DNA of 64,000 nt from Acidithiobacillus montserratensis. Its GTDB lineage: Bacteria > Pseudomonadota > Gammaproteobacteria > Acidithiobacillales > Acidithiobacillaceae. Shown piece after piece: positions 1 to 64,000 of the stretch. The position numbers and the translations under genes were made by a program. The notes under the pieces were generated by a model. The model had not been told where the DNA came from. It did no database searches and saw nothing but the letters and a program-made list of their open reading frames with translations. The stretch covers positions 1 to 64,000 of the forward strand of contig NZ_JABBOU010000041.1 of NCBI RefSeq assembly GCF_018853465.1, written 5' to 3'. Within the stretch, counting starts at the first letter, position 1. Each line of letters begins with the position of its first letter.

Positions 1-403
1 TGGCTCGCAGCATCCACACCGGCTGGCCCGCCGTATTATTCAGTACTGCCATATAAGGCATGGCAGGCGGCGCTGGCCAGACCAGGAGCAGCACCACCGC
101 CAGGGCCAGACCTGCGGACAGGGCGCGCCATAGCCCTGCTTTCTGCCACCAGGCGGGCACCGGTGTCGGCCGCTTCGGCAACTGGGCAGCTACACCATGC
201 CAGACGGAACGCGGTGGAGCCAGTGGCGTTTGCGGGAGCGAATAAGGCATCAAGATGTCTTCCCATTCCGCCACGCGCGCCGCCAACCAGGGATAGGCAC
301 GCAGCATGCGGGTAAAACGCAGGCGTGCCCTGCCCCGCAAGGTCCCCAACACGTAGGCTCCTGCCAGACTGTCCGCAAGCTTTGGCCACTTATTCAGATG
401 CAT
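1..403 (-). CDS. Anti-sigma factor, RskA type (partial, C-terminus beyond window)
   Basis: It should hold the adjacent ECF sigma factor inactive at the inner membrane. Reading the minus strand from the ATG at 403 gives 134 residues without a stop up to the window edge. Residues 16-33 (AYVLGTLRGRARLRFTRM) match the start typical of RskA/ChrR-like anti-sigma proteins. A Trp-rich linker follows, then one membrane segment at about 92-110 (LALAVVLLLVW), then MAVLNNTAGQPVWM, typical of the start of the extracytoplasmic RskA domain. The start lies inside the sigma gene (14-base overlap), which indicates translational coupling. The C-terminal half is missing only because the window ends. What signal releases the sigma factor cannot be seen. 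Confidence 0.8.
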   Translation of the reverse strand, partial: MHLNKWPKLADSLAGAYVLGTLRGRARLRFTRMLRAYPWLAARVAEWEDILMPYSLPQTPLAPPRSVWHGVAAQLPKRPTPVPAWWQKAGLWRALSAGLALAVVLLLVWPAPPAMPYMAVLNNTAGQPVWMLRA

Positions 404-941
404 GATGTAAACAATCCCGCAAACTCAATAACCCCCGGCGAATCCAGCTTTTCACCGTACCCAGGGCCTCACCCGCAAAGCGCGCTACTTCTTCATAACT
501 CGCCGCCCGATAAAAGGCCTGGGAAATAGCCTGGCGCTGATCACTGGGCAGTCGTCCCAGACAGTCCTGCAGACGTTGTCTTTCGGAAGACATGGGAGCA
601 TCGGGGGAGGATTCCTGTCCTCCCCAGTGTTCCCAGTCTTCTTCTTCCCAGCCGGGCTGATCCTTGGGCAGGCGCCGCAGATCATCAATGGCCTGATAAC
701 GGACAACGGCTGCTGCCCAGGCCAGTGGCGCGCCACGACCTATTTGATATTCACTCGCCTTTAACCAGATTTTCACAAATGCATCCTGTAAACACTCGGC
801 CGCCCGTCCTTCTTCTCTTAATATACGCAAGGCCACTGGATACAGATGCGCAGCCGTCGCATCGTAAAAATCCCGAAACGCCTGCTGATCCGCCAGTGCT
901 ATTTTTTGCAGGAGTTTTTCCAGTTCGGCAATTTCAGGCAC
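390..941 (-). CDS. ECF-family RNA polymerase sigma factor (SigK-like)
   Basis: An alternative sigma factor of 183 residues, the normal ECF size. Region 2 spans about residues 12-95, with the core-binding stretch LQDAFVKIW at 51-59 and the -10-recognising part near RYQAIDDLRRL at 81-91. An acidic Trp/Glu-rich linker follows. Region 4 (about 120-180) ends in a helix-turn-helix, SYEEVARFAG then GTVKSWIRRGLLSLRDCL. The start is a GTG with only a weak ribosome site (GGTGA). The gene overlaps its anti-sigma gene by 14 bases, and together they fit the SigK/RskA pairing. The divergent secreted protein at 1098 is a possible regulon member, but no ECF promoter could be recognised. Confidence 0.88.
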   Translation of the reverse strand: MPEIAELEKLLQKIALADQQAFRDFYDATAAHLYPVALRILREEGRAAECLQDAFVKIWLKASEYQIGRGAPLAWAAAVVRYQAIDDLRRLPKDQPGWEEEDWEHWGGQESSPDAPMSSERQRLQDCLGRLPSDQRQAISQAFYRAASYEEVARFAGEALGTVKSWIRRGLLSLRDCLHHASE

Positions 942-1097
942 TGCTTATCACCGATACCTGATAAACAGAAATTTACAGACTACTGCTCGATTCATGGGAT
1001 CGTACCGTTTATGCTGTCTTTCATTGTCATGAGCATAGCGCAAAAGCCTGGAGCATGACCATGTATAAAATAGTGAACAATTTTTGGAGGAGAGCAT

Positions 1098-1622
1098 ATG
1101 ATGAAAACCACCCACATGAAAAACAAGATGCTGCTGCCGCTATTGATCGGCACATTGAGCTTGAGCGCCACTGCCCTTGGCGCCCCCGTGGACATTCAAT
1201 TGAATGTGGGCACCCAACCGGTATATGCAGCGCCGGTATATACTGCACCAGTTTATCCGCCAGCCATTCTTTCGACTCCGCCCCTGATGGTCTGGCTCAG
1301 CAATCTGGGGGTTTATGCCGCCTATGGCGCTTCCCAGCCCATTTTTTATCAGGGCTCCAATTACTACTATTATTACGGGAATCGCTGGTGGTCGGGTCCG
1401 GGCTATCGTGGTCCCTGGCGACCCATCGCTGCTCCACCTCCGGCCTTGCGGCGCTGGGACCACCGCGACTGGCGACGTATTCAGAGAGACGCAGAACGGC
1501 ATTCCCGGGATCCCCATTGGCGACATTTCCGTCCTGATCATGGTCACGGACCCCAAGGGCAAAGACCGGACCGGGGACAGGGAGACCATGGACATGGGCA
1601 TCCCTGGCAGAATAATGACTAG
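1098..1622 (+). CDS. Secreted Tyr/Trp/His-rich protein of unknown function
   Basis: A 174-residue protein with no recognised family. A signal peptide covers about residues 1-29 (a Lys/Met-rich start, [17 protein letters not shown], cleavage near ALG-AP). The mature part starts with PVY/APVY repeats. It then has an aromatic patch ([10 protein letters not shown], about 92-101) and a charged tail rich in His, Asp, Arg and Gly ([22 protein letters not shown]). The ribosome site GGAGGAG ends 5 bases before the first ATG, and a TATAAAAT box lies at 1064-1071 without a clear -35. The tail could bind metal or coat a surface; that is inference. It diverges from the ECF sigma pair and ends with a 4-base overlap with alaS on the other strand. 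Confidence 0.75.
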
Positions 1623-4270
1623 ACCAGTCGGCTTCTGATCCAATCGCGGGCGGCCTGGAGTGCCTTATCCAGTGCCTCCGGGTTGCCTGCACCAGCCTGA
1701 GCCATATCCTGACGTCCACCCCCTTTTCCTCCCAGGGGCTGGGCGACCACATTGACCAACTCACCGGCATGAATACGCTCAGAAAGACTTTTCGTCACAC
1801 TGGCGAGCAGGGCGACCTTTTCTCCGTCAACCCCCGCCAGCACAATCACCGCTTCGGGTAACTGGCTGCGCAAGCGATCGAGGGCGTCACGCAGGGCCTT
1901 GCCATCCATGCCTTCCAGACGGCTGATGAGTACCGCTACCCCTGCCATGTCTTCCTTTTGGGCCGCGAGGTCGGCACCCGCACGGGCGGCTTCATCCCGT
2001 TTGATTTTTTCTAGTTCTTTTTCCAATTGCCGTAAACGTTCCAGCGTCTGGCCCAGACGCTGGTCCAGCTCAGCCGGGGCCACCTTGAGCATACCAGCGG
2101 CAGCTTGTAGACGTTGTTCATCACGCTGGATGATGTCCAGCGCACTTGCCCCCGCCACCGCCTCAATCCGGCGAATGCCAGCGGCTACTCCGGTTTCACT
2201 GAGAATCTTGAAAACGCCCATATCTCCCAGGGCCTGAACGTGGGTTCCTCCGCACAGTTCCAGCGAGAAATCGCCCATGCGCACCACGCGCACCTCGTCC
2301 CCATATTTTTCACCAAAGAGGGCCATGGCACCCATGGCCTGCGCCTCGGCAATGGGCAGTACCTGGGTATGGGCGGCATGATTTTCCCGAATCACGGCAT
2401 TTACATCCCGCTCAATATGGCGTAACTGTTCCGCTGTCAGCGCTTCAGGATGACTGAAATCAAAACGCAGACGCTCGGCATTGACCAGTGAGCCTTTCTG
2501 CTGCACATGGGCACCGAGAGTATTGCGCAAAGCCGCATGCAGCAAATGGGTGGCGGAATGATGGGCAGCCGTTGCCCGGCGGGCGACTTCATCGACGCTG
2601 GCCAGCACTTTGTCGCCCCGTTGCAGACGCCCGGATTGCAGCGTCCCCAGATGCACATGCAAACTGCCCATGGGCTTCTGAGTATCGCGCACCTGAAAAA
2701 GCGCATTTTCCGACTGCAATTCGCCGCAATCACCAGCCTGTCCGCCTGACTCCCCATAAAAAGGCGTCTGGTCGAGAATCACTGCGCCCTGATCTCCCGC
2801 ATCGAGAAAAGCCACCTCTTCGCCATCGCGCAGCAGGGCCAGCACCTGACCTTCGCCGGCGCACTCGGCATAACCCGTAAATGCCGTAGGAGATAGACGC
2901 ATGGCCAGGTCATGATAAACCCGTTCGATTTTGACCTCGCCACTACCACTCCAGGCCGCACGGGAGCGGTTGCGCTGCGCCGTCATGGCGGCTTCATAAC
3001 CCTCCATATCCATGCGCAGGGCTCTTTCCCGGGCAATATCAGCGGTCAAATCCACCGGAAAACCATAGGTATCGGCGAGACGGAAAATGATTTCGCCGGG
3101 AATGGCCGCATCGCCAGCCAGTCCGGAAATGGCATTTTCGAGCAGATTCAGACCGCGTTCGAGAGTTTCCCGGAAACGGGTTTCTTCACGTTCCAGAGCC
3201 CGTTCCACATCGCGCTGAGCCTTGGCCAGTTCGGGAAAGGCGCCGCCCATCTCCTGCACCAGCGGGGCGACCAGCTTGTGAAAAAATACATTTTCCATGC
3301 CGAGTTTGCGGCCATGGCGTACCGCCCGGCGAATGATCCGGCGCAGGACATAACCACGCCCCTCATTAGCGGGCAGCACGCCATCGGTAATCAAAAAACT
3401 GCAGGCGCGAATATGGTCTGCCAACACCCGCAGGCTGGTGTCGGCGGCCGCATCCTCTCCGTATTTTTTGCCGGAAAGGTCTGCGGCTGCGGCAATCAGA
3501 GGCTTGAAAAGATCTGTATCATAGTTGTTATGAACGCCTTGCAGCACCGCCGCCAGCCGCTCCAGACCCATGCCCGTATCCACGGAAGGCTTGGGCAGTG
3601 GCGTCAGTGTGCCGCTGCTGTCGCGGTCAAACTGCATGAAAACCAGATTCCAGATTTCGATGTAACGATCGCCATCTTCTTCCGGACTACCGGGAGGGCC
3701 ACCGGGAACATCAGGACCATGATCATAAAAAATTTCCGAACAGGGACCACAGGGCCCGGTATCGCCCATGCTCCAGAAGTTGTCCTTCGCCCCGCACCGG
3801 GAAATACGGGCAGGATCGATGCCTATGTCATTGATCCAGATTTGCGCTGCTTCGTCGTCTTCCTCATAGACCGTAATCCAGAGTTTGCCGGCAGGCAGCC
3901 CCAGCTTCTCGGTCAAAAAGCGCCAGGCGAAGCCGATGACTTCCCGCTTGAAATAATCGCCAAATGAAAAATTGCCGAGCATTTCAAAAAAGGTGTGATG
4001 CCGGGCCGTATAGCCGACATTTTCCAGGTCATTGTGCTTGCCACCGGCTCGCATGCAACGCTGGGAAGATACCGCCCGCTGATAGGGACGCTGCTCCAGC
4101 CCCAGAAAAACGTCCTTGAAAGGGACCATGCCGGCATTGGTAAAGAGCAGGGTCGGGTCATTACGGGGAATCAGGGAACTGGAGGGTACAATCTGATGAC
4201 CCTGTTCTACAAAATAATCCAGAAAAGCTTGGCGAATGGCTTGCGCTTGCATCGGTCTTTCGTCGTCCAT
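1619..4270 (-). CDS. alaS: Alanine--tRNA ligase
   Basis: Charges tRNA-Ala with alanine and clears mischarged Ser- and Gly-tRNA-Ala. The 883 residues match the usual full length. The catalytic N-terminus shows [30 protein letters not shown] and the class II aminoacylation motifs. The editing domain carries the zinc site HHSATHLLH together with CGGTHV further on. A coiled stretch and the C-terminal DHHA1 part ([15 protein letters not shown]) complete the protein. It is last in a recA-recX-alaS run, starting 6 bases after the recX stop, an arrangement common in gammaproteobacteria. Nothing is missing or disrupted. Confidence 0.98.
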
Positions 4271-4276
4271 TAAAAA

Positions 4277-4747
4277 CTAATCGTTAAAATCATCCGGATT
4301 TTTACCCGCATCCGCCAGCACCCGGCGAATCTGTTCAGGTAAAAAGCCCCTTCCCGCCAAAAACCGGGCACGTCGGGCATAATCCCGCGCATCTTCAGGT
4401 ACACTATCACCAAAACGCTTGCGATAGGTCGCCCGGGCCTGAGCCTGCCAGTCCAGGGCTTGCTCCTCCCCTGCACCCGCTTCGATTTCCACTCCGGCAC
4501 GCTGCAAATCCTGACGCAGGCGCAAGGGGCCGTGCCCCTGACGCAGGCGAATGCGCGTCAGCATTTCCGCATATCGCTGGTCATTCTGATACCCGCTCAG
4601 CCGCAGACTATCCAGCACCATCTCTACTTGCGGCACCGCAAATCCGGCCTGCAGCAATTTATCCTGCAGTTCCTTGCGACTGTACTCACGTCGTGCGAGC
4701 AGGCGTAAGGCCATGCTCTGCGGATCAGCGGGGGCGTTTTTGGTCAA
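4277..4747 (-). CDS. recX: Regulatory protein RecX
   Basis: A small all-helical protein that modulates RecA by capping or destabilising RecA filaments. The 156 residues fit the family. The start MALRLLARREYSRKELQDKL and the three-helix repeats (VLDSLRLSGYQNDQRYAE; RARFLAGRGFLPEQIRRVL) are typical. The gene begins immediately after the recA stop codon with no spacer, so it is very likely translated from the recA message, as in E. coli. It sits between recA and alaS. Confidence 0.95.
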   Translation of the reverse strand: MTKNAPADPQSMALRLLARREYSRKELQDKLLQAGFAVPQVEMVLDSLRLSGYQNDQRYAEMLTRIRLRQGHGPLRLRQDLQRAGVEIEAGAGEEQALDWQAQARATYRKRFGDSVPEDARDYARRARFLAGRGFLPEQIRRVLADAGKNPDDFND

Positions 4748-5788
4748 TTATTCCGCTACCGCAGGCTCCACCACATCATCGGTAAAGGCCAGTGGATTTC
4801 CGGCAGCTGCCGCACGCACCTGTTGCTCGATACGAACAGCCAGATCCTTATGCTCTTTGAGATATTGCCGGGCATTATCCTTACCCTGACCAATCCGCTC
4901 GCCCTGATAGGAATACCAGGCCCCGCTTTTTTCAACGATCTCGAACTTGACACCCAGGTCCACCAGTTCGGAAAGACGGGAAATACCCTCGCCATAGTAA
5001 ATGGCAAATTCGGCTTCACGGAATGGCGGAGCGACCTTGTTTTTGACCACTTTCACCCGGGTGTCATTACCCATAACCTCGTCTCCCTTCTTGATAGCGC
5101 CAATCCGGCGGATATCCAGGCGCACCGAGGCATAGAATTTGAGGGCATTACCTCCGGTTGTGGTTTCCGGACTCCCGTACATGACACCGATTTTCATGCG
5201 AATCTGGTTGATGAAAATGACCAGGGTATTGGTCCGGGAGATATTGGCGGTCAGCTTGCGCAGCGCCTGACTCATCAAGCGCGCCTGCAAACCCACATGA
5301 GAGTCACCCATGTCGCCTTCGATTTCCGCCTTGGGGGTCAGAGCGGCTACCGAGTCCACCACGATCAGGTCCACCGCACCGGAGCGCACCAGCATGTCGG
5401 CAATCTCCAGCGCCTGTTCACCGGTATCCGGCTGGGAAACCAGCAGATTTTCCAGATCCACCCCCAGCTTGTGGGCATATCCGGGATCCAGCGCGTGTTC
5501 AGCGTCGATAAAGGCGGCGGTGCCTCCAGCCTGCTGACAACTGGCAATGGCGTGCAGGGTGAGCGTGGTTTTACCTGAAGATTCCGGCCCGTATATTTCC
5601 ACAACTCGACCGCGCGGCAATCCTCCGACACCCAGGGCCAGATCCAGACCCAGGGAGCCGGTGGAATAGACGGCGATATCCTTGATGGCATCGTGATCGC
5701 CCAGGCGCATTACCGCGCCCTTGCCGAACTGCTTGTCAATCTGGGACAAAGCGGCCGCAAGGGCCTTGCTGCGTTGATCATCCATCAT
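4748..5788 (-). CDS. recA: Recombinase RecA
   Basis: ATP-dependent strand-exchange protein that also stimulates LexA self-cleavage. It has the Walker A box GPESSGKTT, the [13 protein letters not shown] segment, and a loop 2 region around [21 protein letters not shown]. The open frame runs further upstream to 5866. I chose the ATG at 5788 because AAAGGA lies just before it on the minus strand and because the family begins [17 protein letters not shown] here. This gives 346 residues, close to other RecA proteins; the next ATG, 3 bases on, is equally possible. No E. coli-type LexA box (CTGT-N8-ACAG) is seen in the 175 bases upstream, so SOS control through such a box is not supported. Confidence 0.97.
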
Positions 5789-5963
5789 GCTGTCCTTTTC
5801 TGAATAATATGAAGATTTTCCACTCAGGCTTTGCCCTGCAGCGGCCTGCTCCGGGTGTCCGAGCAATCCTCACCCGGTTATCCAATCGACTTTGCGGGCA
5901 TTCTACCTGAGCGCGGGCAATGGGCAAAGACACCCGGCCTGAAATCCGACCCGGGAATCTGTC

Positions 5964-6809
5964 TCAGCACAGCAGCAGACCCAGCAAACCGCCCAAAGCC
6001 ACTGAACCGGAGGCATACTGCACCGTCCAGCGATCGCCTGGAAAATGACAGGTGCGCAACTGTTGCGGGCCGTCGCGTTGCCCCCAGGCAATGCAGACCG
6101 TGCCTACCGGTTTGCCGGGGACAGCTCCGCCGGGGCCGGCAATGCCGGTAATGGCAGCACCCAGGTCAGCTTCCCGCAATAATCCATGGAGCATTTCCTG
6201 GGCGGTTTCCTCAGAAACAGCCCCATAGCGCATCAGGGTTTTAGCCTGTACGCCCAGATAGTGACGTTTGGCCGTATTGCTGTAAGTCACCAGTCCCTGC
6301 TGCAAGAGTGCCGAAGACCCGGACAAGGCGGTAATGCGAGCCGCCAGTCCCCCACCGGTACAGGATTCGGCCAACGCTAGACGCGGGCCGCCGGCTTTGG
6401 GACATTGCTGCAGCAAGGCCCATTCGGGAGGTGCCATGGCCAGATCAAAGGTATCCTGGGTGCAATCATCCAGCCAGAACTCGCCAGGCAGAATTTCGTA
6501 GCCGCGTCCCTGGTCGGTAAAGCGACTGAAGCTTTGCGGGCAGGCGGGCAGTGAGGACTTTGCCCAGTCCTGCACGACCTGCCAGTCCCCGGCCGGAATC
6601 AGCGCATGTTCCGGAAGCTTTTTCCAGATATCACCGTTGGGAAAATCACCGATGGCCAAGGCTACGTCATCCTGATCGGGCAGCACGGTAACCAGTTCAA
6701 TACGCGCCTCGACACCGGCGCGTTGAGCCCAGGCCTGCAAGCGCTGGGCATCCGCCAGAGCTGCCGGGCGCAGAGGTAAATAAATACGCAGAGTATCTGC
6801 TGCTGTCAT
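5964..6809 (-). CDS. CinA C-terminal family protein (PncC-like) with an unusual N-terminal region
   Basis: The C-terminal half (about residues 140-281) is a CinA_C/PncC domain, with LALAESCTGGGLAARIT and SGSS, then ITGIAGPGGAVPGKPVGTV. Members of this family deamidate nicotinamide mononucleotide in pyridine nucleotide recycling. The N-terminal region of about 135 residues is not the molybdopterin-binding-like domain of classical CinA, and I do not recognise it. The start at 6809 forms an ATGA overlap with the pgpA stop and has GGGA five bases upstream; an ATG at 6815 is also in frame. It is third in a thiL-pgpA-cinA operon. Confidence 0.82.
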   Translation of the reverse strand: MTAADTLRIYLPLRPAALADAQRLQAWAQRAGVEARIELVTVLPDQDDVALAIGDFPNGDIWKKLPEHALIPAGDWQVVQDWAKSSLPACPQSFSRFTDQGRGYEILPGEFWLDDCTQDTFDLAMAPPEWALLQQCPKAGGPRLALAESCTGGGLAARITALSGSSALLQQGLVTYSNTAKRHYLGVQAKTLMRYGAVSEETAQEMLHGLLREADLGAAITGIAGPGGAVPGKPVGTVCIAWGQRDGPQQLRTCHFPGDRWTVQYASGSVALGGLLGLLLC

Positions 6810-7294
6810 AACCATCCCATTCCGCGCATTCCCAGCAAAATCAACCAGGCAGGAAGCGCCGCCGCCATATCATCCAACATGATGCCTGTTCCGCCATGAA
6901 TATGTCGATCGAGCCAGGATATAGGCCAGGGCTTGAGCATATCGAAAAACCGGAAGAGCAGAAATCCAGCGAGCAGCGTCCACCAGGTAAAGGGAAACCA
7001 GTACAAAGTCAGCAGTAAACCTACCCATTCATCCCAGACAATGGCGGGCGGGTCCAGAGCCCGTTTTCCGCTAGCCCCCCGGCGTAAATCCTCTGCTGTC
7101 CGGCCACAGAGCCAGGGACCGACAGCTATCATGCAAAATAGCACGGCCGTATATATCCAGAGATTCTGCACAAGCAAAATCAGCAACAAATAGAGGGGAA
7201 TGGCGGCAATGGTCCCCATGGTGCCGGGCAGGACGGGCGCCAGACCACTGCCCCCCCCAAAGGCCAACCAGTGGTACCAAGGCCTAGAAAACAT
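6806..7294 (-). CDS. pgpA: Phosphatidylglycerophosphatase A
   Basis: An inner-membrane enzyme that dephosphorylates phosphatidylglycerol phosphate to phosphatidylglycerol. The 162 residues have the family signature near the N-terminus (GGGSGLAPVLPGTMGT), the acidic segment DPPAIVWDEWVG, FFDMLKPWPISWLD, and the final GGTGIMLDDMAAA. Several hydrophobic stretches (about 30-58, 97-117 and 143-157) fit membrane helices. Its start overlaps the end of thiL by 11 bases and its stop overlaps the cinA-like gene, so all three appear co-translated. Confidence 0.95.
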   Translation of the reverse strand: MFSRPWYHWLAFGGGSGLAPVLPGTMGTIAAIPLYLLLILLVQNLWIYTAVLFCMIAVGPWLCGRTAEDLRRGASGKRALDPPAIVWDEWVGLLLTLYWFPFTWWTLLAGFLLFRFFDMLKPWPISWLDRHIHGGTGIMLDDMAAALPAWLILLGMRGMGWL

Positions 7295-8306
7295 GCTGGT
7301 GCCCCCGGTTCATGGGCAAAGCCAGGGACTGCCCCTGCCAGTACAAGTCGACATCCTCGGCTGCGTGAGGATCAGCTGGCAAAACCTCTCCCACCGACGT
7401 GACCGGCAAGGCACAGTTTTCTGCCAGCTCCATGAGGATAAGGCTCAGGGCCGGCGGCGCGCAGAAAATCAGCTCATAATCATCTCCGCCGGTCAGAGGC
7501 CAGCGTAGCAGGCGCTGCAAATCTCCATCAGTACATTCCCGCAGAGCCGAACTGAGGGGAAGATGCTCAAGGTCTATCCTGGCCCGCAGCCCGGAAGCCT
7601 GGAGAATATGACCGAGATCCGCCAGAAAACCATCGGAACAATCCAGGGCGCAAGCCACTCCCGCTGCCTGTGCCGCCCGGGCAAAATCCAGACGCGGCTG
7701 CGGACGCAAACGCCGGTTTTCCAGAAACCAGGCGTTGGCCTCCGAACAGTCTACACCCCAGCCGGGCAGTCCACGTGACACGAAAGCCCGATCCAGGGCG
7801 GCTGCAGCATCACCCAGAGTGCCGGTTACCCAGATCTGATCACCGACACGGGCAGCGTCCCGGCGCATCACGCCCTGCTCCACCACTCCCAGCGCGGTGA
7901 TGGACAGCGTCAGGGGACCATCGGTAGCCACCGTGTCACCACCCACCAATGCCACATCTGCGCGCTCAGCCATAGCCCGCCATCCTGCTGCAAAATCCTG
8001 CAGCCACTGCCCATAGCCCTCGGCCAGTGGCGGCAATGCCAGACTGAGCAAACACCAGCGGGGAATGGCACCCATCGCCGCCAGATCACTCAAATTGACG
8101 GCCAGAGCCTTCCAGCCCAGATCGGCGGGATGGACATCCGCAAAAAAATGGCGACCCGCCACCAGCGTATCCATGCTGCTCACCAAAGTCCGTCCTTCGG
8201 TATCCAGCCAGGCTGCGTCATCCCCAATACCCAGCCGCACGCCTCGCCCGGCATGCCCCAGAGCCTGCTGTAACTGCTTGATGAGTGCAAATTCTGCGTT
8301 TGCCAT
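7284..8306 (-). CDS. thiL: Thiamine-monophosphate kinase
   Basis: Makes thiamine diphosphate from thiamine monophosphate using ATP. The typical start EFALIKQLQQALG is followed by RLGIGDDAAW (metal and ATP binding), VNLSDLAAMGA, the glycine-rich VGGDTVATDGPLTLSITALG, and LDCSDGFLADLGHIL. The frame extends 7 codons upstream of the chosen start. The ATG at 8306 is preferred because GGAAGGA lies directly upstream and the protein then begins MANAEFALI as family members do. This gives 340 residues. It leads the thiL-pgpA-cinA operon and diverges from gluQ. Confidence 0.95.
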   Translation of the reverse strand: MANAEFALIKQLQQALGHAGRGVRLGIGDDAAWLDTEGRTLVSSMDTLVAGRHFFADVHPADLGWKALAVNLSDLAAMGAIPRWCLLSLALPPLAEGYGQWLQDFAAGWRAMAERADVALVGGDTVATDGPLTLSITALGVVEQGVMRRDAARVGDQIWVTGTLGDAAAALDRAFVSRGLPGWGVDCSEANAWFLENRRLRPQPRLDFARAAQAAGVACALDCSDGFLADLGHILQASGLRARIDLEHLPLSSALRECTDGDLQRLLRWPLTGGDDYELIFCAPPALSLILMELAENCALPVTSVGEVLPADPHAAEDVDLYWQGQSLALPMNRGHQHVF

Positions 8307-8449
8307 ATTCCTTCCCGCCGCGCTCAAAGCGCAGTTTCATGTTGCAAGGGCTCACAGGGATTACCCTCGTTAGAATAGAAGGCATAGCCTTCGACGCGAA
8401 AAATCACCGGCATATATGTACTTGCTTCCCTGTGCTAGATTGTGAGGAA

Positions 8450-8478
8450 TTGTACAGTAATCCAGGGTAAACCATAGT
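8450..8478 (+). promoter_or_regulatory. Possible sigma-70 promoter for the gluQ-sfsA-map-glnD-hflD run
   Basis: TTGTAC (8450-8455) and CATAGT (8473-8478) are separated by 17 bases in the 214-base gap between thiL and gluQ, about 40 bases before the gluQ GTG. The match is moderate. The rest of this gap shows no other element I can name. Confidence 0.3.
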
Positions 8479-8520
8479 CCGTATAAAGCGGTTCTGACCA
8501 GAGGCCGAACTGAGCAGCGT

Positions 8521-9459
8521 GTGCATACTGTTTTAGCATTCTCCCCGACGAGGGGCCAGGACAGGCCTGTCATCGGTCGCTTTGCCCCCTCCCCCAGCGG
8601 TCCTCTTCATGCCGGCTCGCTGGTCGCCGCGATTGGCAGCTATCTCAGTGCCCGCTGTCAGGACGGAAGCTGGCTCCTGCGTCTGGAAGACGTGGATGGA
8701 GATCGGGTGCGCCCTGGTGCCGCCGATCAGATTCTTCGGCAACTGGATGCCCTGGGGCTGGAGTGGGATGGCCCGGTCTGGCAACAATCCTCTCGCCATG
8801 AAGCTTATCAGGAGGCTCTCGAAACATTGATCCAGGTTGGTCACGCCTATCCTTGCGCGTGTAGCCGTCAGGAAATCCGATTGCACGGGGGACGTTATCC
8901 GGGCACTTGCCGCAATGGCCTCCCACCCGGGAGCATCCCACGATCCTGGCGGTTGCGGGTGTCCGGGGAGTTACCCCCATGGGAAGACCGCTTTCTTGGC
9001 TGGCAGAATACCCCTCCTGAACAGGGTGATCCTGTTTTGCGGCGTGCCGATGCTTATTTTGCCTATTTACTGGCTTGTGTGGTGGATGATGGCGCTCAGG
9101 ATGTCACCGAAATCATTCGCGGCGGCGATTTACGTCCATTTACCGGCGTGCAGCGCTACCTGCAAAGCCTTCTGGGTCTGCCCCATCCTGACTATGGTCA
9201 TCTGCCTTTAATCTGTCATGGCGATGGCCGCAAATTATCCAAAAGTCAGCACAGCCCGGCCTGGGCGGGAGATCCCGGCTACGCCTGGGAGGAGACTCTG
9301 AAATGCTTAGGCTGGACCACCCCGGCCAGCCTCCACGGTGCGCCCGCTGGCGTGTGGCAAAACTGGGCATTGTCGGAACTGCAGGACAAGTCCCGGTCCA
9401 TATCCTGGCATGTCAGCGCCACAAGCATTAAGCTGCCCCCATGCAGCTACCCGAACTGA
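8521..9459 (+). CDS. gluQ: Glutamyl-Q tRNA(Asp) synthetase
   Basis: Transfers glutamate onto the queuosine base at the wobble position of tRNA-Asp. It resembles the catalytic half of glutamyl-tRNA synthetase without the anticodon-binding domain. Visible features are the HIGH-like motif APSPSGPLHAGSL, the zinc-type cysteines in YPCACSRQEI with a third Cys in YPGTC, RGGDLRPFTGVQ, and the KMSKS-like GRKLSKS. The 312 residues fit the family. The start is a GTG with no strong ribosome site. The 3' end overlaps sfsA by 19 bases. Confidence 0.94.
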   Translation: MHTVLAFSPTRGQDRPVIGRFAPSPSGPLHAGSLVAAIGSYLSARCQDGSWLLRLEDVDGDRVRPGAADQILRQLDALGLEWDGPVWQQSSRHEAYQEALETLIQVGHAYPCACSRQEIRLHGGRYPGTCRNGLPPGSIPRSWRLRVSGELPPWEDRFLGWQNTPPEQGDPVLRRADAYFAYLLACVVDDGAQDVTEIIRGGDLRPFTGVQRYLQSLLGLPHPDYGHLPLICHGDGRKLSKSQHSPAWAGDPGYAWEETLKCLGWTTPASLHGAPAGVWQNWALSELQDKSRSISWHVSATSIKLPPCSYPN

Positions 9460-10139
9460 TTCCTGCCACCCTGCTCCGCCGTTATAAACGCTTTCTGGCT
9501 GACTGCCAGCTGGCATCCGGGGAAGAAATCACCATTCATTGCCCCAATTCAGGGAGCATGACCAGCTGTGCGGAACCAGGACAGCCCATTCTCGTTTCCC
9601 ACAGCGACAATCCCCGCCGCAAGCTCGCCTGGACCTGGGAGTTATACTGGAGTGGGCACAGCTGGGTCTGCATCAATACGCAGCGCCCCAATGCCATCGT
9701 CGCCGAAGCCATTAGCAGCGGCCAGATACCCGTCCTGAACGGTTATAGTGAGCTGCGCCGGGAAGTGCCATATGGTCAACATGAGCGGGTGGATATCCTG
9801 CTCCAGGAGCCCGGACGTGCGCCCTGCTACGTGGAGGTCAAATCCTGCACCTTGCTGGAAGCCGATGGCGTTATCCGCTTTCCTGATGCGGTCAGCACCC
9901 GCGCCCTGCGTCATCTGACGGCGCTGCGCGCAGTGGTGGAAAATGGTGGGCGCGCGGTGATGTTTTTTCTGATAGGACGGGAAGATGGTCGGGGTTTTGC
10001 CCCCGCCGACCGGATAGACCCGGCCTATGGCCAAGCCCTCCGCGAGGTATGCCGAAGCGGTGTGGAAATTCTGGCCTACCGGAGCCGGGTCAGTCCTGAT
10101 AAAATAGAGATTGACGCGGCAGAGGAGCTGATGTTTTAG
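9441..10139 (+). CDS. sfsA: SfsA family protein (sugar fermentation stimulation homologue)
   Basis: A 232-residue SfsA homologue. The family has an OB-like N-terminal part and a nuclease-like C-terminal fold and has been linked to DNA binding and maltose metabolism in E. coli; its exact role is unsettled. Typical stretches are LLRRYKRFLAD, HCPNSGSMTSC, NTQRPNAIVAEAI and the conserved YVEVKSCTLLEADGVIRFPDAV block, followed by DPAYGQALREV. It starts inside gluQ with no clear ribosome site, so translation is probably coupled to gluQ. Confidence 0.94.
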   Translation: MQLPELIPATLLRRYKRFLADCQLASGEEITIHCPNSGSMTSCAEPGQPILVSHSDNPRRKLAWTWELYWSGHSWVCINTQRPNAIVAEAISSGQIPVLNGYSELRREVPYGQHERVDILLQEPGRAPCYVEVKSCTLLEADGVIRFPDAVSTRALRHLTALRAVVENGGRAVMFFLIGREDGRGFAPADRIDPAYGQALREVCRSGVEILAYRSRVSPDKIEIDAAEELMF

Positions 10140-10171
10140 CCTCTCTCATTCTATCGCCCAGGAGAATCTCC

Positions 10172-10981
10172 ATGTTACAACGTCGCAAGAGCCCTCCCCA
10201 GGGTAATATCAAAACTCCCGAAGAAATCGAAAAAATGCGGACTGCCGGGCACTTGACCGCCATGGTGCTCAATATGATCCGCCCCCATGTCAAAGCAGGC
10301 ATCACCACCGGAGAACTGGACCGGATTTGCCACGATTACATCGTCAACGATCTGCAAGGCATTCCCGCTCCGCTGAACTATCAGCCCAGTCCGGAATATC
10401 CGCCCTTTCCCAAATCCGTTTGCATCTCCCTCAATCATGTCATCTGCCATGGCATTCCCGGAGATCGTGTCCTGAAAGATGGTGACATGCTCAATATTGA
10501 TGTAACGGTCATCAAGGATGGCTATCACGGTGACAGCAGCAAGATGTTCACCGTCGGTGAAGTCCCCCTGCGCTCCCGTCGCGTAATGGAAGTCGCCCAC
10601 GAAGCCATGGTCCGGGGTATTCAGCAGGTCCGTCCCGGCGCCACCCTGGGGGATGTCGGCCACGCCATTCAGGTATTTGCAGAAGCCCAGCATTGTTCGG
10701 TGGTACGGGAGTTTTGCGGTCATGGTATCGGGCGGGTATTTCATGATGAACCTCAAGTACTGCATTACGGTAATCCCGGTGAAGGAGTTGAACTGGTACC
10801 GGGCATGACCTTTACCATTGAGCCCATGATCAACGCCGGCAAACGCCACATCAAGGCGCTGCCGGATGGCTGGACCATTGTGACCAAGGATCACAGTGCC
10901 TCGGCGCAGTGGGAACACACCATTCTGGTGACCGATGACGGGTATGAGGTACTGACCCAACTCCCCGGCGATCCCATCTGA
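10172..10981 (+). CDS. map: Methionine aminopeptidase, type I
   Basis: Removes the N-terminal methionine from nascent proteins. At 269 residues it is a standard type I enzyme. The five metal ligands are in place: Asp in LNIDVTV, Asp in GYHGDSS, His in GHGIGRVFH, Glu in FTIEPMI and Glu in QWEHTILV. CAGGAG lies 7 bases before the ATG. It follows sfsA after 32 bases and is followed 2 bases later by glnD. A map-glnD neighbourhood is common in gammaproteobacteria. Confidence 0.97.
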   Translation: MLQRRKSPPQGNIKTPEEIEKMRTAGHLTAMVLNMIRPHVKAGITTGELDRICHDYIVNDLQGIPAPLNYQPSPEYPPFPKSVCISLNHVICHGIPGDRVLKDGDMLNIDVTVIKDGYHGDSSKMFTVGEVPLRSRRVMEVAHEAMVRGIQQVRPGATLGDVGHAIQVFAEAQHCSVVREFCGHGIGRVFHDEPQVLHYGNPGEGVELVPGMTFTIEPMINAGKRHIKALPDGWTIVTKDHSASAQWEHTILVTDDGYEVLTQLPGDPI

Positions 10982-10983
10982 AC

Positions 10984-13578
10984 ATGTCCGCATCCGGGGC
11001 TGCTGACGCCCTACCGAATATCCTGGAAAACCTGCGCCAGGAAAGGGCGCTCCTGCTCGCCGGGTTTTCTCCCCGGAGCAATGGCCGCGCCTTTTTGCGC
11101 CAGCATGCGGCCCTGGTGGATAAAATCCTATGCCGACTCTGGAAGCACATGGAATCCCGGTTTACCCTGCAGGACTCTGCGCTCAGTCTGATAGCCGTTG
11201 GCGGGTATGGACGTGGTGCCCTGTTTCCCGGCTCGGATCTCGACCTGCTGATTCTCACCCCGGCCCGGCTCAGCAAAGCTGTCGAAGACTTTTTGCATCA
11301 GTTTCTGACGGCGCTGTGGGATTTACAAATGACCGTAGGCGCCAGCGTCCGTTCCATACCGGAATGTCTGGAGCAGGCGCGTGAGGACCTCAGTATTGCC
11401 AGCACCCTGCTGGAAACCCGCTATCTCTGTGGTTCACTTGAACACTATGAAGAGCTGGAAGAAGCCCTTCGCGCCAACCCTCCCTGGAAACCCGCTGTGT
11501 TTTTTGCAGCAAAACTGGCCGAGCAGGAGAGCCGTCATGCGCGCTGCAGTGATACGGCTTTTCATCTGGAGCCCAACCTCAAGGATGGCCCGGGCGGCCT
11601 CCGGGATATTCACCAACTGCAATGGTTGACCGCTGCGATTTTTAGAGATAACAGCCTGTCCTGTCTGCGCCGCGAAAATCTGGTCAGTCCCGACGAATAT
11701 CGGCAGCTGTTGCGGGCCCAGGCATTTCTGACCCGGCTGCGCATTGCCCTGCATGAAGCCACTGCCCGCCATGAAGACCGGCTGCGTCTCGACCAGCAAC
11801 GGCCACTGGCAGCTCAATTAGGTTACGTGGAACGCCCTGGACGCAGTCCGGTAGAGCAGCTCATGCAAAAACTTTACCGGGCTTTTGCGGATATTCTGCG
11901 TATTTCCGCCATCGCTCAGGAAAATATGGCCCTGCATCTGGCTGCCGGAGGCAAAAATTCTGTAAGCCCGTTGAACACGCCTCAAGCAGCAACCGCTTTG
12001 CGGGCTGATGATCCGCAATTTTTGCAGAAAATCCTGCGGCTGTTCCGGGAGTTGGCCGAAAAACCTCTGGGCACCCCCCTGGATGCCCTCACCCAGCGAC
12101 AACTCTACAACATCCGTGCGCAGGTGCACCCCCATGATCTGGAACAGGATCCGATTGCCAGAAGTGAACTGCTGAGCCTGCTGGCGCAGCCGGAAGGCGC
12201 CTATCACAGCCTGAAAATCATGCAGCAATGCGGTATTCTGGGCCGCCTGATTCCCGCTTTTGCGCGCATTACCGGACGTATTCAGCATGACTTGTTTCAT
12301 GTCTACACCGTTGATCAGCATACCCTCTTTCTGATTAGGAACATCGGTCAGCTGCATCGCCGGAAAGAACAGCAGATGTCTGTTCTGAAACAGGCCTGGA
12401 TACAGGTGGATAAACCAGAATTACTTATACTGGCAGGGTTATTTCATGATATCGGCAAGGGTCGGGGTGGTGATCATTCGCAAATTGGCGCCCAGGAAGC
12501 CCGACGTTTTGCCCGGCGTCTGCATTTATCACAGCGCGACAGCGAGTTGATAGTCTGGCTGGTGGAACAGCACCTGCAAATGAGCACCGTATCGCAACGG
12601 CGGGATCTGGAAGACCCCCGGGTCATTCAGGATTTCGCCAGAAGTGTGGGTGATGAAAGGCATCTAGCCTACCTGTTGCTATTAACCGTCGCCGATATGC
12701 GTGCCACCAATCCGGATCTCTGGAATGACTGGAAGGGCCTGTTACTCAGTACCCTGTATCGCGCCACCGCCCGTGAACTGCAGCAGGAAGACCGCAACCG
12801 GCAGGGCATTCCCCAGATCGTCCGTGATCGGCAGGAAAGTGTGCTGCATACTCTGAGCGAAGAGGAACAGACCCGCGCCAAAGTCCTTTGGCAGCATTTA
12901 TCCGGGTCTTATTTTTTGCGTTATAACGACCTTGAATTGCTCTGGCATACGCAACAGATTCTGGCCCATAAAAGCCGAAAAACCCTGGTCGCCATACGTC
13001 CGCACCAACCGGAAGGTAGCGAAATCCTGATTTACGGACCTGACCGTCCCGGTCTGTTCCAGCAGATTACCGGGGCCCTGGACCGGCAATCTCTGAACAT
13101 CATCGACGCGCGCATCGACACCAGCGAAGATGGTCGCGCTATCGATACCTTCCTGGTCATTGACAACAGTCACGCCTTTGCGCAAACAGCGCAGGCGAAT
13201 CAGGAACTGGCCGCCCGCCTGCGGGCTATTATTGAAGGGGAAAGCGAAAGCAGACCTCATTTCGGGCTGCGCCATCGTGATCCCCGCCACCGCTTTTTTG
13301 CCCAGCGCCCTGCCGAAATCCTCATCGACAACCATGCCCTGCCCCGCTATACCCTCCTGGAAGTGCGGGCAGCCGATCAGCTCGGGCTCCTCTATCGCGT
13401 CGGTGAAGTCTTGCGCTCCCTGCAGCTGAATATCCATGGTGCCAAGGTATCCACTTTTGGCGAGCGAGTAGAAGACACTTTTTTCATCCTCAACGAAAGG
13501 GGACGGCAATTGACTGAAAATCAAAGAAAAACGCTGACACAGACTCTACAATCCATGCTCAACGAAACACCGCGCTAA
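10984..13578 (+). CDS. glnD: Bifunctional [protein-PII] uridylyltransferase/uridylyl-removing enzyme
   Basis: Senses glutamine and adds or removes UMP on PII proteins, setting nitrogen control. The 864 residues show the complete domain order. The nucleotidyltransferase domain has the GG/DxD pattern in VGGYGRGALFPGSDLDLLIL (about residues 72-91). NLKDGPGGLRDIHQ follows, then the HD domain with FHDIGKGRGGDHSQIG, and two C-terminal ACT domains (EILIYGPDRPGLFQQI and TLLEVRAADQLGLLYRVGEVL). It starts 2 bases after map and ends 32 bases before hflD. Confidence 0.97.
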   Translation: MSASGAADALPNILENLRQERALLLAGFSPRSNGRAFLRQHAALVDKILCRLWKHMESRFTLQDSALSLIAVGGYGRGALFPGSDLDLLILTPARLSKAVEDFLHQFLTALWDLQMTVGASVRSIPECLEQAREDLSIASTLLETRYLCGSLEHYEELEEALRANPPWKPAVFFAAKLAEQESRHARCSDTAFHLEPNLKDGPGGLRDIHQLQWLTAAIFRDNSLSCLRRENLVSPDEYRQLLRAQAFLTRLRIALHEATARHEDRLRLDQQRPLAAQLGYVERPGRSPVEQLMQKLYRAFADILRISAIAQENMALHLAAGGKNSVSPLNTPQAATALRADDPQFLQKILRLFRELAEKPLGTPLDALTQRQLYNIRAQVHPHDLEQDPIARSELLSLLAQPEGAYHSLKIMQQCGILGRLIPAFARITGRIQHDLFHVYTVDQHTLFLIRNIGQLHRRKEQQMSVLKQAWIQVDKPELLILAGLFHDIGKGRGGDHSQIGAQEARRFARRLHLSQRDSELIVWLVEQHLQMSTVSQRRDLEDPRVIQDFARSVGDERHLAYLLLLTVADMRATNPDLWNDWKGLLLSTLYRATARELQQEDRNRQGIPQIVRDRQESVLHTLSEEEQTRAKVLWQHLSGSYFLRYNDLELLWHTQQILAHKSRKTLVAIRPHQPEGSEILIYGPDRPGLFQQITGALDRQSLNIIDARIDTSEDGRAIDTFLVIDNSHAFAQTAQANQELAARLRAIIEGESESRPHFGLRHRDPRHRFFAQRPAEILIDNHALPRYTLLEVRAADQLGLLYRVGEVLRSLQLNIHGAKVSTFGERVEDTFFILNERGRQLTENQRKTLTQTLQSMLNETPR

Positions 13579-13610
13579 TCCATGTTTCCCTATCCCGAGA
13601 GCAAGACATC

Positions 13611-14270
13611 ATGAGCATGTGGCATTTTATGATTCCCGGGCCGGCCCGCCGTCGTGATCGGACCCTGGCACTGGCGGGCATCTTGCGCAGTGCTTTGCTT
13701 GTCCAAAATATAGCCCGCAACGGTGAACAACCCGGAGACTTGCTGGCCCCCTGCATTCACAGCATTCTCGCCCTGGACAGTCCGGATATCCGCGAGGCAC
13801 TGGGCAATATCCAGAGCTTGCGCCAAGCTCTGGCCCTGCTCTGCCCGCTCCTGCAACGCGGCCCGGCCAATGCCCAGGAGGCGGAGCTGCTGCGCTATGC
13901 CATGGCCATGAACAGTCTCAGTAAACGACTGGTAAAAAATGTGGCAGCAGTGCAGCGGGTACAGGAAGGTATCCAGCAAGCCCAGCGTCAGGTCCAGCAT
14001 TTTGGTGACAATACCCAGAGCAGCGTCATTGCCGGTCTGGCGCAAACCTACACGGAGGCCATAGGAACTTTGCGGCCGCGCATCATCGTCAGTGGCGATA
14101 GCCGCTTTTTAAGTGACCCCGATGATGCCGCCCGCATTCGTACCCTATTACTCAGCGGGATTCGTGCTGCAGTCCTTTGGCGACAGGCGGGCGGTCATAT
14201 TCCAGGGAGCCTGCTTGAACGACGTAGCCTTTGTCAGGAAGCAGAAGAGCTGCTCGCCCATACCGGTTGA
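13611..14270 (+). CDS. hflD: HflD-like protein (lysogenization regulator homologue)
   Basis: A 219-residue all-helical protein resembling HflD/YcfC, which in E. coli binds phage lambda CII and affects lysogenization; its host role is not clear. Matching features are the start RRDRTLALAGILRSALLVQNIA, ILALDSPDIREALGNIQSL with LRQALALL, and YAMAMNSLSKRLVKN. It is last in the gluQ-to-hflD run and ends 11 bases from the convergent acyltransferase gene. No terminator hairpin is evident between them. Confidence 0.85.
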   Translation: MSMWHFMIPGPARRRDRTLALAGILRSALLVQNIARNGEQPGDLLAPCIHSILALDSPDIREALGNIQSLRQALALLCPLLQRGPANAQEAELLRYAMAMNSLSKRLVKNVAAVQRVQEGIQQAQRQVQHFGDNTQSSVIAGLAQTYTEAIGTLRPRIIVSGDSRFLSDPDDAARIRTLLLSGIRAAVLWRQAGGHIPGSLLERRSLCQEAEELLAHTG

Positions 14271-14281
14271 TCCTCTCGTGC

Positions 14282-16423
14282 TTAATGCGCGTCGGGTAAA
14301 GCGCCGTTCAAACCTTGCGAGCTTAACCCTGGAGCATTGCTGACGGCAGAAGCCGTGCCACCTCCTGCACTCCTCAACGGCGCGATGGCAAAGCCCTGGA
14401 TATGGGTTGTGGGCATAACCATGTTTACGGGAGGACGCGGCGTTGACCGCCCGGTGCCGGGCACCGGATAGGTGCTGGCGGTGCTGGCGGTGAACTGCGT
14501 CGCAAGGCGCCCGGACAGATGACGACCTGCTGATACGGATACCGGCGCAGTTGTTCCGGAAACCGGCTGAGGTTGCTGATAACCCATGGAATAGAGCTTG
14601 GCAAGCACGGCATTCACGAGGGCCTGCGCACCGTCCCAGGTCAAGTGGACCTGATCAGGATCAAAATAGTTGTATTGATCGTGGCTGATGCGATCCCAAT
14701 GCAATAAATAGACGTTGGGATATTCTGCTTTGGCGCGCAAATACTGACTTTTTACCTCGTCTTCCCAAACCCGGGGCACGTTGGGAATAATCAGTAACAC
14801 CTTGCGATCTCCGGCCTCGCGCATCACCCGATCCAGATCCGGAGTGAATACATCCCCGTTACTGCCCAATTCCAGAACAATATATTGAATGTGGGCGTTT
14901 TGCGGTTCTGCCAATTCCTGTTGTAACACCCCCGGCGCCCGCGAGAACTGGCGACCGACTTTACCATCCAGAATCGCGTTGGGCAGCTGATGAATGACAA
15001 AACCCGACCAGCCCAACAGAATGGAGTCAGTCACCACCAATACCTGCTTTTGGGGATAAGCCGGATTCTGACGAATTTCCTGACCGTTATACAAATAACC
15101 CGGCTGCGGATTGGGTTGCCAGGCAAAAGAACCGGCTGCCGGCGCTCCAGAAAGCCCACCAGACGCACTGAGAGTACTGGCTGTCCCTGCTGACGGAGCG
15201 GCATTTCCGGAATGCCGTAATGCCTGTAGCTCCTTCTGCAGCTGGGCGATTTTTGCCGCCTGATAATGTTTGTATAATTCAAAATGTAAGTTTTTTTCAC
15301 GTTCGTGGATAAACTGGCGATTGACCACCACGGAATTAAACCAACCGGCAATACCCAAACCCAGAATGAAAGCCACGGTCAGCGCACTTTGCATGGAAAA
15401 TGGATGCCGCGACTGCTTGCCAAAAGCTTTCTGAATGCTGACTTCCACAAAAGCATAGGTCAACACTGACAAGAGCAGAATAATCAATACCGAAAGCACG
15501 ACCAGCGCATAATCATCCGCGCCATGATAAAAATAATACAACAGGGAGATGACCGGAACATTCCATAAATACAGAGAATAGGACATTTCTCCCAAGGCGC
15601 CACCCAGTTGCCATTTTATCTGCGCGAAAACCGCAGATCTTTCTGCCGCAAAAATATACAAAGCAGTCAGCAACAAAACAGGCAGAGAATACACTACATA
15701 ATTCAGATAGGGCGCCAGCAACAGCAAGGCAAGAATACCCAGCCCTGCCAAAAGAGCTCCGAAATCATAAATCAGGGATGGTTTTTTTATCTCCCGGCCA
15801 TGGAGAATCATGTATCCTAGAATACCGGCAACATAGGAAAACCCATGCCAGGGTAGCATATAGGAGGCATTCAGATGCTGATGGATACCCAGCCAGAAAG
15901 CGCCCGCAACAGCAATCAGCATCAAGACCAGCATGAGCAGAAAATACAGCCGCTGATTGCGGATGATGCTCCGTATTAAAAAATGCAGGACATATAATTG
16001 CACCAGCAGCGATATGAACCACATCCCAATAAAGGGATGGGGCATGGCAAATGTCTGGAAATACGGTATATGATGAAAAACCAGATAAAAGTTATAAATA
16101 AAAAGCGATGAATAAATGGCGGGCTGCCAGCTGACAAGATGCAGAGTAACCCCCAGAATGGCGACTATCCAGGTGACCACCAGCATGGGGATCATAATGC
16201 GGGAAAGCCGTTTCTTGAAAAATAATCCCAGGCTCTGCAAAAAACCTGCATTACTGCTGTTACGAATGGATTTTTCTATCAGAAATCCGGACACGAACAG
16301 AAATACATCGACCCCGAGATAGCCACCCGAAAACCACGGACTGTTAAAAGTGATGGTTTCATGAACATGAAAGCCGATAACGCCCAGCATGGCGAGAAAT
16401 TTCAGATAATCCAGATAGAGCAT
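14282..16423 (-). CDS. Membrane acyltransferase fused to an SGNH domain (OafA/OatA type)
   Basis: Predicted to move acyl groups across the inner membrane and place them on an extracytoplasmic glycan or peptidoglycan. The N-terminal half (about 1-370) is an acyltransferase-3 domain of about ten membrane helices, starting YLDYLKFLAMLGVIGFHVHE and including the GVDVFLFVSGFLIEKS segment. A coiled and Ser/Ala/Gly linker leads to an SGNH domain with VVTDSILLGWSG (TDS in place of GDS), LELGSNGDV, and DPDQVHLTWDG supplying the Asp/His pair. A low-complexity Thr/Ser/Pro tail of about 90 residues ends the protein. The substrate is unknown and no O-antigen genes are nearby. The next gene is a stand-alone paralogue of its SGNH domain. 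Confidence 0.85.
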   Translation of the reverse strand: MLYLDYLKFLAMLGVIGFHVHETITFNSPWFSGGYLGVDVFLFVSGFLIEKSIRNSSNAGFLQSLGLFFKKRLSRIMIPMLVVTWIVAILGVTLHLVSWQPAIYSSLFIYNFYLVFHHIPYFQTFAMPHPFIGMWFISLLVQLYVLHFLIRSIIRNQRLYFLLMLVLMLIAVAGAFWLGIHQHLNASYMLPWHGFSYVAGILGYMILHGREIKKPSLIYDFGALLAGLGILALLLLAPYLNYVVYSLPVLLLTALYIFAAERSAVFAQIKWQLGGALGEMSYSLYLWNVPVISLLYYFYHGADDYALVVLSVLIILLLSVLTYAFVEVSIQKAFGKQSRHPFSMQSALTVAFILGLGIAGWFNSVVVNRQFIHEREKNLHFELYKHYQAAKIAQLQKELQALRHSGNAAPSAGTASTLSASGGLSGAPAAGSFAWQPNPQPGYLYNGQEIRQNPAYPQKQVLVVTDSILLGWSGFVIHQLPNAILDGKVGRQFSRAPGVLQQELAEPQNAHIQYIVLELGSNGDVFTPDLDRVMREAGDRKVLLIIPNVPRVWEDEVKSQYLRAKAEYPNVYLLHWDRISHDQYNYFDPDQVHLTWDGAQALVNAVLAKLYSMGYQQPQPVSGTTAPVSVSAGRHLSGRLATQFTASTASTYPVPGTGRSTPRPPVNMVMPTTHIQGFAIAPLRSAGGGTASAVSNAPGLSSQGLNGALPDAH

Positions 16424-16453
16424 ACCAGCAGACCTGCCAATAAAAATATAGGG

Positions 16454-17230
16454 TTAGTTTTTTGATTCGGTTTTTTGAATATCACTGGCTATGGCATGGA
16501 CCATCACCTGAATGCCTTGCCAATTGGGATGCACCAGATCGGTCCAGAAATACTGGGGATGATCACGGCTGAGCAAGTCCCAGCGTACCAGATGGACATT
16601 GGGATGGGTGGCAGCGGTTTGCAGGTATAATTGCTGTACTTCGTGTTCCCAGGAACGGGGCATTTCCGGCATCACCAGAAATACCTGACGATGACCAAGC
16701 ATCTGCAACAATTCCTGCATATCGGAGGGGAGTACCTCACCGTTGGTGCCCAATTCGATGACCACATCACCAACGCCTTGGGTAATACGGGTTTGCTGCA
16801 TGGTCTTCCAGATGGGAATGGCACTGGAAAACTGCCTGCCCACCCGGCCACTGATGAGCGCATTGGGAAATACATGGGCAAAGTAGCCCGACCAGCCAGT
16901 CAGAATACTATCTCCGATAATAATGACGCCGATGGGATAGGTTTTGGGAAAACGCAGAACGGAACGGGCATCCAGCACATAATCGGGATTGGGAGATTGG
17001 GAAAAATCCTTGTGGGCATCAATGATGGCCATTTGATCCAGATAACGCTCGGGCTTTTGAGGAGCAGCAACGGCGGCTGTTCTGGCAGGAACCGAAAGAC
17101 TTTCGGGACGCGGTTTGACGGCATAGGAACTGTTTTCATCCATACAGGCGGCAAGGCCGAGAGAAACAAGCACCAGGAGACTGAATTTTGTGATTCGGCC
17201 GAAGAGCTGACGAAATATCTGCGGTGACAT
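16454..17230 (-). CDS. SGNH-fold lipoprotein, paralogue of the neighbouring acyltransferase domain
   Basis: A 258-residue predicted lipoprotein. The start at 17230 has AAGG six bases upstream and gives a signal peptide ending in the lipobox LAAC (residues 26-29). The frame is open much further upstream, but that part does not look like protein. The mature domain aligns closely with the SGNH part of the preceding acyltransferase: GDSILTGWSGYF, GRVGRQFS, IELGTNGEV, MPRSWEHEV and DLVHPNWQG. Block III reads GTNG where GxND is usual, as in the paralogue. Probably an esterase or O-acyltransferase acting outside the inner membrane; the substrate is unknown. Confidence 0.78.
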   Translation of the reverse strand: MSPQIFRQLFGRITKFSLLVLVSLGLAACMDENSSYAVKPRPESLSVPARTAAVAAPQKPERYLDQMAIIDAHKDFSQSPNPDYVLDARSVLRFPKTYPIGVIIIGDSILTGWSGYFAHVFPNALISGRVGRQFSSAIPIWKTMQQTRITQGVGDVVIELGTNGEVLPSDMQELLQMLGHRQVFLVMPEMPRSWEHEVQQLYLQTAATHPNVHLVRWDLLSRDHPQYFWTDLVHPNWQGIQVMVHAIASDIQKTESKN

Positions 17231-17279
17231 GCGCATCCTTACCGGGATTTTTGTGGGCCAACTGTAACAACAAAATGGA

Positions 17280-17549
17280 TTACATGCTACGTTCAATCCT
17301 GTATATCCATGCCAGCACTTCTGCAACAGCCTGATATAATTGGGGTGGAATTTGCTGGTCCAGATCCAGCTGCATGAGCAAACCCACCAATTCCTTGGAT
17401 TCGTGTACAAATATACCCGCTTCTTTAGCTCTGGCAATAATCTGCTCGGCAACCAGACCTTGCCCTTTGGCAACCAGCACAGGCACAGTGTCACCACTAT
17501 GATAGCGCAGTGCCACGGCGCTTTTAGGCTTATCCTTGGGCGGGTTCAT
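17280..17549 (-). CDS. fhlB: FhlB: FlhB C-terminal domain homologue
   Basis: An 89-residue stand-alone version of the cytoplasmic C-terminal domain of FlhB, the export-gate switch protein. SAVALRYHSGDTVPVLVAKG aligns with the segment just after the NPTH cleavage site in FlhB of this window. PPQLYQAVAEVLAWIYRI matches the FlhB end. There is no NPTH motif, so no self-cleavage is expected. FhlB proteins can stand in for the cleaved FlhB fragment in other bacteria. It overlaps the FliK-like gene by 20 bases; both concern hook length and substrate switching. Confidence 0.88.
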   Translation of the reverse strand: MNPPKDKPKSAVALRYHSGDTVPVLVAKGQGLVAEQIIARAKEAGIFVHESKELVGLLMQLDLDQQIPPQLYQAVAEVLAWIYRIERSM

Positions 17550-18633
17550 TAGAGCTACGAATCTGCGCAGCGGCTATTTGCAAACCCAAGTGCTGCAAGC
17601 TCTGCGTCAATTCTTCCCAATGTGCGCGCAACAATGCATCCTGCTCGGCAGTCAACACCAAACGCAATGTGGATTGCCGCAGCTGCAAACGGGCTTCGAC
17701 ATGCCCCAGATGCGGCAAATCCAGAGCCAGTGAGCTCTCCCAGCGCTGCCCGGAGGGTTTTTCGCCTTTCTGCTGAGATTCGGGACTATCCTCCTCGCGG
17801 CGTTTCACCATCCAGGTTGCCTGCTGACCAGGCCAGACAGGCCCGGTCCAGACAAACTGCTGCTGATTCAGCGTCTGTATCTGCTGCCCCAAAGTCTGCA
17901 GGGAACCCGGGTTTAACATACTGATTACCGACGCATTTCTACCTGCCGTTAAATCGGCGATTTGCGTATAGGTTGTCACTCCTTGCTTGGAGTTTTGAGC
18001 TCCATCCAAGGACGGCGAAGATGCTATCGAAGCTGGACTGGAAGATGCCGGGGTATAGTGCATCTCAACATTGCCGGTCTTTCCCTGAGCGGGATTCTTT
18101 CCCGCATTTTGTGGTTCAGCGAGCAGATTTTGTACGGACCATTGGCCATGACTCCAGCTTACCAGATGACTTTCATAAAAAACGCCGCTAAATTCGAGGG
18201 TATTTTGCAGAAATGTGGCCATTTGTGGCGCCGATCCGGCATTTTCAGGGAAAGTCGCGGTGGGCCGCAGCGCAGAGGTCACAGCATTCGGCAAACTGGC
18301 CAGATCACGTAAAGCTTGGGCGGTATTCGACAAGGCCAACTGCTCTGATGGTGCGGCAGCAAGTTGCCCCATCATTAAAAATTTGGGTTGCTTGTCACCC
18401 CCTAAATAAGTCAGCTGCAGTTCCTGACCGACTGACCATTGTCCAGGCAAATCAAAAGCCAGCGCCTTGCCGGCCACGCTCAGCATAGTCTGTTGCGGAG
18501 CGCTTTGCAGCACTTTGGCGCTGAGGGTAGCGCCCGGTGTCAAGGTCTGTGAAAGTGCTGTTGCGGTGCTCTGATTGAGCACACTTTCAAGCACTCTGAC
18601 CGTATAAGCACCTTCCAGTGTTGCGGGATTCAT
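17530..18633 (-). CDS. FliK-like protein (hook-length control family)
   Basis: A 367-residue protein with a low-complexity Ser/Ala/Gln-rich middle and a C-terminal domain resembling the FliK C-terminal domain: SSLALDLPHLGHVEARLQL and LRLVLTAEQDALLRAHWEEL. The N-terminal part (about 1-95) has a beta-rich GATLSAKVLQ...LSVAGKALAFDLPG pattern. It is not a copy of the fliK at 50652 but belongs to the same broad family, and it is paired with fhlB, the usual partner of such secondary FliK proteins. AGGATAGG lies before the ATG. Its role at the export gate is inferred. Confidence 0.72.
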   Translation of the reverse strand: MNPATLEGAYTVRVLESVLNQSTATALSQTLTPGATLSAKVLQSAPQQTMLSVAGKALAFDLPGQWSVGQELQLTYLGGDKQPKFLMMGQLAAAPSEQLALSNTAQALRDLASLPNAVTSALRPTATFPENAGSAPQMATFLQNTLEFSGVFYESHLVSWSHGQWSVQNLLAEPQNAGKNPAQGKTGNVEMHYTPASSSPASIASSPSLDGAQNSKQGVTTYTQIADLTAGRNASVISMLNPGSLQTLGQQIQTLNQQQFVWTGPVWPGQQATWMVKRREEDSPESQQKGEKPSGQRWESSLALDLPHLGHVEARLQLRQSTLRLVLTAEQDALLRAHWEELTQSLQHLGLQIAAAQIRSSNEPAQG

Positions 18634-18671
18634 AACCGCCTATCCTCGTTCTACTTTCATGGCGTCAAGCG

Positions 18672-19466
18672 TCAATGCGACCACCAGCGTTTCAGTTTGG
18701 TGCGTAAGGAGTTATCTGACGGTTTTGCCGAACTGCGCAAACCAATACCCAACATGCGCAGTATTTCCCGGTCACGGGTCTGCACATATTGCGCTACTTT
18801 TTCCTGATCAGCGGCAGGAGGATCCTGGAATTCGACGCCTAATACCACTCCGGTAGCGCCGGCTACAAGGTTATCGACGAAACGGATCACAGCCGGCATA
18901 TGCAAGGGTTGACTATCACGGATTCTAAACACCAACTGGGTGAGAATTTCGTTCGGTTGAAAGGGATGATCCTTGGGGCAGCGACTCATAATCCGGATGC
19001 CACCCGCACTGATATCCTGCATTCTTCCAGCAACCATCAAGGCACCTTGACGGTAGATTTCCACTTCATCGGGATCCTGCACGGTGGGCGGTACTCGAAA
19101 AAGCTGGCGGCGCTGCAACTGATAGATTTCTTCAGGATACTGCAGGACGATACCCTCAGCATCATGGCGAATGATCGTACTGCGAAAACCACAAATGATC
19201 CCATCCACCCGGGAAAGCAGGGTGATGACTGTGCCAATTTCTATCTGTTTCGGGAAATGCAGGGGAAGATCAATCAGTAACTCAGGTTCAGACTGAACAT
19301 CCAGCAGCAGGGTATTGTAGCTCTGCACTTGATCATCCAGCCAGAGGGTGCAAAAAACATGCTCCCGCCAGAGATTTTCCAATATGCCCGAGGCCTTGAC
19401 CGAAGCGGTCACCCGATACCGTTCGGAAAACAAATGGTGACGCATTTCATGAATGGGTTCCGACAT
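18672..19466 (-). CDS. ycgR: Flagellar brake protein, YcgR/PilZ family
   Basis: Binds c-di-GMP and slows or biases the flagellar motor. The 264-residue protein has a YcgR N-terminal domain (about 1-112) and a C-terminal PilZ domain with both c-di-GMP signatures: R120-QLF-R124, and D151-x-S153-xx-G156 in DISAGG. The start at 19466 was chosen for the AAGGG site 8 bases upstream; the frame continues 25 codons further without protein-like sequence. It lies downstream of the broken GAF-GGDEF-EAL gene in the chemosensory operon, so an enzyme of c-di-GMP turnover and its effector are encoded together. Confidence 0.88.
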   Translation of the reverse strand: MSEPIHEMRHHLFSERYRVTASVKASGILENLWREHVFCTLWLDDQVQSYNTLLLDVQSEPELLIDLPLHFPKQIEIGTVITLLSRVDGIICGFRSTIIRHDAEGIVLQYPEEIYQLQRRQLFRVPPTVQDPDEVEIYRQGALMVAGRMQDISAGGIRIMSRCPKDHPFQPNEILTQLVFRIRDSQPLHMPAVIRFVDNLVAGATGVVLGVEFQDPPAADQEKVAQYVQTRDREILRMLGIGLRSSAKPSDNSLRTKLKRWWSH

Positions 19467-19546
19467 AGTATCTACCCTTTTCCAAAGACTATGGAATATT
19501 ACCAATACCCATGCCGGCTGTCGTCTCTCTATGCGCCACATGTTTC

Positions 19547-21034
19547 CTAAACGGATCCGCTTGGCTCAGGATGTATTTGTTGCCAGAGCTCCAGGAGATC
19601 CCGGGCACCAGCGGGGTCCAGCGGACGGATAACAGAGGGCAGCAAATAATTTTTCCAGAGAAAAAAAGCGTTCTCCGGAAGCGGTGGAGAAAGCAAATAG
19701 CCCTGGATATACCGACCACCCAGGAGCAACCATAAATGCAATTCTTCGGGGGTGGAAATCCCCTCTGCTACCAGTTCACAGGCAGTCAGACGACTAAGCA
19801 TGTGGCTGGCGCCTGCCACGCCAAAACTGGCCTTGTCCTGACGAAAAGCGCGAATAAAACTTTGATCCAGCTTCAGCTCATCAAAGTTCAAACGGGCTAC
19901 TGAAAGCAACGAAGAATATCCGGTCCCGAAATCGTCCATAGATAACTTGAAGCCACGACTTTGACACCAGGCCATCATCGGTAACACGGATTTGCGTCCC
20001 ATGACAGAAGCGGTTTCAGTGATTTCGAGGGTAAGCCCATGGCCATCCGGGCACAAACTTTCCACATCTTCCTTAAAAGCGGGATCCAGAAAATGTTTGG
20101 CGCCAATATTCAAAGAAACCTGTAAAGCAAGGCCCTCATCCTGGATCCGTTGACGCAGACGCACCGCCTCCTGGAGCGCCCAACGACCAAGAATGCGAAT
20201 CAGGTGAGCGTTTTCTTCCACATAGGGCATGAACTTGCCAGGCCCAATCCAGTGGCCTTGAGGAGGGCACCAGCGTGCCAACATTTCTACGCCGCTCAAG
20301 CAGTTTTTCTGCATATCCGCCTTGGGTTGAAGAAAAAACCGAATCTCGCCCCGCTGTACAGCCCCTGGAAAATCGCGTCTCACCCACAAACGTTGGCGGG
20401 CGCGCCGCGCCACCTCACCACCGTAAAGCCGGAAAGTATTCCCACCCTGTCGCTTGGCTTCAGATAGCGCTTCATCCGCCTGAGCCATCAGCATACATAC
20501 CTCGCGGCTATCTGCCGGAAATAACGACCAACCTAATGAGGTAGTCAGGTGGGCCTCCAGTGTTTTTTGCGCCGCAACCTGCACTGCCTGGAGTACATCC
20601 TGGCTATATTGTTCCAGCTGTGTTTCGCGAGAGAGAGGGATGAGCAATCCGAATTCATCGCCCCCCACCCTTGCCAGCACCGCATCAGAAAACTGCAGCG
20701 TGGTCTTTAACTGCCTGGCAATTGCCTGCAAACACTGATCCGCTGCAAGGGAACTAAAAGATGTATTGATCTCATTGAACAAATCGAGGTCCATTAAACC
20801 CAGGCCCAGCATCTCCGTGGCTGAGGACGCAGACTGCAACCGTTCTGAAACCAGATCTGTAAAATGTGAACGGTTTGGTAATCCTGTCAAAGTATCGGTT
20901 TGCAATAAATGCTCTTTTTCTCGAAGATCCTGCAATCGCTCAAGATAACGTTCCAGATCATGCAGTAGAGCTTCCCAATGAGCAATGAGATGATATCCAA
21001 ACAACCAACGACTGAGACGGGTAATTTCCAGCAC
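19547..21034 (-). CDS. GGDEF-EAL protein, C-terminal part of an amber-interrupted gene
   Basis: This 495-residue stretch holds a GGDEF domain (cyclase) and an EAL domain (phosphodiesterase). GGDEF is intact at 124-128, but the I-site Arg is missing (QFSD at 114-117). EAL reads E250-M-L and keeps the other catalytic pieces: SLNIGAKHF, LTLEITET, DDFGTGYSSL, LKLDQSFI and YIQGYLL. The first in-frame start is a GTG at 21034 with no ribosome site. The 14 codons before it are open back to a TAG, and the frame is the same as that of the upstream gene. Its first residues complete a GAF domain begun upstream, so this is most likely the 3' part of one gene rather than an independent one. Confidence 0.75.
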   Translation of the reverse strand: MLEITRLSRWLFGYHLIAHWEALLHDLERYLERLQDLREKEHLLQTDTLTGLPNRSHFTDLVSERLQSASSATEMLGLGLMDLDLFNEINTSFSSLAADQCLQAIARQLKTTLQFSDAVLARVGGDEFGLLIPLSRETQLEQYSQDVLQAVQVAAQKTLEAHLTTSLGWSLFPADSREVCMLMAQADEALSEAKRQGGNTFRLYGGEVARRARQRLWVRRDFPGAVQRGEIRFFLQPKADMQKNCLSGVEMLARWCPPQGHWIGPGKFMPYVEENAHLIRILGRWALQEAVRLRQRIQDEGLALQVSLNIGAKHFLDPAFKEDVESLCPDGHGLTLEITETASVMGRKSVLPMMAWCQSRGFKLSMDDFGTGYSSLLSVARLNFDELKLDQSFIRAFRQDKASFGVAGASHMLSRLTACELVAEGISTPEELHLWLLLGGRYIQGYLLSPPLPENAFFLWKNYLLPSVIRPLDPAGARDLLELWQQIHPEPSGSV

Positions 21035-21076
21035 AAAAACTGCATCTGGATGACGCGCATTTTCCGGAATAACCGG

Positions 21077-21079
21077 CTA
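21077..21079 (-). other. In-frame amber (TAG) codon splitting a GAF-GGDEF-EAL gene
   Basis: On the minus strand the frame reads REVIA, then TAG, then PVIPENARHPDAVFVLEITR with no shift of frame. The stop falls inside the GAF domain. One base change from a sense codon such as CAG, AAG or GAG would explain it. Alternatives are a sequencing error or real readthrough. Confidence 0.85.
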
Positions 21080-22366
21080 GGCAATCACCTCACGGAAGTC
21101 TTGCAAGTCTGGATACAGGGCGATGACTTTCGCCATTTCACCGGAAACATGGGGGGTACGCGGATCAACGCGCTGCCGCAAACGCCACGCGAGAGCAGGT
21201 AAAAGTTGTCCCCAGGGAGAGTTTTCGGGATCTGTGCTTAAGGGTAACTGCCGGAGAATATCGACCAGTCCGGGTTTGCGAGCGCAGGCGGCAATCACCG
21301 ATAAACTGCCTTGTTCCCCGCCGGGAACGGCTACATAGGCAGCCAGTGCCCCCGTCCCCAATACACTTAACTGCACCAGACCGGTGTATATTTCCCGGGC
21401 ATTTGCGGCTTCAGCCACCATTTCATGGAGGGTCTGATGGGCCCGTTGATAACGGCTCTCCACAAATCGGCGATACATCCATATGAGTGCCGCAACAGCC
21501 AGCGTGGCCTCTGCGGCCAGCAGCAGCAACGCCCAGATGTCCAGACGTTTTAACTGCTGCTGCAAGTATGAATTTTGAGGATTCCAGCGCGCACTGATTA
21601 TCCAGGGAGTGTGTTTTACCGGCAGGTCCAGATCTGCGGTCCATTCTGCCGGAACAGGCTTTCCCTGCTGCCAGTGTCCATTCTGCCATTGTGCCAGCAC
21701 CCGGTGATGATTATCCAGAAGTAGCAACATATGCGGAGATTCCAGACTGGCACTGGCATGCTGATTGCCAAACATGAGCTCCGCATGACAACTTCGTCCA
21801 GCTTTTTTGATGCGCTTTAGAGATGGTTGCAGTGGAACCGCAAAAAGCCGCAATGGGATATGCAGCAAACCTTTTGCATCTACAAATGGCTGATTGACCC
21901 CACCCTGCCAAATGAAACGGGAGTCGCTCCCAATAATCAGAGGATAGTTCACTATAAACTTGGCTGATTTTTGTCCATTTAGATTACAAGACACATTTTT
22001 GAGCCAGGGATGGACTTTGTTAAAGCGCTGCAGCAGATCCGGATTCAGCTTTCTGACCGGCAGGCTCGCCATGAATTGGAGATCACGCATATGCATTTCG
22101 ATCATGGCGGAAAGGTTACTGGAAAAGCTCTCGACCAGATGAACCGCCATATCTTTTGTCCGGTCCCGGGAACGCTCCAACAGATGTGCCTGCCAGCTGC
22201 CAATGCTGAAAACTGTCAACGCAGCCAGACTCATAAAAACCAGCATAATACCGAAGGTAAAAATACGCTGGCGACGCTGAATCTGCTGCGAAGCATGCAT
22301 CAATTTATTAAGGAGTTCGGATGTTGCGGCACTTTCAGTATGCAGTGTGGCATCATCTTGCGGCAT
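21077..22366 (-). CDS. Membrane sensor protein with truncated GAF domain, N-terminal part of an amber-interrupted gene
   Basis: A 429-residue protein with a membrane helix at about 35-57 and a second at about 274-300. The extracytoplasmic region between them of roughly 215 residues resembles Cache-like sensor domains only in layout. After the second helix comes a coiled linker and the start of a GAF domain (IYTGLVQLSVLGTGALAAYVAVP...SLSVIAACARKPGLVDIL). The frame stops at TAG 21077-21079 and continues in frame into the GGDEF-EAL part. Read through, it would be a sensor-GAF-GGDEF-EAL protein of about 939 residues. The start overlaps the cheB stop, so it is translated with the chemotaxis genes. 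Alone, this part would be a membrane sensor without an output domain. Confidence 0.75.
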   Translation of the reverse strand: MPQDDATLHTESAATSELLNKLMHASQQIQRRQRIFTFGIMLVFMSLAALTVFSIGSWQAHLLERSRDRTKDMAVHLVESFSSNLSAMIEMHMRDLQFMASLPVRKLNPDLLQRFNKVHPWLKNVSCNLNGQKSAKFIVNYPLIIGSDSRFIWQGGVNQPFVDAKGLLHIPLRLFAVPLQPSLKRIKKAGRSCHAELMFGNQHASASLESPHMLLLLDNHHRVLAQWQNGHWQQGKPVPAEWTADLDLPVKHTPWIISARWNPQNSYLQQQLKRLDIWALLLLAAEATLAVAALIWMYRRFVESRYQRAHQTLHEMVAEAANAREIYTGLVQLSVLGTGALAAYVAVPGGEQGSLSVIAACARKPGLVDILRQLPLSTDPENSPWGQLLPALAWRLRQRVDPRTPHVSGEMAKVIALYPDLQDFREVIA

Positions 22367-23412
22367 CAGCGCACCCCTTCAACGGTTCTTGGCAGACGGC
22401 TGGCAATTTGCTGCAAGGGCAGCACTTCATCCACTCCCCCGAGCTTGATAGCTTCTTTGGGCATGCCAAAAACCACACAACTGGATTCATCCTGGGCGAT
22501 GGTGTGCGCTCCTGCTCCATGCATTTCCAGTAAGCCCTGGGCGCCATCATCACCCATTCCAGTCATGATCACTCCCCAGGCATTGCGCCCTGCCACCTGG
22601 GCAACCGAGCGAAACAACACGTCTACGGAAGGACGGTGATGCTTGACCAAAGGTCCATCAAAGACCTGCACAGCAAATTGGGCGCCATTGCGTATCAGGC
22701 GCATGTGTTTACCGCCCGGCGCAATCAAGGCACGACCCGGCAAAACCCGATCGCCGTCCATGGCTTCACGCACTTCCAACGCACTGACGCTATTCAAGCG
22801 CGCCGCAAAAGCGGCCGTAAATTTTTCGGGCATATGCTGTACCACCACGATGCCCGGCACCGTCACCGGCAGAGCCCGTAACAGCACTTCCAGCGCCTGG
22901 GTGCCTCCCGTACTGGTTCCTACAGCAATGACTTTTTCAGTACTTTTCTGCAGGAGCAGATGCGCGGCAACGGGCAAGACCGCTGAAACCGGCTGCGGTC
23001 GCATGTTGCGTAAATTGGCGCGAGCAGCAGACTTGACTGCACGAATGATTTCCGGGGCATCTTTTTGCAAAAAGTCACGAAGACCACTCTGGGGCTTCTG
23101 GATGATCTGGACGGCACCGGCAGCCAGGGCATCCAGAGTGATCTGCGCGCCGGATTCAGCAAGACTGGAGCAAATAATCACCGGTAACGGATGTTCTCTC
23201 ATGATTTTCCGCAGGAAAGTCACTCCGTCCATGCGTGGCATTTCAATATCCAGAATAACCACATCGGGCCATAGCCGCTGCATGCGGTCCCAGGCAAACA
23301 CGGGGTCCTGAGCCGTGGCCAGAATCGTAATTTCCGGGTCCTGACTTAATGCGGCCTGTAGTACCTGACGCACGACTGCCGAGTCATCGACAATAAAAAC
23401 CTGTATGGTCAT
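22366..23412 (-). CDS. cheB: Chemotaxis protein-glutamate methylesterase CheB
   Basis: Removes methyl groups from, and deamidates, chemoreceptors when phosphorylated by CheA. The receiver domain (1-125) has DD at 9-10, D55 in [11 protein letters not shown], and QKP. The methylesterase domain shows the catalytic Ser in AVGTSTGG, the His in VVQHMPEKF and the Asp in MTGMGDDGA. The 348 residues are normal. It lies 18 bases after cheD and overlaps the next gene by one base. Confidence 0.97.
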
Positions 23413-23430
23413 ATTAGCTCTTTATTATTT

Positions 23431-23988
23431 TCATGCATGGCCTGTCTGTACGTCTGCTGCTGTGACGTCTGCTCCGTGCCCCGTAAATTTCAGAAAAACG
23501 TCCCCTGACCATATCTCAAAGTACAAATTGCGATGCCCGTGCCCACCCAGATGGGAGGCCGCCACCCGAAAACCCGCCTGGCTAACCAGACTTCGGGCCG
23601 CCCGCACATTTTTGCAGGGAACATCGCTGCATTCGCTTACGCTGCCAGAGGAAAAGCGCTGCTCTCTAAGGGAATGACGTGCGGCCAGAGACTGTAACAT
23701 GTTGCCGCCTCCAAAAATTTTACACACATATTCGCCGGGCTGCGTGCGTTGTTTGCGTACTTCCTGCAGCAAGACCGCCACGGCTTCATCACCATATTTT
23801 CCGTCGAGGCCCGGGGTCGCTGCGCAGTTACCGCGCTCAGGTAACAGGAAATGACACATACCACCTACCAATAAACGCGGATGCCAGATGGTGATGGCAA
23901 TACAGGAGCCAAGCAGGGTTCTGATACGTGTTTGTTTATCTCCAAAGTACCAGTCTCCGGGCTGGAGAAAAATCTCCATAATGGCCAT
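23431..23988 (-). CDS. cheD: Chemoreceptor glutamine deamidase CheD
   Basis: Deamidates receptor glutamines and, in systems with CheC, takes part in adaptation. The 185 residues have the catalytic Cys in LLGSCIAITIW, the His in GGMCHFLLP and the downstream KIFGGGNML. AAGGAA lies 9 bases upstream of the ATG. No cheC is seen in the window. It sits between cheR and cheB with 6- and 18-base gaps. Confidence 0.95.
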   Translation of the reverse strand: MAIMEIFLQPGDWYFGDKQTRIRTLLGSCIAITIWHPRLLVGGMCHFLLPERGNCAATPGLDGKYGDEAVAVLLQEVRKQRTQPGEYVCKIFGGGNMLQSLAARHSLREQRFSSGSVSECSDVPCKNVRAARSLVSQAGFRVAASHLGGHGHRNLYFEIWSGDVFLKFTGHGADVTAADVQTGHA

Positions 23989-23994
23989 ATAAAT

Positions 23995-24804
23995 CTATTC
24001 CTTTTTGTAGACCGCTGGTTGCAACAATTGCAAACCATCTACAATGCCATTGAGGCTTTCTGAATGCCCGACCAGAAAAAATCCTCCCGGACGTAATTGT
24101 TGTAATAAACGCTGACAAATGGCTTTTTTTTCAGGAACATCAAAATAGATCAAAACATTGCGCAGAAAAATCATATCGAATTCCCCCACATCTGGCAATG
24201 TCTTGTTAAGATTGATTTGCGCAAACTTGACGAAACGACGAATTTCCGGAGCAATAGAAAAAAGGCCTTCCTGCTGCCCAGTACCTCTTAAACAATAAGA
24301 TTTTAAGTAGGCTTTAGGTATTTTTTCAGCGCGCGACATCGGATAAATGGCGCGCTCTGCGGCCAATAACACTTTGCTACTCAAGTCCGAAGCAAAAATC
24401 TCCCATTTTTTTCGGCGTCTTTCTGCAAGAACCATGGCAATACTGTAGGCCTCCTCACCCGATGAACTGGCCGCACTCCAGATACGCACCTGATCTCGCG
24501 AGTTCCAGGAGGGGATGGCCTGCTCACCAAGAAAGGCGAAATGTTTCGGCTCCCGAAAAAAATAGGTTTCATTGGTCGTCAGCAAATCTATGGCTTGCTG
24601 ACGCTCTGCACTATCTTGATGAAGCAAATGCAGATAAGCATCGTAATTCAGACAATTTCTGGCACGCAAACGTTTACCCAAACGTCCCATGACCAAAGTT
24701 TGTTTGGATGGCCCCAGTGAAATACCCGCTTCATGATTAAGAAATTTTTGAATACGCTGGTATTCAGCCAGGGTCAGGGGTATATCACCCGAAAGAACCG
24801 TCAT
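23995..24804 (-). CDS. cheR: Chemoreceptor methyltransferase CheR
   Basis: Methylates receptor glutamates using S-adenosylmethionine. The 269 residues show the N-terminal helical domain (ITL-type start LTLAEYQRIQKFLNHEAGISL), TNETYFFREPKHF, the SAM-binding IWSAASSSGEEAYSIAM, and FDMIFLRNVLIYFD. It begins 2 bases after the cheW stop. Confidence 0.96.
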   Translation of the reverse strand: MTVLSGDIPLTLAEYQRIQKFLNHEAGISLGPSKQTLVMGRLGKRLRARNCLNYDAYLHLLHQDSAERQQAIDLLTTNETYFFREPKHFAFLGEQAIPSWNSRDQVRIWSAASSSGEEAYSIAMVLAERRRKKWEIFASDLSSKVLLAAERAIYPMSRAEKIPKAYLKSYCLRGTGQQEGLFSIAPEIRRFVKFAQINLNKTLPDVGEFDMIFLRNVLIYFDVPEKKAICQRLLQQLRPGGFFLVGHSESLNGIVDGLQLLQPAVYKKE

Positions 24805-24806
24805 CT

Positions 24807-25352
24807 TCAGACACCATAATCCGCAGTACCTATTGTACCGTCCTCTGCGGCAATGGCGGAAAGCGCCGACATTTCTTCCAGTGACAGCACCCGTCCCATT
24901 TCCAGTAAAATCATAAAGTTTCCTTCTACTTTGCCCATACCCCGGATGAACTCAGTGCGTAATCCTGCCCCAAATTGCGGGGCAGGTTCAACTTGCTCGG
25001 TACCAAATTCCAGTACTTCATTGACCGCATCGACGACCACTCCCAGACGTTGCCGGGAATGGCCATCCTGCAGATCGAGAATGATAATACAACTGCGTTT
25101 ATGGATTTGCGTGGCCGGGCGGCCAAAACGCCTGGCCATATCAATGACCGGCACCACCTGCCCGCGCAAATTGATCACGCCAACCACAAAATCCGGCATC
25201 ATTGGAATCTGGGTAGGCACCATATAGGCAATAATCTCGCGTACGTCGGTTATATCCAGACCAAAAGCTTCACCCTGTAACTGTACGATCAGATACTGTC
25301 CGGACCTGGATCGCGGCTCTGTCGAAGCACCGCCGACTGCAATCATTTCCAT
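24807..25352 (-). CDS. cheW: Chemotaxis coupling protein CheW
   Basis: Links CheA to receptors. The chosen ATG at 25352 has AGGAGG five bases upstream and lies 10 bases after the preceding receptor's stop, giving 181 residues; an upstream in-frame start would run into that gene. Typical segments are YLIVQLQGEAFGLDI, VGVINLRGQVVPVIDM and VVVDAVNEVLEF. It is the only CheW in the window. Confidence 0.95.
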   Translation of the reverse strand: MEMIAVGGASTEPRSRSGQYLIVQLQGEAFGLDITDVREIIAYMVPTQIPMMPDFVVGVINLRGQVVPVIDMARRFGRPATQIHKRSCIIILDLQDGHSRQRLGVVVDAVNEVLEFGTEQVEPAPQFGAGLRTEFIRGMGKVEGNFMILLEMGRVLSLEEMSALSAIAAEDGTIGTADYGV

Positions 25353-25362
25353 GACAGCCTCC

Positions 25363-27015
25363 TCAGAAGCGGACAAATTCTTGGTGATCGTTATGACTGG
25401 CTTCCGCTGGCGCATTTTTCAGGTGGGCAACTGCACTCACTCCCTTACGCTCTGAAGAAAAATCCTTTGCCCCGGACTTGGCAGCCGCGCCTCCTGAACG
25501 CAGGCGGAAAGCCGCCATGAGTTGCTGCAACTGCTCAGCTTGCCCACTCATTTCTTCTGCAGTCGCTGCAAGCTCTTCAGAGGCTGAAGCATTTTGCTGG
25601 GTCACCTGATTCAGTTGCCCCACCGCCATGTTGATCTGATCAATACCGGTAGCCTGCTCATTGGAAGCGGCATTGATTTCCTGAACCAGATCAGAGGTCT
25701 TGCCAATTGCCGGAACCAGTGCATTGAGCGCACTGCCGGCCTGCTCAGCTACTTTGACGCTGTTACTGGCCAGTGTGCCGATTTCCTGGGCGGCCACCTG
25801 ACTGCGTTCTGCCAGCTTACGCACTTCTGCAGCCACCACCGCGAAACCCTTGCCATGCTCTCCTGCCCGCGCCGCCTCAATGGCGGCATTGAGTGCCAGC
25901 ATGTTGGTTTGATAGGCAATATCATCAATAATCCCGATTTTTTCGGCAATGTTTTTCATCGCCTGAACCGTATTCGTGACGGCCTCACCGCCGAGTTGGG
26001 CTTCCTTGGCCGCACCCGTGGCAATATCATCGGTAATCCGGGCATTTTCCGCGTTTTGCTTAATCGAGGCAGCAGCTTCTTCCAGGGTGGCCGAGGTTTC
26101 TTCCACGCTGGCAGCCTGCTCTGAAGCCGCCTGAGACAAGGATTGGGAGGTGGCACTGACTTCTTCAGAAGCACTGGACAGATTATCCGCCGCACTGCGC
26201 ACCTCGCCAATGGTCAGGGTGAGTTTTTCGACCATCTGCGCCATGGCCGCCATCAAGCGTCCGGTTTCATCCCGGGTGCGGGCGACCACCTGCATGCTCA
26301 AATCTCCGTCAGCCACCCGTTCGGAAATACTGACCGCTTCTGCTAGCGGCCGGGTAATAGATCGGGACAGGCCCCAGGCAATAAGAATCCCCAAAATGAT
26401 AGAGATCAGGGCAATAATCACAATAGCATTTATCACCAAATTCACATCGCTGGCGCCCTTCTTTTTGAGCACCGCCATGGTCAGCAAAGCATCTTGACGC
26501 AATCTACTATTGATGGCGTGTAAATGATTTTCGGCTGGCAAGGTCGTACTTTGATAGTATTGATTCGCGGACTGAATTTGCTGCGCGGCATTTTTACTCT
26601 GAGGATTGATGGCTGCCAGCATACTCAAATACTGTTGTGACGATTGAAGAAAAGCGGAAAAAGCCGCTCTGGACTCGGGCAAAAGTATTTTAGCCTTTGG
26701 ATCTAGCAGGCTACTTCCCAAAAAAGCATAATACGGCATGATTTTGGTGCTGGTAGATGCAATGATTTGCGCTGTCTGCCTGGCCTGATCGGGTAATCCA
26801 TAACTAAAAGCAAATGCAGTTTTTAGTTTTGCCGTGGCCAACATCATACTGTCAATTTTATGCACATTATCCGAAACACGTCCCGTTGCCGTTTCCAGGT
26901 CTTGTTGCAGTTTCCCTGCCCCCCACCAGCCTGCCGCACCCACCAGTATCAGCAGTAAAATAACCAATGCAAAGGCCAGGCCCAAGCGCAGTCCGATACG
27001 CATATTCCCAAACAT
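25363..27015 (-). CDS. Methyl-accepting chemotaxis protein (transmembrane)
   Basis: A classical receptor of 550 residues. Helix 1 lies at about 9-30, followed by a periplasmic domain of roughly 165 residues that looks helical (four-helix-bundle type). Helix 2 lies at about 196-217, followed by HAMP ([24 protein letters not shown]) and the signalling hairpin with [43 protein letters not shown] (shown here to mark the tip only by its [16 protein letters not shown] core). The C-terminus ends QEFVRF, a possible adaptation-enzyme docking tail. The ligand is unknown. It lies between cheA and cheW, so it is probably the cognate receptor of this array. Confidence 0.94.
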
Positions 27016-27026
27016 GATTTTCCCCT

Positions 27027-29237
27027 TTAATGGACAAGCGCAGATTTTGCGCTGATAGCATAATGACGTTGAATCAAGGTCGGAATATCCAGTATTGGAG
27101 CGACATCGCCATTACCTAAAATGGTCGCCGCTGAAACACCGGGTACCCGTTCGAATAATTTCCCCAGCGGTTTGATGACCGTCTGCTGATTGCCGAGAAT
27201 TCCGCTCACGACTACACCGATCCGCTCCATTCCATGGCGCACGACCACGACATTCCGGCGGGTTTCAGATAACTCTGCTTTTTTGAAGACAGCACTCAAG
27301 TCCAGCAATGGTAGGGGCTGATCGCGTAACTCCATATAACCTACCGAACCGACGGTTTGAGGGTACTCCAGACATTCTTCTACGGCTTCCGCAGGAATGA
27401 CATAGGTGTCCTGGGCCAAACGCACCAGAAAACCATCAATAATGGACAGTGTCAGGGGCAGATGAATGCGCATGGTCGTCCCCCGGCCGGGGGTGGAATC
27501 TATGTCAATGCGACCCCGCACGGATTCTATATTCTGGCGGACAACATCCATACCCACACCCCGGCCGGAAATATCACTGATGGTATCGGCGGTAGAAAAT
27601 CCTGGAGCAAAAATCAAGGCATATATTTCAGGATCAGTAAGCAACTGATCTGCAGAAATCAATCCTTTTTCCAGAGCTTTTCGGCGGATTTTTTCCCGAT
27701 TCAAGCCACCGCCATCATCGCTGACTTCAATCACAATCCCTCCGGAATCATGGCGCGCATGCAAGATGATACTGCCCTGAGCAGGTTTTCCAGCCGCCAA
27801 GCGCTGTTCGGCTGGTTCAATACCATGATCCATGGCATTGCGCACCAGATGCATCAACGGATCTGAAATTTTTTCAGCCATACTTTTGTCGAGTTCGGTA
27901 CCTTCGCCGCTGATTTCCAGACGGATATCCTTATTCAGAGTACGCGCCGTATCCCGTACTACCCGTGGAAAACGCTGAAATAACTCCGCCACATCAATCA
28001 TTCTTAAGCGCAAGGCACCATCCCGAATTTCTTCCACCAGTCTGGCCACTTGACTGGAAGACTCCAGCCGGGACTCCAAATCTTCCCGGCCGGCAAACAG
28101 ACGATTGGCAGCACTGGCAATCACCAACTCCCCAACAAGATCCACCAGATGATCCAGATCATGAGCACGCACCCGCAACAATTGCCGCTCGGCATTTTTA
28201 GACTCACGTTGTTGCTGCTGCTTTTCCAGCGCTCCTTGTACCACAGGTTCCTGAACCATTTTTTGTTCCACCAGAATTTCTCCCAGCGGTAGATGTTGTC
28301 CGGTTTGATCTGAACCTTCCTGTAGCGCGAGTGCTTTCTGTAATTCCTCTGGCGTCAGCGAACCCACTGCCACGAGAATTTCTCCCAGATGCTGATCTCC
28401 CTCGGGAAGCTGCTGAATCATTTTCAGGTACGCCGCTATCTGTCCGTGCGCAGGCAACACATGAATAATGCTATTGTCTTTTACAAAATCAAACACATCA
28501 AGAATGCTGGCTTTATCGGCAACACTACGAAAAGCAATTTCAAAACCTAGATAGCAAGTTTCCGCATCCATCATCGACAAGGCCGGCAAAGCATCCGTCA
28601 AAGTGACCAGACCGGTAATTTCGCCAATTTGCTGCAGATAGCGCAAAAAAGACAAAGGATCCATGCCATCACGAAATGTATCTTGACCAAAACGGAGTGA
28701 GATATGCCAATTGGCTGCAGATTTTACGGGAGCATCTGAAGATACTTCATGGATAAACTCAGTACGGCTTTCCACGTCATCATAAACCGTCAAGGACGGC
28801 TCTGTTAAAGATGGATCAGTAGCGCTACTATTTTCCCCTAAGGCAGACTGTAAAGCGGCCAGCAGGCGGAGATCCTCAGAAAGAAAATGCTGGTCTAAAG
28901 GTGTGGCAGATACCAGACGGTCCAGATAATCGTTAATGTGATCGCCACAGGAAAGTAACAAGGTAATATTGCCCGGGCTGAGTGTTTTAGTGCCAGAACG
29001 GATCTGGTCGAGCAGATTTTCAAGGCGGTGAGTAAAGCGCACCACCTCTTCCAGACCAAACAAACCCGCAGAACCCTTGATGGTATGCGCAGCACGAAAA
29101 ACGGCATTAATGCGCTCCAGGTCTGCGCCCTGCTCTTCCATAAATAATAAAGCACTTTCCATGTCTTGTAATAAATCGCGACTTTCTTCAAAAAAAGTCT
29201 GTAGCGCAGCAGCCATCTGTGGATCCATATCCATCAT
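27027..29237 (-). CDS. cheA: Chemotaxis histidine kinase CheA with an inserted repeat region
   Basis: Autophosphorylates and passes phosphate to CheY and CheB. The 736 residues contain an HPt domain with H51 in [10 protein letters not shown], and a middle region (about 178-265) with the [15 protein letters not shown] pattern. Two related motifs follow: [20 protein letters not shown] (284-303) and [20 protein letters not shown] (318-337). The dimerisation helix ([14 protein letters not shown]), the ATPase with [11 protein letters not shown] and [27 protein letters not shown] and a C-terminal CheW-like domain complete it. The doubled LGEIL region is not part of E. coli CheA. AGGAGA precedes the ATG, which overlaps the STAS gene stop. 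Confidence 0.95.
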
Positions 29238-29566
29238 CCGGGCATCTCCTTGGTCAATACAATGGGATCGCCAAAAAAGCTGTCAAGGCGGCACAACTGC
29301 AAGGCCTGGACTACGGCAACAGAATGCGCACTCAGCAATAAACGGGACCCCCGATATAAGGATTCAGTTTTGGCGGCAATCAGAACCTGAAGACCCGCAC
29401 CATCAATTTCACAGACATCTTCCAGGATGAGTTCTACCTCGTGAAACTGGGTGATAGCCTTTAGCAGGGCTTCGCGTAATGCTGCTACCGCATATATATC
29501 CAGATCACCGAGTAGTCGCATTTGCAGTTTTCCTGAGCTGCTTTCCTGCTGAATATCCAGGCTCAT
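29234..29566 (-). CDS. STAS-domain protein in the chemotaxis operon
   Basis: A single STAS domain of 110 residues with RLLGDLDIYAVAALREALL, then LILEDVCEIDGAGLQVLIAAK, where the usual phosphorylatable Ser position (D-S/T-x-G) reads DGAG. STAS proteins act as anti-anti-sigma factors or scaffold partners. The lack of a Ser/Thr in DGAG argues against classical phosphoregulation. It lies between cheY and cheA with a 1-base gap and an overlap, so it is surely co-expressed with them. Its partner is unknown; a link to CheA or the receptors is inferred from position. Confidence 0.85.
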   Translation of the reverse strand: MSLDIQQESSSGKLQMRLLGDLDIYAVAALREALLKAITQFHEVELILEDVCEIDGAGLQVLIAAKTESLYRGSRLLLSAHSVAVVQALQLCRLDSFFGDPIVLTKEMPG

Positions 29567-29567
29567 G

Positions 29568-29939
29568 TCAGGGTAAAACCAGTTTACTAACAGCTGCCAG
29601 CATTTGCTGCGGCTGAAAAGGCTTGATGACCCAGGCTTTTGCGCCGGCAGCCTGTCCTTCGCGTTTTTTTTCCTCTTCGGCTTCCGTGGTCAGCATAATA
29701 ACAGGAGTGAATTTGTATTCTGGTTTTTGTTTAAGAGTTTTTACAAAAGTGATACCATCCATATTGGGCATATTCACGTCACTGATGATGAGATGGATCT
29801 TATCTGCGGCTGCCAATTTGGCAAGACCATCCACACCATCACAGGCTTCAATCACGTTATAACCCCCGCCTTTCAGGGCAATACTGACCACTTGTCGCAG
29901 TGAAGCAGAATCATCCACTACCAATATATTTTTCGCCAT
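29568..29939 (-). CDS. cheY: Chemotaxis response regulator CheY
   Basis: A single receiver domain of 123 residues that carries the signal from CheA to the motor switch. DD at 9-10, the phosphoacceptor D54 in IISDVNMPNMDG, the Thr in MLTTEAE and the Lys in VIKPFQP are all present. AAGGAA precedes the ATG. The gene lies between the soluble receptor and the STAS gene. Confidence 0.95.
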   Translation of the reverse strand: MAKNILVVDDSASLRQVVSIALKGGGYNVIEACDGVDGLAKLAAADKIHLIISDVNMPNMDGITFVKTLKQKPEYKFTPVIMLTTEAEEEKKREGQAAGAKAWVIKPFQPQQMLAAVSKLVLP

Positions 29940-29954
29940 GACTCAATTTCCTTG

Positions 29955-30878
29955 TTAAAAAAAGGTAATCTCCTGGTCCCCGGAAGCTGCTGTCGTAGCC
30001 TCTCCACGGTGAATAGACCGTTCTTCCGAGGTGGTATATTTGTCCGATAAGGACTGCAACCATTTTTCCAGACCCTGCTCGCTATCGGACTGCAGATGTC
30101 CAGGTAGCTCCTCCATACCCTCTTCGGCATGACTCAGGGTCTGACTGACACGATCCTGAAACTGCAATGCCACGAGTAACTGATCCATTTCTGCACTGAT
30201 TCCTTCCGCTTCCTGTTGCAGGGTTTCCGCAGAAGCGCTCAAATGCCGGGTCATCTCTTGTAAGCGCTGCAGCACATCCCGTATGGAACGTTCAGCATTC
30301 CCCAAAAACTGACGCTCTTGCTGAATAGTGCTTGCAGACTGATTGACGACGCCCCGGATAGAACTGGTGATTTCCTTGACGCTCTCGCCCATCTGCTGAC
30401 TGGTTTCCTTCGAGCGGGTAGATAGCTTGCGAACCTCATCGGCAACAACCGCAAACCCTCGTCCCTGCTCCCCGGCGCGTGCCGCCTCGATGGCTGCATT
30501 GAGAGCAAGCAAGGTTGTCTGAGAAGCAATTTCGCCGACATCTCTGGCCATGGTTTCCAGGACACTGACTTGTTTCAGCAAGGCAGATATGACGCTTTGC
30601 TGGGTTTCATGCTGTGCGGTAACCGCAGCAATATGTTTGAGTACACTCAAAAGTTCATTTTCACTGTTCTGAAAAAGTGTCGCTAGATCCTGAGGTGAAC
30701 CGCCATGGGTATCGCCTCGGGATACCTGAACGGCATTACCCAGGCGTTGGTGCAGATTGACGAAGCGAGACATGATATCCGCTATAGCCGATTCCATCTG
30801 GGTACGTCCGGAACGTACCTGAGAGCTCAGTACGCTAATGGCTTGACCGAGGGCGCTGACGAGTGAATCTGATGTCAT
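29955..30878 (-). CDS. Soluble methyl-accepting protein with a CheZ-like element
   Basis: A 307-residue chemoreceptor-like protein with no membrane helix. The signalling tip is clear ([19 protein letters not shown], then [16 protein letters not shown], about 121-156). Downstream, residues 236-246 read [11 protein letters not shown]. This has the same F-Q-D-x3-Q pattern as the CheZ active site (FQDLTGQ in E. coli CheZ, with its catalytic Asp and Gln). The protein ends in a short acidic-hydrophobic tail, DQEITFF, comparable in character to CheY-binding tails. It may be a receptor with phosphatase-like or CheY-binding ability; that is a hypothesis. It is the first gene of the chemosensory operon. 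Confidence 0.85.
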
Positions 30879-30928
30879 GTTACTGATCCATCCTGGTAGT
30901 TTGTTTCAAATCTGGTACAGTCAGAATG

Positions 30929-30956
30929 AACTACGGCACGCTGCCGCAAAAACTTT
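30929..30956 (-). promoter_or_regulatory. Candidate sigma-28 (FliA) promoter for the chemosensory operon
   Basis: On the minus strand TAAAGTTT starts at 30956 and GCCGTAGT at 30936, about 50 bases before the first gene. The known consensus is TAAAGTTT-N11-GCCGATAA. Here the spacer is one base longer and the -10 matches mainly in GCCG. The remainder of the 223-base gap up to 31101 shows nothing else I can name. Confidence 0.4.
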
Positions 30957-31101
30957 AGGGGATACTGATGCAGTTCTTGCAAACGCCACTCCGCCTTGCT
31001 CCAATAGGCAAATTATTAAAAAACGTCTAATTGACTTAGCATCCGTCTTCAAACGCTTTAGTTATTGAACAAGAATTTTTAAATCATAAGGTTACTGAAA
31101 A

Positions 31102-32358
31102 ATGAACCCTGTAAATGATCATCTGCCACCCTCCAGTGAAGAGGATGAGCTGGTTGCTCGTCAGGCCATTCTTGGGCGCCAGGACGAAATCATCGGCTAC
31201 GAGCTTTTTGCCCGCAACGAAAACAGCGGTCCTCTGGAAGATCCTTTTCTCTGCTCCGCCCGGGTTTTGATCAAAACTTTCAGCGTCTTCAGTCCGAAAA
31301 ACCTGCTGGGCGGGAAGCCGGCGTTCATCAATTTCAACAACAGTCAATTTGATGAAAAAAGTCTGGCACTTTTCCCGCCACGCCAGGTGATTCCCGAGTT
31401 TACTATTACCGAGGCACCCAGTCGCGAGTTTTTGGGGCAACTTCTTCAGCTCCAGAAACTGGGATTTCGACTGGCACTGGACCGCTTCGAAGCCAAGCCC
31501 TGGCATGTAGCCCTGCTCAAAATTGTGGATTTCGTCAAAATCGATTGCTTCAGCAATAATCCGGAACAATGGGAACAATGGGTCAAGCTCATCAAAAGTT
31601 ATAAGCTGCCACAACAACCGGCGATCATTGCAACGCGCGTGGAGACTGTAGAATTGGCGCGTCGTTGCTTTGAAGCGGGAGTCGATTACAGTCAGGGTTT
31701 TTATTACATGCAGCCAGAGATCATCAAGGGCAAGCCCTTGACCTCCAATCAGCATACTATATTCAATCTGCTGAATTTGTTACTCGAAGAAAACCCCGTC
31801 TCCGACATTGAAGAAGCCTTTCGCCGGGATCCAGGACTTTCCTATCAACTGTTACGCTATCTGAATTCGGCTGGCATGACCCGTGGCAAAGAAGTGGATA
31901 GTATCCGCCAGGCTCTTATTTTATTGGGTCGTGAACCTTTGCAGCGCTGGCTGACACTGCTTTTATTTGCCAGTCGGGGAACGCAAAAATCACCTATCCT
32001 GATCATGGCAGCTACCCGCGCCAAGTTTGCCGAGCTCCTCCGCGAAAAATCTCCACTATTAAGCAAAGAACCAATGGTTTTAAATCGCAGTTTTCTTATA
32101 GGAATGCTCTCACTACTCGATGTTTATCTGCAACAGCCCATGCTAGCGCTCCTGAATGAACTGAAAATTCCTGAAGAAATGCGTCAGGCACTTTTGTATA
32201 AGGCGGGTGAGGATGGCGCGTTACTTGGCTTGATGGATGCTGTGGAGCACGGCGATCTTGACACCGTGAAACAGATGGGGCCGCAATGGGGACTATCACT
32301 GGCAGAAATTACTGCTGCATCATTGGAAGCCATGAACTGGGCAGCGAATTTGAAATGA
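31102..32358 (+). CDS. Degenerate EAL plus HDOD signalling protein (YuxH-like)
   Basis: A 418-residue protein with an N-terminal EAL-like domain (about 15-205) and a C-terminal HDOD domain (about 215-400, with DPGLSYQLLRYLNSAGMT and VDSIRQALILLGREPLQRWL). The EAL part keeps the Glu in GYELFAR and the Lys in FVKIDCF, but DDFG has become DRFE, so c-di-GMP hydrolysis is unlikely. Such EAL-HDOD proteins are usually regulatory or c-di-GMP-binding. The next gene also starts with an HDOD domain, and the pair lies between the chemosensory and stator genes. A TTGACT element lies about 70 bases before the start, but its -10 is poor. Confidence 0.85.
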   Translation: MNPVNDHLPPSSEEDELVARQAILGRQDEIIGYELFARNENSGPLEDPFLCSARVLIKTFSVFSPKNLLGGKPAFINFNNSQFDEKSLALFPPRQVIPEFTITEAPSREFLGQLLQLQKLGFRLALDRFEAKPWHVALLKIVDFVKIDCFSNNPEQWEQWVKLIKSYKLPQQPAIIATRVETVELARRCFEAGVDYSQGFYYMQPEIIKGKPLTSNQHTIFNLLNLLLEENPVSDIEEAFRRDPGLSYQLLRYLNSAGMTRGKEVDSIRQALILLGREPLQRWLTLLLFASRGTQKSPILIMAATRAKFAELLREKSPLLSKEPMVLNRSFLIGMLSLLDVYLQQPMLALLNELKIPEEMRQALLYKAGEDGALLGLMDAVEHGDLDTVKQMGPQWGLSLAEITAASLEAMNWAANLK

Positions 32359-32398
32359 ACGCATTGCGTGCTCAAACATGATAAAGGAAGAGAAGACA

Positions 32399-34270
32399 AT
32401 GCATATGGATGCTTTTTTACCCCAGCTGGAGAAAGGCAATTGTCCTTCACCATCCCAAAGTACATTAGCACTCATGGAGCTGCTGCAAAAAGATAATGCC
32501 GGGCTTGATGAGGCTGCCAAGCTGATTCGTCTTGATCCCATTCTCACTGCCAAGATCATCAAACTCGTCAATTCTCCCTTGTATCGTTCTACCCGGCCAA
32601 TTGTTTCTCTCGACGACGCCTTGATGCGCATCGGTTTGCGGATTGTGGTTCATATGGCTCTGGGGCTGAATCTGATCAATGGTAAACTTCCATCCGCTCC
32701 GGAATTTAATTTGACGCATTTCTGGTCAGCAAATTTGTTGCGGGCCATTTCCATGCAAGCCTTGGCTACCGAAATAGGAAACTGGCCCGCCGGAGAGGTT
32801 TTTATTTTTGGCTTGTTGAGTGAAATTGGCGGCCTGATGATCGTTTGTAACGCGCCAGAAAAAAGCGCAGCGCTGACGAATCAGGGCTTGGGCCTTGCAC
32901 AACAACAGGCATTTGAAAAAAATCAGTTAGGATTTAATCGCCATGAATTGACGGCGGCACTTATGCGACAGTGGCATTTTCCAGAAATCATGATCAAGGC
33001 CATAGAAGCACAACCGCAACAGCCTGCCCCTCCTCTTGAAACAGGTTCCCATAACCCTAACGATCGACTGCAGCTACTCGTACGTATTCTGGAAGCTGGA
33101 CGCACCATCACCGAATGGGCCACGTCCTCCACATCTGATCGTAGCCTTGAGGCTCTGCAGAAAAAAATCCAAAGTTGGTGGGTAAACACACCTCATTTCG
33201 CATCTATGATCCATCAAACGCTCTCTGAATGGGCTGCAGTTGCAGAAATTCTTGATTTACCAAAGTCACCGCCCGGCCAGGAAAAGCTGGAATCTGTTCG
33301 CAATGCCTTGCTGTCCGTGCGAGACCAGCATCAAAATGAATCATCCGTAAATAAGCCTTTGCTGCTGATAGATGGTCAGGACACTGATCGGGCTATTTTG
33401 CAACGTACACTGGAACCTGCAGGATATCAGATACTTCAGGCATCCAGTGTAGATGAGGCTTTTACTATTATTTATAAAAACACCCCACGGATTATTCTTC
33501 TGGATTGGGCTATGCCGGAAATCGGCGGACTGCTTTTATGCCGTCGACTTCGTCGGGAGTTTGGTCTGCGACTGTATATCATTATTCTCACGGCCCATTA
33601 TAATCAAGATGATGCATTAGAAGCCCTGGAAGCAGGTGCCAACGACTATTTAGGCAAGCCCATAGACAGAAATTTCTTATTGGCCAAACTGCTTGTAGCC
33701 AAAAAAATTGTCGAGTTCATTTCATCACTTGAAAGCAACTGTGAGCAACTTATTCATCAGAATCATTCATTACAATCCATGGCCATGAAAGATGCATTGA
33801 CCGGATTAGCTAATAGACGCGGAGCAGATGAGTTTCTGAAACAACACTGGCCAAATGCCTTGCGCCATCAAAGCGATTTAAGCTGTATCATGATCGACAT
33901 TGACCACTTCAAGAAAATTAATGATCAATATGGTCACGATCAGGGTGATCGTGTACTGGCGGCCGTGGGAAAAACTATTCTGGAAATCTCGCGCATAGGC
34001 GATCTCACTGCACGTGTAGGTGGCGAGGAGTTCATGATAATCTGTCTTCAATGCAATCAGGAAAATGCTGCTTCTCTCGCTGAACGGTTGCGACAAAGTG
34101 TGACCAAAATAGTTGGAACACTGCCACCAGTCACCATCAGTGTCGGGGTATCAGAATTAAATGCGGCTATGGCTAATATTGAGGCTTTACTTCGTGCTGC
34201 GGATCAAGCGTTACTGACAGCAAAACGACAAGGGCGCAACAGGGTAGTTTGCGCACCGAAAATCCCTTGA
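32399..34270 (+). CDS. HDOD-REC-GGDEF diguanylate cyclase
   Basis: A 623-residue signalling protein with three parts. An HDOD domain spans about 5-220 (DPILTAKIIKLVNSPLYRST; VSLDDALMRIG). A receiver spans about 320-435, with the phosphoacceptor in IILLDWAMPEIGG and the Lys in YLGKPI, but the usual DD pair reads IDGQDTD. The GGDEF domain has an active-type GGEEF and the I-site RIGD five residues before it, so c-di-GMP synthesis with product inhibition is likely. The start at 32399 is preferred because AGGAAGAGAAG lies upstream; an in-frame ATG at 32378 lacks a ribosome site. It follows the EAL-HDOD gene and converges on motB. Confidence 0.88.
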   Translation: MHMDAFLPQLEKGNCPSPSQSTLALMELLQKDNAGLDEAAKLIRLDPILTAKIIKLVNSPLYRSTRPIVSLDDALMRIGLRIVVHMALGLNLINGKLPSAPEFNLTHFWSANLLRAISMQALATEIGNWPAGEVFIFGLLSEIGGLMIVCNAPEKSAALTNQGLGLAQQQAFEKNQLGFNRHELTAALMRQWHFPEIMIKAIEAQPQQPAPPLETGSHNPNDRLQLLVRILEAGRTITEWATSSTSDRSLEALQKKIQSWWVNTPHFASMIHQTLSEWAAVAEILDLPKSPPGQEKLESVRNALLSVRDQHQNESSVNKPLLLIDGQDTDRAILQRTLEPAGYQILQASSVDEAFTIIYKNTPRIILLDWAMPEIGGLLLCRRLRREFGLRLYIIILTAHYNQDDALEALEAGANDYLGKPIDRNFLLAKLLVAKKIVEFISSLESNCEQLIHQNHSLQSMAMKDALTGLANRRGADEFLKQHWPNALRHQSDLSCIMIDIDHFKKINDQYGHDQGDRVLAAVGKTILEISRIGDLTARVGGEEFMIICLQCNQENAASLAERLRQSVTKIVGTLPPVTISVGVSELNAAMANIEALLRAADQALLTAKRQGRNRVVCAPKIP

Positions 34271-34280
34271 TGTAACACCG

Positions 34281-35237
34281 TCATGAAGAGCTATCCTCAA
34301 CAACGGGGAGACGTGTTGCATTCCCACCAATGATTTCTTTTGCCGTTAAGGCATCATTCACACTTCTTTCCGTTTTCTGATTGCCGACAATGCGCAATGC
34401 TGCCTTTTGACTGAGCACTACAATACTGACGCGCCTGTTCAAGGGTGAGTCGGGCTCTTTCGGCACATACAGCACGGCAGAGCCCATACCCACCACCCGC
34501 AGAATTTTACTTTCATCCAGGCCACTCTGCACCAGAATCTGACGCACGGCATTGGCCCGTCCTGCTGACAAATTGAAATTACTGTAACCCTTGCCGCCAT
34601 TGGCATAGCGCAAGGCATCGGTATGCCCGGTAATGCTGATCTGATTGGGTAGCTGGTTCAAGGTTGGCGCTATGGCCTTGAAAATCACCCGGGCATAGGG
34701 TTCCAGAACGGTACTGCCATTGGGAAACATGGAGCGTTTCGCGCTATCCACCACCTGAATACGCAGTCCCTCCGGGGTGATATTGATGAGTAACTGATGC
34801 CGAAAAGCGGCGAGAGCGGGGTTACTGGCAATTTGTGCGTCCAGAACTTTTTTCAGATGCTCCAGATTTTCATGGTCCACCTGTTCACTTGCAGCCGTCA
34901 GGGTAGGATTGCTGGCAAGATTTTGCCGCTTTTCACCGCGTTGAATCTCACCGACGGTCTTTGTCAAATTTTTGCCGCCACCAGGCAAAATGGAGTTGGA
35001 TGAACCACTGCCAGGACCGCCCATTAAAGAAACCCGTTCAGGGTTTTTGAACCACTGGGCAATACCTTGCAACTGTGCCTTGGTCGTGGAACCCAGTAAC
35101 CACATTAATAAAAAGAAGGCCATCATGGCGGTAATAAAATCCGCGTAGGCGATTTTCCAGGCACCACCGTGCCCGCCACCACTCAGTTTTTTGATGCGCT
35201 TTATGATAATTGGCTTGTTTTTCCCTTCATCAGCCAT
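34281..35237 (-). CDS. motB: Flagellar stator protein MotB
   Basis: The peptidoglycan-anchored stator subunit of the proton channel. The 318 residues have a single helix with the proton-carrying Asp (D33 in AYADFITAMMAFFLLMWLL) and a C-terminal OmpA-like domain with ITGHTDALRYANGGKGYSNF, LSAGRANAV and NRRVSIVVL. It follows motA after 6 bases and belongs to the fliS-like/fliL/motA/motB run. The gene converges on the HDOD-REC-GGDEF gene, 10 bases away. Confidence 0.96.
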   Translation of the reverse strand: MADEGKNKPIIIKRIKKLSGGGHGGAWKIAYADFITAMMAFFLLMWLLGSTTKAQLQGIAQWFKNPERVSLMGGPGSGSSNSILPGGGKNLTKTVGEIQRGEKRQNLASNPTLTAASEQVDHENLEHLKKVLDAQIASNPALAAFRHQLLINITPEGLRIQVVDSAKRSMFPNGSTVLEPYARVIFKAIAPTLNQLPNQISITGHTDALRYANGGKGYSNFNLSAGRANAVRQILVQSGLDESKILRVVGMGSAVLYVPKEPDSPLNRRVSIVVLSQKAALRIVGNQKTERSVNDALTAKEIIGGNATRLPVVEDSSS

Positions 35238-35243
35238 AATTTA

Positions 35244-36104
35244 TCACTTTCCCTTGCTTTCCCGCAGATGCGTATCTAACTCCTGAAAACTGGGACGTTC
35301 AGTAGAAAACAAAACCTTACGCCCGAATTCTACCGCGACCTGTGGTGGGTATGCATTCATAGTGGCCAGCAAAGCCACCTTAATACATTCAAAAATTTTA
35401 CTAATTTCTGCCGCCCGGTCTTCCATCCGTGATGCCAAAGGAGACAATACGGCGTATCCCAAAAGAATGCCCAGAAATGTCCCCACCAATGCCGCCGCAA
35501 TCAGCTCACCCAGAACTGAGGGTGGCTTATCCACAGAGCCCATGGTGTTCACTACACCCATCACTGCGGCCACAATACCGAAAGCGGGCATACCATCGGC
35601 GGTACGGGTCAAGGCATGGATGGGAATTTCCATTTCGCGATGATGGGTATCAATATCCACATCCATGAGATTTTCCATTTCAAAGGCTCCCAGATTGCCA
35701 CCCACCATCAGTCGCAAATAATCAGTTAAAAATTCCATCACATGATGATCTGCGAGAATACGCGGATATTTTTTGAACATTTCGCTGGCAGCAGGATCAT
35801 CCACGTCGCCTTCAATGGACATCAGCCCCCCCTGACGAATTTTAGCAAAAAGCTCATTCAGCAGACTGAGCAACTCCATATAAATGGCTTTGTTGTATTT
35901 CGAGCCCTTGAATGCCAGAGGCAGGGCTTTGATAACGGCTTTAAAGGTACGCGGGAATGTTGCTGCAAAAAATGCACCAAAAGCACCACCAGCAATCATC
36001 AACAGTTCATAAGGCTGAATCAGGGCAGTAATGGCCCCGCCTTCGAGCATGAAGCCACCAAATATAGCGCCCAGCGCAATGATATAGCCGATAATCAGAA
36101 ACAT
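35244..36104 (-). CDS. motA: Flagellar stator protein MotA
   Basis: The four-helix stator subunit that pushes against FliG. The 286 residues show the start FLIIGYIIALGAIFGGFMLEGG, the cytoplasmic loop with charged helices and GFEMENLMDVDIDTHH-like order (NLGAFEMENLMDVDID), and the conserved Pro in ADGMPAFGIVAAVMGVVNTM, followed by GTFLGILLGYAVLSPLA. It lies between fliL and motB. A second, different MotA-like protein is encoded at 39920. Confidence 0.96.
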   Translation of the reverse strand: MFLIIGYIIALGAIFGGFMLEGGAITALIQPYELLMIAGGAFGAFFAATFPRTFKAVIKALPLAFKGSKYNKAIYMELLSLLNELFAKIRQGGLMSIEGDVDDPAASEMFKKYPRILADHHVMEFLTDYLRLMVGGNLGAFEMENLMDVDIDTHHREMEIPIHALTRTADGMPAFGIVAAVMGVVNTMGSVDKPPSVLGELIAAALVGTFLGILLGYAVLSPLASRMEDRAAEISKIFECIKVALLATMNAYPPQVAVEFGRKVLFSTERPSFQELDTHLRESKGK

Positions 36105-36117
36105 GGATTAAATCCCG

Positions 36118-36615
36118 TTATTGAACAACAAAACTGGCAAAATATACTGCCGCTATGGGTGGTGTTTTATCGGGTTGGGGTTTTTTAAGCGCCCCACCAT
36201 CGGTTTCGAGTATTTGATTTACCTGCGCTTTTATTTTTTGCAGGAGTTGATCACGCACCGCTGGCTGGCTCACCGTGTCGGCATTCTGAGCACTCAACAA
36301 GAGCAGAATGCCATTGCGAATCTCGGGCATAAAAGACTTCACCGATGCCTCGACTGATGGATCATAGGTTTTTAACTGGATTTGCACCTGAATATAATGG
36401 GTACTTCCATCAGAACTTTGGAGGTTGGTCACCAGTGAACCCAGATCAATAAACTTGGTGTTCTGCAGTTTTTGCTGAGCTACTTCTGCCGGGGTCGGGG
36501 CTGCCGTAGAGCGCAGCATGAACCACCATACCGCTGCACCGCCGACTACTACCAGCAATACGATAACAGCCATCAGAATAACTACCAGCTTGCTTTTTCC
36601 CGCTTCTTCCGCCAT
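36118..36615 (-). CDS. fliL: Flagellar basal-body-associated protein FliL
   Basis: A single-span inner-membrane protein that surrounds or supports the stator. The 165 residues have a membrane helix at about 11-33 (VVILMAVIVLLVVVGGAAVWW) preceded by a short Lys-rich cytoplasmic start. The periplasmic domain contains VTNLQSSDGSTHYIQVQIQL and IRNGILLLLSAQNADTVS. Here fliL precedes motA instead of lying between fliK and fliM, which are adjacent in this window. Its position beside the stator genes agrees with its known role. Confidence 0.92.
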   Translation of the reverse strand: MAEEAGKSKLVVILMAVIVLLVVVGGAAVWWFMLRSTAAPTPAEVAQQKLQNTKFIDLGSLVTNLQSSDGSTHYIQVQIQLKTYDPSVEASVKSFMPEIRNGILLLLSAQNADTVSQPAVRDQLLQKIKAQVNQILETDGGALKKPQPDKTPPIAAVYFASFVVQ

Positions 36616-36653
36616 GGCTTCCTTGCCTTTAATATTTCAGAATAAATGGATCA

Positions 36654-37076
36654 TTATCCGACCAGCATATCATTAAAGTCTATCATCCTGTGAGTCTGGC
36701 TGCCCTGGGTTTTGCCATATACGCAAGACCACTCCAAGCGCAAGTCCTGGATAACCGGATCACAGCACTGAAGAGCATTCAAGTCATTGAACATATTGCA
36801 ATAAGCCAGCTTCAACAATAAATAGCGGTATAAGCGATCGAGGCGAATCACGCGCTCTTTGGTCAGCTGTTCTTCCAGATGCAGGAGCAGATGTTGCACC
36901 AAATGTTCAGCACGTTCTATGGCCACTCTCTTGGCCTCATAGTCGCGACGCTCCAGAGCATTCCTTATACGCAGCAAATAGGCCTCCACCCCCTCCAAAC
37001 CGAGTTGCATCAGTGGTGTAGTGTTTTCCTGAGAGGATTCCGGATAATGCATATATGGCTGAGATGGTTGAGGCAT
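36654..37076 (-). CDS. FliS-like protein (second copy)
   Basis: A 140-residue paralogue of the flagellin chaperone FliS. The stretch LDRLYRYLLLKLAYCNMFND and the following VIQDLRLEW line up well with LDSLYRFLLNQLAQANIFDD and VLEDLRDAW of the fliS at 62043. The start at 37076 has AGGAGA upstream; the frame runs 16 codons further. It has a longer N-terminus with MPQPSQPYMHYPE and a Cys-containing C-terminus ending in DFNDMLVG. It leads the run fliS-like/fliL/motA/motB. Whether it binds flagellin or another exported protein is unknown. Confidence 0.8.
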   Translation of the reverse strand: MPQPSQPYMHYPESSQENTTPLMQLGLEGVEAYLLRIRNALERRDYEAKRVAIERAEHLVQHLLLHLEEQLTKERVIRLDRLYRYLLLKLAYCNMFNDLNALQCCDPVIQDLRLEWSCVYGKTQGSQTHRMIDFNDMLVG

Positions 37077-37174
37077 GGCTACTCTCCTGCGGCTTCTGAA
37101 TTGTCTAAACGACACATCCTGCAAAAAACTGAAGTAGCCCTCCTTGTCGTGACAACAACCATAACCAGAAAAAG

Positions 37175-37190
37175 TGGCATGATGCTTGCT
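37175..37190 (+). promoter_or_regulatory. Sigma-54 promoter for the GGDEF gene at 37220
   Basis: TGGCATGATGCTTGCT fits the consensus TGGCAC-N5-TTGCW with the invariant GG (37176-37177) and GC (37188-37189) ten bases apart. The start codon lies 30 bases downstream with a strong GGGAGG site. It would put this cyclase under an activator such as the FleQ-like protein or FleR. Confidence 0.75.
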
Positions 37191-37219
37191 TAATTAGCTC
37201 TAAAGACGGGAGGTAAGCC

Positions 37220-38095
37220 ATGACTGCACATTCAGAAATGTACACTTCACAGCATGTTGACCAGATCCCAGATAACGGCACTTATCTGGAAGATCTCGTG
37301 AACTTTTACGAGGCCTGGAAAAGTTACTGGCAACTGTGGCTGCGCGAATACTTGCAGGGACGCTCACTGCCCAGACAAGCTGAACAGAGTGTGCTGCAAG
37401 CCTTGCATGACCCTGAATCGCGGATTCCGGAGATTTATCGCATTTTTTGGCGGGATCTACAGGAAAACTATCATCGTATTATGCACCAGCTGCAGGAAAT
37501 CCGGGCCAAGCCTGACTGCAAATCCGTTTTACTGACGGTGATGCCTGCGGCCGAAGCGCTGGAGCGACAATGTTTTGACGAGATAGTCGCGTTCAGCAAA
37601 AACATGGGGGAAGTGGATCCCCTTACCAGCCTGCTCAATCGCCGCCGCATGGAACAAGACCTGGCTCGCGAGCAATCTTTGGTAGATCGCGGCGCATCTG
37701 CCTATATTGCCATGCTTGATGTGGATCATTTCAAAAAACTCAATGACCAATTCGGTCATATCAGTGGGGACCGCGTTCTCAAAGAACTGGCAGACCGCCT
37801 GCGTGCGCAGTTACGCCCTTATGACGGCCTATACCGTTATGGCGGTGAAGAGTTTTTTGCCCTGTTTCCGCGAATGCAAAAAAATTGTGCCCTGCTCACC
37901 GCGCAAAGGCTCTGTCAAAAAATTGCCAGTGAGCCTTTCCAGCTTGACCAGGGGCGGACTATACAAGTCACAATTTCCATTGGAATAACCACCCTGCTCG
38001 CGCAGGTTCCAGCCAGAGAGCGGGTCATCATCGCTGATGCGGCTCTCTATCAGGCCAAGCATGAAGGACGCAATCAGGCCCGGCTATTACCCTGA
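37220..38095 (+). CDS. Diguanylate cyclase (GGDEF)
   Basis: Makes c-di-GMP. The 291-residue protein has an N-terminal helical region of about 125 residues without membrane helices, containing repeated Trp/Tyr (YEAWKSYWQLWLREYL), which may be a sensor of unknown type. The GGDEF domain starts at DPLTSLLNRRRMEQDL. The active site is GGEEF (208-212), and an I-site RPYD at 199-202 predicts feedback inhibition. GGGAGGTAAGCC precedes the ATG. It has its own sigma-54 promoter and diverges from the fliS-like/fliL/mot genes. Confidence 0.92.
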   Translation: MTAHSEMYTSQHVDQIPDNGTYLEDLVNFYEAWKSYWQLWLREYLQGRSLPRQAEQSVLQALHDPESRIPEIYRIFWRDLQENYHRIMHQLQEIRAKPDCKSVLLTVMPAAEALERQCFDEIVAFSKNMGEVDPLTSLLNRRRMEQDLAREQSLVDRGASAYIAMLDVDHFKKLNDQFGHISGDRVLKELADRLRAQLRPYDGLYRYGGEEFFALFPRMQKNCALLTAQRLCQKIASEPFQLDQGRTIQVTISIGITTLLAQVPARERVIIADAALYQAKHEGRNQARLLP

Positions 38096-38120
38096 TCACA
38101 CCCCTCTCTTTTTCTTTTTC

Positions 38121-38151
38121 AGGATAACCATTAGGATAACGGCAGGATAAT
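38121..38151 (+). repeat. Three short direct repeats AGGATAAC/T before the second GGDEF gene
   Basis: AGGATAAC at 38121 and 38133 and AGGATAAT at 38144, spaced 12 and 11 bases, lie in the 77-base gap between the two cyclase genes. The spacing of about one helical turn could suit a regulator, but this may be chance. Confidence 0.45.
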
Positions 38152-38172
38152 CATAACACTGAGGTTCGCAGC

Positions 38173-39735
38173 GTGGCCCCCAAATCTCCTCCGGAAATTG
38201 CCCGAGAAGCCCTGAAAAGCCTCATGGAACAGGGCCTGTCACCCACCCCTGAAATATACACCCGCTTTTACCGGGACATTTCCGGAGAAAAGTCTCCAGT
38301 GACTGCCGACTGGCCCGACCTCCTTCAAAGGCTTTGTACCGAATGGGAAAGATCCCAATCAGGATTGTCACACCTGCAGAAAATGCTGGCTAAAAATCAG
38401 CTATTCACGGTAAAGGATGCACCGGCTTTATCCATAAAGCTCAACAACCTTTTGGAGCAGTGGGAAAAACTACCTACCCGCCAGGTTAAATCCGGGGCCA
38501 TTGAAATCCGTGACGACAACAGTGCAGACACGCATTGCAGTGACTGGCAACGATTGTGGAAGTCCAGTATCAAACTCGGCTTACGCCACGAAGACGCGAT
38601 CAGCTCGGGTGTCCTGGCGCAAATAGACGATCTTCTCCATGCCCCCAATACCAACCCGGAACATTTGGCGCCTTTGGCCAGATCCCTGTGGTCCCATCAA
38701 CGCGACCTGGACGCCAAGGCAGAAAAAATGCGCCAGGGATTGCAGGAGCTCCTGCAACTCCTTCTGCGCAATGTAGCTGACCTTGTCGAAAACGATGCGT
38801 TTTTATCCGGACAGATAGATATCGTGCAACGCGCCGTCCAGTCGGCTCAAAATGATCAGGAACTTGAGTTAGCCATTAGCGGGGTCAAAGAAGTTATTTT
38901 TCAGCAGGGGAAACTGAAGTCTGAAGTGCGAGAGGCTCGCAAGGCCATTCGGGACCTCGTGAATCTGGTACTGATTTCTGTGGAAAGCATGGCGGGTGAA
39001 AATGGTCGCAACCATCAGCAACTGGAAATTCTTGCCAACGAGCTGGAAAGCGCCAAAGATTGGCAGCATATCCGTCAAATTGTCAGCGCAGTCGTCAGCA
39101 CGAGCAAAAACATCACCACACAATCTGTAGAAACCAGGAACGCCTTGTTGCAGGCCAAAAACCGCCTGCAAAGTGCCCATGAAAAAATCCGCACACTGGA
39201 AAATGAGCTGGAATCCATCAGTCAACTGGTGCATGTAGACCCTCTGACCGGCTTATTGAATCGCCGGGGTTTGAATGCGGCTTTTGCCCGAGAATCTGCC
39301 AGAGCCCTGCGACTGAATCAGCCTCTGGCAGTCGCTATTATGGATCTGGATCATTTCAAGCAGGTCAATGACCAGTATGGACACGATCTGGGTGATCGGG
39401 TTTTACAGGAGATGGCCGGAATTCTGCAAAATACCCTGCGCGCCAATGACGTCATCACCCGTTATGGTGGCGAGGAGTTTGTGCTGCTGATGCCCGAAAC
39501 TTCTGCTGAAGGGGCCAGGCACATTCTGGAACGCTTACAAATGCGCCTTGGCCAACAGCATTTCGAGACTCGCGACAAAGCTTTGCAGGTAAGCTTCAGC
39601 GCCGGCGTGGCGCGTTGGCAGAAGAACAGCAGTCAGGAGCAGATTATCGCGCTAGCCGATCAGGCCATGTATCAGGCAAAAAAAGCGGGACGCAAACGCA
39701 TCTACTTGGCTGATCAGGCAAACTCATCCACTTGA
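38173..39735 (+). CDS. Diguanylate cyclase (GGDEF) with long helical N-terminus
   Basis: A 520-residue soluble cyclase. Residues 1-350 are largely helical with a predicted coiled coil just before the catalytic domain (RLQSAHEKIRTLENELESIS). I recognise no known sensor domain there. The GGDEF domain starts at DPLTGLLNRRGL. The active site GGEEF is at 432-436, and the I-site RAND at 423-426 predicts product inhibition. The start is a GTG with GAGG upstream. It follows the preceding cyclase by 77 bases. Its 3' end overlaps the convergent 51-codon gene by 22 bases. Confidence 0.9.
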   Translation: MAPKSPPEIAREALKSLMEQGLSPTPEIYTRFYRDISGEKSPVTADWPDLLQRLCTEWERSQSGLSHLQKMLAKNQLFTVKDAPALSIKLNNLLEQWEKLPTRQVKSGAIEIRDDNSADTHCSDWQRLWKSSIKLGLRHEDAISSGVLAQIDDLLHAPNTNPEHLAPLARSLWSHQRDLDAKAEKMRQGLQELLQLLLRNVADLVENDAFLSGQIDIVQRAVQSAQNDQELELAISGVKEVIFQQGKLKSEVREARKAIRDLVNLVLISVESMAGENGRNHQQLEILANELESAKDWQHIRQIVSAVVSTSKNITTQSVETRNALLQAKNRLQSAHEKIRTLENELESISQLVHVDPLTGLLNRRGLNAAFARESARALRLNQPLAVAIMDLDHFKQVNDQYGHDLGDRVLQEMAGILQNTLRANDVITRYGGEEFVLLMPETSAEGARHILERLQMRLGQQHFETRDKALQVSFSAGVARWQKNSSQEQIIALADQAMYQAKKAGRKRIYLADQANSST

Positions 39736-39869
39736 TGCCCGAAATCATCCTTCCTGGGCTCAGGCTTTTTTTTATGCGATGATTTGGGATTCTGCTCCCT
39801 GTACACAGGGCGCAAAGGCTGCACGGGCTGCGTACCGGTTTCGACGGGACGAAAAGGGGTATCTGCCAT
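39714..39869 (-). CDS. Small Pro/Lys-rich protein of unknown function downstream of motC
   Basis: A 51-codon gene read on the minus strand from the ATG at 39869 to the TGA at 39716-39714. An excellent ribosome site (AAAGGAGGG) ends 6 bases before the ATG, the best support that it is real. The protein is soluble, basic in the middle (KSSHKKKPEPRKDD) and Pro-rich (FRPVETGTQPVQPLRPVYRE), and looks unstructured. It lies 50 bases after motC, where motD is found in Pseudomonas, but bears no likeness to MotD. Its end overlaps the convergent GGDEF gene. No family recognised. Confidence 0.65.
   Translation of the reverse strand: MADTPFRPVETGTQPVQPLRPVYREQNPKSSHKKKPEPRKDDFGHQVDEFA
39753..39773 (+). 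terminator. Possible Rho-independent terminator for the GGDEF gene
   Basis: CCTG-GGCT-CAGG forms a 4-base-pair stem with a four-base loop, followed by C and eight T residues, just after the 38173 gene. The stem is short. It lies inside the small convergent gene. Confidence 0.35.
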
Positions 39870-39919
39870 GTTGACCCTCCTTTAACACAAAAGACAACTG
39901 CTCTTGACTATACGCCCAC

Positions 39920-40663
39920 TTACTCAGCATAGAAACTTTGCAAGCGTCCTTCAATGAGCTTCGGGTTCTCCCCTTCCGCAATACTCACTAATCCTTCAAT
40001 GATCATTTCCCGCAAATAATTCTGCTGATGAACTACGCCCTTGAGCTTATTGGAAATCGGCAGGAAAAGTAGGTTGGCTGAGCCAACGCCATAAATGGTT
40101 GCGACAAAAGCCGTGGCAATGCCGGCGCCCAACTTGGCGGGATCCGCCAGATTTTCCATCACATGAATCAAACCCAAAACGGCGCCGAGAATGCCAATGG
40201 TAGGCGAATAGCCGCCAGCCGATTCAAATACCCGGGCTCCTTGACGCTCCACTTCCGAACGTGAATCCATGTCTACTTCCAATGTAGCGCGGATTTTAGC
40301 CGGTTCTGACCCATCCACCAGCATCTGTAACCCCTTACGCATGAAAGGATCATTGACGGTTTCGAGCAATCCTTCCAGAGCCAGCAAGCCATTTTTCCTA
40401 GCCGTATTGCTCCATTCCAGCAGCTCCTGAATAACCGGTTGTGGGTCAGTTTTCGGCGGCAGGATAATCCACGGCAGCATTTTCAGGGAACGTACAAATA
40501 CCGGCAAACGGTACTGCACCATCACCGCACCGGTAGTACCGCCAATAACGATGATAAAGGCCGTCAGTTGCAGAATAGAGCTGAGTTTGCCTCCCTCCAG
40601 CAATTGCCCCAGAAAGATTCCACCAAAAGCGACCAACAATCCTGCAACGGTCAGAAAATCCAT
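39920..40663 (-). CDS. motC: MotA-family stator protein (MotC/PomA-like)
   Basis: A 247-residue second MotA-type protein. It has four helices with the start FLTVAGLLVAFGGIFLGQLLEGG, a cytoplasmic loop (RKNGLLALEGLLETVNDPFMRKGLQM), EVERQGARVFESAGGYSPTIGILGAVLGLIHVM with the conserved Pro, and FVATIYGVGSANLLFLPIS. It differs clearly from the MotA at 35244 and resembles the PomA/MotC group. It follows fliA by 12 bases as in Pseudomonas, but no MotD/PomB partner follows it. It may pair with the MotB at 34281 or with a partner encoded elsewhere. Confidence 0.9.
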   Translation of the reverse strand: MDFLTVAGLLVAFGGIFLGQLLEGGKLSSILQLTAFIIVIGGTTGAVMVQYRLPVFVRSLKMLPWIILPPKTDPQPVIQELLEWSNTARKNGLLALEGLLETVNDPFMRKGLQMLVDGSEPAKIRATLEVDMDSRSEVERQGARVFESAGGYSPTIGILGAVLGLIHVMENLADPAKLGAGIATAFVATIYGVGSANLLFLPISNKLKGVVHQQNYLREMIIEGLVSIAEGENPKLIEGRLQSFYAE

Positions 40664-40675
40664 GAGATTCTTTCC

Positions 40676-41401
40676 TTATGGCGCATCGTTCCAGTCTCCC
40701 AGCTGACTGCGCAAGCGTAAAACAGCCTGACGCATGATCTGACTCACCCGGGATTCCGTAACATCAAGCACTTCGCCGATTTCCTTCAGGGTGAGCTCAT
40801 CCTGGTAATACAAGGCCAAAACCAGTTGCTCACGCTCCGGCAGACAACGGATATTACTCTGAAGGTCACGGGCAAACTCCTCAGAGCTGAGAACAGCCGC
40901 CATATCTGCCGATGGATCCCGCAAAAATCGACCGGCAAACACATCATTATCCACACTCAAATCTTCCAGATAAACGATCTGCCCGCCCGTATTCTGCAAA
41001 GCCGCATGATAGGTTTTGAGATCCCATCCCAACATGCAGGCGATCTCTTCTTCTTCGGGCGAGCGACCCAGTTGCTGTTCCAGGCAGCTGATTGCTTTGC
41101 GAATGGATTGCTCCTTGACCCGGGCCCGGCGTGGCAGCCAATCCTGATTACGCAACTCATCCATGATACTGCCGCGAATCCGCAGGCTGGCGTAGGCCAC
41201 AAAAGCCGCATCGCTGGTGTTTTCCTGTCCGGAAAGCGCGTCCATCAAACCCATTAAACCTGCCTGAACCAAATCTGCCAGTTCGATATTGGCGGGTAAC
41301 CGGGCACGGATCCGTTGTGCGATACGTTGCACCAGAGGGGAAAAACGCGCAACATTGGCGCTCATTTCCACCACAGGATCAGTCGCGCGGCGAGCACTCA
41401 T
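40676..41401 (-). CDS. fliA: Flagellar sigma factor FliA (sigma-28)
   Basis: Directs late flagellar and chemotaxis transcription. The 241 residues show region 2 (LVQRIAQRIRARLPANIELADLVQAGLMGLMDAL), SIMDELRNQDWLPRR, region 3 (CLEQQLGRSPEEEEIACML), and region 4 with LTLKEIGEVLDVTESRVSQI. Its start shares one base with the flhG stop. It is followed closely by motC. No anti-sigma factor FlgM is encoded in the window. Confidence 0.97.
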   Translation of the reverse strand: MSARRATDPVVEMSANVARFSPLVQRIAQRIRARLPANIELADLVQAGLMGLMDALSGQENTSDAAFVAYASLRIRGSIMDELRNQDWLPRRARVKEQSIRKAISCLEQQLGRSPEEEEIACMLGWDLKTYHAALQNTGGQIVYLEDLSVDNDVFAGRFLRDPSADMAAVLSSEEFARDLQSNIRCLPEREQLVLALYYQDELTLKEIGEVLDVTESRVSQIMRQAVLRLRSQLGDWNDAP

Positions 41402-42303
41402 CAGATAGAAGACTCCGGATTGGCCATCAACAGGCGTTCCATAAAAAACGCCATATGGCCAGCGGCATTAAAGGAGTGAGGCCAGCGCTCAATGGTCATG
41501 GCTACATCACGCAATGCCCGGGAAACGGGTGACTCCGGATACAATTCGACAACCGCTTTCTGGGCACGCACCGCAGCCCGCAAGGCGGGATCCAGAGGCA
41601 AGGTACCCACCTGTTCCAAAGTGACGTCCAGATAACCGTCAGCAACCTTGGCAATACGCTGAAACAAAGCTTCGCCTTCTTTCTGATCCCTGACCATATT
41701 CGGCAGTACCTTGAAGCGTCGTATACCATGATTGCGGCTGAGCACCTTGATCAAGGCATAGGCATCGGTAATAGACGCAGGCTCATTGGAAAGCACGACC
41801 AATACCTCCTGAGCAGCCTGACTGAAGGTCAGCACATCACCGGCAATACCCGCAGGCAGGTCAATCAGCAGATAATCCATATCGAGACTCAGATCACCAA
41901 TACCCTGAATCAGGTTGGATTGGGACTGAGCGTCAAGATTGGCCATCCGCGCCACACCGCTGGCCGCAGGTAAAATACGCATGTTCCAGGGACCGGTAAT
42001 CAACACCTCATCCATGCTTTTTTCACCGGAAATCACATGGGACAGGTTATAGCGCGGACTCAACCCCAACAGCACATCCACATTACCCAACCCCAGGTCT
42101 GCATCAAACAGCAAGGGCTTTGCGCCTTGCTGGGCCAAAGCAACGGCTAGATTCACTGCTACATTGGTTTTTCCCACACCACCCTTACCGCTGGCTATGG
42201 CAATGACTTTTACCGGCTTCCTAGCCCGCATGCGCCGTAATCCTTCTGCCTGATCCAATTTATATTCATCCTGAATAGTCATATTTCGACGGGATTCATT
42301 CAT
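41401..42303 (-). CDS. flhG: Flagellar number regulator FlhG (FleN), MinD-like ATPase
   Basis: Limits flagellar number, with FlhF and FleQ as partners in polar flagellates. The deviant Walker A GKGGVGKTN and LLFDADLGLGNVDVLLGL are typical, as are DYLLIDLPAG and the C-terminal amphipathic region. The frame is open further upstream, but that part reads as shadow of flhF. I chose the ATG at 42303 (300 residues), which overlaps the flhF end; the ATG at 42282 is also possible. Confidence 0.93.
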   Translation of the reverse strand: MNESRRNMTIQDEYKLDQAEGLRRMRARKPVKVIAIASGKGGVGKTNVAVNLAVALAQQGAKPLLFDADLGLGNVDVLLGLSPRYNLSHVISGEKSMDEVLITGPWNMRILPAASGVARMANLDAQSQSNLIQGIGDLSLDMDYLLIDLPAGIAGDVLTFSQAAQEVLVVLSNEPASITDAYALIKVLSRNHGIRRFKVLPNMVRDQKEGEALFQRIAKVADGYLDVTLEQVGTLPLDPALRAAVRAQKAVVELYPESPVSRALRDVAMTIERWPHSFNAAGHMAFFMERLLMANPESSI

Positions 42304-43483
42304 AGCGGCTGCCATGGTAGCGATTCCCGGAGTCCGGTGCCAGTGCATCCGGGTGATGCTCAAGGCTGGTTTCCAACAAGGACAGTAGCTGCTCCCAGGG
42401 AGCTTCGTGCATGTCTTCCGGTACCTTCTGGCCATCACTATACCAGGCAACTGGTAGATGCTGAGTAGCCAACCATTCCAGTACTGCGGCAAAAGCGGGA
42501 GTTTCATCCACTTTCGACAAAATGGCGCCATTGAGCGGTATATGCGTATAAGGCTGCAAAACCGTGGCCATATTCCGGCCACTGAGGCTCGCCGGGATCA
42601 GCAGATAACGCTGGGCATCCGCGCCCAAGGCGGCAAACCACTGCAATTGTTCATTGAGACGCGGATCTTTGGGACCCATGCCAATGGTATCGATGAATAT
42701 CCAGGAGCGGTCACGATGTTTTTCCAGCGATTTCAAAAGATCATCCGGCCCTTTGATCACATCCAGTGGCACACCCAGAATTCGCGCATAAATATCCAGT
42801 TGCTCCACTCCGGCAATCCGGTAGGTATCTGTCGTCAGGAGCGCCACGGAATGAGGACCATGGCGCAAAACCTGGGCGGCCGCCAGCTTGGCTATACTGG
42901 TCGTTTTGCCGGAACCCGTTGGTCCTAACAATACAAACAATCCCGGCTTATCCAGCGTGCTTTGACTGATACCCACCTGTTCTTCAAGGGTTTTGCGCAA
43001 ACTTTCCTTCCAGTTTCGGGGCTCGCCCTGCTCCAGAAAACGGCCAATCCACGGGTCGGAAAAACCCATTTCCGTCAAAAACTCCTGAGCAGATTTTTGT
43101 GCAGGTTGCGGACCCCAGCGTCTTTCAACCAACTGTTTCAGAGCCTGTAACTCGCTGTGCAAATTCGCAGATTTCTCCTGTGAATGCGAATTTTCACGCT
43201 TCGGCGTTGCTTGCGTTTCTGGAGAATGCTTGCTGGTCAACATCGCTGCATCGGATACTGGAGACTTTTGCGAATTTTCCGGCAGATTACGCAAGGGTTC
43301 CGGCCATGCCGGTACAGACTGGGTTTCGCTCCATTGTTTTTCATCAAAATCAATGGCGGCGACAATCTCGACTTCGCCATCGGCTTCGCGATTGGACAAA
43401 ATGACCGCTTCCGGCCCCAGGGTAAGACGAATCTGCTGGAGAACATCCCGGGTATTCGCGCCACTAAACCGTTTGATTTTCAT
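42296..43483 (-). CDS. flhF: Flagellar placement GTPase FlhF
   Basis: An SRP-type GTPase that sets flagellar position at the pole. The start MKIKRFSGANTRDVLQQIR at 43483 has AGGAGA 8 bases upstream, giving 395 residues; the 18 codons before it look non-coding. The N-terminal B domain is followed by the NG domain with the P-loop LLGPTGSGKTTSIAKLAA, LLTTDTYRIAGVEQLDIYA and FIDTIGMGPKD, and the later SKVDETPAFAAVLE. The order flhA-flhF-flhG-fliA-motC follows the polar flagellar plan. Confidence 0.95.
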   Translation of the reverse strand: MKIKRFSGANTRDVLQQIRLTLGPEAVILSNREADGEVEIVAAIDFDEKQWSETQSVPAWPEPLRNLPENSQKSPVSDAAMLTSKHSPETQATPKRENSHSQEKSANLHSELQALKQLVERRWGPQPAQKSAQEFLTEMGFSDPWIGRFLEQGEPRNWKESLRKTLEEQVGISQSTLDKPGLFVLLGPTGSGKTTSIAKLAAAQVLRHGPHSVALLTTDTYRIAGVEQLDIYARILGVPLDVIKGPDDLLKSLEKHRDRSWIFIDTIGMGPKDPRLNEQLQWFAALGADAQRYLLIPASLSGRNMATVLQPYTHIPLNGAILSKVDETPAFAAVLEWLATQHLPVAWYSDGQKVPEDMHEAPWEQLLSLLETSLEHHPDALAPDSGNRYHGSRYE

Positions 43484-43529
43484 ACATGCTGTCTCCTGTA
43501 AAGACTCTCGCGGTTGCCACCCAGCGGGT

Positions 43530-45581
43530 TCACGCACCCAGTGTGGCGACTACCCTGATTTTCTTGCTCTCGGGAATTTCGGCATAAGAAAGCACCCGCA
43601 TCCGGGGCGCGCTTCTTGCCAGAAAACGGGCTAGAAATGCGCGCATGGGTGCCATCGCCAACAATACCGGTTGCATGCCCCCCGCTTCCATCTGCTGCAT
43701 CAAGTCCCCCGCTTTTTCCAGTACCCGCTGGGCCAGTCCCGGCTCCAGCGCTTCGCCATTACTATTACGCAGGCTCTCTTGCAATAAGTGTTCCAGTTGT
43801 CCGTCCAGCACCGCCACCGGCAGTTCCGACTGTCCAGGAAACAGTCCTTGAACAATATAAGGCCCAAGCGCTGTACGCACAGCCGCCGTCAACTCGTCAA
43901 CATCCTGACTTTGTGGTGCATGCTCCGCCAAAATCTCGACAATGGTGCGCATATCGCGAATAGGAACGCTTTCATTCAAAAGATTTTGCAGCACTTTTTT
44001 GAGTTTGTCCGGAGACAGCATTTTCGGAATCACATCTTCGACCAACTTGGGAGAACGACTGGCCAGATGAGACAGCAGGCCCTCCACCTCTTCCCGGCCC
44101 AGCAATTCTGCGCCATGCCTTTGCAGGATCTGGTGCAGCTGTGTGGCGATGACCGTCGCCGGATCGACAACAGTATATCCCAGGGCGACGCTCTTATCGC
44201 GGTCTTCCTTATTGATCCAGACTGCCGGCAGGCCAAAGGAGGGATCGGTAGTCGGCGTACCGGCGACTTTGCCCAACACATTTCCCGGATCAATGGCCAG
44301 AAGCAAATCGGGGAACACCTCGCCTCCACCGGCTTCCACCCCTTTCACATTGATCCGGTAAGCTGTGGGTCGCAGTTCGAGATTATCCCGAACATGTACC
44401 GCCGGTACCAGAAACCCGAAATCCTGCGCGAATTTTTTACGAACGCCACGAATCCGTGCCAGCAATTCCCCACCCTGGGCTTTGTCCACCAGAGGAATCA
44501 AGCGATAGCCCACTTCCAGACCCAAGGGATCTAAAGGTTCAACACTGGCCCAGGTGACTTCCTCGGGCTCATTGCTGCTGGGAACTTCGGGAGCCTTTTC
44601 CGGCGCTTTAGGTTGTTTACCATACCAGACGATCCCCCCCAGCAAAGCAGCAGCTCCTAGAAAAGGTAAATGGGGCATTCCCGGAATCAACCCCAGGATA
44701 GCAAGGATCACCGCCACGATAGTCAGCACTTCGCGGTTTTGGAATACCTGACCGATCAATTGCTTACCCAGGTCCTGACCGGTATTGACGGTACTGACCA
44801 CAATACCGGCAGCAATGGAGATGACCAGCGCTGGGATTTGTGCGACCAGCGCATCACCAATACTCAACAGGGTGTAATCGTGGGCTGCCGTACTTAGACT
44901 CAGGCCATGTTGCCAGATACCTATAATCAGGCCACCGATCAAATTGATGAATAATATCAATATAGCAGCGACAGCATCACCACGCACAAACTTGCTGGCA
45001 CCATCCATGGAACCGAAAAAGTCGGCTTCCTGGGCAATTTCACTGCGGCGCCGATGAGCTTCTTCCTGGTCGATAATTCCGGCGTTCAAATCCGCATCAA
45101 TGGCCATCTGTTTGCCGGGCATGGCATCCAGAGTAAAACGTGCGCTGACTTCCGCAATGCGGCCGGCACCTTTGGTGATCACCACGAAGTTAATGATGAC
45201 CAGAATGGCAAAGACAATAATACCCACAACATAGTCACCGCCCACCACAAACTGTCCAAAGGATTCAATGACCTGCCCTGCAGCCCCCGGACCATTTTGG
45301 CCATGCAGCAAAATAATGCGGGCGGCAGCCACATTCAGGGACAAGCGCAACAGGGTCGTCAACAGCAACGCCGTCGGAAAAGCCGCAAACTCCAGGGGGC
45401 GCTTCATATAGAGGCTGACCAGCAGAATAATCAACCCCAAGGTAATATTGAAGGTAAAAAGTATATCGAGGAGAAAGGTGGGCAGCGGAATGATCAACAT
45501 GGCCAGCACCATGATGACCAGTATCGGCGCGGCCAAGCTATGCCAGTTCAGTTTCTGGAGCAGGCGATTGAGCAAGTTCAT
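43530..45581 (-). CDS. flhA: Flagellar export gate protein FlhA
   Basis: The nonameric export-gate component that docks substrates and chaperones. The 683 residues are full length. There are about eight membrane helices in the first 320 residues, including the conserved cytoplasmic loop around RIAEVSARFTLDAMPGKQMAIDADLNAG (only ARFTLDAMPGKQMAID is needed to identify it). A large cytoplasmic domain follows with LIPLVDKAQGG and LPAVWI. It starts 3 bases after flhB and is followed by flhF. Confidence 0.97.
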   Translation of the reverse strand: MNLLNRLLQKLNWHSLAAPILVIMVLAMLIIPLPTFLLDILFTFNITLGLIILLVSLYMKRPLEFAAFPTALLLTTLLRLSLNVAAARIILLHGQNGPGAAGQVIESFGQFVVGGDYVVGIIVFAILVIINFVVITKGAGRIAEVSARFTLDAMPGKQMAIDADLNAGIIDQEEAHRRRSEIAQEADFFGSMDGASKFVRGDAVAAILILFINLIGGLIIGIWQHGLSLSTAAHDYTLLSIGDALVAQIPALVISIAAGIVVSTVNTGQDLGKQLIGQVFQNREVLTIVAVILAILGLIPGMPHLPFLGAAALLGGIVWYGKQPKAPEKAPEVPSSNEPEEVTWASVEPLDPLGLEVGYRLIPLVDKAQGGELLARIRGVRKKFAQDFGFLVPAVHVRDNLELRPTAYRINVKGVEAGGGEVFPDLLLAIDPGNVLGKVAGTPTTDPSFGLPAVWINKEDRDKSVALGYTVVDPATVIATQLHQILQRHGAELLGREEVEGLLSHLASRSPKLVEDVIPKMLSPDKLKKVLQNLLNESVPIRDMRTIVEILAEHAPQSQDVDELTAAVRTALGPYIVQGLFPGQSELPVAVLDGQLEHLLQESLRNSNGEALEPGLAQRVLEKAGDLMQQMEAGGMQPVLLAMAPMRAFLARFLARSAPRMRVLSYAEIPESKKIRVVATLGA

Positions 45582-45584
45582 CGT

Positions 45585-46712
45585 TTATTCTCGTTGATCC
45601 AGTTCTGCCGGCACCGACCAGGTTTCCGGCAATGGGGGATACTGCTGCGGGGTAGCAACCCGCAGTTGATATAAATAGGCGAGAAGTTCTGCGACTGCCC
45701 GATACAAGCTGGCAGGAATTTCCTGTTCCAGCTCGACATGATGATAGAGCGCGCGGGCCAGCGGCGGGGCCTCGACTATCGGAATATGATGCTCAGCGGC
45801 AATTTCTCGAATTCTGGCGGCAACGTGATCCATACCCTTGGCGAGCAGCAGCGGGGCGCGTTGCTCTCCTTCCTTATAGCGCAAAGCCACCGCATAATGG
45901 GTTGGATTGGTCACAATCACATCCGCTTTGGGAATGGCCGCCATCATCCGCCGCCGCGCCATCTCGCGCTGCATGGCGCGTACCTTGGATTTGATTTCGG
46001 GATTACCATCGGATTCTTTCATTTCATCCTTGATTTCCTGATGGGACATTTTCAACTTTTGATTCAGTGTCCAGATCTGGAAAGGCACATCAAATACCAC
46101 AATCAGCAGAGTGGTCGCAGACAGAATCAAAAATATCAGCCCGCTCATATGCATCAACTGCAAAAGCGCCTGATCGGGCGTTTCCTGTAACAACCCGAAC
46201 AGCGCATGGCGCTGGGCCCACAGCAAGGTCACGCCAAAACCGCCGATAACTACCGTTTTCAGAACCGCTTTGACGAGTTCCAAGGCACCATGTTTGGAGA
46301 TGATTTTTTGCAGGCCACTGATGGGGTCCAGCTTGGTAAAATCCGGTATCAAAGACTGGGTACTGAACACCCAACCACCCACCATCAATCCTGCTGCCAG
46401 CACCGCCACCATCAAAATCAGGAAATACGGCAAGGCCATCCAGGTGGCCATCATCAACATGCGTGCAAAATGCCGGAGTAAATCGCTGGTATCGGTCATT
46501 TCCGGCGTAGACAAATGCAGACCGGCATATAAAAAAGCCATAAGACTCTGATATATATGATCAGCAAAGCCATAGAACAGACTTGCGGAAACCAGCAGCA
46601 AGGCACTGGTGGATAATTCCCGGGAGCGCGCCACCTGCCCTTTTTTACGGGCATCCTCCTGGCGCTTCGGCGTCGCCGCTTCTGTTCGTTCCTGGGCGTT
46701 TTCTTCTGCCAT
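45585..46712 (-). CDS. flhB: Flagellar export switch protein FlhB
   Basis: An inner-membrane export component that switches from rod/hook to filament substrates after self-cleavage. The 375 residues have the N-terminal EERTEAATPKR-like start (ENAQERTEAATPKRQEDARK), four helices between about 30 and 210, and the cleavage motif NPTH at 269-272. The C-terminal domain matches the small FhlB protein encoded at 17280, so this genome carries two forms of that domain. Confidence 0.97.
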   Translation of the reverse strand: MAEENAQERTEAATPKRQEDARKKGQVARSRELSTSALLLVSASLFYGFADHIYQSLMAFLYAGLHLSTPEMTDTSDLLRHFARMLMMATWMALPYFLILMVAVLAAGLMVGGWVFSTQSLIPDFTKLDPISGLQKIISKHGALELVKAVLKTVVIGGFGVTLLWAQRHALFGLLQETPDQALLQLMHMSGLIFLILSATTLLIVVFDVPFQIWTLNQKLKMSHQEIKDEMKESDGNPEIKSKVRAMQREMARRRMMAAIPKADVIVTNPTHYAVALRYKEGEQRAPLLLAKGMDHVAARIREIAAEHHIPIVEAPPLARALYHHVELEQEIPASLYRAVAELLAYLYQLRVATPQQYPPLPETWSVPAELDQRE

Positions 46713-46737
46713 CAGAAAGCCCCTCGAATACAGATGC

Positions 46738-47529
46738 TCATGGTCGCGCCGCCATAAGCAGGGTCTTTCCGGCCACGTTCATGGACAAGTTGAGCAGATG
46801 TTCCACGAGCATCTGCATGGCCGGCATGAATATATATATGGCCAAGAGTCCCAGGCCCAATAACAGCGGAAAGCCAATTACGAAAATGTTCAGTTGCGGA
46901 GCGAGTTTGCCCAATATCCCCAGGGCAATATTCACCAAAATCAAAGTACCCAGTACCGGGGTGGAAATCGCCAGCCCCAGAGAAAATATGACTGCCCCCT
47001 CGCTGACCAGCAAGTGCCAGGCCGAGGGATTCAGGCTGAGCTGAGTGCTAACCGGTAATACCGTAAAGCTGCGCATCAAGGTCGCCAGCACCAATAATTG
47101 CCCATTCATGCCCATAAAAAGCAGCAAGACCAGCAAATTGAGAAAATTGGATAAAGTCGGCACTTGTACCCCGGTCGTGGGATCAAAAAAACTACTGAAA
47201 CCCAGGCCCATCTGCAAGCTGATGACTGAACCAGAAAACTGAATCACGCTGAAAATCAGGGTAATGGCAAAACCCAGAGCAAAGCCGATCAATAATTGCT
47301 GAATCAGCAATACCAGCCCTTCCCCACTGAGAAAATGCACGGCCGGCATAGCCGGAAGCGCCGGTGCAATCGCCACACTGATGAGTAGAGCCAGCCCGAC
47401 CCGGACCTGGACAGGGACCTGGGTAGCACTGAATACCGGCGCTGTAGTCAGCAAAGCCAAGACCCGGACGAAGGGCCAGAAGACCAGACCGATCCAGTGT
47501 TCCAGTTGCAGGCTGCTGAAATGAATCAT
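46738..47529 (-). CDS. fliR: Flagellar export protein FliR
   Basis: Forms the helical export gate core with FliP and FliQ. The 263 residues contain about six hydrophobic stretches, with RVLALLTTAPVFSATQVPVQVRVGLALLISVA, GFALGFAITLIFSVIQFSG and the GLGFSSFFDPTTGVQVP segment (first 20 of these are enough for family assignment). It overlaps fliQ by 4 bases and precedes flhB by 25 bases. Confidence 0.95.
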   Translation of the reverse strand: MIHFSSLQLEHWIGLVFWPFVRVLALLTTAPVFSATQVPVQVRVGLALLISVAIAPALPAMPAVHFLSGEGLVLLIQQLLIGFALGFAITLIFSVIQFSGSVISLQMGLGFSSFFDPTTGVQVPTLSNFLNLLVLLLFMGMNGQLLVLATLMRSFTVLPVSTQLSLNPSAWHLLVSEGAVIFSLGLAISTPVLGTLILVNIALGILGKLAPQLNIFVIGFPLLLGLGLLAIYIFMPAMQMLVEHLLNLSMNVAGKTLLMAARP

Positions 47530-47798
47530 TGGTCGATGAGATGGGGAATATCATGAAAAAGCTGGATGGTGTAATCCATCATCAAATGCAGCATCCAGGG
47601 CCCCAGAATCACCATGACCAGCCCCATGGCGACCACCTTCGGCACAAAACTCAAGGTCATTTCGTTGATTTGCGTGGCCGCCTGAAAAATGCTGACCAGC
47701 ACTCCGACCACCAGGGCGATACCCAACAGAGGGGCGGATAACAGCAGAGTCGTCCAGATGGCCTGTTGCCCTATATCGATGACGCTTTCGGGAGTCAT
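47526..47798 (-). CDS. fliQ: Flagellar export protein FliQ
   Basis: A 90-residue two-helix protein of the export gate. It starts TPESVIDIGQQAIWTTLLL, with PLLGIALVVGVLVSIFQAAT and QINEMTLSFVPKVVA between and within the helices, all typical. Its stop overlaps the fliR start by 4 bases, and it lies 9 bases after fliP. Confidence 0.95.
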   Translation of the reverse strand: MTPESVIDIGQQAIWTTLLLSAPLLGIALVVGVLVSIFQAATQINEMTLSFVPKVVAMGLVMVILGPWMLHLMMDYTIQLFHDIPHLIDQ

Positions 47799-47807
47799 GA
47801 CATTCTC

Positions 47808-48599
47808 CTAATGGATAAAGCTTTGTACCAGCGAACCAATCACCAGATCCCAGCCATTCACCAGTACAAACAACATCAGCTTAAATGGGAAGGAAATGGT
47901 GACCGGTGACAGCATCATCATCCCCATGGACATCAGCACCGCCGCCACCACCAGATCGATAATGACAAAAGGAATAAAAATCAAAAACCCGATCTGAAAG
48001 CCGGTTTTCAGCTCCGAGGTCACAAAAGCCGGAATCAGCAGAGTCATGGGCGTATCGGCTGGTGCCTGCAATTGTTTATGCCCAGAAAGCTTCACAAACA
48101 GGGCCAGATCATCGGGTCGGGTCTGGGAAAGCATGAAGGTGCGCAATGGCCCTTCGGCGCGCGACATAGCCTCGGTCAGATTGATCTGGTTTTTGGTGAG
48201 CGGTTGCAGGGCCTGGGTATTGAGTTGCTGAAAAACCGGGGCCATCACAAAAAAAGTCAAAAACAGAGATAGACCGACAATAATTTGACTGGGCGGCATC
48301 TGGGTAGAACCCAGAGCCTGCTTTAACAGGGACAAGACAATGATTATGCGGGTGAAAGCCGTCATCATCAGCAGCATGGCCGGCAAAAACACCAGCACGG
48401 TCATGAAAATCAAGGTTTGAATGCTGAGGCTGTACTCCGTGCCACCACCCGCCTGGGGAGTAGCGGTCAGTGCTGGCAAACCTGCTGCCAGGGCTATTCC
48501 GGGTAAGACAGCTAGTCCAGCGAGGAGGATTCCGACGACGTATTTTGTACGCCGGCCTTGATGTCCCCTGCGGGGCTGGGTGGGGTATTGGGGCTCCAT
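47808..48599 (-). CDS. fliP: Flagellar export protein FliP
   Basis: The pentameric core of the export gate. The 263 residues have a cleavable signal peptide after a basic start ([20 protein letters not shown]). Then come [40 protein letters not shown], and PTD-type features ending [20 protein letters not shown]. The start overlaps fliO by 88 bases. Both reading frames are well formed there, so this is a real overlap. Confidence 0.95.
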
Positions 48600-49072
48600 G
48601 ATCCTTGCTTGCGCCTCTCCATCGCTGTACGTAACCAGCTGGCAAAAGCCGTCGCTGATTGACGGGTGGTTTCGGGCAGCGGTGTCTCCAAAGCGTGCAA
48701 CAGGTGGATACCTGTCGGGGTCACCCCAAGGAGCAATTGCTGCTCGCCAACCTGTACTAGCAAAAGGCGTTCCCGCGCACCCAATGGCAGGGAACTGATC
48801 ACCCGCAGTCCACCGGCAGCACTACCCAGAGAACCCGGCTGGAAGCGTTTGAGCATCCAGATCACCACGAAAAATATCGCTAAAACAAACACTAATGCCG
48901 CAAACAGTTGCATGATGGCCATCCAGGAAAAGGGACTGCCCGTTTCCATTGCCGGGGGAGTGCCCGCACAAGCAAAAGGGCTGACCACCGCCAAGAACCC
49001 GCCAGGCAGCCAAAATTTTGGCGCAGCTGCCGGGGAGAATTGGCGGCTGAATGGGATACCTGAATCGCTCAT
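48512..49072 (-). CDS. fliO: Flagellar export accessory protein FliO
   Basis: A small membrane protein that helps assemble FliP. The 186 residues show a short N-terminal extension, a membrane helix at about 50-72 ([20 protein letters not shown]), and the FliO domain with [20 protein letters not shown] and [15 protein letters not shown] soluble Ser/Thr-rich tail overlaps the fliP start. Its start overlaps fliN by 4 bases. Confidence 0.9.
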
Positions 49073-49599
49073 CGCAATTTTTTGGCGCGCTCTGCAGGGC
49101 TGACAATATCGGTCAAACGAATACCAAATTTGTCATTGACCAGCACCACTTCGCCTTGCGCAATCAGATAACCGTTGACCAGTACATCCATGGGCTCGCC
49201 GGCGAGCCGCTCCAGCTCGACCACCGAACCCTGAGCCAACTGCAGCAGATTACGAATCTGGATTTTGGTTTTGCCTAATTCCACTGACAGGGTCACCGGA
49301 ATATCCAGAATCATGTCGAGATTTTGTGCCTGGGTACCGGCCGATCGAGAAACCTGTAACTCTGGCATGGGTACCGGTGTAGGCTTTCCTGAAGGCGCTT
49401 CAGAAAGTCCTGCAGCCTGTTCCGCATCAGCAGACTGGCCCACTTCGGGCTTGGGCATTTCGTCCTGAGGCTGTGGCGCTTCAGCAGCTTTCTGCTCACT
49501 CATTGCGGCTGCCCAATCGGCCATAATATCATCGGCCTGCTCGTTATCTACAGGCGCTGCGCCACTCTCTGTTGAGACTTCCTGTTCTTCGACCATCAT
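49069..49599 (-). CDS. fliN: Flagellar motor switch protein FliN
   Basis: A C-ring component. The 176 residues comprise an acidic, Ala/Glu/Pro-rich N-terminal half and a C-terminal SpoA domain (about 93-175) with ILDIPVTLSVELGKTKIQIR, GSVVELERLAGEPMDVLVNG and EVVLVNDKFGIRLTDIV. GGAGA lies before the ATG, which directly follows the fliM stop. Confidence 0.95.
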   Translation of the reverse strand: MMVEEQEVSTESGAAPVDNEQADDIMADWAAAMSEQKAAEAPQPQDEMPKPEVGQSADAEQAAGLSEAPSGKPTPVPMPELQVSRSAGTQAQNLDMILDIPVTLSVELGKTKIQIRNLLQLAQGSVVELERLAGEPMDVLVNGYLIAQGEVVLVNDKFGIRLTDIVSPAERAKKLR

Positions 49600-50613
49600 T
49601 CAGTTCTCCATGGCCGCCATGGCCGCCTGCCCGGCGAGCATTTCCGGGCATAATTGTTTTTCTACCTGCACGGCCACCTTGCCGTTTGAAACGCCGTATT
49701 TTCCTGAAAACACCGGAATACCATCCACCTGGGCATAAACCGCTTCGGGCATTTCCACCGGAATGATGTCGCCATCACGCAAAGCCAATAATTGCCGAAG
49801 CGTGAGTTGGGTTTGCAGGAATTGTACTTCCACAACCAGTGACGCCTCCTGCATTTCATCCTGCAAGGACTGCACCCAACGACGGTCAATTTCCGAACGA
49901 TCAGCGGTGGTTCCGGCAGTCAACTGATCACGCACCGGTTCTACCATGCCATAAGGCAGACAAATCTCGAAAGTACCGCTCCCTGATTCCAGTTCCACAT
50001 TGAAGGTGCTGACAATAACCACTTCTGTCGGTGTAGCAATACTGACAAATTGCGGGTTGACTTCTGAACGGTTCAACTCGGGTTGTAATTCTATCACGGG
50101 TGTCCAGGCATTTTTGAAGTCCTTGAAAGCCAGATCCAGAAGCCTTTTGATGATGCGCTGTTCCAAGGGGGTAAATTCTCGCCCTTCAATCCGCGCATGA
50201 AAACGTCCATCTCCCCCGAAATAATTGTCCACCACAGCAAAAATCAGGCGCGGATCAAATACAAATAATCCTGAACCACGCAGCGGTTTGATTTGGACAA
50301 TATTGATATTACTGGGAACCACCAGCCGACGAATAAATTCACTATATTTGATGAGGCGTACGGGACCCACCGATATTTCTGCGGTGCGCCGCAAAAAATT
50401 GAACAGGCTGACCCGAAATAGCCGGGCAAAGCGCTCATTGACCACTTCCAGGGTCGGCATACGCCCACGCACAATGCGATCCTGATTGGCCAGATCGTAA
50501 GGACGCACACCACCAGGCTCGGGCTCCGGTTCCGGCTGAGTGTCGACATCACCATCTGCCATGCCCTTGAAAAGAGCATCCACTTCATCCTGAGAAAGAA
50601 TATCCTGTGCCAT
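49600..50613 (-). CDS. fliM: Flagellar motor switch protein FliM
   Basis: Binds CheY-P and transmits reversal to the rotor. The 337 residues have the N-terminal CheY-binding motif LSQDEVDALFKG (6-17), a Glu/Pro linker, the middle CheC-like domain (MPTLEVVNERFARLFRVSLF, then FGGDGRFHARIEGREFTPLE) and a C-terminal SpoA domain. It follows fliK by 38 bases. No fliL lies between them. Confidence 0.97.
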   Translation of the reverse strand: MAQDILSQDEVDALFKGMADGDVDTQPEPEPEPGGVRPYDLANQDRIVRGRMPTLEVVNERFARLFRVSLFNFLRRTAEISVGPVRLIKYSEFIRRLVVPSNINIVQIKPLRGSGLFVFDPRLIFAVVDNYFGGDGRFHARIEGREFTPLEQRIIKRLLDLAFKDFKNAWTPVIELQPELNRSEVNPQFVSIATPTEVVIVSTFNVELESGSGTFEICLPYGMVEPVRDQLTAGTTADRSEIDRRWVQSLQDEMQEASLVVEVQFLQTQLTLRQLLALRDGDIIPVEMPEAVYAQVDGIPVFSGKYGVSNGKVAVQVEKQLCPEMLAGQAAMAAMEN

Positions 50614-50643
50614 AGCGTCACCGTATAGGGAGTATCAGGACAT

Positions 50644-50659
50644 TGCAAGAATCATGCAA
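50644..50659 (-). promoter_or_regulatory. Weak sigma-54-like element before fliM
   Basis: On the minus strand TTGCATGATTCTTGCA resembles a sigma-54 promoter in spacing and in its -12 half, but the invariant -24 GG reads TG. It overlaps the fliK stop, 30 bases before fliM. It may be inactive or a chance palindrome (TTGCA...TGCAA). Confidence 0.25.
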
Positions 50660-52010
50660 AAGCGTTGATCAGACCGAGCTGCACCCTGAGCATGGCCAGA
50701 GCAGCGGGACTGTCCCCGGCTTCCGTCAGCGTTTTGACGGATGTCGTCGAAGCGGGCTTATTTTTTGAAAAATAGCGCCCCCCTCCATCGGCACCGACAT
50801 TGGTCTGCCCGAGGCTCATTCCGGCCGCAGCAAAACTCTGCTGCAACTGGGGAATGGCATTACTTATGGCCTGCAACACCTCAGGATGGGGAGAAAGAAA
50901 AGTCGCATTCGCTTGCCCGTTAGCCTGGATGTCCAGATGTACTTCCAGCGGACCCAGATGGGGAGGATTCAGTTGCAGCTTGGCCTGCTGAATGTCCTGC
51001 CCAAGCAGCCATTGGACCTGCTGTCCGAGCGCTTCTCCCCATTGTGGATTTGCTCCCAGCGGAGTCGCAAGCACCTGTCCGGGGCTACTGGGTGTGACAT
51101 TATTGGGGAGCATTCCTGTCAGCAAGGTTGGAGGGTTATTTTGCGATAGACTGCTGACCGACTCAGCGGCATATTTAGGCAGCCCATGGTTTGCATCAAG
51201 CAATAAGTTATTGTTGATCGTAGCTGGGACGCTGCTCTGCTTTGCGGACACTGCGGTGACCAGATCATGCAGCAGATTTTGCGGCAGGTGTCCCGTATCC
51301 CCGGGCGACAGGCCACCCTGCCTGCTTGTGTGCGCCGCCGCATCCGACGCCTTTCCATCATGCGCCATGACATCCGTTTGGAGATGGAGCAGCGGGCTAT
51401 TTGGGGATACCGGCTTTTCAGCACTCCCGTATGTTACCAAAAAACCTTTAGACAATGCCGGAGACTCTGAGGACGGAGCAAGACCAGGATTGACCGGTGG
51501 ATTCGTGACCACATTCACCGGCACAGGAGCCGGCAAGGGTATGGCTAGCCCGGGAAGCAGGCTGCTGAGCAGGTCTTCCGGCGCCTGTGCGGAGATGTCC
51601 TTTTTCCTGGCGCTGTCAGAGTGAGTTTTGCTTTGATTCTGTTCCGACTTACTCAGTACTGCTTGCGGCATGTTTTTGCCGCCTGCTGAACCCATTGCTG
51701 CAGCTGCATCGCCGGGCAAGGTGTCAGCAGCAGGCTGAAGCTTGGTGGATCCTGCAAGACGCGCATCAGGACCGGCGGCGCTGCCTGGCGTATTTTGGTG
51801 CTGCGCTTCCCGGGATTGCTGCTTGGCCATGACCGCCGCAAACGCAGCATGCCCCTGGTTTTCCTGACTTGTAGAGCCGGCAAGCGTTTGGGCAGCAGAC
51901 GGGGCAGCAGGATGAGCCACAGATTGTGCCACACTACGGGAAGACTGGCTCCCCGGACCGGGTATGGTATTTGTTGAAGGCGTAGGGCTAACAATGCTGA
52001 CGGCAGTCAT
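50652..52010 (-). CDS. fliK: Flagellar hook-length control protein FliK
   Basis: Measures hook length and signals FlhB to switch substrates. The 452 residues are mostly low-complexity Ser/Ala/Pro/Gln sequence. The C-terminal domain (about 315-420) is conserved: WGEALGQQVQWLLGQDIQQA, LQLNPPHLGPLEVHLDIQ and FLSPHPEVLQAISNAIPQL. GAGGAT lies 8 bases before the ATG at 52010. It sits between fliJ and fliM as usual. A second, divergent FliK-like protein is encoded at 17530. Confidence 0.92.
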   Translation of the reverse strand: MTAVSIVSPTPSTNTIPGPGSQSSRSVAQSVAHPAAPSAAQTLAGSTSQENQGHAAFAAVMAKQQSREAQHQNTPGSAAGPDARLAGSTKLQPAADTLPGDAAAAMGSAGGKNMPQAVLSKSEQNQSKTHSDSARKKDISAQAPEDLLSSLLPGLAIPLPAPVPVNVVTNPPVNPGLAPSSESPALSKGFLVTYGSAEKPVSPNSPLLHLQTDVMAHDGKASDAAAHTSRQGGLSPGDTGHLPQNLLHDLVTAVSAKQSSVPATINNNLLLDANHGLPKYAAESVSSLSQNNPPTLLTGMLPNNVTPSSPGQVLATPLGANPQWGEALGQQVQWLLGQDIQQAKLQLNPPHLGPLEVHLDIQANGQANATFLSPHPEVLQAISNAIPQLQQSFAAAGMSLGQTNVGADGGGRYFSKNKPASTTSVKTLTEAGDSPAALAMLRVQLGLINAFA

Positions 52011-52050
52011 CCGGATCAATCCTCAGTATATGAACCTCAGTAGACAAGCA

Positions 52051-52067
52051 AGCAAATTTCACACCAG
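52051..52067 (-). promoter_or_regulatory. Candidate sigma-54 promoter before fliK
   Basis: On the minus strand CTGGTGTGAAATTTGCT has GG at 52065-52064 and GC at 52053-52052, ten bases apart, with an exact TTGCT half. The -24 half matches only in TGG. It lies in the 58-base gap between fliJ and fliK, about 40 bases before the start codon. Confidence 0.5.
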
Positions 52068-52068
52068 A

Positions 52069-52509
52069 TCATCGAAGAACGGGGCGACGCTGTGCCCATT
52101 CATCCAGCTCTTTCTGAATCTTGCGCAGTTCTTGATCTTGCTGTTCTACTTCCAGCCTTTTTGCCAAGGCTGCAAAGCCCTTTTCCCGAACCCGGGCCGA
52201 TGCCCACTCTGCGTGCAACTGGGCAACACTCTGCTGCTGACGCAACACATTGTCTCTTTGAATGTGCAGCACCTGTTCCAGTTGACGAATGAAATTCCGG
52301 GTATCCAGGGCCTGGGACCCCAAAATACCGGAGGCTTCTGCTGCTATCGCCTGACTGCGGTACTGGAGCAGATAATTATCCAGCAACTGCATTTTCTGCT
52401 CAATTTCCTGGAGCAATTTGCGCTGTTTTCCGAGGCGAATGGCCAACTCTTTTTGCTTTTTATCGGCGTCCTCCCGCAAAAACGACAGAACATTCTGACG
52501 ACTCATCAT
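52069..52509 (-). CDS. fliJ: Flagellar export chaperone FliJ
   Basis: A coiled-coil protein linking the FliI ATPase to FlhA. The 146 residues are almost wholly helical and charged (KKQKELAIRLGKQRKLLQEI; RKIQKELDEWAQRR), as in the family. The ATG at 52509 was chosen because GAAGG lies 8 bases upstream; a TTG just before and another ATG just after are also in frame. It follows fliI with a gap of a few bases. Confidence 0.9.
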   Translation of the reverse strand: MMSRQNVLSFLREDADKKQKELAIRLGKQRKLLQEIEQKMQLLDNYLLQYRSQAIAAEASGILGSQALDTRNFIRQLEQVLHIQRDNVLRQQQSVAQLHAEWASARVREKGFAALAKRLEVEQQDQELRKIQKELDEWAQRRPVLR

Positions 52510-52513
52510 CAAT

Positions 52514-53881
52514 CTAACCTTCTTCCATGTAAGGCAACATCAATTGCGCCAGCTGTGTCTGGCTATCTGCCAAGGCTACTGACTGCTGCTGATTCTGCCG
52601 GAGAAATCCCAGAATAGCAGGATAAGCACGCACCGCCTGATCCAGAACGGGATCCATGCCCGGCGTATAAGCCCCCACGGCCATCAGATCCTGGTGTTCC
52701 CGATACCGGTTGTAGAGACGCTTCAAGCGATGCAACTGTTGAATCTGCGGCTGGGAAACAATGTTCGGCATAACCCGACTGATGGAGGCCTCCAGATCAA
52801 TAGCCGGATAATGCCCCTGTTCGGCCAGACTCCGCGACAAGACCAGATGACCGTCGAGCACCGCCCGGGCGTTATCGGCAATGGGGTCCTGCTGATCATC
52901 CCCCTCCATCAGTACCGTATAAAACGCCGTAATACTGCCTCCACCCACCGGCCCGTTACCGGCCCTTTCCACCAGGGCCGGTAAGCGTGCGAAGACAGAG
53001 GGCGGATAGCCGCGCACGGCGGGAGGTTCCCCCACTGCGAGGGCAATTTCACGCTGGGCCATGGCATAGCGGGTCAGCGAATCCATGAGCAACAACACAT
53101 GCTTGCCCTGATTGCGGAAATATTCGGCAATGGCCGTGGCCAGATGAGCACCGCGAATGCGCGTCAAGGCAGGAACGTCGGCAGGTGCAGCCACCACCAC
53201 AGCCCGACTCAAACCCTGGGCACCCAGAATATCCTCAATAAACTCTTTTACTTCCCGGCCGCGTTCGCCAATCAACCCGACGACGATGACATCGGCTTCG
53301 GTATTGCGTGCCATCATGCCCAGTAATACGCTTTTACCCACTCCACTACCGGCAAACAGACCCATGCGCGCACCGCGACCAATGGTAAACAGGGCATTGA
53401 TGGCCCGCACTCCCACATCCAGCGTACGGGTTACCGGAGCGCGCTGCATGGGATTGATGGTCACGCCCAAAAGAGGAACCCGGGTTTGTCCCGACACCGG
53501 TCCCAGATCATCGAGAAACTGCCCCTGACCATCCAGAACCCGGCCCAGCAAACGTTCGCTGACACTGGCCTGGGCTTCTCCAGACAGGGGCTGGACGCGA
53601 GCGCCAGGCCGGACGCCGTGCAAGTCGCCTGCCGCCATCAACTGGAGCTTTTCATTCTGGAAACCCACCACTTCTGCATCAATGCCGCGTTGATATGCGG
53701 CTTCGACACGGCAGCGTGTCCCCACGCTGGCATCAAAACCTTCGGCTTCCAAAACCAGACCGACCATGCGTACCAGCCTGCCACTGGGCAACAAATCTGG
53801 AAAAGCTTGCGGTAAACGTTGGGCGTAGGTATCCAGGTTATTACCCCAGAGTTTCTGGCGGTCAGCAAAACGCAGCATCAT
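52514..53881 (-). CDS. fliI: Flagellar export ATPase FliI
   Basis: A hexameric ATPase at the base of the export apparatus. The 455 residues show an F1-beta-like core with the Walker A LFAGSGVGKSVLLGMMARN, IVVGLIGERGREVKEFI, the Walker B VLLLMDSLTRYAMAQREIAL and the FYTVLMEGDD loop. Its ATG overlaps the fliH stop. Confidence 0.97.
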   Translation of the reverse strand: MMLRFADRQKLWGNNLDTYAQRLPQAFPDLLPSGRLVRMVGLVLEAEGFDASVGTRCRVEAAYQRGIDAEVVGFQNEKLQLMAAGDLHGVRPGARVQPLSGEAQASVSERLLGRVLDGQGQFLDDLGPVSGQTRVPLLGVTINPMQRAPVTRTLDVGVRAINALFTIGRGARMGLFAGSGVGKSVLLGMMARNTEADVIVVGLIGERGREVKEFIEDILGAQGLSRAVVVAAPADVPALTRIRGAHLATAIAEYFRNQGKHVLLLMDSLTRYAMAQREIALAVGEPPAVRGYPPSVFARLPALVERAGNGPVGGGSITAFYTVLMEGDDQQDPIADNARAVLDGHLVLSRSLAEQGHYPAIDLEASISRVMPNIVSQPQIQQLHRLKRLYNRYREHQDLMAVGAYTPGMDPVLDQAVRAYPAILGFLRQNQQQSVALADSQTQLAQLMLPYMEEG

Positions 53882-54627
53882 GCCGACATCTCTCCAAACA
53901 ACCGCTCCAGGACCAGACGCCAGCGGGTTTCCAGACGCAAATCCAGTTGCGTGGCAGCATGATCCAGTTCGCGATCCTGCCAGCGCCGGTCAGGTCTGGC
54001 GGTATTGTCATCGAGGCCAGCAGACAAAACGGCACCACCGCGTTCGATCTGGGCATCAGCAATCAGGGTGACTCCCTGATCGACCAGTTCCGGCATAAGG
54101 CGCTGCAGCATCTCCACATCATCGGGATGCATATGCAAATCCGGCCTGACACTGCGCAGCGGCACTGCCCGCAGGGCTTCACGCAATACCGGCAAGAGGA
54201 TTTCCGGGCGTAACTGCAACTCGTGGCGTAGTACCTGACGGGCTATTTCCAGGGACAGGGACAACAAAGACTGCTCCACGCTGCTATCCAAAGCCTGTAA
54301 GGGCGAAAAAAAACCGGCCAGGATATTTTGCAGCGCCCGTCTTTCCGCTTCTGCCCGGGCCAAGCCTTCGGCATAACCCTCCTCCCTGCCCTTCTGCTGC
54401 CCATGACGATAGCCCTGCTCCCAACCGGACTTCTCACTTTCTGCATAAAGGGCTTGCAGTTGCTCCGTAGTCGGCAAATTTACCGCAGCCACGCTCAGGG
54501 TTTCACCATTTTCCGGGACGACATCCTGAGTGGCCGCTTTATCGGAAGTCCCTCTTACCTCGGGTAACTGCCAGCGTTCTATACGGGCGGCACTGTCTCC
54601 GGAAATGATATCCGCACGATCCCTCAT
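53878..54627 (-). CDS. fliH: Flagellar export regulator FliH
   Basis: Binds and regulates FliI. The 249 residues contain the GxxxG-type helix with GYRHGQQKGREEGYAEGLARAE, and a C-terminal V/A-ATPase delta-like part (SLEIARQVLRHELQLRPEI, then RPDLHMHPDDVEMLQ and ERGGAVLSA). The ATG at 54627 follows the fliG stop by 13 bases; upstream in-frame codons fall inside fliG and were excluded. Confidence 0.92.
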   Translation of the reverse strand: MRDRADIISGDSAARIERWQLPEVRGTSDKAATQDVVPENGETLSVAAVNLPTTEQLQALYAESEKSGWEQGYRHGQQKGREEGYAEGLARAEAERRALQNILAGFFSPLQALDSSVEQSLLSLSLEIARQVLRHELQLRPEILLPVLREALRAVPLRSVRPDLHMHPDDVEMLQRLMPELVDQGVTLIADAQIERGGAVLSAGLDDNTARPDRRWQDRELDHAATQLDLRLETRWRLVLERLFGEMSA

Positions 54628-54640
54628 GGTTTCAGCCTGC

Positions 54641-55651
54641 TCACAGCATGGCCTCACTACTGCCACCACCCAGACTCAACTGTCCTGCCGCATCCAATCG
54701 CGTGGCAATTTGTAAAATCGCTTTTTGACTGCTTTCTACCTCGCTCACCCGCACGGGTCCTTTGGCTTCCAGATCATCACGCATCATTTCAGCGGCACGT
54801 TTGGACATATTCGCAAAGAATTTTTCGCGCAGGGCAGTGTTGGCCCCTTTCAGAGCAGTCACGAAACCGTCCGAGGGAATCTCCCGCAGCAAAACCTGCA
54901 TACTCCGATCATCCAGCTTGATCAGATCATCAAAGACAAACATTTTTTCCTGGACCTTATCGGCCAGCTCATCATCGGTTTCGCGCATATTATCGAGAAT
55001 GCTGGTGGAGAGACTGGTTTCCAGGCGGTTGAGCACATCGGCAGCGGCTTTGGCGCCTCCCAGGCTCGCCACCTGCAAACTTTGGGCTTCTCCGGAAATC
55101 TGCTCTTCGAGAATTTCATTCAACTCCCTGATAGCGGCCGGTTGCACCGTTTCCAGACTGGCGAGGCGCATCATCGCCTCACTGACCAGCCGCTCGGGAA
55201 GATGATGAATGACTTCTCCGGCCTGCTCCGGCTCCATATAAGCAAAAATCATAGCGATCACCTGGGGGTGCTCCAGCTTGATCAAATCGGCAATGGAGCG
55301 GGCATCCATCCATTTCAGGTTTTCCAGACCACTGGCATCTCCGCCATGGAGAATCCGGTCAATGAGACTACCTGCCTTGTCGGCCCCCAATGCTTTGGTC
55401 AACATCGCGCGGATGTACTGGTCGCTGCCCACCCCCAGAGAAGTCTGGCGTTCCAGGCGTGAACGAAAATCCGAAAGCACCACCTGCACCTGATCGGTAG
55501 AGATGTGGGATAAACGCGCCATAGCCGCGCCGAGCTTCTGGACTTCGCGCGGCCCCAAATGACGCATCACTTCAGCGGCTTCATCCTCGCCGAGGCTGAG
55601 CAGCAGGATGGCACTACGGTCAATACCCGTAAGATTTTCACTCGTGCTCAT
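54641..55651 (-). CDS. fliG: Flagellar motor switch protein FliG
   Basis: The rotor protein that contacts the stators. The 336 residues have the N-terminal AILLLSLGEDEAAEVMRHL, the central EHPQVIAMIFAYMEPEQAGEV with the EHPQ motif, and the C-terminal torque helix with the charged DDLIKLDDRSMQVLLREI and MRDDLEAKGPVRVSEVE. It overlaps the fliF end by 14 bases. Confidence 0.97.
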   Translation of the reverse strand: MSTSENLTGIDRSAILLLSLGEDEAAEVMRHLGPREVQKLGAAMARLSHISTDQVQVVLSDFRSRLERQTSLGVGSDQYIRAMLTKALGADKAGSLIDRILHGGDASGLENLKWMDARSIADLIKLEHPQVIAMIFAYMEPEQAGEVIHHLPERLVSEAMMRLASLETVQPAAIRELNEILEEQISGEAQSLQVASLGGAKAAADVLNRLETSLSTSILDNMRETDDELADKVQEKMFVFDDLIKLDDRSMQVLLREIPSDGFVTALKGANTALREKFFANMSKRAAEMMRDDLEAKGPVRVSEVESSQKAILQIATRLDAAGQLSLGGGSSEAML

Positions 55652-57335
55652 TGGACAACCATTCCTTGACCACCTGGGCTGCCCTGGCGGGATCCTGCAT
55701 CACCAACTGCCGGGACACATACAAGTCCGTCTCCAGAGGATTGCCCGGGATACTGACCTGCTCGCGAATCGCCTCCGCATTGGCCATAGCTGCCGCCGAC
55801 GGTTGGGAAGCTTCAGCGGCTTTCTCCTGCTCTGCGGCCGTGTTGACCGCATCCATGGCCGGTTCCTGACGCAGGCGGCGCTTCAGGAGTGGCCGCACCA
55901 CCCCGAAATAGAGCAAAAAAGCGACAAAAAGAATGACCAGATAGCGCAGTCCACTATTCATGAGATTCAAGAACCAGGACTGCTGCCACCAGGGCAGGGT
56001 GCTGGCCGCTGACTGGGTAGTAAAGGGCATATTCACCACTTTGACCGTATCGCCGCGTTTGGCACTATAGCCAATGGCATCTTCCACCAGCTGCTGGATC
56101 TGCGCCAGTTGCGCTGTGGACAAGGGCTTTGCCTTGACGGCACCGAGGGTACTTTCCGTCACCTGATCATCGACCAGCACAGCCACGGAAAGGCGCTTGA
56201 CGGTGCCGACCGGCTGCACCGTATGCACGATCGTTTTATCGACATCATAGTTGGTCGTCGTGCCTGCACTGCTTTGCGTCGGTGCCAGCATTTTCAGAGT
56301 AGGCGCCAGAGCAATCAGCGCGGCCGGAGAAAGATTGGAAGCCACGGGAGCCACCAGTGGCGCCACCGCCACTCCGGGAGGGGTATTGGACAGCGCCCCC
56401 GGAACACCATAAGGGCCCGACCCGCCCGTACCGGAACTGGTTTGGGTTTGCTGACTGAGAATCTGACCCTTACCGTAGCTTACCGAGCTGCTTTCGCTTT
56501 TGGCAAAATCAATATCTGCAGATACCGCAACGCGGACACCTTTGGCCCCCACAATCGGGGTCAGAATCGCCTGAATGCGCTTTTCATATTGCTGATCCAC
56601 GGCGCGCTGATAAGCCAGCTGAGAAGGCTGCAAACCGGTATCCGCATTGGCCTGACTACTCAGTAAATGACCATGCTGATCAACCACGGTGACGTTTTTA
56701 TCCTGCAAACCCGGAACACTGGCTGCGACCAGATGGACAATGCCCGCCACCTGAGCGGCGCTCAGTTCACGACCGGGATATAAATCCAGCATGACCGAAG
56801 CCGTGGGTTTTTCCTGTTCACTGAGAAAGACTGAAGGCTTGGGCATAGCCAGATGTACTTTGGCACCCTGCACGGAACTCAGTGAAGCGATGGTTCTTTC
56901 CAGAGAACCTTCCAGCGCTCGTTGATAATTGACATGTTCGACGAAATCACTGGTCCCCATGGGCTCATGGTCGAGCAAGGCAAAGCCTACCCCAGCGCCC
57001 TTGGGCAAGCCATCGGCAGCCAGCTTCATGCGGGTGGCATAGACATTATTGGCGGGTACAGAAATAACTGCACCGCCATCACTGATCTGATAGGGCACAT
57101 TCAGTTTTTGCAATTCTGCAATCACCTGCCCGCCATCGCGATCAGAAAGATTGGTGTACAACACCTTGTAAGAGGGCTTCCCGCCCATGAAAATAGCGGC
57201 AATCAATATGGCCACTACTGCCGCCAGAGCCACCAGCACACCCAAACGCCGATTGGGCGGCATTTCCTGCCAGCGGCGCTGGACTTCTGCTGCTCCCCCC
57301 GACAGATTGAAATTGGTCGCCGTTTCCGTGGCCAT
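55638..57335 (-). CDS. fliF: Flagellar MS-ring protein FliF
   Basis: Forms the membrane ring on which the rotor is built. The 565 residues have a first helix at about 32-52 (LGVLVALAAVVAILIAAIF), ring-building motifs (YKVLYTNLSDRDGGQVIAEL; ALEGSLERTIASL; KVHLAMPKPSVF), a long Gly/Ser/Pro-rich insert, a second helix near 455-475 and a cytoplasmic tail ending ARAAQVVKEWL, which binds FliG. It follows fliE by 37 bases. Confidence 0.96.
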   Translation of the reverse strand: MATETATNFNLSGGAAEVQRRWQEMPPNRRLGVLVALAAVVAILIAAIFMGGKPSYKVLYTNLSDRDGGQVIAELQKLNVPYQISDGGAVISVPANNVYATRMKLAADGLPKGAGVGFALLDHEPMGTSDFVEHVNYQRALEGSLERTIASLSSVQGAKVHLAMPKPSVFLSEQEKPTASVMLDLYPGRELSAAQVAGIVHLVAASVPGLQDKNVTVVDQHGHLLSSQANADTGLQPSQLAYQRAVDQQYEKRIQAILTPIVGAKGVRVAVSADIDFAKSESSSVSYGKGQILSQQTQTSSGTGGSGPYGVPGALSNTPPGVAVAPLVAPVASNLSPAALIALAPTLKMLAPTQSSAGTTTNYDVDKTIVHTVQPVGTVKRLSVAVLVDDQVTESTLGAVKAKPLSTAQLAQIQQLVEDAIGYSAKRGDTVKVVNMPFTTQSAASTLPWWQQSWFLNLMNSGLRYLVILFVAFLLYFGVVRPLLKRRLRQEPAMDAVNTAAEQEKAAEASQPSAAAMANAEAIREQVSIPGNPLETDLYVSRQLVMQDPARAAQVVKEWLSNEHE

Positions 57336-57372
57336 CAGCAGTCTCTACGCCAGAGCTGAAAGATGATCACGA

Positions 57373-57696
57373 CTATGCCTGGATATTCATGATGTCCTGA
57401 TACGCGGAAACCAGTTTATTGCGTACCTGAAGCATGGTCTGGAAAGAAAGATCAGCTTTTTGTGAGGCCACCATCACCTGACTGAGACTGACCGATTTGT
57501 CACCGCCGGCAAAATCAGACTGCAAGGTATTGGCCTGACTTTGCTGATGGTTTACAGAACCCACCATATCTTTGAGGGTGTTGGCAAAGCTATCCGGACC
57601 CGTAGGGGATTTTTCCGGGACTTTCACCCCTTGCGCCTGTTCAGCCAGAGCGCGTAATTGCGTCATCAAGGAATCCAGAGAATCTACACTACTCAT
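57373..57696 (-). CDS. fliE: Flagellar rod-base protein FliE
   Basis: The first rod protein exported, joining the MS ring to the rod. The 107 residues end in the conserved VMVASQKADLSFQTMLQVRN and LVSAYQDIMNIQA. The ribosome site is weak. A good sigma-54 promoter lies just upstream, so fliE begins the fliE-to-motC block. Confidence 0.93.
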   Translation of the reverse strand: MSSVDSLDSLMTQLRALAEQAQGVKVPEKSPTGPDSFANTLKDMVGSVNHQQSQANTLQSDFAGGDKSVSLSQVMVASQKADLSFQTMLQVRNKLVSAYQDIMNIQA

Positions 57697-57730
57697 GATC
57701 GCACCTATAGTTCATTCTTGCCGAAATACA

Positions 57731-57747
57731 TGCAATTTACAGGCCAA
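57731..57747 (-). promoter_or_regulatory. Sigma-54 promoter for the fliE operon
   Basis: On the minus strand TTGGCCTGTAAATTGCA has the invariant GG (57745-57744) and GC (57733-57732) exactly ten bases apart and a perfect TTGCA half. It starts just after the fleR stop and lies 35 bases before fliE. FleR is the natural activator, by analogy with other polar flagellates. Confidence 0.7.
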
Positions 57748-57749
57748 TC

Positions 57750-59153
57750 TCAACCCAGTTCATATCCCGCTTCACGAAAACGCTGGATTTTATGGCGCAG
57801 GGTCCTTGGACTGATACCCAAACGCTCTGCTGCCTGCGTCTTGGAGCCTTGACTCTGGCGTAAAGCCAAAGCAATCGCTTCACGTTCATGATGTGCGCGC
57901 AAGTCATCCAAGGCAAGATTGGCTTCTGCATCCGTCTCAGTGTCCCCTTCTGACTCCCCGGGCACAAGTCCTGCCAGGTCTGATGATGGCACAGCAGACA
58001 ACGGAAGTTGAACCGGCAACCCCACCGGCAACCCCAAATCTTCCGCATGAATGTCATCACCCTGAGCAAGAATGAGAGCTCTTTGCAAGGCATTTTCCAG
58101 TTCCCGGACATTGCCGGGCCAATCATAAAAATAGAGTTGCTGCTTGGCCGACATGCTGAGTCGTTTGAGGGGCAGGCCCATCTGCTGACAATGACGGCGC
58201 AGCAAATACTCCGCCAAAGGCAGAATGTCCGCCTGGCGTTCGCGCAACGGTGGAATCTGTAGCGGAAAAACCTGCAGGCGATAATACAGATCCTCACGTA
58301 ATACACCCTCCGCCACCGCCTGGCGCAAATCCCGATTGCTGGTGGCAATCAGGCGAATGTCCAGGGTAACCGTCTGTTTACCGCCCACCCGCTCCAATTC
58401 ACGCTCCTGCAAAACGCGCAGCAATTTGGCCTGCAATTGAATGGGCATTTCGGTGACTTCATCCAGAAGCAGCGTCCCTCCCTGAGCCTGTTCAAATTTT
58501 CCGGCACTACTCTGGGTGGCGCCGGTAAAAGCGCCCTTTTCGTGCCCAAACAAGGTGGCCTCCAACAGGGTTTCGGGAATGGCTGCACAATTGACCGCCA
58601 CAAAAGGCTTCGCCTGACGCCGGCTCTGCTGATGAATAAAGCGTGCCAGCACCTCCTTGCCGACGCCGCTTTCCCCCATCAGCAACACGCTGGCATCCGT
58701 AGGGGCGACCTTTCTCGCCATTTCCAGGGTCGCCTGCATCGCTTCGGATTGGGCGATGGGCCCCCGGGCATCGGGGGCGCAATGCGGCACCGCATACTTC
58801 CGCATCTTTTCCAGGAGCACATCGGCTGTGAAGGGTTTGACCAGATAGTCCACAGCCCCATTCTGCAAGGCCTGGACCGCTTCGACGATGGTCCCCCAGG
58901 CCGTCATCATCAGTACCGGCGGCGCGTCATGCCGGGTGCTCAGAGTCTTCAGGAGGGTATAACCATCCATGGGGCGCATTTGCACATCACTGAGTACCAG
59001 ATCAAATCCGGCCCCGGTCAGCAAACGCAAAGCCGCTGTCCCATCCTCCGCCCATTGCACCTGATAGCCCTGATCTTCCAGGGTTTCCTGCAAGACTTCC
59101 GCCAGATGCACATCATCTTCGACCAGCAAGATTCGCGTTGGATTAGACCCCAT
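57750..59153 (-). CDS. fleR: Sigma-54-dependent response regulator FleR/FlrC
   Basis: Activates class III flagellar genes with sigma-54. The 467 residues comprise a receiver (D56 in VLSDVQMRPMDG), an AAA+ domain with the Walker A GESGVGKE and the sigma-54 contact GAFTGA, and a Fis-type C-terminal HTH (QGSKTQAAERLGISPRTLRHK). It is 4 bases downstream of fleS and ends next to the sigma-54 promoter of fliE. Confidence 0.93.
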   Translation of the reverse strand: MGSNPTRILLVEDDVHLAEVLQETLEDQGYQVQWAEDGTAALRLLTGAGFDLVLSDVQMRPMDGYTLLKTLSTRHDAPPVLMMTAWGTIVEAVQALQNGAVDYLVKPFTADVLLEKMRKYAVPHCAPDARGPIAQSEAMQATLEMARKVAPTDASVLLMGESGVGKEVLARFIHQQSRRQAKPFVAVNCAAIPETLLEATLFGHEKGAFTGATQSSAGKFEQAQGGTLLLDEVTEMPIQLQAKLLRVLQERELERVGGKQTVTLDIRLIATSNRDLRQAVAEGVLREDLYYRLQVFPLQIPPLRERQADILPLAEYLLRRHCQQMGLPLKRLSMSAKQQLYFYDWPGNVRELENALQRALILAQGDDIHAEDLGLPVGLPVQLPLSAVPSSDLAGLVPGESEGDTETDAEANLALDDLRAHHEREAIALALRQSQGSKTQAAERLGISPRTLRHKIQRFREAGYELG

Positions 59154-59157
59154 ATAC

Positions 59158-60369
59158 TTACAACTCCTGATTCATGGCGCCGCTGGAAAGTGGCTGAGTC
59201 ACCTGCCACAGCGGTACATTGAGCACGATACAGGCCCCGGGACAGACATTTTCGAGGGTTATACTGCCGCCCATGGCGACCACAAAATTGCGGGTGATGG
59301 CGAGCCCCAATCCCGTCCCGTCCCGACGACTGGTATAAAAAGGCGTAAAAATCCTTTCCTGATCTGCTTCAGCAATACCCGGACCAAAATCGCGGATGGC
59401 AAGGCGCAAGGTATTATCCGGGTTTTTTTGCAAGGTGAGTTGTACCGGCTGCTCCGCAGGACTGAAAATAAGGGCATTATGGAGCACATTCGCCAGCACA
59501 CTCACCCAGGCCGCGAGGGTTCCCGTCAAAAACCAGTCATCCTCCGCAGCCCCTATCTGCAGAACGACATTTTTTTGACGAAAATGTGGCTCCCACTCTC
59601 TTTGCAGGGCCGCAAGGATCTCTCCCAAGGACACCGATCCCCCTTCCTGATCCGCTCCCCGCAAAAAACGCAGCATGGCATCAATGGTCGCGTCCAGATG
59701 TTGCAGTCTTTCCTGCGCGCGCAGTTGCTGCCGTGCAAAGGACTCTGCCCCGCGTTCATAACGCATTTGCGACACTGACAACAAGGCTGTGGCCAGGGGG
59801 GTGCGTAACTGATGGGCCAGACCCGCCATGGTTTCGCCCATGGCTGCCAGGCGTTCGCGCCGTTGTGCGGCCTCCTCCCGGGCCCGGGCCGCCGTGACAT
59901 CCTGCAGCAGAATGACCTGCCCCCCTTCACCGGGCAGGGCATTCACGGCCATGGTCACCTGCACGGGTTGACCCGTGGCATCTCCGCGCAACAAGCACCA
60001 TTCATCCCGGGCACCGGGCATGGGCCGGGGTTGCAGGGATTGCCAATCAGCACCCCGCAAGTCTGCGCCCAGCAAGCGAATGGCTTCGGGATTCATGTCG
60101 ACAATCAATGCCCCATGGTCAATCACCAGTACAGCGCCCGGCAACATCTCCAGCAGCAGGGCCAGACGTTCTCCCATTGTTTGCTTGGCTTCCAGCTCCG
60201 CCCGCAGGCGGACATTGGCCTCGGCCAGCTCAGCAGAAAGACGCTGCACCTCTTGCTGCAGGGTACCGTAAGCTTCGGTCAGTTCTTGTGAGGTTTGATT
60301 GAAAAGGCGAAATGCCTCCATGAGGCGGGAAGCATCAGGGGCAGACGCGACAATGTCTTCAGACATCAA
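59158..60369 (-). CDS. fleS: Sensor histidine kinase FleS/FlrB
   Basis: A soluble kinase of 403 residues predicted to phosphorylate FleR. It has an N-terminal coiled coil ([20 protein letters not shown]), a PAS domain (about 75-180, [20 protein letters not shown]), a HisKA domain with the phosphorylated His in [13 protein letters not shown], and an ATPase domain with [24 protein letters not shown] and [11 protein letters not shown]. No membrane helix, so it senses a cytoplasmic cue, as FleS does. It overlaps the fleQ-like gene by 4 bases. Confidence 0.92.
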
Positions 60370-61436
60370 TTATCCTGATCCCGCAGCGTATTCAATCCAT
60401 ACTTTTTGAGTTTTTCTACCATGGTCGTGCGCCGTAAACCCAGGCGATCCGCAGCCCTGGCCACGACCTGATCACACACGGCCAGAGCCTGCAGCAGAAA
60501 ATCCTTCTCGATTTCTTCCAGATGCAACTTGAGGTCGAAGGGCTCATCAGGGAGGCACGATACCGGCTGGGCCCAAACGCTGGCAAGACTTTGCCGCTCA
60601 TCTGCCATTTCAGGATTTTCGATTTTGCGAATACGGGCTGGCAGCTGTTCGTCAGAAAGGGTTTCGCCGCCATGGAGAATCACCAGTCTTTCGGCAAGAT
60701 TCCGCAACTCGCGGACATTACCGGGCCAGTGATAGGCATCCATGGCCCGGAGGGCGCTCTCCTCCAGTTGCACCGGAAGATGCCCCTCCCCCACCAATCT
60801 GTCAATAAAATAGCGAAACAGCAAGTGGATATCGCCGGGGCGTTCGCGCAAGGGAGGTACTTCCACCGGGAACACATTCAAACGGTAATATAAATCTTCA
60901 CGAAAACAGCCTTCGTCAATGCGCGCTTCCAGATTACGATGGGTAGCAGCCAGCACCCGCACATTACTGGTCAGCAAGCGTGAGCCACCGACCCGCTCGA
61001 ACTGTTTTTCCTGCAGCACCCGCAGCAGCTTGACCTGCATTTGCGGACTCATTTCGGCGATTTCATCGAGAAAGAGCGTCCCTCCCTCGGCCAACTCAAA
61101 GCGCCCTTTGCGCGCCGCCAGGGCGCCCGTAAAAGCCCCTTTTTCATGACCGAACAACTCACTTTCCATGAGATCTTCGGGAATCGCCCCACAATTAACG
61201 GCCACAAAGGGCCCTTGGCGTCGCAGGGAATGCTGATGCAGGCAACGGGCGATCACTTCCTTTCCCGTTCCTGATTCTCCCAGTATCAACACCGTGCAAT
61301 CGGTTGCCGCCACCTTGGCGAGCATGGCGGTCATGCGTTGAATCGGCTGACTGCCGCCCACCAGTCCACAGCTTTCTCGCGACAGACTGCGCCTCTCCCT
61401 GCCTGCCTCGATTTCTGTGTTTACCTCAGTGTACAT
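60366..61436 (-). CDS. fleQ: Sigma-54-dependent activator, FleQ/FlrA-like, lacking the N-terminal domain
   Basis: Likely the master activator of early flagellar genes. The 356 residues match FleQ closely from [11 protein letters not shown] onward. The Walker A GESGTGKE is at 53-60, GAFTGA at 100-105, and [20 protein letters not shown] and the terminal Fis-type HTH ([20 protein letters not shown]) follow. FleQ has about 140 residues before the AAA+ domain; here there are only about 25. The LFRS segment that precedes LVG in FleQ and takes part in c-di-GMP response is not present (SRESCGLVG). The start could lie elsewhere, but no longer frame with a FleQ-like N-terminus is seen. Confidence 0.82.
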
Positions 61437-61448
61437 AACGACAACCTG

Positions 61449-62012
61449 TCAATCAGCGGATAGAGGGTGATGATCCTTTCTGCGCGCAATGGCACGCCGA
61501 TGATGACGGAATATTAGTCGATCCAGTGATTCTTGCACACGGGTATCCACCTGAAAATGCAAATGATGACGCAACAGCGTATCTGTAGCTGCTCCTGATC
61601 TATTCGCATCACTCTCAAGAACACCGGGCAAAAACAAGGGCATGGCAATTCCCGGGCGGAGAAACAGCGATACGCAGACAGGATTCCCAGCCCCGGGAAA
61701 ATCTTCGGAAAAGGGCGCGTCCCAGTACAGATTTTCAGCACCCAGCGCACAGGAATAGGCCGGCGGCAAGGGATCCAACCCCTGTATGCCTTTTCCCACC
61801 AACAACAGCAACAAATCGATTTTGGTTTCGAGGCTACTGGTCGCATCGCGGTTTTCATCTTCCGCCAGCAGATGATCGTCCATCACCAGCAGCGCCTTGA
61901 GCAGCGCCAGATTATCCCGCATCAGACGACTGCGTCGCAGGGAGTCTAACTCACCTTTCTTCAGGCTTAAGGGCAGAATATCTTCCAGGACAACGGCGTG
62001 CTGCTCAATCAT
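61449..62012 (-). CDS. Atypical PilZ-domain protein (tPilZ type)
   Basis: A 187-residue protein resembling the atypical PilZ proteins of Xanthomonas, which form oligomers through long helices and bind c-di-GMP. Recognised pieces are DSLRRSRLMRDNLALLKALL, LETKIDLLLLLVGKG, the LPPAYSCALGAENLYW strand region, and the C-terminal LDRLIFRHHRRAIARRK. The classical RxxxR and D/NxSxxG pair is not obvious, as expected for this type. It lies between fliS and the fleQ-like gene, the same neighbourhood as in xanthomonads. It may supply c-di-GMP input to flagellar control. Confidence 0.78.
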   Translation of the reverse strand: MIEQHAVVLEDILPLSLKKGELDSLRRSRLMRDNLALLKALLVMDDHLLAEDENRDATSSLETKIDLLLLLVGKGIQGLDPLPPAYSCALGAENLYWDAPFSEDFPGAGNPVCVSLFLRPGIAMPLFLPGVLESDANRSGAATDTLLRHHLHFQVDTRVQESLDRLIFRHHRRAIARRKDHHPLSAD

Positions 62013-62042
62013 TCTCTCTCCCTTGACAGCGGAGAAGTTGCC

Positions 62043-62423
62043 TTATGATTGTCCCAGCAATCCTCTCCATGCATCGCGCAAGTCTTCCAGCACCGGCTGG
62101 CAGGCATCCAGCGCCTGCAGATCATCAAAAATATTGGCTTGTGCCAACTGATTTAACAGGAAACGGTAAAGACTGTCGAGATTTTTGGCAATTTCACCGC
62201 CCTGCTCAAAATTGACACTGGCGAGAAGATGGGCAGTGAGTTGATAGGCCTTATCCATGGATTCGGCCTTGCTGCTGATGTCATGGGACACAATGGCCAG
62301 TCGGGCGCGGCGGATATGTTCCAGAATCCCCTCCAGACCCAACAGAACCAGACGATCGCTGGATACCCCCTGATTGCCGACCTGTTTGTAGGCCTGCATG
62401 GCTGCTGCTGTGGCATAACTCAT
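62043..62423 (-). CDS. fliS: Flagellin export chaperone FliS
   Basis: Holds flagellin unpolymerised before export. The 126 residues are helical, with AMQAYKQVGNQGVSSDRLVL, the LGLEGILEHIRRAR helix and LDSLYRFLLNQLAQANIFDD. It follows fliD by 16 bases, the normal arrangement. A second FliS-like protein is encoded at 36654. The usual family start (MSYATAAAMQAY) supports the ATG at 62423. Confidence 0.94.
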   Translation of the reverse strand: MSYATAAAMQAYKQVGNQGVSSDRLVLLGLEGILEHIRRARLAIVSHDISSKAESMDKAYQLTAHLLASVNFEQGGEIAKNLDSLYRFLLNQLAQANIFDDLQALDACQPVLEDLRDAWRGLLGQS

Positions 62424-62439
62424 GGTTCATAATCCTCGT

Positions 62440-64000
62440 TTAACCGTTGGAACTCGAACTGGATGAACTGGAATTACCAGAAGAATAAAAAGCATTGAGA
62501 TATTGTCCGGTCGATTGCAGCGAAGCCAGTTGTGACTGCATGGCCGCAAACTGCTGAGTCAGCAGAGCGGTCTGATTGGAAGCGGATTGCTGCAAGGTAG
62601 TGATCTGCGCGCCCAGTCCATTGATGGAAGAGGTAATGCCGTTTTGTGCAGCCGTCACAAAACCACTCTGGGTATTCAGGGCGGAACTCAACAAGGTGCT
62701 CATCTGCTGGTAAAGACCCTGACTGAGAGTGACTGCACCCAGGTTTCCGGTACTGTTACCCGTGATTTTCACTTGCAAGCCCGCCGCATTGCCGGGCCCC
62801 GTCACGGTCAAGGTTTGACCGGAACCGCTGGTGGCCTGACCATTGATGCTGCCAGCCACATCAGTACCTGTTGCCGTAATCAGGCTGGTGCCAATCCCGG
62901 TCCCACCCGACCCAGCAGCCACATTGGACTGGACGGTGAAAGACTGGGCGCTCCCGTAGGCATTGGATTGCAATTCCAGATAACCATTGTTGGCACTCGC
63001 AGTAATTCCCGTCATGCCTGATTGCTGGAGAGTATCGTTGATGGTGTTGACAATATCCGTCAGGGTGCTACCCGAACTCAGGGACACCACCACGGAACTG
63101 CCCCCCGATCCGAAAGTCAGACTTTCACTCTGGAGAATCCCTCCGGAAGGAATGGCTGCAGATCCGGACGTACTGGCCTGGGTGGCCGCCTGGCTCACGT
63201 TAATGGCGTATGTGCCCGCCTGGGTCGCGCTGCTTGCGGTCAGATATTGCACATTACTGTTGCTGGTACTGCCCGCCTGACCAAAAAGACCCGCCACGGT
63301 ATTGAAATCCGCAGAAAGCGCGGTACCCAAGGTTCCGGTATTCAGACTGATGGTGCCACTGCTGGTCAGCCCGAGCCCGACGCTGCCCAGTGAATTATAG
63401 GCACTTCCCGAGGATATCCCTACCCCCTGCCCGGAAATCATATCCAGCAACTGGGTACGCAGGCCCTGTACCGAGGCATCGCCCAACAAGGGTCCACCCG
63501 AGCCCGCCTGGGCGTTATAAGCGGTCAACTGATTGATGGTACTCATGGTTTTGTTGAAGGCCGTAACGAAACTCTGCACCCCCGTCACAAAAGACGCATT
63601 GCTACTGGAAACCTGCAAGGTGGCGCTGCCACTGGCCTGCAGTAGATTCAGGGTCACCCCTGGAATGGCACCGGATATGGTATTGCTCGTACTGGTCACC
63701 GGCAAACCATTAATGCTGACGCCGGCATTTTGGGCCTGCTGACTCAAAGTCATGGACCCCGACACCCCGCTGCTATAACTCAGGGAAGCCAGGCTACCGG
63801 TGGCGCCGCTGCTGCTGACCGTAAAAGCACTGCTGGCCCCCGTGCCATTGCCGGTCAAGGTCAGCCGGTAGCCGGTACCATCATAGACCACGGCGGCATT
63901 CACGCCGGTATTGGCCTGATTGATGGCACTGGCAATACCATCCAGGCTGTCATTGGACCCATTGATGCTGACATTTTTCACCGCACCGCTGCCCACCTGG
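62440..64000 (-). CDS. fliD: Flagellar filament cap protein FliD (partial, N-terminus beyond window)
   Basis: Caps the filament and helps flagellin polymerise. The minus-strand frame is open to the window edge, so the N-terminal part is missing; what remains is about 519 residues. It has SINGSNDSLDGIASAINQA, repeats of Ser/Gly/Thr-rich sequence, SFVTAFNKTMSTINQLTAYN and the C-terminal coiled coil (ITTLQQSASNQTALLTQQFA, then MQSQLASLQSTGQYLNAFY). The GTG at 63996 is not the true start. Very high Gly/Ser/Thr and few charged residues fit an exported filament protein. Confidence 0.92.
   Translation of the reverse strand, partial: QVGSGAVKNVSINGSNDSLDGIASAINQANTGVNAAVVYDGTGYRLTLTGNGTGASSAFTVSSSGATGSLASLSYSSGVSGSMTLSQQAQNAGVSINGLPVTSTSNTISGAIPGVTLNLLQASGSATLQVSSSNASFVTGVQSFVTAFNKTMSTINQLTAYNAQAGSGGPLLGDASVQGLRTQLLDMISGQGVGISSGSAYNSLGSVGLGLTSSGTISLNTGTLGTALSADFNTVAGLFGQAGSTSNSNVQYLTASSATQAGTYAINVSQAATQASTSGSAAIPSGGILQSESLTFGSGGSSVVVSLSSGSTLTDIVNTINDTLQQSGMTGITASANNGYLELQSNAYGSAQSFTVQSNVAAGSGGTGIGTSLITATGTDVAGSINGQATSGSGQTLTVTGPGNAAGLQVKITGNSTGNLGAVTLSQGLYQQMSTLLSSALNTQSGFVTAAQNGITSSINGLGAQITTLQQSASNQTALLTQQFAAMQSQLASLQSTGQYLNAFYSSGNSSSSSSSSNG

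What the first reader, a model, noticed from the sequence alone, without database searches (positions are those of the whole stretch)
19547..22366. One sensor-GAF-GGDEF-EAL gene split by an in-frame amber codon
The two neighbouring reading frames are in the same phase and separated only by TAG (21079-21077) plus 14 open codons. The residues on either side together complete a GAF domain (REVIA / PVIPENARHPDAVFVLEITR). The downstream part has only a GTG start without a ribosome site. So the c-di-GMP enzyme of this operon is truncated (pseudogene), produced by readthrough, or the stop is an error. All catalytic motifs downstream look intact, which suggests a recent event or residual expression.
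Basis: seen in the sequence. Interest (0 to 1): 0.75.

Follow-up and report, generated by a model that had tools for sequence, protein, structure and literature searches.

The report
Recently broken c-di-GMP enzyme gene
In this acid-loving sulfur bacterium, a signalling-enzyme gene in the swimming and chemotaxis cluster has been cut in two by one new stop codon, most likely a fresh and ordinary loss of the gene rather than a special decoding trick.

Summary
On the minus strand a TAG at 21079-21077 splits one reading frame of 429 + 509 codons between cheB and a PilZ gene. The genome belongs to Acidithiobacillus (nearest relative seen: A. marinus SH). The 8 full-length orthologues found in relatives, and the 8 full-length orthologues in the protein database, are single uninterrupted proteins with tryptophan at this position. 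The stop lies inside a GAF domain that Pfam misses but whose predicted fold matches solved GAF domains. A read or assembly error is unlikely: the 429-aa truncated protein is recorded on two contigs, the longer of 2.88 Mb, whereas the window's contig is 64.6 kb. I found no UAG-reading tRNA among the 43 tRNA genes seen, no ribosome site at the GTG restart and no unusual RNA fold. Downstream of the stop there is no relaxed selection, so the stop is recent or the downstream part still works. Three congeners keep only remnants of this gene. Best reading: a very young pseudogene. Leftover activity is possible, as in Shigella diguanylate cyclase pseudogenes (PMC11327459). Interest is low.

The parts
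21080..22366 (-). First part of the broken gene: 429 codons; two long hydrophobic helices (about residues 36-57 and 276-298) around a probable periplasmic sensor region, then most of a GAF domain
   Evidence: helices and strands from the low-confidence model of the intact A. marinus protein; membrane topology inferred by eye
21077..21079 (-). In-frame TAG stop codon, at a position that is tryptophan in the full-length relatives seen
19550..21076 (-). Same-frame continuation, 509 open codons: end of GAF, GGDEF, EAL
20900..21472 (-). GAF domain region, split by the stop in the strand before its last strand and helix
   Evidence: model made from intact relatives; coordinates transferred
20438..20899 (-). 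GGDEF domain (PF00990), with GGDEF sequence
19682..20377 (-). EAL domain (PF00563)
21032..21034 (-). GTG, first possible restart after the stop; no SD-like pairing
   Evidence: +0.4 kcal/mol
20492..20494 (-). In-frame ATG with SD-like GCGAGG upstream (-7.2 kcal/mol, the 5% background level); could at most give an EAL-only product
   Evidence: of 16 start codons tested one pairs more strongly (TTG 20647, -9.3, just after the GGDEF motif) and one equally (ATG 20488)
22366..23412 (-). cheB; its stop overlaps the start of the broken gene by one base
   Evidence: PF01339, PF00072
18672..19541 (-). PilZ-domain (YcgR-like) gene directly downstream
   Evidence: PF07238; 'YcgR-like' recalled

Best explanation
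The gene encodes (in relatives) a membrane-anchored sensor-GAF-GGDEF-EAL protein of about 940 residues that sits in the chemotaxis/flagellar cluster between cheB and a PilZ gene, and that probably makes or breaks c-di-GMP to tune motility. In this lineage one recent nonsense substitution at a conserved tryptophan position stops translation inside the GAF domain. Ribosomes then release a 429-residue membrane fragment without either catalytic domain, which is probably misfolded, and the GGDEF-EAL part is not made in useful amounts. It is a nascent pseudogene whose downstream half has not yet had time to decay. Shown: the stop, its absence in the relatives seen, no relaxed selection downstream, remnants in congeners. 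Inferred: loss of function, and the c-di-GMP role in motility.
For: Single uninterrupted frame of 912-973 codons in 8 of 8 full-length orthologous loci with tryptophan at the stop position in 8 of 8, and in 8 of 8 full-length database orthologues P0030-P0037 (three further hits, P0038-P0040, cover only 44-46% and were not compared). The 9 bases before and 12 bases after the stop codon equal those of A. marinus. No CTA anticodon among the 43 tRNA genes found. No SD-like pairing at GTG 21034. RNA fold around the stop ordinary, z = 0.27. The gene is dispensable in the genus: of 16 same-genus genomes searched, 5 hold it intact (G004, G007, G010, G015, G016), 3 hold remnants with large deletions, stops or a frameshift (G003, G005, G009), and 8 gave no orthologue. 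No second copy in the genome: the next match to the catalytic part is 33% identical, to the first part 29%.
Against: Downstream of the stop the window's branch has 14 synonymous and 4 nonsynonymous changes against 17 and 5 on the A. marinus branch: no sign of relaxed selection. This is expected for a stop younger than about 13-22% of that branch but equally expected if the downstream part still functions. The other che/flagellar frames of the window that could be compared are uninterrupted (1 of 44 interrupted), so the motility cluster itself is not decaying here. No expression data.
Confidence: 0.75

Rival explanations
1. The downstream GGDEF-EAL half is still made as a separate protein by internal initiation, so the gene has become two genes or keeps residual, unregulated activity.
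For: No relaxed selection downstream. Precedent: Shigella flexneri dgcE, dgcQ and dgcN carry nonsense mutations before GGDEF and still produce c-di-GMP, expressed as several proteins (PMC11327459, abstract and passages seen). SD-like pairing precedes TTG 20647 and ATG 20494/20488.
Against: GTG 21034 has no SD-like pairing; the next in-frame ATGs lie 89 and 95 codons after the stop, inside GGDEF; the better-paired starts (20647, 20494, 20488) lie behind the GGDEF motif and could give only EAL, and pairing of -7.2 is the 5% level of background with 16 starts tested. In the Shigella cases a methionine lies a few codons after the stop or upstream of it (Table 1 passage); here no ATG lies close after it. 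No relative seen encodes two proteins.
Confidence: 0.12
2. Low-level or regulated readthrough of UAG (near-cognate decoding) gives a small amount of full-length enzyme, perhaps kept by selection.
For: Frame, domains and motifs intact downstream; no relaxed selection; stop followed by C, recalled as a leaky context in enterobacteria. Readthrough is discussed as one possibility for the Shigella genes (PMC11327459, passage).
Against: No UAG-reading tRNA found (nothing typed as tRNA-Ile or Ala-TGC was seen either, so the set is not complete). TAG terminates 4 of the 38 window genes examined, including this gene's own end. No changed bases next to the stop relative to A. marinus and no notable RNA structure.
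Confidence: 0.08
3. The TAG is a sequencing or assembly error.
For: The window lies in a 178-contig draft; a single-base call decides everything; raw reads were not available.
Against: The 429-aa protein is recorded as one sequence on two contigs, the longest of 2,881,362 bases, while the window's contig has 64,613; no other interrupted frame among 44 compared, so the error rate is low.
Confidence: 0.05

Closest known systems
Full-length orthologue in Acidithiobacillus marinus SH (P0031, named hypothetical protein / GGDEF-domain containing protein by its sources)
   Same: Same place between cheB and the PilZ gene, same domains, 84.8% identity before and 96.3% after the stop position
   Different: One uninterrupted 940-residue frame
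Nonsense-mutated diguanylate cyclase genes of Shigella flexneri (dgcE, dgcQ, dgcN; PMC11327459, abstract and passages seen)
   Same: Premature stop before an otherwise intact GGDEF domain
   Different: There c-di-GMP production was measured and methionines lie close after or before the stop; here nothing is measured and no ATG lies close after it
Strain-specific truncations of c-di-GMP turnover proteins (YcgG, YciR) reviewed in PMC10333796 (passages seen)
   Same: Truncation of a c-di-GMP gene within a lineage
   Different: Those truncations leave a working catalytic domain; here both catalytic domains lie after the stop

Membership tests
Pseudogene by nonsense mutation | Uninterrupted orthologues with a sense codon at the stop position | tested here: met
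   8 of 8 full-length orthologous loci and 8 of 8 full-length database orthologues
Pseudogene by nonsense mutation | Relaxed selection after the lesion | tested here: not met
   14 syn/4 nonsyn on the window's branch versus 17/5 on the sister branch; therefore only 'very young pseudogene' can be claimed
Pseudogene by nonsense mutation | No functional product | not testable with these tools
   no expression or activity data
Programmed stop-codon readthrough gene | In-frame stop conserved across relatives | tested here: not met
   none of the full-length relatives compared has it
Programmed stop-codon readthrough gene | Suppressor tRNA or a stimulatory structure or context | tested here: inconclusive
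   no CTA anticodon in the 43 tRNA genes found, but nothing typed as tRNA-Ile was seen, so the set is incomplete; RNA fold z = 0.27
Hybrid GGDEF-EAL c-di-GMP enzyme | GGDEF and EAL domains with catalytic motifs | tested here: met
   PF00990 and PF00563 far above cut-off; GGDEF motif in sequence; the EAL motif reads EML, with DDFGTGYSS present; motif meanings recalled
Hybrid GGDEF-EAL c-di-GMP enzyme | Enzyme activity | not testable with these tools
   no assay; synthase or phosphodiesterase direction unknown
GAF domain | Sequence profile match | tested here: inconclusive
   no GAF family listed in Pfam at E up to 5 (filters drop most matches above 0.1)
GAF domain | Fold | tested here: met

The most novel reading that the evidence does not exclude
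The stop is kept by selection: the 429-residue membrane sensor with an incomplete GAF domain and a separately translated GGDEF-EAL (or EAL-only) protein, or a small readthrough fraction, together form a split or dosage-limited c-di-GMP module for the chemotaxis cluster, so that purifying selection on the catalytic half continues across the stop.
Probability: 0.1. Interest if true: 0.5.

Novelty: new member of a known kind. Interest (0 to 1): 0.2.

Why it matters
As a very young pseudogene it is a modest example of how c-di-GMP enzymes near motility genes come and go in Acidithiobacillus, a genus used in metal leaching. It also warns annotators: the catalytic half could be predicted as an independent enzyme although it probably has no working start. 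If the catalytic half were still made, it would be a natural case of a sensor uncoupled from its enzyme, testable with a tag fusion.

Tried and rejected
1. General UAG recoding or suppression: no CTA anticodon among the 43 tRNA genes found, TAG used as terminator in 4 of 38 window genes examined. Rejected as unlikely, not excluded.

2. A second amber-interrupted GGDEF-EAL gene in the same genome (G000:C137, '1 TAG'). Looked into: the stop is at the edge where homology to the intact relative ends, about 140 bases from the contig end, with another stop two codons further up; it is a 5'-truncated gene, not a clean amber. Not evidence for recoding.

3. A second interrupted frame in the window's flagellar cluster (window 49013-47811): the mechanical ORF of A. 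marinus has a spurious upstream extension lying over the gene before it; the FliP frame itself, 48599-47808, is uninterrupted. Counting: 46 rows, minus 2 rows of under 20% coverage, gives 44; 1 of these (the gene of the finding) is interrupted. Hits under 45% identity and overlapping frames had been dropped by the script.

4. RNA structure after the stop and alternative starts: nothing convincing, though TTG 20647 (-9.3) and ATG 20494/20488 (-7.2) pair with the anti-SD.

5. The full-length structure was of low confidence (pLDDT 58.9); its matches mainly repeat GGDEF and EAL and are not leaned on. The viral fold search and the NCBIfam scan (only GGDEF/EAL matches in the 25 rows shown, the equivalogs far below their cut-offs) added nothing. 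The plasmid search found nothing.

6. Naming the species: the paper on strain M4-SHS-6 (PMC12160438, whole text) describes a chromosome of another length (3,003,844), so it is not the 2.88-Mb record; the species was not identified. Searches were read as listings; of PMC11327459, PMC10333796, PMC4331095 and PMC8886135 passages were seen.

7. Limits: an intact allele within the same species cannot be excluded, because the protein database is clustered at 90% and P0030 or P0031 could hide it; each protein search scored only the roughly 8,000 candidates sharing most words. One search used E <= 1e-70, so weak remnants of the catalytic part could be missed.

Full report
What is there. On the minus strand, an ORF of 429 codons (22366-21077) starts at an ATG overlapping the end of cheB by one base and ends at TAG 21079-21077. 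The same frame then stays open for 509 codons to the gene's own TAG at 19549-19547, followed by a PilZ gene. Pfam finds GGDEF and EAL in the second part and nothing in the first. The finding's coordinates, phase and 14-codon gap are correct.

One gene, not two. In relatives the gene is a single frame of 912 to 973 codons in 8 full-length orthologous loci (G004, G007, G010, G015, G016 of the same genus and G019, G022, G024 of the same family). At the stop position all 8 have tryptophan, as do the 8 full-length orthologues in the protein database (P0030-P0037; P0031 is A. marinus SH, the same as G016, and others may overlap with the loci; the other 3 of the 11 hits cover under half the query and were not compared). 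The neighbours are, by Pfam, MCP, CheW, CheR, CheD, CheB upstream and PilZ, FliK and an FlhB C-terminal-like frame downstream; the order is shared with A. marinus, G010, G007 and G015. The bases immediately around the stop (9 before, 12 after) are those of A. marinus.

Is the stop real? The database holds the 429-residue protein as one sequence on 2 contigs, the longest 2,881,362 bases; the window's contig has 64,613. So at least one other assembly has the same end. I could not see the records' names or reads, so independence of the data is inferred.

Is it decoded? The 43 tRNA genes found with the Rfam model (13 of them fetched) were typed by ARAGORN: none has the anticodon CTA. TAG ends 4 of the 38 window genes examined, this one included. 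The RNA around the stop folds no better than shuffles (z 0.27). At GTG 21034 the anti-SD pairing is +0.4 kcal/mol, against -8.0 at the gene's true start. Of 16 in-frame ATG/GTG/TTG codons in the 215 codons after the stop, three reach the 5% level of background (-7.2): TTG 20647 (-9.3) and ATG 20494 and 20488 (-7.2). All three lie behind the GGDEF motif and could give only an EAL-bearing product.

How old is it? With G010 and G004 as outgroups, changes downstream of the stop are 14 synonymous and 4 nonsynonymous on the window's branch and 17 and 5 on the A. marinus branch; upstream they are 21 and 27 against 16 and 28. If the downstream part became free of constraint at the stop, that happened in at most the last 13-22% of the branch (one-sided 95%, neutral N:S of 3.27 to 2.0). 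An intact relative nearer than A. marinus exists (P0030, 87.9% before and 97.1% after the stop); since that split the window's lineage has 5 own amino-acid changes downstream against 8 in P0030, with 2 unresolved. Thus the event is recent, or the downstream half is still used; these data do not separate the two.

Surroundings. Compared with A. marinus, 1 of 44 comparable frames (ORFs of at least 100 aa in three fetched stretches) is interrupted in the window: this one (see Tried and rejected for the dropped rows). The gene is being lost elsewhere too. G003 keeps late pieces in one frame (residues 539-680 and 753-935 of P0032) with a stop and a gap between them and little before. G005 keeps residues 1-59 and then, in another frame, about the last 85 residues, with a further stop, beside a cheB of which only residues 235-347 match. 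G009 keeps about 90 N-terminal residues before a stop, with no match in the rest of its contig. The other 8 of 16 same-genus genomes gave no orthologue at the thresholds used. The window's genome has no second copy: next matches are 33% and 29%.

Mechanism. Most likely a new nonsense change removed both catalytic domains of a che-cluster c-di-GMP enzyme; the fragment is probably misfolded and degraded. Loss of translation over 1.5 kb could also lower expression of the PilZ gene after it (polarity; inference). c-di-GMP regulates motility and attachment in A. caldus (PMC4331095, passages). Precedent for leftover activity is real: Shigella flexneri dgcE, dgcQ and dgcN with nonsense mutations before GGDEF still make c-di-GMP (PMC11327459, abstract and passages), so 'pseudogene' here is a prediction about the product, not a measurement.

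Verdict. Observation confirmed; interpretation supported in its first form (recent truncation). It is an ordinary kind of event with a small unexplored residue. A search for 'stop codon readthrough' with 'diguanylate cyclase' returned only the Shigella paper.

Noticed in passing
L006 (G000:C137) 1468-2739, contig end: A second GGDEF-EAL gene of the same genome is cut off at its 5' side: homology to the G010 protein begins at residue 487 of 904 and unmatched sequence with stops precedes it; in A. marinus (L116) the same gene matches only from residue 326. Together with the window's gene this hints at erosion of c-di-GMP genes in this pair of lineages.
   Followed up: partly
L060 (G004) 4856-5197 and L063 (G005) 6273-5935: In both genomes only cheB residues 235 to the end match, and the cheW, cheR, cheD and receptor genes gave no match in the fetched stretches: an apparently shared deletion of the chemotaxis operon. 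G004 nevertheless keeps the GGDEF-EAL gene intact, G005 does not.
   Followed up: partly
window 22366-21080 versus 21076-19550: The sensor half evolves much faster than the catalytic half between the window and A. marinus: identity 84.8% against 96.3%; dN 0.083 against 0.019, dS 0.24 against 0.19. The pair G010-G004 does not show this (dN/dS 0.17 and 0.18).
   Followed up: partly
window 18672-19541: The PilZ gene may start at an inner ATG (19466, SD-like AAAAGGG, -4.6 kcal/mol) rather than at 19541 (-3.3); start not settled.
   Followed up: no
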